Source of the DNA: Norana najaformis
Lineage: Eukaryota; Annelida; Clitellata; Crassiclitellata; Hormogastridae
Direction of reading: 5' to 3'
NCBI GenBank assembly: GCA_964023275.1
Contig: OZ029918.1
Location: forward strand, 34,816,471-34,880,470
DNA: 64,000 nt
In this document: in pieces, positions 1-64,000 of the stretch
How positions within the stretch are numbered: the stretch's first letter is position 1
How the letters are laid out: each line of letters begins with the position of its first letter
Translations under genes and position numbers: made by a program
The notes under the pieces: model-generated
Databases searched by the model: none
Seen by the model: only the letters and a program-made list of their open reading frames with translations
Told to the model about the DNA's origin: nothing

Positions 1-401
1 TGAGTCAAATTTCTGAGTAACACCCAATCCGGAGAGAAGATATTAAAGTCCTGTTCTGAACTGAAGTGTATTGTAATTTATTGTATTGTTTTGCTGAATT
101 TATATAGCACCTGTTGAAAGCGTTAGCAGAAACAGGCGAGTCCTCATGCAACACATTGTAATCCTTTGATTGCTTCTTAGCACTGGTTGGAAGCATGGCC
201 ATGTAATGTAAGTTAAGGTAAGCTTAAGGTAAGGTAGGGTAAGTGTTAGGTAAGGTAGGGCAAGGCTAAGTAAATGGCACTGTTAGAAGGAGGCAATTTT
301 ACCATGACTGAGGTCTTGTTAACAATTTCTCACAAGCTTTTTCTATTACTTCAGTAACTTGATGTAAACCCTAGATTTCCTTATCAGTATACCTTACCTT
401 A
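1..401. other. Gene-free left edge
   Basis: No coding exon is recognised. Short GGTAAGG/GGTAGGG words recur at about 205-275. The 3' exons of the UNC93A-like gene were looked for here and not found, so they should lie left of the window. Confidence 0.5.
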
Positions 402-560
402 CCTAATTAATCAAGGCTTTTAAAACCTAATTAATCAGGGCTTTTAAAACCTAATTAATCAAGGCTTTTAAAGCCTAATTAATCAGGGCTTTTAAAACCT
501 AATTAATCAAGGCTTTTAAAGCCTAATTAATCAGGGCTTTTTACCTAATTAATCAAGGCG
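402..560. repeat. 24-bp AT-rich minisatellite
   Basis: About 6.5 tandem copies of a 24-bp unit containing CCTAATTAATCAAGGCTTTT. The units differ mainly at A/G in AAGG versus AGGG. The array ends with a truncated copy. Confidence 0.9.
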
Positions 561-1256
561 TTTTTGGAATGTTAGATATAATCATCTCACAATATTCGCA
601 GTGCTTTCTCTTACTCCACGCCGTGCAGTTTACCGGTTTCCGTGCCTACAAGCGCTAAACCCGTGAAGCCTAAAGCTGTTTAGTCCGTTGTCAAGATACG
701 GACTAACTAAGCCGAGACAAATCCGCGAATAACGACCGATAATTGCGAACGACGGTGAAAGCGAATGATGGCTCAGCATCAGCAGCTCAGGTGTAACATT
801 CACTGATGTATACTATATCAGTCGAAAAAGATTTTAATAACAATATAATAACAGAATATTGTATTCGATATGTTTATGTGCGAAACAAAATTTATTGTTT
901 TTATTGTGTGCTATTATAGGCTGCATACAGATTGTAGATTCTGTATCACAAACTGATGTAACTGAAAATGATCAGGATAAATAGAATAATTATATTACAA
1001 ATATGATATATATTATGATAAAATATAATTATATGTAAGTGTGTTGCATAATGATTGTATTTTAATGAAATACTATGTTACTTACATGTTTATTTAATAA
1101 TACGAAGTGATAGGCGCCAAAATTATACACTGAACAGCTTAAGCGGTGCCATATATTTGAAAAGAATGTCATGATGATGATCAGTCAAACGATTCAAATC
1201 TAAAGGATATTTAACCATAGAGAGAGATGGAGATAGAGATACCGATAGAGATAGAT
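561..1256. other. Non-coding stretch, AT-rich from about 790
   Basis: No exon, RNA gene or repeat family is recognised. The first 230 bases are balanced in composition and the rest is AT-rich. Confidence 0.4.
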
Positions 1257-1372
1257 AGAAATAGAGAGAGAGAGTGAGAGAGAAAGAGAGAGAGAAAAAG
1301 AGAGAAAGAGAGAGAGAGAAAGAGAAAGAGAAAGAGAAAGAAAGAGAGAAAAAGAGAGAGAGAAAGAGAGAG

Positions 1373-1405
<33 letters not shown>

Positions 1406-1556
1406 GAGACAGAAAGAGAAAGAGAGAGAAAAAAGAGAGACAGAAATAGAGAGAGAGAGAAAAAGAGAAAGAAAGAGAGAGAAAAAGAGAGAGACAGAGA
1501 CAGATAGAAATAGAGAGAGAGAAAAAAAGAAAGAAAGACAGACAGACAGACAGAGC
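1257..1556. repeat. GA-rich (GAGA/GAAA) microsatellite with GACA end
   Basis: Almost pure purine on the plus strand: GAGAGA and GAGAAA blocks for about 280 bases, ending in five GACA units. Open frames on both strands here are repeat translations (Arg/Glu/Lys or Ser/Leu/Phe only). It lies downstream of the last visible UNC93A-like exon. Confidence 0.95.
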
Positions 1557-1664
1557 ACGCTTATACCTGTTGCTATCTCCGTGTTGACGTGACTTATCGT
1601 CTGCAATATGTGTACATATCGTGCGTCGGACGTATACGGTTATACGTCTGTGATGAAGCTCTCC

Positions 1665-1700
1665 TGATGAGGCGCTATATAAATCTGTGATTGCAATTTT
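1665..1700 (+). mobile_element. Short retroelement 3'-end motif
   Basis: GAGGCGCTATATAAATCTG followed by TGATTGCAATT. The same core with an ATTACA-type tail recurs at 36293-36345 and in many other places. Read as the 3' end of a 5'-truncated SINE or LINE copy. Confidence 0.5.
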
Positions 1701-1736
1701 TCGTGCAAACATTCATACGACTTCTTGAATAAAGGT

Positions 1737-1905
1737 GACAATGCTGCTGCTAATGATGACGACGACGACGATGAAGATGATGATGATGATAATGACGATG
1801 ACTATGATGTTGACGATGACAATGACAATGATGACGACGATGACGATTATGACAATGATGACGATGACGATGACGAATACGATGATGATGATGATGATGA
1901 TGAGA
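1737..1905. repeat. (GAT/GAC)n trinucleotide array
   Basis: Mixed GATGAC trinucleotides, imperfect. The poly-Asp, poly-Met and poly-Ile/Val open frames are artefacts of the repeat. It starts about 40 bases after a retroelement 3'-end motif. Confidence 0.9.
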
Positions 1906-2019
1906 ACGACAAAAGAGGACGGCGACGACAAAGGTGATGATAACTATGAGAACGGCGACAACAACAACGTTAATTGTGCCTCCTACGATGCCCAGCCATA
2001 TGTAGACTCGCAGACTTAC

Positions 2020-2287
2020 TGTTGAGCTGAGTCTGCCAGATGGCATCGCAGAGTCCAAGACATGCGGCGACAACAAAGAACATCGGTTCGTCCTCGTGCG
2101 TCGGGCCCCAGGAGGCGAGGACGAGCAGGGTACCAGCGTTGAAGATGGCGCCGGAAGCGATGATGTACATCCGCTTGATATGCTTGGCCACGTGACCAAT
2201 GGCGATCGAAGTAACCGAGTTGACTGCGCCGAAGGACAGCATAACGACACCAATTTGGTGAATTCCAAGGGCACAGTTGATGTATGA
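2020..2287 (-). CDS. UNC93A: UNC93A-like protein, exon 2 (3' partial gene)
   Basis: This exon continues the protein begun at 8089 and encodes residues 393-481. It starts SYINCALGIHQIGVVML and ends in CDAIWQTQLN, both typical of UNC-93 proteins (ion-channel regulatory protein family, MFS-like fold), spanning roughly transmembrane helices 7-9. The acceptor is a pyrimidine-rich tract ending TTTCAG at 2288. The donor is a consensus GTAAGT starting at 2019. The incoming phase is 0 and fits exon 1 exactly; the outgoing phase is 1. The family normally has about 100 more residues with the last helices. No such exon is visible between 1 and 2019, so the gene runs off the left edge. Confidence 0.9.
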
Positions 2288-2432
2288 CTGAAACGACCAA
2301 AGGGAAGATGCATAGGGCTTTTTATTATACACACTCGGTGGGGGGCCCTGAGGGAACGCCTCATATCATTTGACCGTATTGTAATCGTTGTCAACCACTA
2401 TCTACAGCCAAATCCAGAACAATATGACGGCT

Positions 2433-2834
2433 TCAGTGACATTTTGACATGAATACTTTGTTTTCAGTGACATTTTGACATGAATACTTTATGACACGGT
2501 TTCCAGTGACATTTTGACATTAATACTTTGTTTTCAGTGACATTTTGACATGAATACTTTATGACACGGTTTCCAGTGACATTTTGACATGAATACTTTA
2601 TGACACGGTTTCCAGTGACATTTTGACATGAATACTTTATGACACGGTTTCCAGTGACATTTTGACATGAATACTTTATGACACGGTTTCCAGTGACATT
2701 TTGACATGAATACTTTGTTTTCAGTGACATTTTGACATGAATACTTTATGACACGGTTTCCAGTGACATTTTGACATAAATACTTTATGACACGGTTTCC
2801 AGTGACATTTTGACATTAATACTTTATGACACGT
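2433..2834. repeat. 39-bp minisatellite with 27-bp variants
   Basis: About ten tandem copies of a unit built on CAGTGACATTTTGACATGAA, with TACTTTATGACACGGTTTC in the long form. Shorter variants replace the ATGACACGG part with GTTTT. An isolated inverted copy (CATAAAGTATTCATGTCAA) lies at 2952-2970, next to the inverted repeat that follows. All of it is inside the UNC93A-like intron. Confidence 0.95.
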
Positions 2835-2995
2835 GACTGTTCAATATAGTTTTATTTTAAATATTCTGTTCATTTATTTGCTTCAACATTTTGCTGTCAT
2901 ATAGTATAATTCCGTTGCCATTAAATACAACCTGTATTGGACAGTCATATGTCATAAAGTATTCATGTCAAGATGTCATTGATACGGGCAGAGTT

Positions 2996-3431
2996 CACGA
3001 ATCGTAAAACGAGAACACTATTGCATAATAATGTCTGTGTTTACTATCAGTGCATGCTAAATATGAAGCTATGCCTCTGTGTAAAGGTTCGCAAGAACTG
3101 TTACCCGAGCTGGTTAAGTATTTGAGGGTTTGTTACTGTTCATTGTCAATAAATTAAACTTCCATGGTAGCGGAACTACGATGCGGAGACATGGATTCCA
3201 AGGAACAGTAGAGCCGATCAAAAACCCATGTCTCCACACCGTAGTTCCGCTATCATGAAAGTTTAATTTATCGATAATGTACAGTAACAAACCCCCAAAT
3301 GTTTAACCAGCTCGGGTAACAGTTCTTGCTAACCTCTACACGGGGAATAGTTTCATATTTAGCATGCACTGATGATAAACACGGACATTATTATGCACTA
3401 GTATTCTCGTTTTACGATTTGTAATTTCGTG
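2996..3431. repeat. 436-bp near-palindromic inverted repeat
   Basis: Arms of about 200 bases (2996-3195 and about 3230-3431) are reverse complements at roughly 85-90 percent by eye. Matching blocks include GCATGCTAAATATGAA, AACTGTTACCCGAGCTGGTT and GATAAATTAAACTTTCATG. The loop is only a few tens of bases. The termini are CACGAA/TTCGTG. No open frame or transposase is present. Family knowledge suggests a foldback or MITE-type element; no target-site duplication was confirmed. Confidence 0.85.
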
Positions 3432-3630
3432 AAATTACCCTCTGGCCGGCAGGTGTGTAGTTTCTGTTTACCGAAGCCGTGTCATAACGAAGATGATTAG
3501 AGTCGCCCTCCCCCTTTGTCGAGGCGTCGGACGGGCACCACCGGCCAGTAGACCGATATAAAATATAATTAATTGTCAGGCGGTGGCATGAATTAGAGAG
3601 TGTAATTAATTATTGAATGCTGCATTGATT

Positions 3631-4026
3631 TGTCTTGTTTTGGTCTCATTCTTTGTCTCATTGTGTCTTGTTCTTTGTCTTATTTTGTCTCATTCATTAT
3701 CTCGTTTTGTCTTATTCTTTGTCTTAGTTTGTCTCATTCTTTGTTTTATTGTGTCTTATTCTTTGTCTTAGTTAGTCTTATTCTTTGTCTTAGTTTGTCT
3801 TATAGTTTGTCTTATTTTGTCTAATTCTTTGTCTTATGTTGTCTTATGTTGTCTTATTCTTTGTCTCATTTTGTCTCATTCTTTGTCTCATTTTGGCTTA
3901 TTCGTTGTCTTATTCGGTCTCATTCTTTATCTCATTTTGTCTCATTCTTTGTCTCATTGTTTCTCATTCTGTCTCATTGTTTGTCTCATTTTGTCTCATT
4001 CTTTGTCTTATTTTGTCTCATTCTTT
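3631..4026. repeat. Minisatellite of TTTGTCTCATTC/TTTGTCTTATT units
   Basis: Irregular tandem array of TTTGTCTCATT and TTTGTCTTATTC words in alternating pairs, about 400 bases. The Leu/Ser/Phe-rich frames are repeat translations. Confidence 0.9.
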
Positions 4027-4261
4027 TCAGAGTGTTTTTATTGCAAGATTATTCAGAAACTCAGCTAACCAGGATTTATGAACGTAAGCGTACGTAATAG
4101 ATTTTATAGCGCCAGTATTTTTATCAGCAGCATTATTATGAGTTTCCGGAAACCGTTTTATTAATTGGAGATTTTTTCTTCGGAAATCAAAATCAAGACT
4201 TTGACGTCAAGAAAATCAAAATTGCCCTACAGTCGTAAAGTAAGGAATGAAAAAATTATAT

Positions 4262-4705
4262 TGCTAGCTCCTTCCTCCCCATCCTTATCATCATCCACCT
4301 CTTCTTCTTCTTCTTCCTCCTCCTCCTCCTCTTCTTCTTCTTCTTCTTCTTCCCCTCCTCCTCCTCTTCATCATCCTTCTCCTCCACCTCTTCTTCCGCC
4401 CTTTCTTCTCATCTTCTTCACACTTTGATTCCTCCTACTCTTTCTCTTTTCCTCCTCTTCTTTCACCTTTACCCTCCGCCACTTCTGCTGCCTCCTCCTC
4501 TCCCTTCTGCTCTTCTTTCTTCTTTTCTCCTCCTCTTCATTCCTTTCCATCCTCCTCCTCTTCTTTGTTCTCCTCCTTCTCCTGTTCTGCTTTCTTCTCC
4601 TCTTCTTCCTGATCTTCTTCCTGAACCTACTCTTCTCCTTCCTCCTCCTTCTCTTCTTCCTCTTCCTCTTCTTCCTCCTTTTCTTCTTCTTCAGTCTTAT
4701 TCTTG
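4262..4705. repeat. Polypyrimidine tract (TCC/TTC)n
   Basis: More than 400 bases of almost uninterrupted C/T on the plus strand, so G/A on the transcribed strand of the UNC93A-like intron. Degenerate TCC, TTC and CTC triplets. Confidence 0.9.
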
Positions 4706-4868
4706 CTTCTGTTCTTTCACTTACTCACTTTTAAGGATGCTCAAAGCATTGAGCTCCTGCGCAAAAGGGTTTATGGCCGGAAGAGGAAAGTTACAAGAGT
4801 TTTATTTCCAATAATAGCTCCTCGCTTTCCTTCCCTCATATCTCCTCCGATCTGTGTCGCTCTCTATC

Positions 4869-5686
4869 TCCGTCTGTCCTTCTGCCTGCCTGCCTGCCTG
4901 CCTGTCTGTATGTCTGTCTGTGTGTCTCTGTATGTCTGTCTGTCTGTGTGTCTGTGTCTGTGTGTGTGTCTGTCTGTGTCTGTATGTCTGTCTGTCTGTA
5001 AGTGTGTCCGCGTGTCTGTGTGTCTGTCTGTAAGTGTGTCCGCGTGTCTGTGTGTCTGTCTGTGTCTGTCTGTGTGTCTGTGTGTGTCTGTATGTCTGCC
5101 TGTCTGCCTGTCTGCCTGTCTGCCTGTCTATGTGTGTGTCTGTCTGTCTGTCGGTCTGTCTGTCGGTCTGTCTGTACCGTTACAATGCTTTCTGCTATCG
5201 TGTGTTCTACGGCTGAGGGCGTAGTAGACTTTGGACCGTGAATCTCATCATTCCTCCTCTGTCTCTGTCTGTTTCTGTCTCTGTCTGTCTATCTGTCTGT
5301 CTTTCTGTCTGTCTCTCTCTCTTTATGTACACTGGCAACATCTGGCACGACTTCTGGCGATCAGCGTATCCACGCAAACACATAGATAAACAGACAGACG
5401 GACACAAACACAGGCATTGGCACACACTGGCGCCACCACACGAACGCTCGTTCACCAGCGCCATCTGTCATCTGGTCCTTTGTCTAATCACGTACGAACG
5501 GAGCTCTGCTCTGCGCATGTCTTCGTACAACTACATCAGCCAATCAAGCACACGAGAACGTACAACCTCACATAAATACACATCTCTAGGCATAAATAAA
5601 TATATATATATACATGTACGTTTTATATATATTTATATACATGTAGTATATGGTAGTCCGGAAGTCTATAACATATATATACATAT

Positions 5687-5753
<67 letters not shown>

Positions 5754-6105
5754 AAGAGAGGGTGGGGAGAGATTATTAGTTACAAGTAGTTAAATCAGAT
5801 GTCTAGCAATTATAGACAAGGATTTTTGACTGAAGTAAACATCGTAGGTTCGCTTCTCTGCCTGCCTGCCTGCCTGCCTGTCTGTATGCCTGCCTGTCTG
5901 CCTGACTGTCTGCCTGTTTGTCTGCCATCCTGCCTGCTTGCCTACCTGTCTGCCTGTATGTCTGCCTGCTTGCCTGTATGTCTGTCCGTCCGTCTGTCTG
6001 TCCATCTGTCTGTCTGCCTGTCTCTCTGCCTGCCTGTCTGTCTGTTCGTTCGTCCGTCTGTCTGTCTGTCTGTCTGTCCGTCCGTCTGTCTGTCACTGTC
6101 TTTTA
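4869..6105. repeat. TGTC/TGCC/ACAG microsatellite cluster
   Basis: Tetranucleotide arrays at 4869-5180 (TGTC with TGTG and TGCC), 5253-5325 (TCTG), 5684-5750 (ACAG, about 15 perfect units, opposite strand) and 5858-6095 (TGCC then TGTC). The unique spacer at 5330-5680 has no recognised gene. Arrays of opposite orientation in one intron could pair. Confidence 0.9.
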
Positions 6106-6384
6106 CTCTGGCTCCTCTATCTCTTACAATCAGTCAGTCGGTCTGTTTGTGCGCTTGTTTCTCTGTTTGATGGTCATTCTTTAGAAACGCGTATCATGCA
6201 TTTGGACTTCCTTCCTCCATCTTTCCAGCTCCAATTAGTTGTCTTCCTGATAGAAAAAAGTCCGTCTCTGATCTTGTCTGATCCTCTCATCGGTTTGCCT
6301 ACGCCATGAAACACAAGCACGTTCTGAACACCCCTCCTCACACATACGGGCACACATACAAGCAAACAGACATCCAAGTATACT

Positions 6385-6898
6385 TACACACACAATGTTA
6401 TCTTATTTCTCCTCTTCATCTGCTTCCTCTTCTCTTTCTTCGTTCTTCTTCTCCTCTTCTTCCTCATTTTATTTTCCCATTCCTCCTCATTATTTGTCCC
6501 TCTTTAATTCTCTTACCTCATTCTCCTTATCTCAATCCTCGTCCTCCTCTCTTAGCTTTCACGCTTCCTCCTGTTTTTCTCCTATTCCTCCGTTTCCTCT
6601 CCGCCTCCTCCTATACTTACTATGCCTCTTATTCCTCCTTTTCCGTTCCATCGTCCTACTTTTCATCTTTCTCCTTTTCTCAATCTTCTTAATCATTTTC
6701 TTCATCATCTGCTTTCTCCTCCGCTTCCTCATTCTCCTATTTCTCTTCCCCTTCTTCTTCCTCCTCTTCTTTCTCTTTCCCCTCTTCTTCCTTCTCCTCT
6801 TCCTCTTCCCTTCTTCCTCCTCATCTTTCTCTTCCCCTTCTTCCTCCTCATCCTCTTTCTCTTCCCCTTCTCCTTCCTCTTCCTCCAGCTTCTGCTTG
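6385..6898. repeat. Polypyrimidine tract next to a splice donor
   Basis: About 510 bases of C/T-rich DNA (TCC, TTC, CTCTTCC). On the minus strand it is purine-rich and begins about 15 bases after the donor of UNC93A-like exon 1. Frames read through it into the exon are artefacts. Confidence 0.9.
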
Positions 6899-6913
6899 GC
6901 CAGATGGTCCTAC

Positions 6914-8126
6914 CTTAGTGAAGTCAGTGATGACAAAGCCTTGTTGGAATCCGACGAAGAACACCAGTGGAGCCAAACCTTGCAGTCGGGCGTCCTTCAT
7001 CATTCTCACCGTTGCCATCAGCAACTGCCTCGTCGCAAGACCTCCCTCAATCACCACGACACCCTCATCCCCTTCCTCCACCACCCCTCCTCCACTTCCG
7101 GCGTCCAGCTTCCGGTCGAGAAGCACAACCGGAAGTACAACCGACAGGACGACACAGGCGGCCTCTACCAACAACAGCCAGGTGCGCGCGTTCGGCGGCA
7201 GCGGGGCGGCGTGGTGGGGCACGTTCTCGTCACCCGCGAAGTCCGTCGGATTGCAGTCACGGGCCCCACAGTAGGACTGTGTGCAGGACCGGTTACGCCT
7301 GGCCAGGTGGAGCGTGTCGTTGTCGGCCGACAGCGACACGGCCGAGATGAGGCTCCCCCAGACTTGACTGCTCTGCATCAGGCCGACGAAGACGCCGTTG
7401 AAGCGGTTCACCGTCGACTCGGGCAGCTCGCGGATCGTCTGCGCGTAGCGGATCGATAGGGTCGTCAGGTAGGCCGACTGGGCCGTCCAGAGGGGCCCAG
7501 CGACGCAGCCGAAGAGAAGGGAGGCGGGCACGAGGAGGAAGTCCCGCGGGTAGAAGTTGGCCGCTACGAGAACGAGGTAGAGGGAGTAGGCAGCAACGAT
7601 GGTCCACTTCGCCCCCAAGAGGGCGATGACGGACGGGGCGAGGAAGCAGGATAGCAGCATCGTGGCGTACATACACCCGAGGGAAGTCACCCCGACCCCC
7701 CGGTGAGGGTTGAGGCTGCTCTGGAGGTTCTGAAGAGACGTGAAGGCGGTGAGCCATAGCATGCAACCGCAGCTCAGTACCACAAGATTCTTCAGAGCGC
7801 GACATCTGTTCAGTCGTTGTCGTGTTCCACTTGGTTCCTGTTCGTCGTAGGAACCGCGTTCCGTCGTTGTCGAAAATGATCCAGCCAGTCGCAGCGGAAC
7901 TACGGAAGGACGCCGGTCCGCAATCGGCGACTTCTGGGAGAACTGGACGTCGTGGAGGTAGGACGGAAATCCGTTGTTGAACGGTCTGCTCTCGGATGGG
8001 TTGAACTTCCGGTTTTGTCCTGCGTCCATCGACCGGAAGTCGGCGAAGGCGTCGCGAGCAGACCGGATGTTGCCCTGCGTCGCTTCCATCAGTCTAGATG
8101 ATCGTGCGCCGGAAGTGAGGAACGAT
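6914..8126 (-). CDS. UNC93A: UNC93A-like membrane protein, exon 1
   Basis: Codes 392 residues from ATG at 8089. UNC-93 proteins are MFS-fold multi-pass membrane proteins; worm UNC-93 modulates a K+ channel, while UNC93A function is poorly defined. Visible: a 100-residue hydrophilic, Ser/Arg-rich N-terminus, then a helix at 101-120 with the LQSSL motif after it, GPLWTAQSAYLT at 188-199 (family hallmark), SSQVWGSLIS at 230-239, a luminal loop with sequons N247 and N256 and Cys 259/264/269, a helix at 303-324, a Gly/Glu/Val linker, and GFQQGFVITDFTK at 380-392. The donor is AAG|GTAGGA (GT at 6913-6912), phase 0. A CT-rich stretch ending CGGCAG puts the likely exon start at 8126, giving a 37-base leader. 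The N-terminus is much longer than in vertebrate UNC93A, so a later start cannot be excluded. Confidence 0.9.
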
Positions 8127-8454
8127 CTGCCGAAGGAGGAGAGAGGAATCGAGAAGAAAGACCCGGATGTGAATCGTGAGTGGGTCGTCAGTCGGTCGTG
8201 CTAAGGAAGACGGAAGTGTCCTGTGGGCTGACATCTGTCGACGACAAAAGAAAACATCAATTGAGATGCAGCTATCGTTCGGGACGTCAAAGAACACAAA
8301 CAAGACACCAATCAGAAACGACACAGAACCATCGCATCAGCATCAGTACCAGCACCCAAGGGCCTCTTATCTTCCATCACCGATGCGCCAAGATACCCAT
8401 CCACACCGCGCCAACTCTACAAGTTCCCAAACATCACCATATCTACCATTACAT

Positions 8455-9415
8455 AACATAGCATAGCATAACATAACAAACATAACATAACAAACGTTAC
8501 ATAACATAACATTAAAAATACAACATTAAAAACATAACATTAAACACATAACATTACAAACAGAACATAACAAACATAACATAACATTAAAAACATAACA
8601 TGACATTAAAAGCATAACATAACATATCGTATTGCGCCACAATATTGACATCTTCAGCGATCTACCATTATCTACCATTACCATGCACCGCTTTAGCTAC
8701 CAATACCCAAGCGCCAACCACCATCACGCCGCACCCATGCGCCGCTTCATTCATCTTCAGAGACGGCGCCAATGCTGCAAAATATTGCCGTCGACTGCAC
8801 TTTAGGCTGCACGTACTGAAGTGACGAATCCATGGCACCAAATGATGCAAAGGTGCCAAAGCCCTGCAGCAGCAGCAGCAGCAGCACCGTCCGCATCGTC
8901 ATCAGATGCGTCTTCAGCAGCAACATTGACAGCATCTTCCGCCGAAGCCGAACGCAGCAACGGCGGATGCCGCGTAGAGCTTTCGCTGAAGATGTCAATA
9001 TTCTGGCGCAATGCGATATATTATGTTATGGTTTTCATGTTATGGTATGCTTGTTATGTTATGGTTTTAATGTTATGGTATGTTTGTTATGTTATGGTTT
9101 TAATGTTATGGTATGTTTGTTATGTTATTTTGTTATGTCATGTTATGTTTTTAATGTTATGCTATGTTTTTATTCTTATGTTATGCTATGTTTGTTGTGT
9201 TATGTTTGTAATGTCATGATATGGTTTTAATGTTATGTTATGTTTATTATGTTATGTTTGTAATGTTGTGTAATGTTATGTGTTTAATGTTTTGTTTTGT
9301 TTTGAATGTTATGTTATGTTTGTTATGTTATGTTAGGTTTTTAATGCTATGTTATGTTTTAATGTGATCTTATGTGCTTAATGTTATATTATGTTTTCAA
9401 TGTTATGTTATGTTT
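8455..9415. repeat. Foldback-type inverted repeat with ATAACAT satellite arms
   Basis: The left arm (8455-8660) is CATAACATAACATTAAAAA-type tandem repeats, then ATTGCGCCACAATATTGACA and TCTTCAGCGA. The right arm (8985-9415) is the reverse complement: TCGCTGAAGATGTCAATATT, TGGCGCAATGCGATAT, then TATGTTATGGTTTTAATG repeats. The 325-base centre has a (CAG)6 run and no credible gene. Long inverted repeats made of short tandem units are the known structure of foldback (FB-like) elements. It lies just upstream of the UNC93A-like first exon. Confidence 0.75.
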
Positions 9416-10344
9416 GCTTGCTTTTTGCCAGCAAGCGAAGGTTTCAAAATTGTTCGGAATGTAAAGGCCAGTTTGTTTTTCCGAATTTAAAACTAAGGGT
9501 TAAGAAACAAAAACAAAAATGCTGCCATTAAAACCATCTTAGAAACTCTATTTCAACGCTAAATGGGAATAGGTTAACTAACGAGTAAAATCCGATAGAC
9601 CTAAAACCCGGCACAGCTGCTGGTTGTTACTGCATCCCGTGCGCTTTATTCGTAGCGATCGAGACGCCAGCTGAGTTTTGTTGGCGGTCATTGCTGGGAC
9701 GTAATGGAAATGGAATTGTGCAGAAATATCAATGACGCATATAATGACACGTGGCTCTGTTTGTCTGTCTGCTTGTCTGTCTGCCTGTATGTCTGGTCCT
9801 GTCTACGTTTCATTCGCCAACATCTTCGCTAGTAGTCCTTTCAGTATGCCCGTCTCTCTTCTGCTGCCTCCCAATATCTCATCGCGTGTTGGTTAGAAGA
9901 TAATTAAGCCAGTTAGTATGAGCCAGCGAGCGAGTTAGCGAGCAGGCGAGCCAGCCAGCTAGTCCCTCCCTCCCTCCCTCCCTCCCTCCCTCGGTCTGTC
10001 GATCAGTAGGTCAGTCAGTCAGTCAATCAGTGAATGTTGCAAGCCTGACTGCCTTTCTGTCTCTCCCGTCTGTCTGTCTGTCTGTCTGTCTCGGTTGGAC
10101 CTTGAGGTTTACCGGTTGGCTGGCAAAGCGTTGGAGTGTGTTATGTCGACTGAAGAGAGATAAATTGCCTTCTAGCTAACAAACGAATGACTCGCTGAGC
10201 GACAGATGTCGCCTCTGTAGGCTTCGGCTGAAGCGAGTTCTCCCGGTATCCATCGTTCAGCCGACGCCCAATCAGCTTAACGAATGAGAGAAGAAGGGAT
10301 CGAACGAAAAAATGCATAATAATGAACGACGTAATGGTTCGTTG
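9416..10344. other. Gene-free stretch with short tetranucleotide runs
   Basis: No exon recognised. CCCT (9963-9991), CAGT (10001-10030) and GTCT (10065-10091) runs lie in otherwise unique sequence. Confidence 0.5.
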
Positions 10345-10430
10345 ATCGTGTGAAAAATGCATACATACACACGTGAATGTCATGCATGCATACATGAATA
10401 CATATATGAATACATACATACATACATACA

Positions 10431-10461
<31 letters not shown>

Positions 10462-10680
10462 GCATACATACATATGCGTACATACATACATACATACATA
10501 AAAGTACATACATACATACATATACACACATACATACTTACATACATACATACATATATACATACATACATATAAACATACACACATGCATACATACATA
10601 AATACATACACATACATGCATGCATACATGCATACGTACACACATACAAACATACACACAAATACAAACATACATACATA
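10345..10680. repeat. (ACAT)n microsatellite
   Basis: About 330 bases of ACAT/TACA tetranucleotides with scattered ATAT, GCAT and CACA variants. Tyr/Met/Cys/Val or Thr/His/Ile open frames here are artefacts. Confidence 0.95.
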
Positions 10681-10994
10681 CGCTAACTACTGAAACAAAT
10701 GCATTGATGTAGAGCTATATAGAAAAAGGAGAGGCGATGACTGCAGCCCAGAGGGGTTTCAGTAGGCATCTGTGAATAACGGCTACTTAGTGGCGGCTGG
10801 CGGTGATTATGGTTTCGTGGTTGCAGAGGCGGGAGTTGTTTAAGCAGGAGAGAATCTATTTCCATCAGAACACGACGACTGTGCATGATAGAAAAACCAG
10901 AACAGCGACTGTTGATTAGATCGAAAGATAATTGTTTCCTATCTGAGACGGTGACAGCCAGACAGACTGATGGGGACAGAGGAGGAGCAAAACG

Positions 10995-11345
10995 AGAGAG
11001 AGAGAGAGAGATCGAGAGAGAGAGAGAGGAAAGAAAGAGATAGATAGAGATAAAGAAAGAGAGATAGAGATAAAGAAAGAGAGAGATAGAGAGACAGACA
11101 GAGAGAGACAGACAGAGACAGACAGACAGACAGACAGAAAAATGAGAGAGAGATAGCTAGACGCAGGGAGAGAAGCAGATGCAGAGGCAGATACACTGAC
11201 AGCCATTGGGATAGAGAATGACAGCAAAGACAAGAGAATGTGTGAAAGAGAGAGACAGACAGACAGACAGAGACAGAGACAGAAATACAGAAACAGACAG
11301 AGACAGAGAGAAGAGTAAAGATACAGACAGAAACACAGACATTAC
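10995..11345. repeat. GAGA/GACA purine-rich array
   Basis: GAGAGA, GATAGA and GACAGA blocks over 350 bases, interrupted by unique sequence at about 11155-11245. The 11346-11690 region that follows holds no supported gene. Confidence 0.9.
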
Positions 11346-11689
11346 AAGTAACACGTCACAGGATCTCAAAGCCACTGATATCCGCCGTCCCACATCAGTC
11401 AACCGACATCTTCGCTCTGCGCTCCCGCATTTCAAGGCCAACACGCACCCATACATCCACACATACACACAAGCACACACACACATACAGATTTCCACAA
11501 AGAAGAATGAAACGCGTAATGGATTTGTTACACTGTTGGTGAACATCAATATCCAAACGGACGCCATGTTAAATGCGCCATGAATGCTGAACAAGATTCG
11601 AGCAATGCCTGTTCCATCTCAAACACCACAACGTGCATTCATGGCACGGAGATTCCAAATCAAGTATATATAAACATACCACTGCATAT

Positions 11690-11940
11690 TTAATATATAG
11701 TGTCGCCTCACACATACATATATATACTTTATATATATATATACATACATCGCCTCATAAATATATCGCCTCTCATATATGTCGCCTCATATATATATAT
11801 AATATATATATATATAATATATATATATATATAATATATATATATATATTATATATATATATATATATGTCGCCTCATATATATATATATATAAATGAGG
11901 CGATGTATGTATATATGTATATATATAAAGTATAAATATT
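11690..11940. repeat. TA-rich array with CGCCTCATATAT words
   Basis: (TA)n tracts interspersed with four or five copies of CGCCTCATATAT and one inverted copy (ATATAAATGAGGCGA at 11889-11903). The inverted copies could form a stem. Confidence 0.8.
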
Positions 11941-12197
11941 GCATAGCCATTAAATGTATGACTATGTATGTTGCATATGTTGTATGTTGCTTGACGTTGT
12001 TAGAAGTTCGTTCAATCTTCTTGGCTGCATGCGGTCTCTGGGTATTTTAATGTCAGGCGATGGGCTAATCGCCCGCTGGTGTTATGGCGCGCCTGGGGTG
12101 AACAAATCGCATTGGATACAGCGCCTGCTCATGGGGTGGAAGAGCGGAGGTTGGGTGGCTCCAAGAATGGGTGGATGGGTGGGTGTTTGGAGGTTGG

Positions 12198-12412
12198 TGA
12201 GGAGGGTCAGTGAATGGATGGATGGATAGAGCGATGGATGGATGGATAGAGCGATGGATGGATGGATGATGGATGGATGGATGATGGATGGATGGATGGA
12301 TGGATGGATGGATGGATGAGTGTGTAGGTGGTGGGGCCTCGTGGGTGGATGGATTTTTGGATGGGTGGATGGATGGATGGATGGATAGATAGACGGATGG
12401 ATGGATGGATGA
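12198..12412. repeat. (GGAT)n array
   Basis: GGATGGAT units with occasional GATA and GATG interruptions, about 215 bases. The Ile-His-Pro-Ser frame on the minus strand is a repeat translation. Confidence 0.95.
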
Positions 12413-12489
12413 CCTGATTTCCGGTCTCAGGGTCCTCACGGATCTCGACTGGTTCTCTCAAATGGATGATATTTTGGGAATTTGTTTTT

Positions 12490-12565
12490 GTTTAGAAGCG
12501 ACCATCGACTGATCCCCTGTGCATTTTGATAACGACGCTGTGGAAGTTTCCGTTAGATTAAAATA
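12490..12565 (+). mobile_element. Truncated LINE/SINE 3' end, TTAGATT-tail family
   Basis: GAAGCGACCATCGACTGATC ... CGACGCTGTGGAAGTTTCC then GTTAGATTAAA. Related copies at 39901, 57195 (plus) and 22395, 28810, 45315, 54180 (minus). At 57000 the same 3' end follows a reverse-transcriptase C-terminus, so this is read as a 5'-truncated LINE copy. A GAAT run follows at 12568-12637. Confidence 0.7.
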
Positions 12566-12637
12566 TACGAATGAATGCTCGAATGAATGAACAAACGAAC
12601 GAACGAATAAACGAATGAATGAATGAATGAATGAATG

Positions 12638-13190
12638 ACTGCATGAAACAAACGAGTCACTCCATGCCGTATCAGCCGATAATATGGAACTCATATTATT
12701 CTCAGTTCGCGTCGAATAAACATGAAATAAAACAGAATAGAGACGAAGTAAAGGATCCGCAAGAGAACTTACTATCAGCAGATGGCGCCAGTAGGCCAAA
12801 GACGAGGCAGTTAATCCTCTCTGGATGCTCCTCGTCCGATGGGAATTAACGGAGCTGAACTGGAGAGCTCTCCTTCGGAATTCCTATTGCGAAACTGTGG
12901 ACATATTTACCGTCTTTGGCCAGTAACTCTGGCTCGCAAAATGCGTCTAATGCACGAAATTGCAGCATGCCTGTTCTCGTATCTCTTTCTGCCTGCCTGC
13001 CCGTCTGTGTGTCTGTCTGTTTGTTTGTGTCTTTGCCTTCGTGTTTGTCGGTATCGTGCTTTGTGGAGCTCGATGCTGCCAACTCTTGAACTGCGGATGC
13101 CGAGACTGTGAGCGTCTGCTGGTGAATCTGACTAATTGAATTTAAGCGCGCACGTAGGAAAGGGCACCTCGGTCTCATTGGAGATTGAAA
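12638..13190. other. Gene-free unique stretch
   Basis: No splice-consistent coding segment was found. A short TGCC/TGTC run lies at 12990-13025. Confidence 0.4.
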
Positions 13191-13191
13191 G

Positions 13192-13560
13192 GATGAATGG
13201 ATGAATGGATGGATAGATGGAAGGAAGGAAGGAAGGAAGGAAGGAAGGCTGGCTGGACGGATGGATGGGTGAATGGATGGGTGAATGGATGGTTAAATGG
13301 ACGGATGGAAGGAAGGTAGGAGGAAGGAAGAAGAAAGGAAGGAATAAAGATGGAAGGATAGATAAAATAAAAAGGAAAGGATGATTGGATGGATAGAAGG
13401 AAGGATGGATCGATGAAAAAAGGGAAGAAGGAAGGACGAAGGAAGAAAGAAAGGCATAAAGGAAGGAAGAAAGGATGGATAAATGAAAGAAAGGAAAGAA
13501 GGATGGATGGATGGATAAAAGGATGGATGGAAGGAAGGTAAGAAAGGAGAAAGAAAGAAG
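13192..13560. repeat. (GGAA/GGAT)n purine-rich array
   Basis: GGAAGGAA and GGATGGAT units mixed with AAGA over 370 bases. Phe/Pro/Ser/Leu frames on the minus strand are repeat translations. Confidence 0.95.
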
Positions 13561-14085
13561 GACGCAACGAAGAACAAAATCACTTGTGTAAAGGCGAACT
13601 GCTGCAACAGAATGCTGGAAGCGCTCATGCTTCTCGCTGCGGAGTTTATGACAGATTCATGTGTATACCCTCCTGTCCGTTATTGATACGAGTCTGTCCG
13701 TCTGTCTGCATTTCACGAACTTCATTTCCATAGCAGCGCCTTTCAGCTACTTTTTTAATAAATAAAACATGTCTCTAAGTACCACTTTCTATTACTGTTT
13801 GTTTACTGAATCATCAACAACCGATATTTACAGGAAACTTGAAATTTTACAGGAGAAAGTCACGTGTTGCTGTTGAGATGTCAACGGGATGAACCGAAAG
13901 GATCGTCTACATTAAGATGATGTTTGTTCCAGTATACACACAATGTCTGTAACCTGAATTTCATGAACTAATTCTCATGAATTATTAATTTTCATGAATT
14001 ATCTATTCTCATGAATTATTCATTCATGATCGCGAATTCGAATTGCTTTTATGTTAGTCAGGAGTGATAATAGTAATGGAATATT
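13561..14085. other. Gene-free stretch with ATGAATTAT repeats
   Basis: Unique AT-rich sequence. Three or four copies of TCATGAATTAT at 13974-14025. No exon recognised. Confidence 0.4.
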
Positions 14086-14394
14086 ATTATTATTGTTGTT
14101 GTTGTTGTTGTTGCTGTTGCTGTTGTTGTTGCTGTTGTTGTTGCTGTTGTTGTTGCTGTTGTTGTTGCTGTTGTTGTTGCTGTTGTTGTTGCTGTTGTTG
14201 TTGCTGTTGTTGTTGCTGTTGTTGTTGCTGTTGTTGTTGCTGTTGTTGTTGCTGTTGTTGTTGCTGTTGTTGTTGCTGTTGTTGTTGCTGTTGTTGTTGC
14301 TGTTGTTGTTGCTGTTGTTGTTGCTGTTGTTGTTGCTGTTGTTGTTACTATTATTATTATTGTTATTATTATTGTTATTATTGTTATAAAGACT
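14086..14394. repeat. 12-bp TTGTTGTTGCTG array, about 20 copies
   Basis: A nearly perfect dodecamer TTGTTGTTGCTG repeated from about 14095 to 14346, then TTATTATTG triplets to 14394. The minus strand reads CAG CAA CAA CAA, an all-Gln frame; plus frames are all-Leu and all-Cys. No flanking coding context supports a polyglutamine protein. Confidence 0.95.
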
Positions 14395-14626
14395 TGAAGC
14401 AGTACATCACAGACGGCCGAGAAGAATTCTACACATTTCGTGGCGTGATGTCAAATAAAACAATAAGAGAAGGGACGAGACAAGAGAATATGGAGAATAT
14501 CACGAGAAAGAGAAGATTGAAATCGATGGAAGATGTAATTCGTATGGACAGAGATAGGCGAGCCAATCAAGCAATGAACTGGGTTCCTGAAGGGAAATGG
14601 CGGAGGGAAAGACTTTTTAAGACAAG
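14395..14626 (+). pseudogene. Non-LTR reverse transcriptase C-terminal remnant
   Basis: A plus-strand frame reads DLKQYITDGREEFYTFRG ... MEDVIRMDRDRRANQAMN, then WVPEGKWRRERLFKTR. The pattern (W)xGHVxRMDxDRxxxQAMxWxPEGKRRRGRPxxTW is the well-known C-terminal segment after the RT domain of many animal LINEs. Here Trp/Gly/His of the GHV motif are changed and the RT domain upstream is missing, replaced by the trinucleotide array. Probably a decayed, 5'-truncated LINE. Confidence 0.7.
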
Positions 14627-14639
14627 GTAAAGAGTAAGG

Positions 14640-15240
14640 ATAAGGCAAGGTTTTTAAGGCAAGGTAAATGGTAAGGGCAAGGCAAAGGTAAATAAGATAA
14701 GGTAGTTAAAGCAAAATAAGATTATGCAACGCAATCTTATGAAATAAAGTGAAATTGTTCATTCATTAGGTTAGGCCTATATACAGTATATAGGCCTATA
14801 TAGGCCTACAAATATAGGCCTATATATAGGTGTGTGTATGTGTCACTCGGTTGCAGTACTCAGAAATGTGGTCCTTAGGTCAAAGAATATTTCGGCCGAG
14901 GCACACAGTTGACGACGGCATTGCACTTAAAGTATGCTAAGTTTCCTTACGTGCCATTTGATTTTCAGCCGAACAAAATGCATAACGGTGCGCCCGCACG
15001 CATGCTCAAGCGCATGCGCGTACCGTGTTTTGCGAGTGCATCACCGATCGACGCTGCGTGGTCAACAGTCTCTCCACCAGAACAACATAATCCGGAAAAG
15101 GCTTCCTCTCGCAAACGCCTTTGTCGTCGGAAAATTTAATCAGCACAGCGTTGAATGGCCAAGTGCACTTCCATTCAAAGGCCTCTGACACGAGTTGCAT
15201 TATATACCCACGCAGCTACATATAGGCAGTGTAAATAACC
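14640..15240. other. Gene-free stretch with GGCCTATATA palindromes
   Basis: AAGGCAAGGTAAA words at 14640-14700 and short TAGGCCTATATA palindromes at 14772-14832. No coding evidence at 14840-15240. Confidence 0.4.
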
Positions 15241-15470
15241 CATATACATACATATTTATCATGTGTATATGCATATATATGTAACCATGTATATTTATGT
15301 ATATATATGTGTATATGAACGTGTGTATAGATATGTATATATGAAAGTATGTACATGAATGTATATAATATATATACACGTATATTGATGTACATATGTA
15401 TATATAGACGCGTGTATAGATATATATATATATATGAAAGTATGTACATGAATGTATTATATACATAGAC
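15241..15470. repeat. TA/TATG/CATA-rich degenerate array
   Basis: Imperfect ATATGTAT words including a repeated TATATATGAAAGTATGTACA segment (15336 and 15430), so part is a longer tandem unit of about 95 bases. Confidence 0.7.
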
Positions 15471-16260
<790 letters not shown>

Positions 16261-17085
16261 AACATCTATATGTATATGGCATTCATGTATATATATACAT
16301 TTATATGTGGAGATTGCTTAGCTACTGATTTGAACTTAGGACATACACTTTTACAAATAGCTATAAACGTTTAAGGATAGAAGTACATACTTATGCACTG
16401 ATATCCAAACATTATAAGTATATATATTTTTTTTATATATAAATGTATGTGTGTTTATAGGCGATGTATATACAGACACTAAGCGTATATTGATATAGAT
16501 GTACATTGGCCTAGGTTCCCAGAAGATAACCTAGAAGATAAAAGGCCTGCAACGTATACGCCGCGTTGGCGTTCGTCCATGCATTGGCTCGTGGTGCCTT
16601 AAGATAGAGTGGTCTGTCTAATAACCTCTCGGCATCGATCAGGCGTTGCTTCGGCTGCTGCTGCTGCTGCTGGAGTTGATGCTAGACTTGCACGCAGGAG
16701 ATGCGCCCGTCGATTGCGACTTAAAGCAGAGCAACAGGAGCAACAACGATAAAGACAACACTCGCATGCAACGATGTTGCATGATAGACAACAGGAAGAG
16801 ATAGAGCAAAGGTCGATTGGAAAACATTGATTCATTTTATCTGAATTCTTTTATTTATTTATTTATTTGCACTGTATCGTAAAAATTATGCGTGTTATAT
16901 TATAGAAGATTCTGAGAAGTTTGGTCGGCACATCCCCACTAGCAAATTTGGCCATAAAATGAGTACATTGACCGTACACTGTCGGTTGGAAGATCAGGCG
17001 GCGAGGAAGAGAACTGGCACATGTGCGAGAGCGCGAAAGACGGAGGAACGGAGAGAGTGACAGAGAGACACAGAACCGGAATCAG
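16261..17085. other. Gene-free stretch with a (CTG)6 run
   Basis: A CTG run at 16654-16671 is followed by a plus-strand frame RRLRLKAEQQEQQR with an in-frame stop after it. This resembles Arg/Gln-rich transposon ORFs but is too short to assign. ATTT repeats at 16848-16868. Confidence 0.35.
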
Positions 17086-17089
17086 AGAA

Positions 17090-17168
17090 ACAGAGACAGA
17101 CAGAGACAGATATATATATATAAGTAAATAGATAAATAGATAGACAGAGAGATAGATAGATAGACAGC

Positions 17169-17212
<44 letters not shown>
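17090..17212. repeat. GACA/TAGA/GAGA array
   Basis: GACAGA, TATA, TAGATAGA and (GA)n blocks in sequence. A CA-rich stretch with ACACAC units follows at 17276-17600. Confidence 0.85.
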
Positions 17213-17214
<2 letters not shown>

Positions 17215-17784
17215 AAGGGAGAGAGTGAAGGATGGAGAACGAGTAAAAATGTACAAGACATGCAAAGACGCTCGCAGACACACACATACACGGACAAAGA
17301 CACATACACGTACAAATACAGGCACCAGCAGACTACTGAATAATCATTTTCAATCGCTTAATATTCGCGCCTCGCCAAGCGACGCTTGACTACGAAACTC
17401 TGTAGCCGCGAAACCAATTCCTCGTCGGAAGAGCCGCGCGGAAGAACAGGTGCGCTGAAAACCATTAAAGGACCAAATCAGCTCTCCATCCATCCAAAGG
17501 ACCTGGCAACACATACATAAAACACACACGTACACACACACACTCACACACACACCTACACATGCACACACACACGCACGCAACCACACCACACACTCAC
17601 ATGTACATATGTTTTGATGCATATATATTTTGCGCACATGTATTTATGTATGAAGAGACTTCTGCATTTACGTGAATTACATGATGCATGTGATATCGGT
17701 AAACATGCCTAGGTAGTATTACATGCCTCTGATATATGCAAATATTGTAACTGGTTTAGCGGCTTACAATATTTAACCGGTTGG

Positions 17785-18412
17785 TATGTATGTACATACG
17801 TAAGTGTATGTATCTATGCAAGTATATATGTAATATGTATGTATGTATGGATGTATGTAGGTATGTATGGATGTATGTATGTATGTATGTATATATGTAT
17901 GTATTTATGTATGTATAATAATAATAATAATAATAAGACAATTTATATAGCGCCGTAGCACAGCCGAGGCCGAAGAAAAGGGCGCTGTACAAGGGTTCAA
18001 AAATCAACTGCAATCATAAGATATCCTAAAAAGATGTCTTGAGTCGTATGTATGTATGTATGTGTGTATGTATGTATGTATGTGTGTATGTATGTATATA
18101 TGTATTTATGCATGTATGTATGTATATATATGTAAGTATGTATGTATGTATATATATGCAAGTATGTATGTATGTATATATGTATGTATGTATGTATATA
18201 TGTCTGTATTTATGTATATATGTATGTATGTACGTATGTACATATGTATGTATGTATGTATGTATATATGTATGTATGTATGTATATATGTATGTACATA
18301 TGTACATATGTATGTATGTATGTATGTATATATGTATGTATGTATGTATATATGTATGTATATATGTATGTATGTATGTATGTATGAATGTATGTATGTA
18401 TGCCGCCTATAA
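17785..18412. repeat. (GTAT)n arrays around a retroelement 3' end
   Basis: GTAT arrays at 17785-17914 and 18046-18402 flank a minus-strand retroelement end at 17925-18010. That end reads GGCGCTATATAAATTGTCTT followed by (ATT)7 and then ATAC repeats when read on the minus strand. The left array therefore looks like an extension of the element tail. Confidence 0.85.
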
Positions 18413-18589
18413 CTTGATACAGAAGTCTAATGACGAATGAACAACTTAAGTAGTCAAATTTCCACCACAGTATTTAAAACATACCAGAGCCAACAGCAAA
18501 TGCAACTGAAACACCAATAAAAAAACAAATTTTACTAATGGACATTGTGCTCGTTCAAATGGGTACCACATGCTTCTTAAATAAGTGTT

Positions 18590-18690
18590 GCCTGGGTAAT
18601 AAAGGAACACTATAAGATAACAAACGAACACTATAAGGTAAAAAACGAACACTATAAGGTATTAAACGAACACTATAAGGAAATTTGTTC
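18590..18690. repeat. 20-bp AACGAACACTATAAGGTA minisatellite
   Basis: Four tandem copies of a unit containing AACGAACACTATAAGGTA, with A/G differences near the end. The surrounding 18413-19400 shows no gene. Confidence 0.85.
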
Positions 18691-19900
18691 CATATGAAAG
18701 AGCCAATACATGTAATAGAAAAATAGCCTAGCATTTGCGCATGCGCGGCAGGAGATTGCATAGTATTTATCTTCTGGCCAAGTGAAATACGAATGGTGTT
18801 CAGAATAAGTCGACAAACAGCCACATGAAAGATAGGAGAAGTTGATGCTTATAACGATACATGAATTCGAAAACGTGTAGCTTGTTAATATGATTGATTT
18901 TCAGAATGTTCAGATCAATAAAGTGTTGTTCAATTCTAGAATAATAACCTCGTGATGACGCAGACAGTTCGTTTCTGGAGTATAATAATTGATCCCTTCA
19001 GCCGAGATGGATATAATTGGATGCCCATACAATATTGCATGATAAATAAATGAATAATATAAACTAAGACGTATATGGTGCCATCAATATTTATACATGT
19101 AGTCAGTAGTTGAGCCTATATTTATCCATGTTTACTGTTGATCTTTGATATTATTTTTATATTTGGCAATACGGTTGCCTCAGGTTTAATTGGTATTTGT
19201 CTATATTTATTCTGATATGCGACAAATTTAGCTTTATTCGCATCAAAACAATTCTTTCACTATTTTAAGTGTGTTTAGATTTCTTTTTGCATGAATTTGA
19301 TAACGCTGTGGTCATCCCCGACAGTTTTGATATATTACGTCCATTCTAAATATACCAAATCAATGTATGTGTGTATGTATGTGTATGTATGCATGTGTGC
19401 ATCTACCTAAACATTTATATAGCGCCTTAGAAACCCTCTAAGGCGATGAAACACGGCTGGCTTATATCAGTTCTAAGAAGATGATGCAACTTATAAAAGA
19501 AACTGAGAATGTTTAATGATGCTACCGAAATATCTATTCGCACATACATTACACTTTTATGAACATAGGCCTACATTTGTGTGTATAAATTTATATATAA
19601 ATTTATTTATTTAGTAATTTATTTAAAGCGCTTGTAACGAGCGCAATGTCAGTACACCTGAATCTGAGGCGCGGATTCCACTGTATGTCTCTCTCTAAGA
19701 TTTATAGGGTGCCTTCAGCAGAAGAACTACTCTAGTTGGCATATATATATATACATATACATATATATTTAGATCAACATCATATATTGCATTAATGTTA
19801 TAGGTGTAAATACAATTTTATGTATTATTATAATATTAAACAAATCTATGGCTATGAATAAGGCAAATGGATGTAATATATGATATATATGTGTGTGTGT
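18691..19900. other. Gene-free AT-rich stretch
   Basis: No exon recognised. ATTTATATAGCGCCTTAGAA at 19414-19433 is an inverted retroelement 3'-end core, with a GGCG match at 19442. Short TATA tracts at 19740-19770. Confidence 0.45.
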
Positions 19901-19902
19901 GC

Positions 19903-20111
<209 letters not shown>

Positions 20112-20112
20112 A

Positions 20113-20440
20113 TTGGCTGACGTTGGGCAACAGACTTACCGCATCAGGTGTAGTACGTATATACAACGTTTAAATCCTATCGAATCGGCTATCTAAATTT
20201 TCAATAGCGCTGTTTCTCCTTTGGTTTAACTGTATTCCATGTAGGTTTCTCGCTATGTTTTTTCTTTTTCCGCCGCTGTGACAAAAATAAAGGTGTTGAT
20301 TAGTCCATATTTCTTTCGTGCTTTTATGTCTTACATTTTCCACCCGTAGACTGGGCTACTTTAGCTGAGACATCCATTCATTAATTCAGTCACTTCGGAT
20401 TCATACAAATCAGATCACATCGGGTCAGATGTTGGTATTG
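20113..20440 (+). repeat. Dispersed repeat copy 1
   Basis: Shares collinear blocks with 23797-24106 in the same orientation: GGCAACAGA(C/T)TTACCGCA, CAGGTGTAGTACGT, TTTAAATCCTATCGAA, TTTGGTTTAACTGT, AAAGGTGTTGATTA and TCGGGTCAGAT. Identity is about 75-80 percent by eye. No coding frame. Likely an unclassified transposable element fragment. Confidence 0.8.
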
Positions 20441-21497
20441 CATAGAGGCGTGTGCTTGTAACCGGCTGCATCCGAATATACGTTACATTTTAGGATTGGA
20501 AAGACTGAGGTCCGGATATCCGGTTTGCATAACAAAGCCCACATCGATTGTTTGAGACACTGCACGCTCACACACACATACATGCGCACATACATATAAA
20601 AATATATGTAGGCCATGTAGACATATCATGTATACATATGTATGTATATGTACAAAGGCACACACACACATATATATATATATATACAGAGGAGGCCATG
20701 TACACAAATGCATGAATAATAATGCATGCAATGTGTTTGAGCTATACATGTGTGTATCTGCATGTGTGAAAGTATATATATATATATATATATATGGCTG
20801 CATGGTCTGTATAGGGAAAATACTTTTGTTCAGGTATTTTGTATGAATATGTTTGCATGGTTTCTTTTACGTATAGCTCTATGTATATATGCATATACAC
20901 AAATAAATACAGACACATGCATATACATAGATACATACATCACTACATATACACATAAATATCCCGAGAGCCCATGTATATATATATATATGTACTAAAT
21001 ATATGTACTATTAATAGATATGGATCTGTTGTATGGATCTGTTCATGTGGTATATACATTCCGACAAAAATATATGGATGAGTGGACAGAAATTCGTTTG
21101 AAACTGAACAGAGATTTTGTCTATACAGTTTGCTTTGTAAGATATCAGTTTCCGGTTTTATTGTCCATTATTGCAAATATCCATGGAGCCATTTTTCCAT
21201 ACAGAAGCAGAGACACCTAATATATACGACTGCATACATGCGTGCATTTGCAAGATATAGACTATACAGATATTGATAAGCGGACGGAAAAGAATGAATG
21301 CATAGGATACGATATCTCCTGGAATATGATATCATACTGCTTAAGTTGGTTGTATGGTATCACCGTATAGGAAAATGTACTCTGTATAATCGTTTTGAGC
21401 AATTATATGGCGCCTGTATGGAACCTCTCAAATGCTTTATTTTTGAAACACTTGTCTGGGACGATAGCGCTTATCCCTAATACTGGGCATACGGTGA
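20441..21497. other. Gene-free stretch with CA, TA and ATGT runs
   Basis: Short arrays at 20565-20690, 20775-20795 and 20880-20990. No supported exon. Open frames of 60-80 codons lack any family resemblance. Confidence 0.45.
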
Positions 21498-21930
21498 ACA
21501 CACACACATACACACACACACACACACACACAAACACACACGCACACACACGCACACACATAACACACACACGCACACACGCGCGCACACACACACACAC
21601 ACAAACACACACGCACACACAAACACACACGCACACACGCACAGTTACACACGCACACACACGCGCACGCACACACGCAAACACACACATACACACACGC
21701 ACACACGCATGCACGTATATGTCTATATGTATATGTACATGTACATGAATATGTAAGTGTATGTATGTATGCGTATGTATGTGTGTGTATTGTATATATA
21801 TTTTTATATATCGTATATCATATGCACGCGCGCGCACACGAATATATCTATATGTATATGTAAGTGTATATATGTATGTGTATACATGTATATATGTATA
21901 TATATGTATATGTTTGTATGTGCATGATGT
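21498..21930. repeat. (CA)n followed by TATG-rich array
   Basis: CACACA with ACGC and AACA interruptions at 21498-21715, then TATG/TATA words to 21925. Alternating purine-pyrimidine throughout. Confidence 0.95.
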
Positions 21931-22107
21931 TTGTACCACAGAAGTGATCAATCGTTGACTATCGTTCTTCTGCTTTTGTGTTAGACTGCGGACGCTAGAT
22001 GGAGCTCTGTCTCCATTTAACGACAGATGGCGCTACATCATCTATTCTACGCAGCTGTCCATGTAGACGGCTGTGGTGTTGAACAACTGACGACCTGCAT
22101 GTTAAAA

Positions 22108-22345
22108 CACGTATAGCGCCTTTGTTAGGTTCTTAAATGCGCTATATAAATGTTCAAGTACATACATACATATGTACATACAATCATACATAGATATACC
22201 CATGCATATATATACATAGATACATACATGCATACATACACACAAACATATGTTCATGCATACATACATACATACACACAGCATACACTCACATACATAT
22301 AAGAAACATACATACATACATACACACACATAAACAGGAAGAACA
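22108..22345 (+). mobile_element. SINE-like 3' end running into (ACAT)n
   Basis: TATAGCGCCTTTGTTAGGTT then AAATGCGCTATATAAATG, TTCAAGT, and directly ACATACATACATA to 22325. It shows a microsatellite that begins at a retroelement tail. Confidence 0.65.
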
Positions 22346-22383
22346 TGGGCAATGCTCAAGACGTGCAAAAAATCATACACATC

Positions 22384-22800
22384 CAATTGAATCTAATCTA
22401 ATGTAATCTAAAGACTTCTATAGCGCCGCTATCTTAATGCCCAAGGCTCAGTCGACGGTCAATTCAAGTCAAAGTTCATGAACCTTTGCAGAAGCCGGGT
22501 CCAATTGCACTGGGTCAGAGAACCGGAAACCAGGCTACGGTGGATAAGCAAAGTGGAAGAGATGTATCTTAAGTTTAGACCTGAATGACATCACAGAATT
22601 GGCAGAACGAACCGAACCGGGCAGTGAATTCCAAAACATTGGACCAGCCACACAGACGGCCCGAGAGCCCAAAGTTGTTCGCGTATGGGGTACAGCAAGA
22701 GCCACCAGTGTCCATTGAGCGAGTGCAATGTCTGCTAGTGTTTGGGGTGAGGATCGAGGTGACCATAACTGCCAAGATGAAGGTAAAAAGCTAACATATT
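22384..22800 (-). mobile_element. Retroelement copy, TTAGATT-tail family plus conserved body
   Basis: On the minus strand the element ends GGCGCTATAGAAGTCTTTAG then ATTACATTAGATTAG. The plus-strand body at 22590-22700 contains AGTGAATTCCAAAACATTGG and similar words. A related body (GCGATTCCAGCTATTGGGTC) lies at 39687-39706. No intact frame. Confidence 0.55.
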
Positions 22801-23796
22801 AGTTTACATGCCTCCATAGAAGCTTCTCAGAAGCATAAAGGTGAAGGTAGCACACTGTTTGAGTCCTTTATATAGAGCCATATCTAACAAACCACGACGA
22901 TGCATTACAATATAACACCACATTTCCCCCGACCTCTTACGTATACCTTCAGTAAATAGATGTGTATTGTAGGCCTAAGTTTGGCAAACAGGATCCTTTG
23001 TTTAACGACACCTATGGTTGACAGGGCCGTTGATGTTGATCCTACCTTACAATACGTTATTAATTATGCTCTTAATTTTATTGATTAGGCTTTTCTAGCA
23101 GCTAAACGATTTCGGCCGACATTGAAACATATCATGCCCCAGCAATCTAATAAACTCGATTTTAAAAAAAACTTTTATTATAGAATTGTCAGAGCGCGTT
23201 TTAAAGGTGTCTTATGAGTGCTTTATATACAGTAACCAGTTTTAAACATCTTTTGGCTGCCATGGTCGTTGACATCGGCCTTACCTATTCTATTGCCAAT
23301 TAGGATTTTTAACTGGCGATTTAACATAGTTGATGAACATACAATTCAGGATGAAAGCGTTTAAATGTGTCTTATTGGAATTTTGTATTTCATGTAGTAG
23401 TATTCAGTGCTTAACGACATCTTGCGGCTGCCAGGACCGTTAACGCCAACCTTATCTTACTTTGTACCGAAGCCGTATCGTTTATCAACTCGGAAGATGA
23501 GGTCACGCGAGTGATGGATACTAATACTAATTTGCATAATTTATTAATTCATTCGTAAAGATGTTTTATTCCGAAGGTTGGAGCAACAGCCCGTGACTCC
23601 ATATTTAACTGGAGTTTGGGTCGTCGTACGTGGCCTTGGAGGGGTTAATTGGGGTTAATTGCGGCATGTTCAACTAGTATTACCTTAGCAGTCAAAGAAG
23701 GCCTTCGTCACGTGATTAGCGTTGCCGTGGCAACGAAAGGAGTATGTCGAGCGCTCTCTTGCGGCGAGTTCTGTCGATTGAGACTAAGAGACAGAG
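22801..23796. other. Gene-free stretch with a thrice-repeated motif
   Basis: A motif like TTTAACGACA(C/T)CT, TGGCTGCCA and GGACCGTT recurs at 22998, 23250 and 23410, and again at 33990 and 34105. It marks an old dispersed repeat. No coding signal. Confidence 0.45.
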
Positions 23797-24106
23797 ACGG
23801 CTGTCGTTAGGCAACAGATTTACCGCACCAGGTGTAGTACGTTGGAGTTTAAATCCTATCGAACCGTCCCTAAACCCTAATTAAATTTTCACTAGCGGTC
23901 TTTCTCTTTGGTTTAACTGTGTTTCTTGTAGGTTTTTTGCTATGTTTTTTTCTTTTTCTGCTGTTGTGACACAAAAAAGGTGTTGATTAATCCATATTTC
24001 TTACATGCTTTAGTTCTTCCATTTTCCACCAGTTGACAGGGCATTCGTTCATTCATTCATTCACTTCTCAGTAGTGCAAATCAGGTCAGATCGGGTCAGA
24101 TCTAAC
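23797..24106 (+). repeat. Dispersed repeat copy 2
   Basis: Partner of 20113-20440, same strand, with small indels. After the shared block it continues with CATTCATTCATTCACTT and a run of GGTCAGATC words. Confidence 0.8.
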
Positions 24107-24734
24107 GAGATAGGGTCAGTTCAGGCAGATCAAACCATGTCAGGTCATCCGAGTTACCATGCCATGAGACACACATTTATCTATGTAAAAATTCAGTAGG
24201 ATTAGCTACTTTATTATCTGTTAGTACCTTTGTAAGGTTCCGCTGAAGCGCTATATAAGTGTTCAGACACATACTATCGCTGGCTCACAGAAGCTTCTAT
24301 AGAGCATTTAAAATTAGTGACTCTGGCAAAACTATCATACTCGCCTTGCGTAACTCGCAGTACCATGCTCTAGCTCACAACATTAAACTCGTTTCATGCC
24401 TTCATGTGACGCAATGTGACTTCAAGTAACGAGATGCGGCACAATGCGATATTTATTGTGAGATTATATTTAATATGACGTGGTGAAATGTAATGTCACG
24501 TGTTTCCGAGTAGCGTGATGCGTTTTGGGGAATCTTTTTACTTGTCCGTGACATTTAATGGGGGTCTCCATTGGACTGAAGCCATTTCGACCCCAATGTC
24601 GCTGGCTGTAATGAAGCCACGAGTAGAATTACCTCCTCTTAGCCGCACTTCACGAAAATTGCACTAATATGATTTCGTGCCATCGAAATGACTGACGTGT
24701 ACCTTAACAGCATATGGTCTTTTTCTCGAGACAG
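24107..24734. other. Gene-free stretch
   Basis: Contains a retroelement end CTGAAGCGCTATATAAGTGT at 24242-24261. Otherwise unique sequence without exons. Confidence 0.45.
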
Positions 24735-25200
24735 AATATGCTGCTGACCCCTTCTCTTCTCTCGTTCTTTCTGCTTTTCTGTCTGTTTGTGTATCTTTTC
24801 TCTCCTCTTGTCTCCTTCTCTCTATCATCTCTCTTGTTTCTTTCTCTTTCTTTCTCTTTCTCTCTGTCTGTCATTTTGTCTGTCTGTCTGTCTGTCTCTC
24901 TATCTCTCTGTCTTTCTCCGTCTTTCTCCGTCTTTCTCTGTCTTTCTCTGTTTCTGTGACTCTCTCCCCTTTTCCTGTCTCTTTCTGTCCTATCTATTTC
25001 TGCATTTATCGCTTTTCTCTTTTCCTCCTCTTTTCTATTTTTCTATCGTCTATTTTTTTTCTCTTTTTCCATTTCTTCTTTCTTCTTCTCTTCAATTTGT
25101 ATTTTCTCCTTTTCTGTTTTTCTCTCCATATCTTTTCGTGTCTCTTTCACCCTCGATTACCTCTTCTCAATTTTCTCCCTTTATCTCTTTCCTGCCCTTC
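24735..25200. repeat. CT-rich polypyrimidine tract
   Basis: TCTC, TTTC and TGTC words for about 460 bases, over 90 percent pyrimidine on the plus strand in places. Frames here are repeat artefacts. Confidence 0.85.
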
Positions 25201-25795
25201 ATCTATCCGTCAATCTCACTCCATGAAGTCAGTTCGAAATTCAAACATGTATTGTCTGCTTGTTTCTGACGCAGATTTAGCTCGGTACACGCAGCACGCA
25301 GAAGCAGCACATGCGTGTCATCTTGCTTCTCTGTTCGCCTTTTAGATGTTCAACAAAGAAGCAACATAAATGTTCGGATGAATACATAGATGCTTCGTGG
25401 ATGACACTATGCGTTAATGTCAGAATATTCGTTGGCTGCCGTGTGGGCGCATCGTAATTAGGCACTCGTGTTCATCCTTTCAGACACGTGTGTGAATGAA
25501 AAGGAAACGGATAGAAGGATTCTGAAAGTAAATGCCTCATGAGAATTGAGAAAGCTGGAAATCACAGAAGGGCGAGGATATAAAAAATACATCATATATA
25601 TTTCACAATTATATCATATATATAATACTAATGTTATGTATATATATATGCAATGCAAAATCTCCCCTTCGATTTCTAACTCTCGGTCTCTGTCCGTTTT
25701 ACCGATTCTAATGACTTCTATAGCGCCGTTTTCCTAATGTACGAGCCAGTGATCGCGTCGTTTCATGTGATGTCGTAATGAAAAATCGTAATCTG
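25201..25795. other. Gene-free stretch with an inverted LINE tail
   Basis: ATTCTAATGACTTCTATAGC at 25705-25724, then GCCGTTTTCCTAATG, is an inverted end of the TTAGATT-tail family. No exon recognised. Confidence 0.45.
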
Positions 25796-25835
<40 letters not shown>

Positions 25836-26175
25836 ATATGTATATATACAGAATGAAGGAAGGAGAGAAGGACAAGAAATGAAACAGAAAGCAAGATAGA
25901 TCTGGATATAGAAATAGAGTGAGTGAGTGAGAGCGCGTGCTGGAGATAGATGGATGGATGGATCGACTGACAGACAGACAGACAGACAGACAGAAAGGCC
26001 GACCGACAGACGTACACACAGACAAACAGACAGACAGACAGAATGAGAGACAGACACAGACAGACAGGAAGTGATTAAGACAGGAGACGACGAGTTGTCC
26101 GATGTTCGTCGATTGTGATGACTTCCTGCGTTGGTCGGATGCGACATTGTTTCAATCTCTCCGTCATCCATCAGG

Positions 26176-26233
<58 letters not shown>

Positions 26234-26345
26234 CTCTCTCCTCTCGCTCTCTCTCTTTCTCTCTCTCTCTCTCTGTTTTTCTCTCTCTGTTTCTCTCTCT
26301 CTGTTTCTCTCTCTCTGTTTCTCTATGTGCTTCTGTCTTCCTCTG
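25796..26345. repeat. TA, GACA and CT microsatellite cluster
   Basis: (TA)n at 25796-25831, GACA at 25967-26070, CT-rich at 26175-26345. Unique spacers are under 120 bases. Confidence 0.9.
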
Positions 26346-26375
26346 TCTTACTGACTTTCCTCCTGCGCTGATAGA

Positions 26376-26660
26376 TGAATAGATGGAAGGTGGATGAATG
26401 GATGGATGGACGGACGGTGGATGGATTGAGGCATGGAAGCTGGACGGATGGACGGATCGATGATGGACGGACAGATGGATTGATGGATGGCGAGGAATTT
26501 ATGGACGGATAATTGGATGGATGAAACGATGGCTGGCCGGCGGAAATGAAGGATGGATGAAGGGAAGAATGGAGATATGGAAGAATGCATGGAAAGAGAT
26601 TGAGTGGGATGAATAGAATTTTGGATAGATGGAATGATGATGGTTGAGTGAATGAATACA
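26376..26660. repeat. Degenerate GGAT/GGAC array
   Basis: GGATGGATGGACGGAC-type words decaying into GGAAGAATGGA. It lies head to head with the CCAT array that follows, so the two could pair. Confidence 0.8.
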
Positions 26661-26702
26661 AGGTAAGACGCCTCTGTAGAAGCGCCTAAGAAGCCTTGCT
26701 CT

Positions 26703-27230
26703 CATCCATCCATCCATCCGTCGATCCATCGATCCATCGATCCGTCCATCCATCCATCCATCGATCCATCCATCGATCCATCCATCGATCCATCCATCGA
26801 TCCATCCATCGATCCATCCATCGATCCATCGATCCATCGATCCATCGATCCATCCATCCATCCATCTATCCATCGATCCATCCATCGATCCATCCATCGA
26901 TCCATCCATCCATCGATCTATCGATCCATCCATCCATCCATCGATCTATCGATCCATCCATCGATCCATCCATCCATCGATCCATCCATCGATCCATCCA
27001 TCGATCCATCCATCGATCCATCCATCCATCGATCTATCGATCCATCCATCCATCCATCGATCTATCGATCCATCCATCCATCCATCGATCTATCGATCCA
27101 TCCATCCATCCATCCATCGATCCATCCATCGATCCATCGATCCATCGATCCATCGATCGATCCATCCATCCATCCATCCATCGATCCATCGATCCATCGA
27201 TCGATCCATCCATCCATCCATCCATCCATC
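26703..27230. repeat. 528-bp (CCAT)/(CGATCCAT) array
   Basis: CCAT units interrupted regularly by CGAT, giving CGATCCATCCAT and CGATCTATCGATCCAT higher-order words. CGAT is self-complementary, so the array has many ATCGAT sites. The long Ile-His-Pro-Ser frame is an artefact. Confidence 0.95.
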
Positions 27231-27738
27231 TGGAATTTTCAGGAAGACGTGTCCCACAAAGACTTCAATTGACCGACAGCACATCTTCTAAAGCTCCCAT
27301 TCACTGACCCCCAAAACGATGGACGGCCAACTGGATACCAGATAGCTTCGTATTCCACGATTATGTCGCCCATTTAATTACTAACCGGCTCAGCATTGCT
27401 TAACTTCTTCACTGCATCTGCCAGCGTCGTATCAAAGCACTAAGCTCTCTCTCTCTCTTTTTTTCTCTCTCTCTCCCTCTGTGTGTGTGTGTGTGTGTGT
27501 GAATAATGTATCGTATACATTCATCTTAAGGTAGGAATGTATTCAGGTGTATATATAAATGTATTTTTAATGTATATATGTGTGTATATGCTGTATATAT
27601 ATTAGCATTCCATAGATGGAATGTTCATATATACATATATATATATATGTATATATATGATACATTATCGTCGATGAATTAAGGCGAACACAAGAATTCT
27701 TTTACAGAACGATTACAAATTAATTCAATTTTCGACTT
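27231..27738. other. Gene-free stretch with CT, GT and TA runs
   Basis: CT at 27444-27475, GT at 27480-27500, TA-rich at 27545-27662. No exon. Confidence 0.45.
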
Positions 27739-28240
27739 GGCTCAATTCTTCGCTCCTCTTCTCCTACTTTCTTCTCCTTCTTTCCTAATCCTCTCCAACT
27801 TCCTCGCCAGTCTATTTGTCATACTCCTACCTTTTTTCCTTCTGCTCTTCATTGTTGTCCTCCTAATGTTCCTCCTCATCCTCTCTTTCCCTTCTCTTCT
27901 TTCTCCCCGGCACCCTCTTAATCTTCATCCTCTTCCTATTCCTCCTCCTCCTAATTCTCCTTCTTCTGCAATTCCTTCTGTCTCTGATCCTCTCCTTCCC
28001 CTCTTTTTTCTTTCTCCTCCTCTTCCTGCTTTTATTAATCCTCCACCTGCCCTCTCCTCTTTTCTGACCACCTTCTTTTACTTCACTTCCTTCACATCCT
28101 TATCTTCTTCCTCCTCCTCCATCTGCCATTCCTCCTGTTTTTGGTCATCTCATTCTCCTTCTCCTCCCATTTTTCTTCTCATCTTCCTCCTTCTGCCTTT
28201 CTTCCTCTTTCTCCTTCAATTCCAGTTCTCCTGCTTTTCT
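27739..28240. repeat. Polypyrimidine tract
   Basis: TCCTCC, CTTC and TTCTCC words for 500 bases. The 223-residue frame over it is Leu/Ser/Phe/Pro only and is not credible as a gene. Confidence 0.85.
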
Positions 28241-28574
28241 GCCACACCAACGATAAGCAGACATAATAATGTTCTCATCACTCTCATCATCTGGTTCCAG
28301 GTGCCACTGTTGCCTGCAATCAGACTAATTGCGCCCAGACCAGACACCACACAGCGCCTGTTTACTCAGCAACTAACAGCGCACGAAAAATTCATATGCT
28401 CCCAGTAAACGTACAATCATAAGCGTACATCTGTGTATGTACATCTCATGCTTGCATTTCAATATACACGCTTAAAACAAATGTCTGGAAGCAGCAGACA
28501 CTAACGTAACCAGAACTCTGTTAGACGTCATATGTCTGCTATGAGGTCACAGTCCCGCTGACCGGTAGCCAGGT

Positions 28575-28890
28575 AAGCTAATCCAATCCAGTTGAATTCC
28601 ATCAAGACCAGTCTGATCTAATCCAATCCAATCCAATATAATCTGGTGTGATTTGATCTGATCCAATCAAATCAAATCCATTGTAACCTAATGTAATTTT
28701 AATCTAATGAAGTCCAATCTAATGTGAGCTGATCTAATCTAATCTAATCAATCCAATCCAGTCCAGTCCAATCCAATCCAACCCAACCCAATCTAATCTA
28801 ATCTAATGAATTGTATGTGTGCCTGAATGCACAAGACTGATCTCAGTCCATGGTCGCTTAAAGTGAAACCGCAGCTAAAACTCAGAATCC
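28575..28890 (-). mobile_element. Retroelement end with long AATCT/AATCC tail
   Basis: AATCTAATCCAATCC repeats at 28575-28806, then a body with ATGCACAAGACTGATCTC and CCATGGTCGCTTAAAGT. Read on the minus strand this is the GCGACCATxGACT body followed by an expanded GATTAGATTGGATT tail of over 200 bases. Confidence 0.65.
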
Positions 28891-29654
28891 GTTGGAGAAG
28901 AAGAAGTCGATACCCAACAGGTGACCTTTAACCTGTAAACAATACACAGTTTATGTTTCCGAGTGTCTGCTGTTAGTAACATCGCTTTTCGAAGGCAATA
29001 TAGGTATCTCCCTACACACCTACACACACACATACACATACACGCACACACAGACACACGCACACATACACACAGACACACGCACACACACAGTGCACCA
29101 TAAATGCTGGTCTATATCTGTTTGTGTTAACACATCTCCTGCTGTCTAACACTTTTTCTGCATGTCTGTCTGTCTTGCTCACTCTCCTCTCTCTCGTTCT
29201 CCTGTTGTCTGTTTTACTGTCTGTCTGTCTTTCTCTTTGTATGTCTGCCTGTCTTGCTATCTCTCTTGTCTTCTGTTTGTCTTCCTGTCTTCCTGTCTAT
29301 CTTGCTGTATATCTATCTGTCTGTCTGTCAGAAACCTAATGTGTCTTGCTGCCGATCAGTCGATGAAAGAAATTTGAGTACGACTTGGGAAGGACTTAAG
29401 ACATCGAATGCAGTTGTCTGACTTAGAGCCACTGGTTCCAAGAAGGTCACCCACGATGCAGCTGCCTGCGAATGAAAATGAGGAACTTCATTTTATGAAA
29501 GCCATAATACTCCTGGATTATGGACTGCAACGGTTGGGTGCGAAATGCACCTTAATGGTTCAAATATGGGCGATTTAGCACCGGATGCCGTTCTTTAATT
29601 AAAACTGTGCACTCTGTCGGGCAACGTTTTCCCATGAACTGAGTCATGCAGACT
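28891..29654. other. Gene-free stretch with CA and TGTC runs
   Basis: CACA-rich at 29010-29095 and TGTC/TCTG at 29160-29330. Unique sequence at 29340-29650 has no recognised exon. Confidence 0.45.
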
Positions 29655-29930
29655 ATCGCTGTATCTCTGTCTTGGTCTGTATGTCTGTCTGTCTGTCTGT
29701 CTCTGTCTCCGTCTCAGTCTCAGTCTCTGTCTCTGTCTGTCTGTCTGTTTCTGTTTCTGTCTCTGTTTCCGTTTCCGACTCCGTCTCAGTCTCTATCTGT
29801 CTCTGTCTCTGTCTGTCTGTCTGTTTCTGTCTCTGTCTCTGTTTCCGTCTGCGTCTCAGTCTCAGTCTCTATCTGTCTCTGTCTCTGTCTGTCTGTCTCT
29901 TTCTCTCGTTTTCTGTGTATCTGCGATTAG
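29655..29930. repeat. TCTGTC/TCAGTC array
   Basis: Hexanucleotide-like TCTGTC, TCAGTC and TTTCCG variants. A roughly 110-base higher-order block (CTGTCTGTCTGTTTCTGT... CAGTCTCTATCTG) occurs twice. Confidence 0.85.
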
Positions 29931-30440
29931 AAAGTGTAAGATAGAGACGTCTCAGCAAATATAGACCCAAAATAAATCCATAACGACAACCAGAGGAATG
30001 TGAGGAAGAGTTAAACGAGGAGTTCGATGCGAGGAGGATGTTGAAGAATAGGATCACAATCTTCGCACTTCCTCCTTCCTCGGAGGCCAACAGCCAACAA
30101 ATGAAGAACCATCTTATTCATAGGACGAGAAAGATACGTCAAGCTTTGTAAGACATCCGTCGTAGAACGAATCGAGCTCTATATAAATATGAATCTTTGA
30201 TTTCACCAAACAATGGTAGCACAAAACAAAACACGTGAAATAAGAAAAAACCCAGCAATATCTGAAAATACGATCAACTATCGACTGAGAAAAGCAGAGG
30301 AAAACTGACAACAGCTGATCACTGAGAGAACAATTCCGAAAATGTCGTAGTCTTTTTGTCAATCAGCAGATATATATACACACACGTATATGTATACATA
30401 TGTGTATATATGTATATATATATAGATGACACTCCCTCTC
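29931..30440. other. Gene-free stretch with one short open segment
   Basis: A plus-strand open segment from about 29994 to 30151 reads EECEEELNEEFDARRMLKNR and continues to a stop. It has no recognised family and no good splice acceptor. A retroelement end GAGCTCTATATAAATATG follows at 30174-30191. Confidence 0.3.
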
Positions 30441-30444
30441 TTCA

Positions 30445-30610
30445 CTTACTTCACTCACTCACTCACTCACTCACTCACTCACTCACTCACTCACTCACTC
30501 ACTCACTCAATCTCTCTCTGTCTCTGTCTCTGTCTGTCTCTGTCTCTGTCTCTGTCTGTCTCTGTTTCTGTCTCTGTCTCTGTCTCTGTCTCTGTCTCTG
30601 TCTCTCTCTG

Positions 30611-30645
<35 letters not shown>

Positions 30646-30650
30646 TAACC
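30445..30650. repeat. (ACTC)n, (TCTCTG)n and (CA)n array
   Basis: Fourteen or more perfect ACTC units, then TCTCTG hexamers, then CACACA. Confidence 0.95.
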
Positions 30651-31224
30651 ACAGTTATTCGTCCACTCCAAATCACACCCTCAGCCATACTGTGTCTAAG
30701 AGAATACACACAAAGGCTAAAACAAAAACAAAAATATATAGTGGCACAGACATTCATACACACAGACAGACAGACAGACAGACAGACAGGCAGGCACGAA
30801 GGCCCGCAAGCAGACCAACATACATAATATATATATATTTTTTCTTTTTAACATACATTGAAGACAGAAAACTAGACAGAGATCGGCATTTGTAATATAT
30901 ATATCCAATGACCATATATATCTATAGATATACAATACATTTACGTAGGCTGTCCATATATATATGTACATGTATATACACGTCTAAGGGACTTAATGCG
31001 TCTCAGCTTCGGGCATTTATGAGGCGTCAGCGTAACGGACCTACGTAAAAGCCGGCGTCATCAGGAAAGTCACTCAGTCTCCAGGCGACACTTAGGCCGA
31101 CTGGAGTGGAGCTAAAGCGACGCCGGAAACGAAGGGATTTCTGGGAAGGTCGGTATCACTTCCAGCGCTAAGTAACTCAGAGCGTTTTATTGCTTAAACG
31201 TAATTTACTCTCGGTTTCTCTCAC
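30651..31224. other. Gene-free stretch
   Basis: ACAG/GCAG run at 30762-30797 and TATA tracts at 30822-30970. A more GC-rich segment at 30980-31190 has no supported exon; it could be a 5' region of the next gene but nothing proves it. Confidence 0.4.
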
Positions 31225-31375
31225 CTTTGTCTGCCTGTCTGCCTGCCTGCCTGTTTGTCTGTCTGCCTGCCTGTCTGGTTGTCTGCCTGCCTGTCTGGTT
31301 GTCTGCCTGCCTGCCTGTCTGTCTGGCTGTCTGCCTGCCTGTCTGTCTGTCTGTCTGACTGCCTGTCTGCCATGC
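31225..31375. repeat. TGCC/TGTC array
   Basis: TGCCTGTC tetranucleotides with GGTTGTC interruptions that give an approximately 24-base higher-order pattern. Confidence 0.9.
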
Positions 31376-31694
31376 TATCAGAATCCGCGATGACCCTGGG
31401 GTCATAGTTTTAAGTAGCACCCCTTCCACCTGTGATCTAAAAAACGTTCAAGCGCATTCGAGATGCTCGTAAAAGGCGCTACGTAAATTAATTAATTATG
31501 TATAAGAGAATAAATTGTAACAACACTCACTAGTTTTAACTGATAAAAATTCACGGACTGCTAACAGAAACCGCACGATATCACTCTCTGCCTGGGCTTC
31601 AATGAAGTCCTAAGGACTGTCGGCTCCATATTGGCCTCCCTATGTGACGAGTCAGGGCGGCGGACTGATCGGATCTTTCATATTATATTAATTT

Positions 31695-32165
<471 letters not shown>

Positions 32166-32417
32166 AATTCCGCATTGTGGTAAATCGACCACAGCCTCGC
32201 AGTGTTGACGCCTGGTAGTCTGTTTCAATTAGTACAGTGGTCTAGTTCTGTCTAACCTCATTCACATAAAACAAGGGATCATAGATGGCGACAGGCGACG
32301 CGTTTTTCATGTGGCGCCTTTTCTTTCGTTCGTCTAGGGTGGCGGTGAAGATGACAGAGAGAATTAGAACTCTATCGTCTGTTTTTTGTGTGGAGACAAT
32401 GAGACAATCGGAAACGT

Positions 32418-32467
32418 CTGTCTCTGTCTCTGTCTCTGTCTCTGTCTCTGTCTATGTCTCTGTCTCA

Positions 32468-32500
<33 letters not shown>
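32418..32500. repeat. (TCTCTG)n then (CT)n
   Basis: Short compound array. The flanking 32166-32417 and 32501-32814 are unique and without a supported exon. Confidence 0.9.
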
Positions 32501-32504
<4 letters not shown>

Positions 32505-32814
32505 CTTGTGCACTTATGCTTTTGCTTCTCTCTATCTCTGCATCTCTGCATATCGCTTCGCATTCATCGAGCGAGTATCGCCTTTTCCAAGTAGAGGCGA
32601 TTGTACACAGCGATTGCCATGTGCGGTAAAACACCCGCTTGAACTACGGACAATTGCCCTGATGATTGCCAAGTGCAGATAAGCATCCACATGGGCCACC
32701 GAACGATTGCCCCAACTGCCCTCAAGGGAAATTCATGTAAAACTAGCGTTGCGCCAAATTTCTACGGCTTCCATGTCCAACTAACGGCGATATCAAGCCA
32801 TCTGGCGTCGACTG

Positions 32815-33035
32815 ATAAAGTAGGTCAAGTGATAATGATGGTCAATTGGTAAAATAGGTCAAATGGTAAAGTATGTCAACTAATAAAGTAGGTCAATTAA
32901 TAAAGTAGGTCAATTGGTAAAGTAGGTCAAATGGTAAAGTAGGTCAACTAATAAAGTAGGTAAATTGGTAAAGTAGGTCAATTCTAGCAACTAATAAAGT
33001 AGGTCAATTGGTAAAGTAGGTCAATTCTAGCAGCT
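32815..33035. repeat. 17-bp GGTAAAGTAGGTCAATT minisatellite
   Basis: About 12 copies of GGTAAAGTAGGTCAATT or TAATAAAGTAGGTCAA. The last 90 bases contain a larger duplicated block ending GTCAATTCTAGCA. Confidence 0.9.
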
Positions 33036-33422
33036 GCAGTGTCACTGCCATTATTACATTGTCTAAGCCAAGTCGCAACCCGCCAGATGGGAATTATTCG
33101 ACGCAGAGCTCTTGAACAAGCAGCTGTTGCCTAGCGCTTCGCTTTTAGTAGCGTTATAAAATTTCAAGTTACGATTACGATTATTTGTCCGCCTTTTATC
33201 TCTGTGTCTGGAATTCGAATCCCAGTACATTTTAATGCGACACTTAACCAATGCAGTGACTCCTCATGGTTTTGCATAGTCATAGAATCTACATATCTCC
33301 CCATCCCATATGTATCATGTTGTTCTGCCCATCCTGCTTCTAACACTTCCTATCTGTATATATCACACATATTTTCTTATATCCTATATCAGAATACGTA
33401 TGTAAACATAAATATATGCATA

Positions 33423-33552
<130 letters not shown>

Positions 33553-33740
33553 ATGCATAGCATGAATATATATATAATATATATTTATACATTCAGCCAG
33601 GTAATAGACTGAATATGTAAAGTATAATGATGTTTGTGTGAGATACGCATAGGCTTTGTAGAGCAGACGTACGGAGTATATATATAATTATTATATATAT
33701 TATATATTAATATATATATTATATGTATGTATGTATAAAG

Positions 33741-33924
33741 ATCCGTTGTCCCAAAGGAAAGGGAAGGGCGACGAGGCGTGTTAACTGAGCTCTGGAGATT
33801 CTACTTAAATCGTTCCTGGTTTCCGGTGCCACAGTCGCCTTTGTTAGATGCGGTGGAAGGACAACGACTCGTCCTCTGTTACGAAGAACTAGAAATGGAG
33901 GCGAAGTTCGTCTTGCGCGTCGAA
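33741..33924 (+). CDS. PUB-domain gene, first visible exon
   Basis: Open frame from 33742, ending LEMEAKFVLRVE at a GAA|GTAAGG donor (33925), phase 0. The acceptor could be AAAG at 33740 or a few bases later; both keep the frame. Hydrophobic-aromatic composition (LWRFYLNRSWFPV) and no repeats support real coding. Confidence 0.6.
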
Positions 33925-36900
33925 GTAAGGCTTTATTTTTAAAACAAGGAGACATGTGTAGTTAGCTCTCTGCTGTATAGTATGTCAACTAATGTTTTTG
34001 GAAGTCCCTTGGATGTTAAAGCCGTTAACAGTGACCTTAACTTAACCTTGTAATAACTGCGAGGGCTCTATCCAACTGGCAGATGATACTGTAGTGGTAT
34101 CTAGAGTTTAACGACATCCTGTGGCTGTCAATTGCTTTCCAGGATGCACAGGAGAGCCTGCAAGACCTTAGGCGAGATTGCCGCTCCGCGAAAACCTTCC
34201 AGTCTGTCATAGAATACCTCCTCACGATTTTCAAGTATGGACATTTACATTAATATACGATACGTAGTTATCTATATACCTTCGTTATGCCATTACGTGT
34301 AGTTTACCTAAGCATTTCCTGTTAAATAGCAAAAATAATCTGTGTTTTATAGCGCCAGTGTATAATGACGTAGTATCGGTTGCTAAGCAATAGTGTGCGA
34401 AGGACTTGTTCAAGGTCCATACGTAGTAACCACCTCAGCGGAAGTTCGAAGCTGCACCCGCCACGATGTAGTACGAGCTCTCAGCCAGTTGCCTATCAAA
34501 TTTTATGACACATTATTTCTCCATATTTATTAATTAATAAGTAACTAACTATGTGGATTTTCTATAAAATTATTAGGCAAATCGCTATTCCACAGAGGAG
34601 GAGGTACCAGTTAGCTTAGTTATCGGGAAATGAAGCCAATGAAAGGCGCTATATGAAAAAGGTCCTCTGCTCACGAGAACCCTGGTAAAGGTCGATGGTT
34701 GACTGGCATCTGATGCCCGTTGAGATATTATTGGTTACATCAATCTCGTCTGTCTGAATATGTCTCGTATATCCTCTGGGTTTTCTTAGGAATATGTCGG
34801 ATTAAGATTAGTTTAGATAGATTAGATAAGATTAGATTAGACAAGATTAAGCACCATAAATAGGTAGGACGCGACTGTGCATTACACTATAAAGGAGAAT
34901 TTCTTCTAATATAAGATTAAGTTCCAACATTTAGTACCGTTTATTGGGTGGGAGCGGTGGGCAGTTAGAGCCGAGGAAGTGCCGACAACCAAGAAAGGGG
35001 CTTGATCAGTGGGGTGAGCAGCATCACGATATTAAGATCCAGTGGCGGGTGAGTGGAAGTTTCCCACACCCCTAAGAATCGACCCCCCCCCAGAGGAGCC
35101 CTTATTTTAAGTGAAAGCAAGCGAAATAATCGCGCACTGAGGGATTTGACGACAAACGACTGAACACGATGTCGGTCGGAAAGTTTTATTGGGGGTTCGT
35201 CCACTGCCCCCCCATCAGACTTTGCTTCCGAATCTCATTCGGGTCGTCCCGTTCCGAATTTAAGACATTGCTTCCGTGGCGATTACAGTGTTTGGCGATA
35301 GTCTAGGGTGCTGGCAACCGGCCGTCATAAGGAGAGGCCGAGTATATGAAGTCGCAACGTTTTTGTCCCACTGCTGCCTCTAGGGTTAGCTTAAGGGATT
35401 TCGTCTTTGTTTTATTTCACCCTCATCGTTCTTCTCGTACTCTTCCTCCTCCTCCTCTTCCTCTTTCCTTCTGCCTCATCTTCCTCATCCTCTTCCTCCT
35501 CGCTTTCCTGCTCCTTTTCTTCCTCTACGTCCTCCTATTATTCCACCTCCCCCTCTCTTCTACCTCCCATTCTTCCTCTGCCAATTTTCCGTCTCCTTCT
35601 CCTCATCCTTCCTCTTCCTATTTCCTTTTCCCTCCTCTTCCTACTACTCTCCTTCCTCTTCTTGCTCCTCTTCTTCCTCTTCCTCTACAGCCTCCTATTA
35701 TTCCGCCTCCTCTTCTTCCACCTCCCATTCTTCCTCTGCCTCTTCTTCCTTCTCCTTCTCCTCACCCTTCTTCCTTTTCTACTGGATCTCCATTCTTCGT
35801 CTGTTCTCCAGACGGGTGCAGAAGCATCCAAAGAAGGACTACGACATCCGGCGTCTGATGAAGAACGACCCCGCATTCCGTGACTCCGTCTGGCGATGGT
35901 CCGCTGCTCAGGATTTCCTCGAGGCAGCCGGATGGGTTGAGGTAAGTAATCGTAATCGTAAACTCGAGATTTCTATAGCGCCCAACGAAAGCTAAGTCGC
36001 TAGAACCAGGTTATTCACAGGCTCTCGATCAAAAACAAAATCGATAGGTAAGATTGGTTCGGTTCCAGGTCAAGATCCAAGAGGGAGGCAGGCAGGGAGG
36101 CAGGGAGGCAGAGAATGAGGCAGGGAGACAGGCAGGCAGGCAGGGAGGCAGGCAGGGAGGCAGGAAGGCAGGCAGGCAGGCGGCTAATGTTCGGAATTGG
36201 ATCTGCAGAGCAGATAAGGGGGTAGAGGAATCGGGATTGGAAAACCATTTTGTTTGATCGTGGTTCTCGGTTTTCAAGTCGGAATCGCCTCTGTTGAGTT
36301 AGCTCATGCAGAGGCTCTATATAAATCTGTGATTACAATTACAATCTTTGTAGTTATAAGGTAACGCAGGATAGCAGTGGTCTGTATGTAGACTAATTGT
36401 CGTGGTTGGCCATTTGGTTAATTATTATGACAATTTTTAAATGTGAAGGAACTTTCTATCGTTTTGCGTATGGTCTTGATTACTGCTTGGTTTGATTCGC
36501 ATTCGGTTGGTGCTTGTGCAGTAGACACCGGCGCTATAGAAGTTGCTAAATAATGATGATGATGATGATGATGATGATTTGATCATGATTTGATCATGAT
36601 TTGATCATGATAGAGGTGGTGATGGTGATGTGGTGATGATGATGGTGATGATTTGAGGATAATGTGATGATAATGATAATTGCATTGCATTGCATTCCTA
36701 GGTGAGCGAGAGCCTCTTTCTGCCGACCAATGTCGATCTGACTAAAGCCTGTTCACTCCTAGAGAGGAGCCTCCAGCAGCGGTAAGTCAATAAAGCAAAT
36801 CTTTATGTAGCGCTGTTACCCAAAAACAAAAGACGTCAGTCGATGGAGCTTAGCAGCTGTTCGTTAAGAGGAGGTTCAATTTGCGCCGTGGATTTCTTGC

Positions 36901-39450
36901 TACCTTAAGGTTATGGGATCGAAACCACACTGTGGCAATGCGCCGCATGGCAAAGGAGACCTTTGGAATGTAAGTTTGTATGTGTGTTCTTACTTCGGTG
37001 TTTATTAAGCGCCAATATCTAACCACAAAGCGTCATGTAATGACACTGAGCAGTTGTGCGTGGACTTGCTCCAGGTCTTTGTACAGTAACCGTCTCGGGT
37101 GAGGTTCGAACCCTGACCCTCGTTGTTGTGGCGCCCATTCAAACGGGTAGCGTTGGTGAAGGACCTCGCCCAATAAATTCATTGAAAATGAGAGGGGGCG
37201 AGACCATAGGGTCGTTATAGAAAAACGTGTACATTTACATTTAGCCAAGATGTCCACGCCACCTGGCGAGTTCTCTTGTATTCGACGTACTTGTGGAAAT
37301 GAGCCAAACCAACGAGAGATGTTAGGAACCATATATCAGAAGCTCTCTTTGTAGGCACAGAAACTTCAATTACTTGAATTTTTTACAACAAAACTTTGAT
37401 TGTCGAGGTTTTCGGTCAAGACAGAAAATGTAATAAAACGTTCGAACTTAGTATGTAGTTAACAACCGCTTTCTCGAATCTCAGAACTTCTAAGACGCCA
37501 TTGTATTAATGCTCAACGCTTCAATTGATAAATCGATGTGGAAGCTGGCGAGTCCGAACTATAAGGTGATCAAGATATTCTGCTAATTTTATATTTATGT
37601 TTATTTTAGGTTATCTTTTTAGTCGTTTAATTGTTAAATCTTTAAACAAATATCATATGATCAAAGAAATTTTCCATTCACGTATATTTTTAGCATGTAA
37701 AATTGTGTGCGCATGACGAAAGAGATAATATCCATAATCTTTGGTGTGAACCATTTGCAGCGGCTCCGTGCAGTCCGTGACGTCATCGCATTCTACGTCA
37801 GGCCTACGTAATTCGCCTCAGCGTCGCCAGTCGGTGGGCGCGAGTTCTGCAAAGAACAAGGTAGACAGAATTGTGGATCTCTGCTTCTTTGAGATGTTTC
37901 TAAAGGCGCTATGCAAATTCTTAAATGCCTAACGAATGCAACGGTCTACTTTTGCGTAAAGTACATCAAAGGTGCATTAAAAATCGGGTGAGTTGTATTG
38001 AAAAATGCATAATAATAGGTTCAATCATACACACTGAGAAATGTGCATAGCCTACACCGGAAATAGACGTACACCGGAAATTAACATAGACCGGAAATGA
38101 ATATACAACGGAAACTGATAAATCATCTAGAATGGATATGGACTGACTAGACTGACTTTTGTAGATAGCGTTTTGTTGGGTTCTGTAGAGGTGTTTTAAA
38201 ATAATAAACATATAATAAACACACAAATTACATACAATTATTTCCACATAATATATAACTATATCAGAATATACATATGTGAATGTACATGCTTATTTGG
38301 CGTAAGTGTAATATAATTTTGAATGATATATGTATATATGTATATATAACCACAGTGATAAATAACTATGTAGACATATATATATATTATATATATTATA
38401 TATATTATATATAATATATATATATATGAATATTCGTACGTAGTTTTAAGTTAGCTTAAGCGCGATATGTGTATGTGTGAATATATGTGAATATATATAT
38501 ATGTATATATATGCCTGGTTGGTTTGCTTACATATGTAGGTCATATCTGAGGGTATAGATTCACACGTGCACAGAGAATCTGTCAATATCGTAACACCAT
38601 AGGGATACGGAGACAGGAGATATTAAATGCGCTCTATAATGCAGTCTACCGATCGATTTATCTGCACTTCGTAAACCCTGATAGGATTTCATCCCTTAAT
38701 TAAGGAGTTGATATTCAGGGATGTCTGCGCGTTTTAGTTTTAGGGGGTTAGAGGGTGTAAGGTCCCTGGCGTTAATTAGGGCTTGCTAGAGATTGAGTTG
38801 TGGGTCTGTTTTAGGGAAGTGTTCGGCAGAGAAAGGGTGTGAGCGAACGGAAACAGTCAGAGGGAGGTACCCGAGGACCCAAGAAGAAGGACAGACGAGG
38901 ATCACAGGTATGTGATCCTTCATCTTTCCTTTCCACGACTTATGCGTTCCATCGTTTGTTCGTTCATTCCTGCCTTCATTCAATCAGTCAGTAACTCGGT
39001 CACTCATTCAGTAGTTCGTAACCTGTTGTTGCCTTTAGCTGACCCCTATCTCCATATCTCTATGGTGTTTTGATATTGACAGTTTCTCTATTCATGTGTA
39101 AACCTGTAACATCAGACGTGGCCTACATATAATGAGGCATATTCACATAATCACATAATTGCACTTAAGCTAACTTAACTTATCGTCTATGATGGAAAGC
39201 TTTAAGGAATGCAGCAAGCAAGGAAGAAAGAATGGCAGGAAGAAAGGAAAGAAGGAAAAAAGAAAAGAAGAAAGAAGGAAAGAAGAGAGAAAGTAAGAGA
39301 GGGAAGGAGTAAGAAAGGAAGAGAAGGAGGTAGGGATGAGGGAAGGAAGGAGTGTATGGATTTTCTTCTGTTCTGTTTCAGTTGCGAGACGATGACGATG
39401 TGTTCTCGTGCAGCACAAGAAGATCCAGTACGAGAACCAAGTCGACTGGA
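33741..39450 (+). CDS. PUB-domain protein gene, seven visible exons
   Basis: Seven exons (33741-33924, 34143-34234, 35812-35941, 36702-36781, 37761-37860, 38815-38907, 39382-39450) join with matching phases 0, 2, 0, 2, 0, 0 into about 249 residues. Residues from about 81 to 160 form a PUB/PUG-like fold: SAKTFQSVIEYLLTIFK, HPKKDYDIRRL, NDPAFRDSVWRWSAAQ, DFLEAAGWVE and SLFLPTNVDLTKACSLLE. PUB domains, as in peptide N-glycanase, UBXN6 or HOIP, bind the C-terminus of p97/VCP or related ligands. After it comes a basic Ser/Arg/Lys tail (SPQRRQSVG, GPKKKDRRGSQ, STRRSSTRTKS), likely disordered. The first exon encodes about 61 residues before the PUB region (TELWRFYLNRSWFPVPQ), unlike N-glycanase, where PUB is N-terminal. 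No start codon or stop was found: an in-frame TAA at 33736 lies just before the first exon, so at least one 5' exon is missing from this model. Assignment rests on pattern similarity by eye. Confidence 0.7.
34143..34234 (+). CDS. PUB-domain gene, exon 2
   Basis: Acceptor TTGCTTTCCAG at 34142, donor GTATGG at 34235, phase 0 in and 2 out. Encodes DAQESLQDLRRDCRSAKTFQ and SVIEYLLTIFK, the first helix of the PUB fold. AA plus the A at 35812 makes the Lys codon. Confidence 0.7.
34235..35811 (+). other. Intron 2 of the PUB-domain gene
   Basis: Contains a truncated SINE (TTTTATAGCGCCAGTGTATA at about 34347, body to 34470), TTAGAT tail words at 34795-34850 and a polypyrimidine tract at 35410-35805 that serves as the 3' splice-site tract. 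No extra exon is seen. Confidence 0.55.
35812..35941 (+). CDS. PUB-domain gene, exon 3 (PUB core)
   Basis: Acceptor TCTGTTCTCCAG after a 350-base polypyrimidine tract; consensus donor GTAAGT at 35942. Codes RVQKHPKKDYDIRRLMKNDP, AFRDSVWRWSAAQDFLEAAG and WVE. This is the diagnostic KYRxIRxxNxAFxxxVW...FLEAxGF pattern. An inverted retroelement tail starts about 6 bases after the donor. Confidence 0.8.
35948..36083 (-). mobile_element. TTACGA-tail retroelement 3' end, copy 1
   Basis: Reads on the minus strand: GGATCTTGACCTGGAACCGA, CCTATCGATTTTG, TAGCTTTCGTTGGGCGCTAT, AGAAATCTCGAGTTTACGAT, TACGATTAC. The tail abuts the splice donor of exon 3 of the PUB-domain gene. A GGCA-type array follows at 36086-36185. 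Confidence 0.8.
36293..36680 (+). repeat. Retroelement tails leading into (GAT)n
   Basis: GAGGCTCTATATAAATCTGT with ATTACA tail at 36309-36345; a second end GGCGCTATAGAAGTTGCTAA at 36530 runs straight into (GAT)8 and degenerate TGATCATGATT repeats to 36680. The latter ends 20 bases before PUB-gene exon 4. Confidence 0.65.
36702..36781 (+). CDS. PUB-domain gene, exon 4
   Basis: Acceptor ATTCCTAG, donor GTAAGT at 36782, phase 0 in and 2 out. Encodes VSESLFLPTNVDLTKACSLL and ERSLQQ(R), the LxLP turn and last helix of the fold. Confidence 0.75.
36990..37255 (+). mobile_element. SINE-like element with TTTACA tail
   Basis: Has AAGCGCCAATATCTAACCAC, TTGCTCCAGGTCTTTG, GAGGTTCGAACCCTGA (a B-box-like word, inverted), CCATTCAAACGGGTAGCG and the end GTACATTTACATTTA. 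The last 150 bases are shared with 63380-63510. Located in intron 4 of the PUB-domain gene. Confidence 0.65.
37761..37860 (+). CDS. PUB-domain gene, exon 5
   Basis: Acceptor CCATTTGCAG, donor GTAGAC at 37861. Encodes GSVQSVTSSHSTSGLRNSPQ and RRQSVGASSAKNK, a Ser-rich linker with RRQSV, a possible basophilic-kinase site by motif. Confidence 0.65.
38335..38515. repeat. TATATA/ATATTATATA palindromic run
   Basis: TA-rich array with TATATTATATATATTATATA at 38382-38435 and TATATG at 38485-38510, inside intron 5. Nothing else is recognised in 37861-38814. Confidence 0.7.
38815..38907 (+). CDS. PUB-domain gene, exon 6
   Basis: Acceptor GTCTGTTTTAG, donor GTATGT at 38908, phase 0 both sides, 31 codons. 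Encodes GSVRQRKGVSERKQSEGGTR and GPKKKDRRGSQ, strongly basic, with a possible nuclear-localisation-like PKKKDRR. Confidence 0.65.
39190..39356. repeat. GAAGGAAA purine-rich array
   Basis: Degenerate AGGAAGAAAGGAA words in intron 6 of the PUB-domain gene. Purine-rich on the transcript. Confidence 0.75.
39382..39450 (+). CDS. PUB-domain gene, exon 7 (last linked exon)
   Basis: Acceptor TTCTGTTCTGTTTCAG, donor GTGAGT at 39451, phase 0 both sides, 23 codons. Encodes LRDDDDVFSCSTRRSSTRTK and STG. No stop codon, so at least one more exon follows. Confidence 0.65.
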
Positions 39451-39504
39451 GTGAGTCTTTGCAATCTCCCCTTACGGACTGTTTATTCCGGGTGTCTGTA
39501 ATTG

Positions 39505-39980
39505 TAATTGTAATTGTAATCTGACATTTATAAAGCGCCAATTCAAGAATAGACTCATCAGAAGCGCTCCCGACCCGAACCAGTGAGACCACTGGCAAAT
39601 AATACAGACTTCAGGCGCTTGCGAAACTGCGGAAGAGACAAACTGAGGAATACTAGCCGGAGCTCTCGGGAAAGGCGATTCCAGCTATTGGGTCCAACAT
39701 AGGCAAAGCTTCTAGACTGCGCTGTAGCAGTGCGCATACGAGGGACAGTCAGAAGTCTTTCCCACTGTCTGCCCCTTTCTCTGTCTATTGCTCTGTCTGT
39801 CCTTGTCTCTTTCGCCCTGTCTTTGTGTCTTTTGCTCAGCGTGTTCGTGTCTCATTTGGCCCTTCCTTTTGTCTGTGTGTGTTTTGACCTGTATATCTAA
39901 GCGACCATCGACTTATGCGTTGCATATTATAACGGCGCTATAGAAGTCCTTATTCCTTAGATTAAATTAGATTAAATTGG
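39505..39980 (+). mobile_element. Retroelement fragments with GCGCC core and TTAGATT tail
   Basis: 39505-39770 has TTTATAAAGCGCCAATTCAA and GCGATTCCAGCTATTGGGTC, related to 22590-22700. 39901-39980 is a TTAGATT-tail 3' end: GCGACCATCGACTTATGCG, GGCGCTATAGAAGTCC, TTAGATTAAATTAGATTAAA. Confidence 0.65.
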
Positions 39981-40209
39981 TCTGTCTATCTGTTATTTTC
40001 GTCTACGCTCTGAATGTGTGTCTTTCTTACTATTTTTATGTCTTTTTATCTGCTGATGTTATTGCAATTTTTATTATTTCAGTTGTTGTAATCGCTACTG
40101 TTAACGTTGAAGTTATTGCTTTTGTTATTGCTGTTATTGTTATTGTTGTGTTAATGTTACTTTATTGCTGTTGCTCATGCTGTTATTGGCTATGTTACTG
40201 CTATTGCTG

Positions 40210-40315
40210 AACACCTTTTGCCTATCGATTTGTTTTTGACTGAGCGTCTGTGAATAAGCTGGGCACCTTGACGTGGCTTTCGTTAGGCGCTGTAGAAATC
40301 TCGAAATTACGATTA
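40210..40315 (+). mobile_element. TTACGA-tail retroelement 3' end, copy 2
   Basis: CCTATCGATTTGTTTTTGAC, TGAGCGTCTGTGAATAAGCT, TTTCGTTAGGCGCTGTAGAA, ATCTCGAAATTACGATTATT. 5'-truncated. A possible exon after a TTTTAG at 40338 was considered but its phase is not conclusive. Confidence 0.75.
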
Positions 40316-40559
40316 TTATTGTTTTGTCGGCTTTTAGGGTAGGTGAGGTTAGTAGATCGTCTCCTGAGGACGCCATTGCACTCGGACTGTGAAGATTCTG
40401 TGGGGGATCTGTTCTGAATTTCGGGGATTTTCAAGTATCAGGAACTTCTCAGCTAATTATCTGCCTGTCCAGGATTTTCGGCAGCTTTTCCTAAAATTAT
40501 CTGTAAAAGATACATACGCAACTGCATAATAAATAGTGTACAGATCACTGAAATAATTC

Positions 40560-41480
40560 ATATCTTAAAGAAAGTCAATTGTTTGGAAGTTCTTCTTCTT
40601 GGAGTAGCTCATTCTACACAACCTGTACACTTGGAAAGGTTCCGAGGACATCCGCAACTCATAAATCGCCGACAAAGTTCATCTATTCAAGAAAGCTTCT
40701 TGTTTGGGGGTTCATTCATTTTGGAATAACTTCCTGTACAGATTTTCGGCACAAGTTGACTCGGTATGAGGAGGTTCAGGCCGGAAATGCTATTTCTGTA
40801 AACTATCGCAATTTCTGAAGAAGTATCTCATTTGCAAGAAGTTTTAGTCTGGAGAATTTTAATATTTAGATGCGAAAGAAATTCGCTTTGGATCATTTGA
40901 ATCTCTTAGACAAAGTTTTGCTCTGGAGAATTTTAATCTCCTGGAAATTTTTCTCTCTTTGAGGATAATTTTAATTTCTTGGTATAAGCTTTTGTCTCTG
41001 GAGAATTTTAATCTCTTTAAGGAAGTTACTGTATTTGGAAATCCCTCGATTTAGTCGCCTACGTTAATGAAGGCTGTGATTGAAAAGCCACAAGTGGTTG
41101 GAGCACAGCTGGATTGAGAATTGGTAGCAGTCTGGGGTTTTATCTCTGATATTTTGCACTGACCCAGCACGGTTCGAATTCACAACCTCAACCAGCGATA
41201 GATATGAGCACTTCGTCAGATATTTCCACGTGTTGTTATTATTTCACATGTTGTAGGTTTTCACATGTCGCATGAACACGTTCACATGTCATTTGTATAT
41301 AGTTAATGTCGCCATCACATGTTCACTACAAATGTAACATTTCAAGAGGATACGTTTTTTCTGCTCCTGTGGAGTGAATAAATGTGCGGTGTTCATGCTT
41401 TATGATTTTTCAAGGTACATATGTTTAAAGTATTTATTTGATGTTCACGTTTTCACATGATTTTAGCGTTTTACAAGTTC
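40560..41480. repeat. Degenerate GGAGAATTTTAATCTC and TTCACATG repeats
   Basis: GGAGAATTTTAATCTC-like words occur four or more times at 40850-41025, and TTTCACATGT-like words at 41247-41310 and 41440-41465. Old, decayed tandem DNA. No exon seen in 40320-42080. Confidence 0.5.
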
Positions 41481-41739
41481 ATGCGTTAAACTTTCTTAAG
41501 GGACGTTGAGTGTGTTCCATATTCAGTACAACCGTTCGCATTTTATCAGGTGTTGCTTCGGAAAGTTCATTTGCATTAAATGTAGTTTATTTCTCGAAAA
41601 TATAAGTCTAGGCTGAATTAGGTTCGACGATGGCAGGGGCAGTTTTTGTCATTCAAACTTTATACCTTTGCGGGGCGAGGGATAACCTGCCCTTAATCTA
41701 ACCCTAACGTTATCTAGAGCGGATAATTATTAGTAATTA

Positions 41740-42080
41740 TGTATAATTAAGCGACACCAATGATGAAGCTTCGGTCGATGGCGCTGAGCAATTGTGCATG
41801 AAGGTCTTCTCCAAGGTCCGGAGCAGCTGTGGGTAACCTCACCGATAGGAGCGCCACCTTAAACCAGAAGAGAGACTGCTCTTTATTAGCAGACTATTTC
41901 CCCCGTAGTACGATGCTCTCTCCACGGCTTAACCCCCGGATTCCGATCTGGCTCCAAAACTGACCAAATAACCTGGTTCTTGCGGTCCTGATTTCATGTA
42001 GCGCCGGCGAATAAGCTGATCTCCCTCGCGGCTTTTGTGTGGCCCTGAGAAATTTCGCAGATTTACATTTACATCTGCAT
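41740..42080 (+). mobile_element. SINE-like fragment
   Basis: GATGGCGCTGAGCAATTGTG and TCTTCTCCAAGGTCCGG at 41775-41825 match words at 34395, 56015 and 49262. The end CTGAGAAATTTCGCAGATTT with ACATTTACAT resembles the end at 63850. Confidence 0.55.
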
Positions 42081-42135
42081 TTAACAGTCCAGAGAGCTCT
42101 TGCTTACTCTACCGTGCAAATGCTTGCTGCATTTG

Positions 42136-42438
42136 GACAATAGGTCTACTAGAAGGCAATAGGTCTACTAGAAGACAATAGGCCTACTAGAAGACAATAG
42201 GTCTACTAGAAGGCAATAGGTCTACTAGAAGACAATAGGTCTAGTAGAAGGCAATAGGTCTACTAGAAGGCAATAGGTCTACTAGAAGACAATAGGTCTA
42301 CTAGAAGACAATAGGTATACTAGAAGACAATAGGTCTACTAGAAGACAATAGGTCTACTAGAAGACATTAGGTCTACTAGAAGACAATAGGTATACTAGA
42401 AGACAATAGGTCTACTAGAAGACAATAGCTCTACTAGT
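42136..42438. repeat. 19-bp minisatellite, 16 copies
   Basis: Unit ACAATAGGTCTACTAGAAG, nearly perfect; variants GGCAATAGG and GTATACTAG. Every unit carries a CTAG. Confidence 0.97.
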
Positions 42439-42767
42439 AAAACTAATCACTATATACAGTAGGTGCGTAAGAGCGACGGACAGATGGACTGACGGTCGTT
42501 CGGTGGGACGGGCGGGCAGGCAGGCAGGCAGGCAGACAAAGACAAGTATCATCTTCGATATGCCTCTCTTCTTAGGTGAGAAAGGAGGCTGTCCTTTATT
42601 TCCAAACCTCAAACATCACTAGTAAGGCTAATCGCTAGACTGATCGCATAAGAGAGAGACAAACAAGGACAGGTGTAGAGACAGGGCAAGAGACAGACAG
42701 AGAGACATACACAAACCGATAAGCCACTTCCTCCGTAGCTGCCACGCTGTCTCTCCGTCCGACATTT

Positions 42768-42898
42768 GGATCTTGACCTGGAACCGAACCCTTTTGGCTA
42801 TCGATTTTGTTTTGACTGAGCGCCTATGAATAAGCTGGTCCCCGCGGCGCGGCTTTCGCTGGGCGCTGTAGAAATTTCGGAATTACGATTACGATTCC
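42768..42898 (+). mobile_element. TTACGA-tail retroelement 3' end, copy 3
   Basis: Near-consensus copy: GGATCTTGACCTGGAACCGA, GCTATCGATTTTGTTTTGAC, TGAGCGCCTATGAATAAGCT, CTTTCGCTGGGCGCTGTAGA, AATTTCGGAATTACGATTAC. No gene in 42440-43140. Confidence 0.85.
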
Positions 42899-43154
42899 TT
42901 ACTACCCTGCTCCTTCTACTTCCTTGCTACCGTCACCAGCCTCCTTACTACCTCGTAGAGGCTTAGAGGGTAGTAAGGAGGAGGAGGAGGAGGGTGAAGT
43001 CATTTCGGTTGTCTACGTCTGTTGATCATCGGTAGGTGGAAGATTGGTGTCCAGGAAGTCACTTAATGAAGGACGTGACGTCGCCGGCGTCATGACTTGG
43101 GTTGACTCGGTGTGATACCACTTGGGGCGGAGCCTGTTATCATGTCAACAGACA

Positions 43155-43365
43155 GGTGAACCGCCGGATGGACAAACGGGGCAAGCAAACAGACAGACAT
43201 GCAGATAGACAGACAGAATGGCAGACAGACAGACAGACAGACAGGTAGGCAGGCAGAGACAGAGACAGACAGACAGAAAGAACAGGAGGCAGACGGTGAG
43301 GGAGGAAGAGAGGGAGGGAGGAGATAGGCAGACAGACAGACAGATAGACTGACAGGCAAAACCTG
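43155..43365. repeat. GACA/GGCA array
   Basis: CAGACAGACAGG tetranucleotides with a GGAGGGAGG interruption at 43298-43323. Confidence 0.85.
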
Positions 43366-43456
43366 TCAAAGACTCTGAATTGGAAGTTCGTTGCTACCGA
43401 GTTTTTCAAGTTTCAAGGTTGCAACCTGCACGGAGAGGTTGTACAATTCAATTCGG

Positions 43457-44619
<1,163 letters not shown>

Positions 44620-44649
44620 GCAGTGTTTTATGTCCAGATACATATATAC

Positions 44650-44770
44650 AGTCATAGATATGACTCACCGGGGTTCGAATCTCGGTCTTAATAATACCAG
44701 TAGGTCGTGCTGGCTCTAGACCATTGCAGCACCTTAGTGATGTTTCAAAAATGTGCTATATAAAATTTCA
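44650..44770 (+). mobile_element. tRNA-derived SINE fragment
   Basis: GGGGTTCGAATCTCGG (B-box-like) at about 44669, then GCAGCACCTTAGTGATGTTT and the end ATGTGCTATATAAAATTTCA. The 5' part with the A box is not visible because the GGCA array adjoins. Confidence 0.6.
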
Positions 44771-44850
44771 CGTACTTACATAGATACAAAAACACAAACA
44801 CTAAAACATATATACATACACATACATACACTGCACTCCACTGATCACAG

Positions 44851-45019
44851 AACTCACGATCCGAGAGTGGAAGTCTTTGGACCGAAGAGCTTTCCATGGA
44901 CTCCTAACCGACTGCCGACTGTACCTCGCTTCCGCAGAGGCTGATCTCAATACCACCGAGATATTCGATCTTTATGAAACAGCCTTCCGCTCCGTAATCG
45001 ATGACACGATCCAATTACG
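44851..45019 (+). CDS. Coding-looking exon, gene unassigned
   Basis: Bounded by acceptor CACTGATCACAG and consensus donor GTAAGT (45020). The frame after two bases reads LTIREWKSLDRRAFHGLLTD, CRLYLASAEADLNTTEIFDL, YETAFRSVIDDTIQL(R): 55 residues, amphipathic, non-repetitive and without low-complexity bias. Incoming phase is 1 and outgoing is 2. The PUB-domain gene leaves its last linked exon in phase 0, so either an exon between 39450 and 44851 is missed or this belongs to another gene. I do not recognise the family. Confidence 0.5.
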
Positions 45020-45239
45020 GTAAGTGCGCCTCAGGCGTGAAGCTCTCACTCCATGAATTGATGCAGAGTGTAGTGAGACGCATGGAACGATCGGTGAGGT
45101 GTTCTGAAGGACGTCATAGAAAGAGTGGATTGCTGGAATGTCATCTGAATTGATCAAACTTCTTGGGAAGAAGAGTGAATTTTTAGGAACAGGGGCAACA
45201 ATATTGAGAGCCCGTGATTCTGGGGATAGTCGGTGGCTA

Positions 45240-45395
45240 TGGAATAATAATAATAATGATAAATAATAATAATAATAATAATAATAAATAATAGTAATAA
45301 ATAATAATAATTAGTAACTTCTAATGAGCCGGTGTCTAATGCACAAGGCATCAACCGATGGCGCACCAAAGCCAAGCCGCAATCAGGTCAATATC
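45240..45395 (-). mobile_element. (AAT)n next to an inverted retroelement end
   Basis: (AATAAT) at 45244-45312, then AACTTCTAATGAGCCGGTGT, TGCACAAGGCATCAACCGAT: the inverted TTAGATT-tail family. The trinucleotide array lies exactly on its tail side. Confidence 0.6.
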
Positions 45396-45559
45396 TAGAA
45401 GGTCAGACCACAAGGCAGAGAGGCAACCTACGATAGATACAGTAAGCAATTTGAAAAAGGTTAAGCTGAGAACGAATGATATGTCGGCTTTCGCCAGTTA
45501 TTAAAGAAAGACTAAGAACCTCGTTGAATTGGAGGAGTGCCTCGCTCTTTTCTGAAAGG

Positions 45560-45800
45560 GCGGACATTAATGTTGGGCACTGGCTTAGACAACTCAGTAT
45601 GGGGACCTGTCACATTCGATGTTCAGCGGCGCTCAGTACTCAGGCCGCTTCTGTACATCTTTCATACAGCCTATCTCTCATCTCTGCTTTGAAGCCCACG
45701 TTCATGAGTATGGTGATGACGTCCAGCTGTACTTGAACTGCGTCCCATCTGACACACTGGCCTGTGTGTGGTCAAAATATTGGTTAAAGGATCTGCAGAG
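45560..45800 (+). pseudogene. Non-LTR reverse transcriptase fragment (CR1/L2-like)
   Basis: Two plus-strand frames together show RT palm motifs: PLLYIFHTAYLSSLL (compare GPLLFxLYxxPL in CR1/L2/Jockey RTs), then, after a frame shift, VHEYGDDVQLYLNC (the YADD box is YGDD here). Stops and the shift make it non-functional. It ends at the 33-bp array that follows. Confidence 0.75.
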
Positions 45801-45811
45801 AGAATTGACGC

Positions 45812-46160
45812 GATGGATCCTCAACCAGAAGCACTTCTCCATGGATGGGTCCTCAACCAGAAGCACTTTCTCCATGGATGGGTCCTCAACCAGAAGCACT
45901 TTCTTCACGGATGGGTCCTCAACCAGAAGCACTTTCTCCATGAATGGGTCCTCAACCAGAAGCACTTTCTCCATGGATGGGTCCTCAACCAGAAGCATTT
46001 TCTTCATGGATGGGTCCTCAACCAGAAGCACTTTCTCCATGGATGGGTTCTCAACCAGAAGCACTTTCTCCATGGATGGGTTCTCAACCAGAAGCACTTT
46101 CTCCATGGATGGGTCCTCAACCAGAAGCACTTTCTTCACGGATGGGTCCTCAACCAGCGG
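45812..46160. repeat. 33-bp array, forward, about 10.5 copies
   Basis: Unit contains CCTCAACCAGAAGCACTTTC, then TCCATGGATGGGT. A length of 33 keeps frames open, giving 11-residue peptide repeats such as MDGSSTRSTFS. Variants swap CTCCAT for TTCACG or GGGTCC for GGGTTC. Confidence 0.95.
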
Positions 46161-46247
46161 CCTATATTGACGACAGTACAGGCCTGGGTGTCTTGAACTC
46201 GGCTTACACTAAACCCGTTTAACCTGGATTTACATGGCTGGGCCCAG

Positions 46248-46298
46248 GAAAGGTACAGTCAAGCATTGACGGAGAAGCGGCAGCGGCTACGTTTCCAG
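46248..46298 (+). other. Possible small exon between inverted arrays
   Basis: Acceptor GGCTGGGCCCAG, then 17 codons ERYSQALTEKRQRLRFQ, then GTTGGG. Composition looks coding and the sites are plausible, but the phase does not fit the exon at 44851-45019 directly and no partner is known. Confidence 0.25.
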
Positions 46299-46387
46299 GT
46301 TGGGAAGCACAAGGTGTTGTCTAGGACCTCCTTGTCTGGGATGTGTTGTCCGGGACCTGGTTGTCCTGGACATTTTGTTCGGGACGT

Positions 46388-46810
46388 TGAAGTGCTTCTG
46401 GTTGAGGACCCATCCATGGAGAAAGTGCTTCTGGTAGATGACACATCAATGGAGAAAGTGCTTCTGGTTGAGGACCCATCCATGGAGAAAGTGCTTCTGG
46501 TAGATGACACATCAATGGAGAAAGTGCTTCTGGTTGAGGACCCATCCATGGAGAAAGTGCTTCTGGTAGATGACACATCAATGGAGAAAGTGCTTCTGGT
46601 TGAGGACCCATCCATGGAGAAACTGTTTCTGGTTGAGGACACATCCATGGAGAAAGTGCTTCTGATTGAGGAACCATCCATAGAGAAAGTGCTTCTGGTT
46701 GAGGACCCATTCATGGAGAAAGTGCTTCTGATTGAGGAACCATCCATGGAGAAAGTGCTTCTGATTGAGGAACCATCCATGGAGAAAGTGCTTCTGGTTG
46801 AGGACCCATA
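46388..46810. repeat. 33-bp array, inverted, about 13 copies
   Basis: Reverse complement of the 45812-46160 array. Between about 46400 and 46620 two unit types alternate (GGTTGAGGACCCATCCATGG and GGTAGATGACACATCAATGG), forming a 66-bp higher-order repeat. Followed by a CATACACA array to 46880. Confidence 0.95.
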
Positions 46811-46880
46811 CATACATACACACATACATACACACACATACAGACATACACACATACATACACACATACACACATACATG

Positions 46881-48799
46881 CATATTCGCTGCAGACTGAG
46901 GTGGTGTGGACTTTGCAAATGGTCGCAAAAGCCACTTGTCAGATTGTGGCATGAGAAATCATTCATCATCGCCGGTTGGCGCTATACGTGTGTGTTTATG
47001 GTAAACCATTAATTATTCAAGGCACCGTTGCCGGAACAGTCGTCGAGCCTCGGATGCGCCGTGATTTGATGACATATATGCAAGTCCCGGCGACGAATTA
47101 TTATTAACATATATTATTAACAGTATGACATGACCGATTTATCGCTTGTACCTATGTCTGTCTGTCTGTCTGTCTGTCTGCCTGCCTGTCTGCCTGTATA
47201 TGTATGGCTGTTTTAGGATCGTTGCTTTTCTAGTACAGGGAACAGGGTTTGAAGCAATGTTCCACTCTAAGCTGCGCGTGTTTGCGTGCACGACATTTGA
47301 GGACAGCGCGCACAACAATTTCTGCCAGCGCACACATTTTCTGAGCGTTCAGGTTACTTAAAAGTTAGAGTTAACTAACTGTAACAGCTTTTGGCATGTC
47401 TAGCCTACTATTCTCAGAAGGCAAAAGTTGCCATACCCCATATTGCGAAGCCTAGGTTGTAAATAGTCCTCCCTGCCTGGTCCGCATAATACATTTGACA
47501 AAACAGCAGATCAGCAACATTTTTCACCGGTAGCACGGTGCATGCTGTCTTTACGTTGAACTCTAGCCTCTATATTATGGATAATATAATCGATACAGAG
47601 GTGGTGCCAGTCCCAAGCCTGGATAAAGGAGGAGGACGACGCTAATCATCTTCGTTATGACCCAGCGTCGTTAAACATCTACTGCACACGATACGGAGGT
47701 CAGAGGTCGAAGCATGACTGATACCTCTACCACGTGGTCAGAGGTCGCAGGCATGTTAGTCTTTTAGCAGTGTAAATAGCCCTTCGTTTTCATTGTCTAG
47801 TCATTGTTGGTCAGTAGGTCTCTTTTATTCGTACAGCCTCGTGTACTTGACTAGATAGCTCTATACTCTTATATTTTGCCGTATGCGATTAATAAAATGT
47901 CAAAACGAATATCATCCGACAGCGGATTTTTGCTAGTAACACAACATGTGGACGATTTGAACAGAATAGCTAAACGAATAATATTGAGACTGAAGTGCTA
48001 TCATTTGGTACGCAACGCAACCCGTTATGTTAAAGGAAGCTTTACATATCGCGACAATTGCGACGACGTTGTTTGCAACATATGAGCAAAAGTCAACACT
48101 TTTCTCTTAATATTTCACCTTTACCGACGTCCGAAATGGAGGAAGCGGTCACCCAAATGCGGCAAGGGGGGGGTCTGTGGTTAATGCGGACGTCCGGATC
48201 TAATTTAGTACATGCTGTTATTTGAGTAGAGCCTGTTCCTTAAACGCCAACTTCACTCAGACAGCATACCACGTTGGATCTATATTATTATGAGCCAACT
48301 GCTGGACGCGGAAGCATCAGGGTACCCTACTCCATAGCACAGTTAGCCATGCAAGATCAACGGGAAGCGTAGTCTATCAGCATCAGTGCTCTTTGTAGCG
48401 CGGACGAAAATGGGAGGAAAACGTCAAATGCAAACAAATGCGGATAAGGAGAGGGAGGGGTCAAAAGCAGGTCATTTTTGCTGACGTGTTCAATGGACGA
48501 TCCCAAAGACAAACGAGAGATAGTCTTAATTATTTTAAGATATTAAGAGTTTAATATATTAATATTATTAATATATTGAGAGTTTAATTAATATATTAAG
48601 AGTCTTAATATAAGTCCAACTTATCCTTATAGTCCTTTCTTTTTATACAACGTGAGTTTATTGCCTTTTAGTTTAGGCCCAGTACATGTGTATTCTCACA
48701 CGGACCTGAGCGCAAGTCATAAATATTACTGCTCAGGGAAATTGGTTTGAAACCAGGCTTACTTTGATTCGATTTTTATGCGGTGATACCAATACGACC
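46881..48799. other. Gene-free stretch
   Basis: A TGTC/TGCC run lies at 47155-47195. Words such as AAATGCGGACGTCCGGATCT (48180) and GCGGACGAAAATG (48400) hint at decayed repeats. A 69-codon frame at 47876-48085 has no recognised family. No exon supported. Confidence 0.4.
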
Positions 48800-49090
48800 C
48801 ATTATTGTTTTTATCCCGAGGAACATATGATATTTAAAAACTTATTGGAGAAGAGGAAAAACATCTGGAAAGGCCATCAAGTTCTGGCTCGAAGAATGTG
48901 CTGCGGAAAGCCACTGCATTGAAGCGCCGAGGTGTCGATGACAGGCGTTGAAAAAGATACGTCTTCTCTCTTCCATCTCCAGAGACATAACTGAGGCCCT
49001 GTCGCCATTGCTGCGATGAAGGCCAGACCTGCATTATTTATAGGACCGAGCGTTTCGAAGGCCAGAGGGACGAAGTGGCTAAAGGCAAGA

Positions 49091-49385
49091 TAGCGTTATG
49101 CGATGATGATGACGATGATGACGATGATGATGATGATGATGATGGTGATGATGATGCTGATGAGTCCTCTGTCCGAAGGCAGGTCCTTTGACTTTATGCC
49201 ACCTGGGGATGAGATGAGTGACGTGGTTTCCCGTTGCCTTCTTCGCAGACAATTGTGGGTGAGCAACTTGTCCAAGGTCGCTACGCAGTGGCTTGAGGCA
49301 GATTCGAACCCTCGACTCTCCGGTTACGAGGCACAGACCATTCCACTACACCACTGCATTAGTGCTCTTTGTAGCGTTATGCGAT
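49091..49385 (-). mobile_element. tRNA-SINE with 14-bp target-site duplication
   Basis: The body 49105-49371 runs on the minus strand from a tRNA-like head to a (ATC)n tail. The head has TGGTGTAGTGG (fits the A box) and GGTTCGAATCT (fits the B box), about 30 bases apart. The perfect duplication TAGCGTTATGCGAT is at 49091-49104 and 49372-49385. It is inserted in the LINE RT frame, so it is younger than the LINE. The fully preserved duplication points to a relatively recent insertion. Confidence 0.9.
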
Positions 49386-49942
49386 ATAACCTCGCATTTT
49401 GAACAATTTATGTTCAAGCCGGGGTCTTTGCATTTCTGCTCAATCAATGCCACGTTTGTACCAACTATCTGGGCCTCTTCGCCAAGGGTGAAATCATCAA
49501 AATACCCAAGAATGAGACAAGATGACAGGTTGGACAGAACCGGCTAGAGGGGGAGGCAGAAGAGCAGCGGGTCTAGAGGGTCTTCTTGCTGAGGGCCAAC
49601 TCGAGACAGGAGACTGAAGTCACCATATTTCCGAGTGGATGGCTCGGAGTAACCTACAATGCAGATGGCAGAAATGTGCTAGCATGCGGTCCTTAAAAGA
49701 CTACTGAAGGCTTTGGAGCAGTCAAGTTTAACCAGAATTGAGCCCTTCGCATCACAAAGGAAGAGTCTGGCAACATGAGCAGCTGCCTCGAATCCAAATG
49801 GCACGTCAACGTCTACACTGTGGGGACAGCAAAGGCGTTAGTTCTCGTCCTCACTTGAACCTAATCTGCGCCAGTAATATTCGATCACATTAAGGCGCAG
49901 AACAGACAGGACCTTCCTAAGAGAGTGGTGCGAACCTGTCTA

Positions 49943-50530
49943 GAACATTTTCCTGCCAAGAGAAGATTGACCAGGGCCGTAATTGTGAACCCTAACCCCA
50001 ACCCCTAACCCTACTGTTTAATGTTCTAATGTTTAGAACATTTTCCTGCCAAGAGAAGATTGACGAGGGCCGTAATTGTGAACCCTAACCCCAACCCCTA
50101 ACCCTACTGTTTAATGTTCTAATGTTTAGAACATTTTCCTGCCAAGAGAAGATTGACCAGGGCCGTAATTGTGAACCCTAACCCCAACCCCTAACCCTAC
50201 TGTTTAATGTTCTAATGTTTAGAACATTTTCCTGCCAAGAGAAGATTGACCAGGGCCGTAATTGTGAACCCTAACCCCAACCCCTAACCCTACTGTTTAA
50301 TGTTCTAATGTTTAGAACATTTGCCTGCCAAGAGAAGATTGACGAGGGCCGTAATTGTGAACCCTAACCCCAACCCCTAACCCTACTGTTTAATGTTCTA
50401 ATGTTTAGAACATTTGCCTGCCAAGAGAAGATTGACGAGGGCCGTAATTGTGAACCCTAACCCCAACCCCTAACCCTATTGTTTAATGTTCTAATGTTTA
50501 GAACATTTGCCTGCAAGAGAAGATTGACGA
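49943..50530. repeat. 93-bp RT/telomere-like hybrid array, about 6.3 copies
   Basis: Period 93 by start positions 49943, 50036, 50129, 50222, 50315, 50408. Each unit holds about 43 bp of LINE coding sequence (TGCCAAGAGAAGATTGAC, GGGCCGTAATT) plus about 50 bp with CCCTAACCCCAACCCCTAAC and GTTTAATGTTCTAATGTTTA. The LINE reading resumes on both sides. Units differ by CCAG/CGAG and TTTTCC/TTTGCC. Confidence 0.95.
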
Positions 50531-51073
50531 GGGCCGTAATTGAGGAGCTTAGACCAGGATCAGATTTATTACCAATTCCAGAATGTGTTGGGGTCGAAGA
50601 CCATCAGCTCTCCCCCAAAAGAACCCGCATGGAAAGTACGAATGCAAGTATGTCTGCCTCTTGAGTTTGAAAGGGAGTGTGAGTAGTAGGTCTGGAGGAG
50701 GAACAGGATGCTACTCTAGCGTCTCTGCATTTCTCGGGACCGGCTTATCTTCAAAGCACAGCAGGATCCCTATTGCTGCCCTAATGTTCCAGTCTTCAAG
50801 TCAGGGTGAGACCGGTGCATCGATAGCTTGCTTGCTGCTTCGTCCTCACTTGCTCATCGCAGAGGTACGTGGATATCCTGGGAGCAAACAGTTCTGCACC
50901 TTTCAGGGACCAGGTGGAAAAGAATTCCTCAACTCGCCCTTTAATGGTGGATGTTAAGCTATGGTGTTTGCCACCTCTAATCGGCTGCTGTAGTGTCATG
51001 GCCTCAAATGAAAGATCTGCCGTGGAAGAGGGCTGAGAAGGTCCGACAAAATGTCATTTATTAGTAGTAGCCT

Positions 51074-51307
<234 letters not shown>

Positions 51308-51419
51308 GCTTTACCTGTTTAACTACTTTTACACCGACCAAATTTACCTAATATTCAGTTACATCAAATGAAAACTCACGTTACAAAGTGTTTCATCTAA
51401 TTTTACCTTGCCTTGACTA

Positions 51420-51620
51420 GATGGTTGCGTTACTGGATGGATGATGTCGTGGATGGATGATCTCATGGGTGGATGATTTCACAGATGATTGATTTAACAA
51501 ATGGTTGATTTTACGGATGAATGATTTTCTTGGTGTATGATTTCACGGATGGATGATTCCACGATTCATTATTATTATTGCATCGATCATATCAAGGATG
51601 GATGATTTTATGGATGAGTG
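51420..51620. repeat. Degenerate GGATGATTTCACGGAT repeats
   Basis: About nine imperfect copies of GATGATTTCACGGATGGAT. No gene. Confidence 0.7.
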
Positions 51621-52070
51621 ATTGCATGCCGTTTCGGGCATTGATATTCCAAATTCTGTCAGTGCGAACATATTTCTGAGTGTCGCCAAATGGAGCGAGC
51701 ACATCGCCAAGCGAAATAATGCTATCTCATTTATTTGTCGTCCTCCGCCACACGTCGCTGCGATCGATAAATTGGAACATTTATGTAAATCGATAGATCG
51801 ATGGAACGGTGTTTGTCATGCTTGGCTCGGGTCACCGTGGAAAAGCATACCCCGCCGTTTCGATTCTGCTGACAGTCATGTTGTGCCTTTCTCTGGAGCT
51901 GTACTTGTATGTTTGTGTGTCTCTGTTACCCTGTCTGGCCTTGTATCTGTCTGTCTATTTGCCTGCATGCATTCCTGCCTTCTTGTCTGTCTGTTTGGTA
52001 ATGTCTGCGCAATTTTTTGTGTCCGTTTGAATGTCTATCAGCAGTTCGGTTGGTCATTCATTCATACAGT
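51621..52070. other. Unassigned stretch upstream of the EF-hand gene
   Basis: A plus-strand frame of about 90 non-repetitive codons (HAVSGIDIPNSVSANIFLSV and onward) runs into repeats. It has no family resemblance and no consensus splice sites at its edges, so it is not called as a gene. Confidence 0.25.
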
Positions 52071-52245
52071 CAGTCAGACAGCTAATCAGCGAGCCAGTCA
52101 CTCAGTCAGTCAATCAGTCAGTCCAATCATTCAGTCAGTCAGTCAGTCAGTCAGTCAATCAGTGAGTCAGTCAGTCAATCAGTCAGTCAGTCAGTCAGTC
52201 TGTCTGTCTGTCAATCAGTCAGTCAGTCAGTCAGTCGGACAGGCA
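52071..52245. repeat. (CAGT)n array
   Basis: CAGTCAGT with CAAT interruptions, and three TGTC units at 52200. Confidence 0.95.
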
Positions 52246-52459
52246 GCCAGAGAGGCAACCAACCAACTAGTCAGCCAGTCAATGAATAAATCAGATTGAC
52301 GTATGTCAAAGTAAACACGAGTCATAGTTTGTGAGTCTGTTCGTCCGCCTGTGTGGTTCAGTGTCTGTGTCTATGTAGTATGTGTGTCTGTCTTTCTGTC
52401 TGTAGTTCTGCCTTCGTCTGTCAGACTGCCATCAAGAGAGCACCGGGAGGCGACGTGTG

Positions 52460-52615
52460 ATGGCTAACTGTGTCCCGTGTGGCCAGTGTTATGATTCGTG
52501 CAGAGACGACCCTCCCTACGAACCACCAGATGTCTCCACCTACACCTCCTCCTCCTCCTCCTTCTCCCTAGCTCCATCGGCGACGGTTGACCGACAGACC
52601 GAATCAGGGATTTGA
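52460..52615 (+). other. Short ORF in the leader region of the EF-hand gene
   Basis: ATG at 52460, 51 codons, TGA at 52613. Begins MANCVPCGQCYDSCRDDPPY, Cys-rich, then Ser-rich. It could be an upstream ORF in a 5' leader. Alternatively the tract CCTCCTTCTCCCTAG at about 52556-52570 is a splice acceptor, and the leader exon runs from about 52571 to 52704. Neither is proven. Confidence 0.3.
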
Positions 52616-52684
52616 CGAAACAAGGAGGAAGAAGACAAAGGAAGAGGAAAAAGAATAGGAAGAAGAAGACAAGCCAGCATCACT

Positions 52685-52704
52685 ATGGCATCATCTAAGA
52701 CAAC
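52685..52704 (+). CDS. EF-hand gene, exon 1 coding part
   Basis: MASSKT plus two bases, donor GTAAGT at 52705, phase 2. Chosen because phase and Met fit the next exon. The remote position and small size make this the least certain exon. Confidence 0.7.
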
Positions 52705-52723
52705 GTAAGTAACTTAATGACGC

Positions 52724-52794
<71 letters not shown>

Positions 52795-52859
52795 TAATAA
52801 CAATAATGATAGTAATGCAGCGTAGAGAGAAGAAACCTACGAAGAAACTATCAAAGTTT

Positions 52860-52919
<60 letters not shown>

Positions 52920-55900
52920 TTAATACTTCAGCAGCACTTTTTCTAAGCCACAACCTGACGAGGTTTAGCCACTCGAGACATTTTATTTTATGCAGAGTTC
53001 TTTGGATCGTGGTATCATATGTACCACGGGATAAAAATAATTATAGTAAATAACTAACTTTTTCATTCCTCTAAGATCAATTCGACTTCGACTAAAACTG
53101 ATGCTATGGTGGTGATAATGTAATAATGATGATTATGACGTCGACTATTCCGAATAAAATGACAATAATAACCAAAGCCCAGCAACATCAATATTAATTA
53201 CAATGTGACTTAGCATATTATCTTCTCTCCGAATTAGTTTTACAAAGCCCCTGGGTCCATTACACCTTACGAAAATTTAAAAATATTAGTAGTAATAATA
53301 TCAATGGCAGTATTAATAATTTTTTACTATAATTATTTTTATCCCGTGGTACATATGATCGCCAGAACCCAAAAAAACTCCGGATAAAATAAAACGTCTG
53401 GATTGGCTAAACCTCGTCAAGTTCTGGCTTAGGAAAAATGCTGCGGAAGTATTAAAATATTATTGTTATTAATATTGTTATTAATATTAATATTATTTTT
53501 ATTGTTATCGTTATTATCATTGTTGTAATTATTATTATTATTATTATTATTATTTTTATTATTTTTATTATTATTTTTATTTTTATTTTTATTATTAACA
53601 AGAGCCGGTATACGATCAAAAGCGACACCAATTACACTGATTAGAGCTAACAGTGCCATTATGTGCTGCTGTACAATAGTGAGAAGTGCATATCGTTCAA
53701 CGAAGCCGTGACGATCTTGAAGAACGAGCTAAAGTTTCCGGAGGACAGAGCCCTTCATTTTGTCAAGAGGTTCGACAAGAACGGAGATGGCAGACTGTGC
53801 AGCGTCGAATTCAGCCACTTCAAGAACAAGATCGAAGAAACGTAAGCACCCACCATCGCCACTCCTAACCAACGAAATATACCACTGCACCACTTCAGTT
53901 ATCTATTCATTTGTTTATTCTCTGCTGTTAAGCAGAAGCTATTTAACACCAATTAAACGTAATTTCACCATATAAACAGTTCAGTTTATTCATTTATTTA
54001 AGTATTGCCATGAGGTATTACGATTACAATTTCGTATAGTGTATAGCATCACTATCGAATGTCAATGTAGATCATCTGAGAAGCATTTAAAGGCGCTATA
54101 TTAAGTGTCATGATAAAGTCATACAGGCATCAAGCTATGGAGGTAAAGGATTATGACTTCTAACGCTATAAGCTGATATAACCTAATCAAATGACTTCTA
54201 TAGTTATCATAATGCCCAAGGCATCAATCGATGGTCGCTTCAAGTCAAAATCGCAGTCAAAAATCTTAAACTGTTGGAAAAGCTGGGTCGATTTCTGATA
54301 AAACGCTATAGAAGACATAAGACTAAACAGGACTAGACTATATTAGAATAAAATTAGATCAGAATTAGATTAGAATAGCTAAGACTGAACTGGACTGGAC
54401 TAAAATAAATTAGATTAGGATATAAATAAGTTAAGTTAGATGACGTTAGAACAGATTAGAACATATTAAAATAGATTAGAATAGATTAGAACAGATTAGA
54501 GCAGATTAGAACAGATTAGAACAGATTAGAACAGATTAGATCAGATTAGATCAGATTAGCTCTGACAGGCTTTGTTCGTCTGTCATTCAGCAAGGTCCAG
54601 GTCCTGCCGAAGTTCAAGGAATACGACCGTGATGGAAATGGCTATGTGACCCTGGATGAGGCTGCATCCATCCTGCAGAAGGAACCGTTTCGCTTTCCAC
54701 CCGACCGTGTCCTTCTGCTGCTGTCACGCTTCGATAAAGACGGTAACGGAAAGCTCGACATCGAGGAATTCACCGGATTCTACGCCGAAGCAAAAGCTCT
54801 GTAAGCGAACTTATATGCTATACAATACAATGCAATTAAATACGATATGATATGATACGATACCCAACCTATAACGCATGTGGCCAAGATGGTCGCGTAT
54901 TTGTCTAACGTGTCGTGTTTGACTAATAAGTTGGTCACATTCGGATATTGCTGGGCAGCTTTCGTTTGCTCGGTTTTCTAATACAGTATGACATAGTATG
55001 CGTTCTTGGAGTTACTTCTCTCTTTTACCGTCAATTCTGAGTGTTTTGGACGGCTTTGGGACGTTTGTCATGGAAGTCCCTTCGCCGCCATTCGACTCGG
55101 GGTTCATGTTACTCGCCGAACAGTGTTCTGCTCCAGGGAGTGCTTGCATTGATGCTGACCGTTCTACTGTTCTATGCGCTGCATGACCAATTGGCTGGAT
55201 GTTGAAGAATGTTGTCCTTCAAAGACCTGGTGGGTAAGAGATGTTCGGGAGCAGCTTCTTTTACCATCTGAGAGGGACTGATTGGTGTTGGGGTTGATGC
55301 GTTGCGAGCCTTGTCATCTACCTTCGCTCCTCTTCTTATCGTTATCGTAATCTCGAGATTTCTACAGCGCCCAACGAAAGCTAAGTCGCGGGAACCCATT
55401 TATTCACAGGCGCTCAATCACAAACAAAATCGATAGGCGAAAGGGTTCGGTTCCAGGTTAAGATCCAAGAGTCAGGCAGTCAGAGATACAGACAGATATA
55501 CAGACAGACAGAATGAGAGAAAGACGAAGACAGAGAGAGAGGGAGAGGGGAGGAGGAGAGAGAGAGCGAGAGACAAAGATTTTGATATGAACCCAGAGAA
55601 AGAAAGAGACACGATAGCAGAGATATGCTATGTGGACTAGAAGCTCTACTCATGCTGTCTAGTACCAATTTTGAATGGGAATCCGGCGATTGGGCTCTGC
55701 GTGTCTGCGGGACCTCGCCAGTGGTGACTCTTCTAGTTATATGAGCACTGTTCGCTTATTAATAACTTCTTGTTCTTATTGAGTGTAGCATCATTTAGGC
55801 TAGCACAGGCAGCGCTTTAGTGAGGCACTGAAAAGGTGCTATAGTAATTGTTTACATACATACATACATACATACATAAATACATACGTACATACATACA

Positions 55901-57640
55901 TATTTACTTACTTATATGCATACGCACATGCATGCGTACATACATACTTCTATGCATACGTACATACATACATACATATATACATACAAATATACATACA
56001 AGCATCAGTCAATGGCGCTGAGCAATAGTGCGTCAAAGATTTGGTCAGAGTTCCCTCATCAAGGTAATCGTTTTTGGGCGGATCTGCCACTGCATCCCTC
56101 TCCTTTCAAGACAATCACTCATTCAATCAGCCAACGCGTAACGCGTGGATTGAATCGATCAGTGAGGCCATGATTCAAGCAATGTTTATTCATTCGAACA
56201 TCCGAGCACCAGATGGTTCTCGCACCTGCGTCAGCAACCCATGATTATCTTCCAATTGCAGGATGCCATTGAATTTCATCTGACAAGGACATCTGCCCCA
56301 CCCCTCTCGAATAAATTCCCGCCAGATTTGCGACAGTTGTCTGGTCCATCATACTAAATCACCAAGACCATCTCTTGCAATTTCTGCACTGGTCTTTCAC
56401 TCAAGACTGAAAACATTTCTTTTCCAAATATTTTATCCTGATTCTTTCTCTTCTGCTTATCTCAGATTCACTCACCTTAATTTTAACACCATCCATCGTA
56501 GCCGTCCGACTGTCTGACTGCCTGACTCCTGGATCTTGACCTGGAGCCGAACCCTTTTGCCTATCGATTTTGTTTTGACTGAGCGTGAATAAGTTGGTTC
56601 TCGCGACTTAGCTTTCGTTGGGCGATGTAAAAATCTCAAGATTACGATTACGATTACGATTACGATCTTACCAGTCTTGGCATAATTATAGAAAGAGTAA
56701 GCCAACTATGGCCAGTGATTAATTTAATAAATTATGAATGTGCCTGAGAAAACCCTCGCGAAGTCGGAAATATTATTCAAAAATTAGTTATTATTGCATT
56801 GGATTTGGCAGGAAGTGCTGAATATTTTTGTGAAAATAGCGTGTTTTGTCACACAAAGGACAAGAGCTAGAGACATTTAATATGTACATACCGCGCGAAA
56901 TGTTTCAAAAAATTGCGAGTTAAATCTGTTCTAAAATTTATCTGCCTCGTTAAAATTAAATAGATTTTTGTTTTTATTTGTTCGGGTCTCAAGCCTTCTC
57001 GGTAGCTGGTCCAAAGCTTTGGAATTCACTCCCGTTTCAGTTCGTTCTGTCAATTCTTTGGTGTCATTTAGGTCTAAACTAAAGACCCATCTCTTTTAAC
57101 TTGCTCACCCACCGTAGCGTGGCTTCTCGTTTCTCTGACCTGTTGGAATTCGACCCGGCTTCTCCAACGGAGCATGAGTTTGATTGCGATTTTGACTTGA
57201 AGCGACCATCGACTGATGCCTTGGGCATTATGATAGCGGCGCTGCATAAAGCTATTAGATTAGATTGGTACATAGATAAATTTGGAGACCCTTACTATCG
57301 GTACTTAGTTAAATACGGAGAACCTTACTATAGTGGTACGTAGTTAAATACGGAGAACCTTACTATAGTGGTCCGTAGTTAAATACGGAGAACCTTACTA
57401 TAGTGGTACGTTTTATTTCGTAATCGTAGGAACGAGGAGGTGGCGGGGCACTTCGATTCCCTGGACAAGGACCGGAACGGAGTCCTGAGTCCGGAGGAGG
57501 TCGTCCACGTGATCCAGGACCGGATGGGCTTCGACGAGAACACGGCAAGACACATGGTCAAGATGTTTGACCAGAACCAAGATGGCAGCCTCGACAAGGG
57601 AGAGTTCATGAGCCTCTGGGCCAACATCTTCGGTCAATAG
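52685..57640 (+). CDS. EF-hand Ca2+-binding protein, complete four-exon gene
   Basis: Exons 52685-52704, 53680-53841, 54591-54800 and 57430-57640 join in frame to 200 codons plus TAG. Canonical 12-residue EF loops: 39-50 (DKNGDGRLCSVE), 73-84 (DRDGNGYVTLDE), 109-120 (DKDGNGKLDIEE), 143-154 (DKDRNGVLSPEE), 178-189 (DQNQDGSLDKGE). All have Asp at position 1 and Glu at 12; loops 1, 2, 3 and 5 have the usual ligands at 3 and 5. Residues 4-15 (ending CISFNE) look like the back half of a sixth, vestigial loop. Three EF pairs, no signal peptide, no membrane segment: a soluble Ca2+ sensor or buffer. ATG context CACTATGG is favourable. All introns are phase 2. I cannot assign an orthologue; the layout is that of a six-EF-hand protein. 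The closest named family would need a search. Confidence 0.9.
52727..53050 (+). mobile_element. (AAT)n arrays and 5'-truncated LINE 3' end
   Basis: AAT arrays at 52727-52806 and 52862-52919, then 52922-53050 carrying CTTCAGCAGCACTTTTTCTA, AACCTGACGAGGTTTAGCCA and ATCATATGTACCACGGGATA. This matches the C-terminal codons and 3' UTR of the LINE at 48800. In intron 1 of the EF-hand gene. Confidence 0.75.
53318..53560 (-). mobile_element. Inverted second LINE 3' end with ATT array
   Basis: Minus-strand counterpart of 52922-53050: TATTTTTATCCCGTGGTACA, TATGATCGCCAGAAC, GGCTAAACCTCGTCAAGTTC and GCTGCGGAAGTATTAAAATA, then (ATT)n to 53560. The two copies are tail to tail, about 270 bases apart, and form an inverted repeat with arms of about 130 bases. 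Confidence 0.8.
53680..53841 (+). CDS. EF-hand gene, exon 2
   Basis: Starts after TACAATAG; encodes EKCISFNEAVTILKNELKFP, EDRALHFVKRFDKNGDGRLC, SVEFSHFKNKIEE. One canonical loop and half of a vestigial one. It is exactly 48 bases shorter than exon 3. An alternative acceptor TAACAG at 53653 would need a different, phase-0 first exon. Confidence 0.85.
53842..54590 (+). mobile_element. EF-hand intron 2, retroelement ends and expanded tail
   Basis: GGCGCTATATTAAGTGTCAT at 54093, an inverted TTAGATT-family copy at 54180-54270 (TCATAATGCCCAAGGCATCA, GATGGTCGCTTCAAGTCAAA), then AACGCTATAGAAGACATAAG at 54301 followed by AGATTAGAAC repeats to 54560. The tail array ends 31 bases before exon 3. Confidence 0.7.
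54591..54800 (+). CDS. EF-hand gene, exon 3
   Basis: Acceptor GTCTGTCATTCAG, donor GTAAGC at 54801. Encodes a complete EF pair from KVQVLPKFKEYDRDGNGYVT to FTGFYAEAKA. Phase 2 on both sides. Confidence 0.95.
55336..55472 (-). mobile_element. TTACGA-tail retroelement 3' end, copy 4
   Basis: Inverted: TATCGTTATCGTAATCTCGA, CAGCGCCCAACGAAAGCTAA, AACAAAATCGATAGGCGAAA, GGTTCGGTTCCAGG. Nothing coding in 54801-55335; a CAGACAGA/GAGA array follows at 55475-55570. Confidence 0.85.
55800..56000 (+). repeat. Retroelement end running into (ACAT)n
   Basis: AAAAGGTGCTATAGTAATTG at 55829-55848, TTT, then ACATACATACATACATACAT. The array continues with variants to 56000. Confidence 0.75.
56220..56670 (+). 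mobile_element. LINE 3' end with TTACGA tail, copy 5
   Basis: Reads NKFPPDLRQLSGPSY, then, after a shift, SPRPSLAISALVFHSRLKTF: the WNxLPxxLR...FxSxLKTxLF segment that closes many CR1/L2-like RT ORFs. It continues into GGATCTTGACCTGGAGCCGA, TAGCTTTCGTTGGGCGATGT and a (GATTAC)4 tail. It shows that the TTACGA-tail family is a LINE 3' end or a SINE sharing it. Confidence 0.75.
56990..57275 (+). mobile_element. LINE 3' end with TTAGATT tail
   Basis: GPKLWNSLP, then, after one shift, VSVRSVNSLVSFRSKLKTHL and F: the same C-terminal RT segment. It is followed by GAAGCGACCATCGACTGATG, CCTTGGGCATTATGATAGCG, GCGCTGCATAAAGCTATTAG, ATTAGATTGG. It defines the TTAGATT-tail family as a second LINE lineage. 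In intron 3 of the EF-hand gene; three 36-37-base repeats (AAATACGGAGAACCTTACTA) follow at 57310-57410. Confidence 0.8.
57430..57640 (+). CDS. EF-hand gene, exon 4 and stop
   Basis: Acceptor TTTCGTAATCGTAG. Encodes NEEVAGHFDSLDKDRNGVLS to GEFMSLWANIFGQ, then TAG at 57638. A complete EF pair. No AATAAA was found in the next 200 bases; the 3' UTR runs toward the GA array at 57740. Confidence 0.95.
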
Positions 57641-57739
57641 TTGGCGCCACGTGTACGCACGAACTTCCGGCTCTGTTTTCATTCTTATTCGTAGTTATTT
57701 CTTACGAGCTTTTTATCCGACTTTCTAGGTTATGTATAC

Positions 57740-57871
57740 ACGGAGAGAGAGAGAGAGAGATAGCGACAGACAGACTGATATGGGAACTGACAAAGGGACA
57801 GAGACAGAGATACAGACAAATATGCAGATAGACAGAATGAGAGAGAGACGAAGGCAGAGAGAGAGAGAGAG

Positions 57872-57923
<52 letters not shown>

Positions 57924-58010
57924 TGATCGAACCCAGACAAAGAAAGAGACACGATGTCAGAGACAGAGAAGAAGACATAGAAAAAGACAGAGAGACAAAG
58001 AAAGAGAAGG
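57740..58010. repeat. GA/GACA array
   Basis: GAGAGA, GACAGA and AGACAAAGAAAGAGA, about 100 bases after the EF-hand stop codon, with a (GA)n core at 57872-57919. Confidence 0.95.
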
Positions 58011-58390
58011 TGTTAACATTCTCTTAGTCCTACATAAAGACCTATTATTTCTCTCAAAATCAGACAAATTGCGTCTGGAATCTGTGAGGCATCTGCTATC
58101 GATTGCTGTACAGACGACCAGACAATAATATTGGTTTAGAAAGAAGACAGTCTATGTTTAAGGACTGTTCTGGCCACATTAATATCTGCTCCTTCTAGAC
58201 ACGATTAGTGCCTGATCCTTTAAGACACGATTTCTTCTAAGAGTATATTTTCTCAATGGAAATCGGTTGAAAGGTGAGTATGAGCACAGGTGGGCTTATC
58301 TGCGTCTTGTAGATAAGATTTAACACCTGCTTTTCACCTGGCTGAGAACGAACACGCGTGAACAAGTTCAGTCTTATGCATCTAAGCGTG
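58011..58390. other. Gene-free stretch
   Basis: Unique sequence with no exon, RNA gene or repeat recognised. Confidence 0.4.
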
Positions 58391-58530
58391 ACGTTGGCAA
58401 CCGGGTGGAACGCTTGGCTGTAGACCTGGGTTCGATTTCCTGTTCCTCACCCTGAATGTAAGAATTCGATGTCATCATCAGAGCCTTAGAGAGATCATAA
58501 AAGGAGCTTTATAAGTTATCAGATAGATAA
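58391..58530 (+). mobile_element. tRNA-derived SINE
   Basis: Head with GGAACGCTTGGCTGTAGACC and TGGGTTCGATTTCC (B-box-like), end AAAAGGAGCTTTATAAGTTA and (GATA) words. It resembles a decayed tRNA rather than an active tRNA gene: no full cloverleaf. Confidence 0.6.
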
Positions 58531-58555
58531 TGCATACATTCATCCATTTATTCAT

Positions 58556-58880
58556 TCGTACATATGTACGTGGGTATGCATACACACATACATACATTCA
58601 TACATATGTATGTACGTACTTACGTACACACACGTACATACGTACGTATGTGGTTATGTATGTGTGTATGTATATATGTATGTATGTATGTATGTATGTG
58701 TATGTATGTATGCGTGTATGTGCGTATGTATGTATGTATGTGTGTATGTATGTATGTGTGTATGTATGTATGTGTGTATGTATGTATGTATGCATGTATG
58801 TATGTTTGTATGTATGTATGTATCAGGACACTTCATATAGCGCCTTTAATTATGGCCTGTCTCTCAAAAGCGCTGAATTC
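58556..58880. repeat. (GTAT)n array between two retroelement tails
   Basis: CATA words change to GTAT/GTGT at 58650-58825. A minus-strand end (GGCGCTATATGAAGTGTCCT read on the minus strand) sits at 58828-58855, so both edges of the array touch element tails. Confidence 0.85.
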
Positions 58881-59285
58881 ACACCTGATTGAAAGATTTA
58901 GACAAATACATTTTAAAGTAGACAACAATTGCTTTCTAAGCAGAGTTCAAATTTATTGCCAATAAACCACCCTAAGTAATGTCGCGATTGCCCTATATTA
59001 CCACACCATCGTCACCTCTCCACACGGTGTATTGCCTTACCTTACATTGCCTTATAAGACCTTCAATTTGGACAGCGTTTAAAATGTTTGTTTATCTTGT
59101 TCCGCTGTGTAGAAATAGTTGTTTTTTGCTTTGTCGGTAGTTGATTTGATTTAAAGTTTGACCAAAAAAGTCTCCAAATGAAATCGTCTGAGTTATGAGT
59201 TAATTAAACGAATATTTAACCTACTAAACTGAAGAAAAAAGAGGATGAGATTGACAACGAAAATAACAGCAATGATGTTATTGTT
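58881..59285. other. Gene-free stretch
   Basis: Unique AT-rich sequence without recognised features. Confidence 0.4.
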
Positions 59286-59480
59286 GTTGTTGTTGATGAT
59301 GATGATGATGACGATGATGATGATGATGGTGATGATGACGATGATGATGATGATGATGATGTTGATGATGACGATGATGATGATGATGATGATGACGATG
59401 ATGATTATGACGATGATGATGATGACGATGATGATGATGATGATGATGATGACGATGATGATGATGATGATGATGATGAC
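59286..59480. repeat. (GAT)n array with GAC
   Basis: Imperfect GATGATGAC trinucleotides, about 190 bases. Confidence 0.95.
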
Positions 59481-59599
59481 ACCGAATATATCAAAGATCA
59501 TCGTCTCTTGTTATTTTTCTCTCTCTTACTTCGTCATTCTATCTCCTAACCTTTTATTCTTTCATTCTATGTTGTTCTCTATCAGTCATTCAATGAGTC

Positions 59600-60070
59600 A
59601 ATCAATCAATCAATCAGTCGGTCGGTCGGTCACTGTCAGTCAGTCTGTCTGTCTGTCTATCTATCTATCAAGCGATCCATCCATCAATCCATCCATGTAT
59701 AGGCCGGTCCATCCATCCATCCATCAGTCCGTCAATCCATCCATCCATCCATCCACCAATCCACACACCCACCCACCCATCCATCCATCCATCTCGCCAT
59801 CCGTCCGTCCGTCCGTCAATCCATCCATCCATCCATTTCACCATCCGTCCATCCGTCAATCCATCCATCCATCCACCAATCCACCCACACACCCACCCAC
59901 CCACCCATCCATCCATGCATCCATCTCACCATCCGTCCGTCCGTCAATCCATCCATCCATCCATCCATCCATCCACTCATCCATCCATCCATCCACTAAT
60001 CCACCCACCACCCACCCATCCATCCATCCATCTATCCGTCCGTTCGTCCGTCCGTCCATCCATCCAACCT
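59600..60070. repeat. CAAT, CCAT and CCACCC array
   Basis: (CAAT), (GGTC), (TGTC), then CCATCCAT with CCGTCCGT and CCACCCACC blocks. A block of roughly 120 bases (CCATCCGTCCGTCCGTCAAT to CACACACCCACCC) is repeated about three times. Confidence 0.9.
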
Positions 60071-60315
60071 TCCTTACTCTTTCTCTGCATCGACGTTTAT
60101 CCTCAGCTATAAAAATTATCTGGCTAAAGGTATCTGATAAGATGCGCGCGTGTATGATGCGATACCTGGGCATAGAGTGAGGCACCTGTTCTATAAACCG
60201 CGCATGTGCAAAGCCGTCCGTCATTCAACCCCATTGGGAATTTCCCAGCGCAGAGGCATCAGATAATGACCCACCGTATATCTGCATCACGACCTATTCT
60301 ACACGTTTTAGTTAG
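60071..60315. other. Gene-free stretch
   Basis: No recognised feature. Confidence 0.4.
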
Positions 60316-60462
60316 CAGTAGTAGTGGTGGTGGTGGTGCTGGTGGTGGTGGTAATGGTGGTGGTGGTAGTAGCAGTAGTAGTAGTGGTAGTAGTAGTAGT
60401 GGTAGTAGTAGTAGTGGTAGTGGGAGTAGTAGTAGTGGTAGTGATGGTGGTGGTAGTGGTAG
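60316..60462. repeat. (GGT)/(AGT) trinucleotide array
   Basis: GGTGGTGGT then AGTAGTAGTGGT in a 12-15-base higher-order pattern. Confidence 0.95.
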
Positions 60463-61073
<611 letters not shown>

Positions 61074-61420
61074 AGAGAGATCAAATGAATCCACTTCGCC
61101 TTCCCCGAACTTCACAACCTGTATCAGCCTTTGGTGATTTACTGAAGACTTCTCAGGCGCTAATGACGCATCAGAGGAGTGCGTTCAATTAGAAATCATT
61201 TCTCTTGTGGGAGGGTAGATTGGCTTCGATGATTTTCCAAACCATCTGCCGTCCAACAGATTAAGAGTAACAGCTATCGTATGTATTATGACTGGCTGTA
61301 TGAGTAATACAATGCGTACTTGCTTCCACGCACAGAGAAAGTCACGACTCGCTAGAAATTGACAGATTAGTAATCCTGTTCTTCTTTTTGCTTTTGTTAT
61401 TGATATAATTCTTCTTTTTT
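61074..61420. other. Gene-free stretch
   Basis: Unique sequence, no exon recognised. Confidence 0.4.
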
Positions 61421-61424
61421 ATTT

Positions 61425-61781
61425 GAGCATCATCATCATCGTCGTCGTCGTCTTCATCATTTCTTCTTTTTATTCTTCTTCTCCTCGTCCATCTTTCTTC
61501 TTCTTTTTCTTCTTTTTCTTCTTCTTCTTCTGCTCCTCCTCCTCTTCTTCCTCCGTCTTTCTTCTTCTCCTTCTTCTCCTACTTCTCCTACACATTCTCC
61601 TCCCCCTCTTTCTTCTTCTCTTCCTCAGTCTCATCATGATGATCATCATCCTCCTTATTATCATCATCATCTCCTTCTTCTTCTTCTTTCTATTCTTCTT
61701 CTCCTACATTTTCTGCTCCTCCTCTTCCTTTTTCTTCTCCTTTTCTTCCTCCCTCTCATCATCATCATCATCATCACCATT

Positions 61782-61813
<32 letters not shown>

Positions 61814-61920
61814 TATCGTCATCGTCATCATCATCATCATCATCATCATTATCGTCATCGTCATCGTCGTCGTCATCATAATCATCTTCTTCTTCATTGT
61901 CTTCTTCTTCTCTTTCTCTA
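61425..61920. repeat. CTT/CAT-rich pyrimidine array
   Basis: TTCTTC, TCCTCC and CATCAT/CGTCAT trinucleotides. Ser/Phe or Met frames are artefacts. Confidence 0.95.
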
Positions 61921-63370
61921 CCGCGTCCTATTTTTCTTCGTTGTTGTTGCTATGTTAACATTATTACAAGAGCGAATACAGAATCTTAGAGGTCGGGGCT
62001 TAAGTAGAAGGTTAAGTAGCCGAAGAAATGAAAATAAATCTTGCGTCGATAATGGACGAAGGAACGAAATAACTGAAGGACGGGTGATTAGTCTTACTTC
62101 GGTAGAGAACGGGGAAAATGGAGAGGATGGCGAACGGAGAAATATCGTGTCAAAATAAGTCAAAATCGCTGAAGTCGACCGGCAACCGTCGAATTCTCAT
62201 CACTTCATCTGTCTTCTGAGACGATGTGGTGCAAAATCAGTTCCTTGGCGAAAACGTTCCGATTCCGTTCACTTTTGGCGCAATATGTTTTAGTGAAGCA
62301 AATTTTATAGACAACCTGCTGGGTAACGACCTGGAAAGTTATTTGCGCACACCGTGTGTCTGCCATCAAGCGGTATAATTTGGTACAGAGATAAGTTAGA
62401 AGTAAACGGCAAGTCCTGCGATGCACTGGCCCCGTGTCTAGGACATTGGGATTCGTCCATTGCCGGCTCAAGGGTCTAAGAAAAGGAGAGGAGCGCCTCC
62501 CCTACGTCTCACTTGTGAAATATGGGACACTTTTATCATCTGATAGCATAATATTTAATAGGAAACAACGTTTCAGTAAGTGGAAAAAGCAGAATCCCAA
62601 GCAGAAGCGATCGAAGCGGCAGCAAAGGTATCGACAACAGTACAATTCGAATTTACAAACACATCTCTGAATTCCACTCTCGTGAACCAATGACAATATT
62701 TTTCGGAACTATTTTTCCCTGGAACCGATTTGACCTTACGCCGGACAGAAATTACCCAATCGTCGTATACGTATAAACAATCGGCGAGCGCTGAGATATA
62801 TAGGCGTGCGAGGATTTCGTGCCAAATGCTCTGGCGATTGAGATGAAGCATCTCAGACGGATCAGTCGGCTTCAGAGGCAAGGCATCGTCGAGTACTCGG
62901 GCGCGATAAGAGGATGATAAGAAGTTATGCCACGCATTTCACGTATTCCAGATTCCACGGGTACTTTCCGACATCCTCCCGCCCCTAATCAGTGCAGCGA
63001 AGTGAAGGAGAACGACTTGAACCTCTGCTGGATGTCATAACGCATCGTTTCGTGACGGCACGCGTCATGCTTCGCTTGTCAAGCGTGGCGTGTCAAAAAT
63101 GCCTGTTGTTCTTCACTCGTTAACAGGCGTGACACAATTTCGTATTTGTGAAACTATCTAGTTTGAAAGTGTCTAGTTTCAAAGCACATTCACTATCGTC
63201 TTCGTCCAAACAATTTCGTCTTTTTAAAACGAAGGGCCTCAATAATGTCTGGCTAAATAGGGTACTGTGAATATATGAACAGTCCCTTGTCTTCCTCTTA
63301 TCGCTCTTTATCTATGCAGCCCAATCGTGGCTTATTTCAGAGATTTGAATCTCGGGCTATCACGGTCCGT
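61921..63370. other. Gene-free or unresolved stretch
   Basis: Frames of 78 codons (62434-62670, plus, Lys/Arg/Gln-rich C-terminus) and 102 codons (62573-62881, minus) overlap each other and lack family resemblance or splice support. I see no confident exon. Confidence 0.35.
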
Positions 63371-63374
63371 ACAC

Positions 63375-63880
63375 GGGGACCTTAAATGACGTGGCTCCCA
63401 TTCAAACGGGCAGCGGTGTTTGAAGGATCTCACACGATTAATTCATTTAGAAACCACCAGGGTCGAGGCCACACGGTCGCTATACAAAAACCGTGTACAT
63501 TTACATTAATGCTGCGCCAGTTCGTTGGAACTAACTCTCAACAGACCTCTATGGTTCACTAATCCTCCTTTTTCACCTGCAAACGTGAGCTATCCATCCT
63601 CCGCTTGCCCACTCTACTGGAGAGTGTCACTCCAGACTGAAAACCGAACTTTTCAAACTATCCTATCCAGTGTCCGATCCTACATCTTTCAACAACTACC
63701 ATTGCCATCACAATCACTTTCCATCTTAACATCACGAAGCCTTCCCCCGACCTGATCCACGGATTCTGACCTGGAACCGAAACTGGCTCAACAACCTGGC
63801 TCTTGCAGTCTTAACCTGACATAACATTGAGAACCTGGCGTGGTATTGAGAAATTTCGGAGATTACATTATATTATACTA
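63375..63880 (+). mobile_element. SINE-like and LINE-like 3' fragments
   Basis: 63380-63510 shares CCCATTCAAACGGGCAGCGG and AACCGTGTACATTTACATTA with 37130-37255. 63750-63880 ends GAGAAATTTCGGAGATTACA, like 42050-42075. No intact frame. Confidence 0.6.
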
Positions 63881-63889
63881 CATTTTTGT

Positions 63890-64000
63890 ATGTATACGTG
63901 TATGTATGTATGTATATATGTATGTATGTATATGTAAGTATATGTATGTATGTATATGTATGTATGCATATGTATGTATTTATGTATATGTATGTATGTA
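63890..64000. repeat. (TATG)n array at the right edge
   Basis: TATGTATG with TATA variants, continuing past the window. It begins just after the retroelement end at 63880. Confidence 0.9.

Follow-up and report, generated by a model that had tools for sequence, protein, structure and literature searches.

The window, a stretch of 64,000 nucleotides (contig C6, 34816471-34880470) from an assembly that was searched as 17 contigs with a total of 608 Mb, contains a tandem array at 49941-50542, with the closer contig end about 4.7 Mb away. The array is made up of six full units with a period of exactly 93 bp and a seventh unit of 44 bp; TRF called it at 49937-50542 (period 93, 6.5 copies, 98% matches, score 1149). 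Every full unit starts with 45 bp of decayed LINE reverse-transcriptase (RT) sequence and continues with 48 bp of filler (Table 1). The initial annotation had described the same array, and its account holds with small corrections to the borders; the composition of LINE sequence plus telomere-like filler was recognized correctly, whereas the lengths given for the two parts, about 43 and about 50 bp, are replaced by the measured 45 and 48 bp. Tandem repeats called by TRF occupy about 29% of the window (239 rows), among them one 33-bp unit that forms two arrays in opposite orientations, about 230 bp apart (45812-46157 and 46390-46813, TRF consensus). Outside the repeats described here, a minus-strand open frame at 6848-8200 matched UNC-93 (PF05978, E = 1.2e-15), and a further minus-strand piece at 1970-2365 matched MFS_1 below the cut-off (E = 2.8e-5). 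Rfam and tRNA scans of the window returned no matches, and searches for the filler or the LINE segment elsewhere within the window gave short matches only (best E values of 0.77 and 0.054).

Table 1. Features of the array and its flanks (window positions), with the candidate telomerase RNA gene on contig C3.
Feature	Position	Strand	Basis and remarks
Left flank, RT region of a decayed LINE (non-LTR retrotransposon)	49383-49940	-	blastn pieces against L002-L005; PF00078; frame breaks and stops
Full 93-bp units (six)	49941-50498	.	Starts at 49941, 50034, 50127, 50220, 50313, 50406; sequence reading and TRF
45-bp LINE segment, copy 1 (duplicated target)	49941-49985	-	Peptide ITALVNLLLAGKCS; empty-site alignments and translation
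48-bp filler, copy 1	49986-50033	.	Genome search, six places only at up to three mismatches
Telomere-like part of filler	49988-50013	.	26 bp (filler bases 3-28), C-strand; in every full unit
Junction inverted repeat, AATGTTCTAA (filler) - TGT - TTAGAACATT	50020-50042	.	10-bp perfect arms; at each filler-to-LINE junction
Filler copies identical to the first	50079-50126, 50172-50219, 50265-50312, 50358-50405	.	
Filler copy 6	50451-50498	.	One mismatch to the first
Unit 7, LINE-only copy of the 45-bp target	50499-50542	-	44 bp, one C missing; joins right flank
Right flank, continuation of the same LINE	50543-51000	-	Genome matches; loci common with left flank
Candidate telomerase RNA gene	C3:24548372-24548757 (L056:201-586)		Whole-length RF00024 match; CUAACCCU at template

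Apart from the deletion in unit 7, the units vary at three positions, namely 11 (T/G), 32 (C/G) and 74 (C/T). Position 11 is T in units 1-4 and G in units 5-7, position 32 is C in units 1, 3 and 4 and G in units 2, 5, 6 and 7, and T at position 74 is confined to unit 6. When positions 11 and 32 are read together from unit 1 to unit 7, the haplotypes (T-C, T-G, T-C, T-C, G-G, G-G, G-G) fit a mixing of left-type and right-type copies. Both positions are third codon positions of the RT frame; these are only two sites in a dead LINE, the placement may be due to chance, and selection is not claimed.

The minus-strand translation of the left flank, with X at the stops, matched RVT_1 (PF00078) with E = 4.9e-6 and 26.8 bits, below the Pfam cut-off of 29.6, and comparison with a structure bank gave a weak similarity to R2 retrotransposon proteins (best E = 0.0022). 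The host LINE is dead, because frame breaks and stops interrupt its coding region. At least 27 other genomic places matched the right flank, some of them being pieces of one copy, and because their identity was only 67-83%, the LINE family is presumably old. As the initial annotation had proposed, LINE sequence continues on both sides of the array: each flank matched the same four loci (L002, L003, L004 and L005).

A 591-bp query yielded a full-length match at its own locus only, and four other places, L002-L005, whose flanks match both array flanks, aligned with the LINE part alone. These four were aligned with ten more relatives, chosen from the right-flank matches that reached near the site, while 14 of the 27 right-flank match places were left out of this alignment. 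Ten of the 14 relatives read through the empty site, and none contained the filler. A single blast match spanned the site in nine of them (L002-L005, L046-L049 and L054, at 67-79% identity), and the read-through of L055 comes from the MAFFT alignment alone; L050 covers the right part only and L051-L053 diverge left of the site, all four without filler. At the site, L049 carries a CCCTAA hexamer of its own that is part of the LINE, again without filler. Either this hexamer or TTAGGG occurs somewhere in four of the 14 relatives (L005, L049, L054 and L055), the L049 hexamer being the one inspected. Alignment to the relatives shows the LINE sequence at the insertion site to be complete except for the single base lost in unit 7. 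The empty sites belong to paralogous LINE copies with small indels of their own (67-79% identity) rather than to an orthologous allele. The initial annotation had suggested insertion of a telomere-like segment into the RT region, followed by tandem amplification of the junction, a view at odds with intact LINE copies that normally carry the CCCTAA segment. The search for the LINE elsewhere in the genome, which it had also proposed, delimited the insertion through relatives that lack the array, and bore out the suggestion. That LINE copies normally carry the segment was rejected, since the filler was absent from all 14 aligned relatives and L049 has the hexamer only.

When the whole 48-bp filler was searched for in the entire 608-Mb assembly, subtelomeres included, as the initial annotation had advised, it was present at up to three mismatches in these six units only. 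Its 25-bp tail was likewise restricted to these units at the same stringency, and the reversed control gave one match. The telomere-like 26 bp were 25/26 identical to stretches within the terminal arrays at six contig ends (L007, L010, L011, L019, L031 and L035). A 22-bp telomeric core occurred exactly at six places, which are these units, and with one mismatch at 46 others, nine of which lie no more than 10 kb from a contig end and 37 farther away, and the reversed control pattern was found nowhere. The telomere likeness of this stretch exceeds chance, and short telomeric tracts are ordinary in this genome. The telomere repeat of this genome is TTAGGG, and arrays of it were present at 14 of the 34 contig ends read (6-8 kb each); of 3733 terminal telomeric units parsed, 3706 were TTAGGG, 10 were TTAGGGG and none was TTGGGG. 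The filler comprises about four telomeric units, two of which are the variants TTAGGGG and TTGGGG, and the same two variants occur in a tract at C2:35219822 that is alike in 24 of 25 bases. Because two of about four units are variants, compared with 3706/3733 TTAGGG units at the ends, addition by telomerase is no likelier than the capture of telomeric DNA that already existed. Of the sequence of events offered in the initial annotation, telomere-repeat addition at a break followed by slippage, the insertion and the amplification stand, and addition by telomerase is just one among several conceivable sources of the repeats.

Two further properties of the locus had been overlooked in the initial annotation. 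The 45-bp segment (TAGAACATTT...GTAATTG), which is present twice around the filler, is a target duplication, and the end of the filler beside the LINE is an inverted copy of this target. The second arm of the junction inverted repeat, TTAGAACATT, consists of the last filler base and the start of the next LINE segment. A junction stem equal to the observed one was reached in 0 of 4000 shuffles of the filler tail, and 2 of 4000 gave an inverted match to the LINE segment as good as the observed one, nine bases long. It looks as if a broken end had folded back and copied itself. If the 3' overhangs were 45 nt long, the position of the inverted repeat would coincide with the predicted 3' tip of the overhang on the right, and the telomeric G-strand in the filler runs 5' to 3' away from this presumed tip. 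The anatomy of the locus suggests a break with overhangs.

Minisatellites have units of 10-100 bp in short arrays. With a 93-bp unit in 6.5 copies, the array at 49941-50542 is a single-locus minisatellite. A satellite DNA family would comprise numerous copies, spread over several loci or arranged in long arrays; six full units were present at one locus in the assembly, and the term satellite in the initial annotation was therefore an overstatement. The telomere-like stretch also qualifies as an interstitial telomeric sequence, given its 25/26 likeness to the telomeres of the same genome and its location some 4.7 Mb inside C6, measured from the nearer end. As in break-inserted telomeric sequences, an empty site is present, here on paralogous copies (10/14 read through, 0/14 with filler), and the 45-bp target duplication together with added bases forms an end-joining scar. 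The array, as read from its sequence, provides no evidence for a function.

The probable origin of the array, in our judgment, is repair of a break by snap-back synthesis with a telomeric insert, which left a 45-bp target duplication and was followed by expansion of the direct repeats. A double-strand break in the dead LINE copy would have left complementary 3' overhangs, each about 45 nt long. On the right-hand side, the end of the overhang (...AATGTTCTA-3', minus strand) would have formed a fold-back, so that its final ~10 nt were copied, and the same 3' end would then have gained about six bases and 26 nt of telomeric G-strand sequence; the latter may have come from telomerase activity or, by capture or copying, from a telomere or an interstitial telomeric tract. 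Joining of the extended 3' end to the left end and fill-in of both overhangs would place the 45-bp target twice, on either side of the 48-bp insert. Direct repeats 93 bp apart could subsequently misalign, by unequal exchange or replication slippage, to yield six and a half copies, presumably with some exchange between units during the expansion. The empty site, the target duplication, the single-locus filler, the telomere similarity, the inverted repeat and the mosaic variants are observations; the break with overhangs, the sequence in which the steps followed, the enzymes involved and the way the repeats expanded are deduced from them. Several points count against this reading: for a staggered break, 45 bp is a long distance, no source was found for the six filler bases CTGTTT, and the variant telomeric units are rare (TTAGGGG) or unseen (TTGGGG) in the parsed ends. 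In addition, the empty sites are paralogous, and 11 of 12 other tracts lack a clear edge-to-edge target duplication. The array is most likely a scar left by break repair of a known kind, and not a new satellite family. One readable locus would thereby connect a repair accident with a duplication, an inverted copy and a telomeric insert, then with two direct repeats, and finally with a minisatellite; the unusual part is the tandem expansion of the entire repair scar, the locus otherwise fitting known processes.

Telomerase could alternatively have healed the break by adding TTAGGG to the 3' end and copying RNA adjacent to the template, as at TERC-ITS loci, an origin that we regard as possible but somewhat unlikely. 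The polarity of the insert fits, and such loci have been reported in 22 vertebrate species (PMC8537989). A search with RF00024 gave one candidate telomerase RNA (43.4 bits, E = 5.7e-7, under the vertebrate cut-off of 70; controls 0/14 genomes), with CCUAACCCUUACGGAGUUUAA at the putative template; the filler reads CCTAACCCTACTGTTTAA. Its 3' end, CAUACACUA, we take to be H/ACA-like. The score of the whole filler aligned with the candidate RNA locus was reached by 26 of 500 shuffles, but it takes in the telomeric part, which any telomerase template must match. Beyond the template the match was not significant (equalled in 632 of 5000 tail shuffles and 1035 of 5000 RNA shuffles, with the shared six-base word in 729 of 5000), so these comparisons do not support a telomerase-RNA origin for the tail. 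The tail, moreover, occurs at no other locus at up to three mismatches, the inverted LINE copy explains ten of its bases better than the telomerase RNA does, and an accurate telomerase would not be expected to make variant units. We consider it improbable that telomerase extended a 3' end that had folded back, copied beyond its template and left a repair patch that was preserved and is growing into a new satellite. Replication template switching of the MMBIR or FoSTeS type would yield the same product as break repair without an overhang break, if a nascent strand left the LINE, copied a short telomeric tract and then a hairpin, and re-entered the LINE 45 bp upstream. The LINE sequence before the insert, CCGTAA, shares five of six bases with CCCTAA, and the relative L049 has CCCTAACTG there, but this likeness is short and was spotted after the fact, and no donor with matching flanks was found in the assembly; we regard template switching as an unlikely source.

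The telomere-like part may also have come from a 19-bp subtelomeric satellite (units of the type CTAACCC...) rather than from telomere repeats, although we judge this distinctly unlikely. Tracts of the satellite lie at 17 of the 34 contig ends, 14 of these 17 also having a TTAGGG array, and a 14-mer of one of its variants (CTAACCCCAACCCC, counted at 8 of 34 ends) recurs exactly in the filler. The whole filler scored 22 against the satellite, compared with 14-18 in 20 whole-filler shuffles. When the telomeric head was kept and the tail shuffled, however, 154 of 300 shuffles reached 22 (59 of 300 for the tail alone), and therefore only the telomere-like head carries the likeness; plain telomere arrays, for their part, match 25 of the 26 bases. 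A subtelomeric origin of the tail was rejected on the same control, which the visible alignment failed. The tandem structure within a transposon might suggest that a pre-existing satellite or mobile element had inserted into the LINE, yet half of each unit is the host LINE's own sequence at the exact site, and a dispersed element of this kind, which we hold to be scarcely credible, was rejected with the finding that the unit is confined to a single locus in the assembly. An assembly artefact might be suspected in a repeat-rich region, TRF having called 29% of the window as tandem repeat; the units nevertheless bear distinct, patterned variants between clean LINE flanks, which makes an artefact very improbable.

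The locus that we attribute to break repair resembles several described systems. Telomeric tracts inserted at double-strand breaks, some with target duplication, were reported by Nergadze et al. (2007, PMC2246262), whose table records such a duplication for 6 of 130 cases in rodents and 4 of 25 in primates and whose search required at least four TTAGGG units; the filler has about four, two of them variant. The present locus is like those cases in having a telomeric tract, there sometimes within a repetitive element, with an empty site deduced in that account from the consensus of the element. It differs in the 45-bp duplication, the adjoining inverted copy of the target and the six-unit expansion, no such expansion being described in the parts of that account considered here. 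At TERC-ITS loci, identified with a threshold of one hexamer, a break likewise received telomeric repeats together with neighbouring sequence that is not telomeric (Sola et al. 2021, PMC8537989); for the filler tail studied here, derivation from telomerase RNA is not supported, as 632 of 5000 tail shuffles were equal. Telomerase RNAs have been described for invertebrates, molluscs included (PMC8480181). Small tandem duplications arise through fill-in of complementary 3' overhangs, with overhangs down to 43 bp used (PMC8355091), and the present duplication would similarly be of overhang length after fill-in and end joining, whereas its two copies are separated by filler and telomeric DNA. Tandem arrays that originated from transposable elements have been reviewed (PMC6947457, PMC9659126); as in those, part of a transposon turned into a tandem array, but in this case the seed was an insertion with target duplication in a dead LINE, and every full unit carries telomeric DNA. 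Among the titles and abstract openings of the literature searched, no tandemly expanded short telomeric insertion was found.

Twelve of the 46 one-mismatch core places were cut out and examined by shuffling for direct repeats at the tract edges. L059 (C6:30201290-30201590) has a 9-bp direct repeat, CCAATTTAA, on both sides of its telomeric tract (0 of 500 shuffles), which overlaps the tract edges by two and four bases. Direct repeats in L066 and L063 were equalled in 4 and 9 of 500 shuffles, respectively; these repeats are telomere-like themselves and do not lie at both tract edges. For the nine other tracts at least 120 of 500 shuffles were equal, the tracts of L058, L061 and L062 reaching the end of the cut-out, which limits the comparison there. 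A clear edge-to-edge target duplication was thus absent from 11 of the 12 tracts, which are not all independent, as L063, L064 and L068 resemble one dispersed repeat. Target duplications at short telomeric tracts, a feature described for mammals, are found in this genome too.

Some other telomere-related repeats were noted in the assembly. The 19-bp subtelomeric satellite occurs in variants such as CTAACCCTAGTTTCCAAAC and CTAACCCCAACCCCATTTA (contig ends L006-L039), and at the two ends inspected, L011 and L025, its C-rich strand is the same as the G-rich strand of the adjoining telomere. At L061 (C8:2129530-2129830), a CCCTAA array runs straight into a CCCCAA repeat array. TTAGGG/CCCTAA arrays distant from the contig ends lie at C1:34975233-34975908 and from C1:40630540 onward; these internal C1 arrays may be interstitial arrays, old fusions or misjoins.
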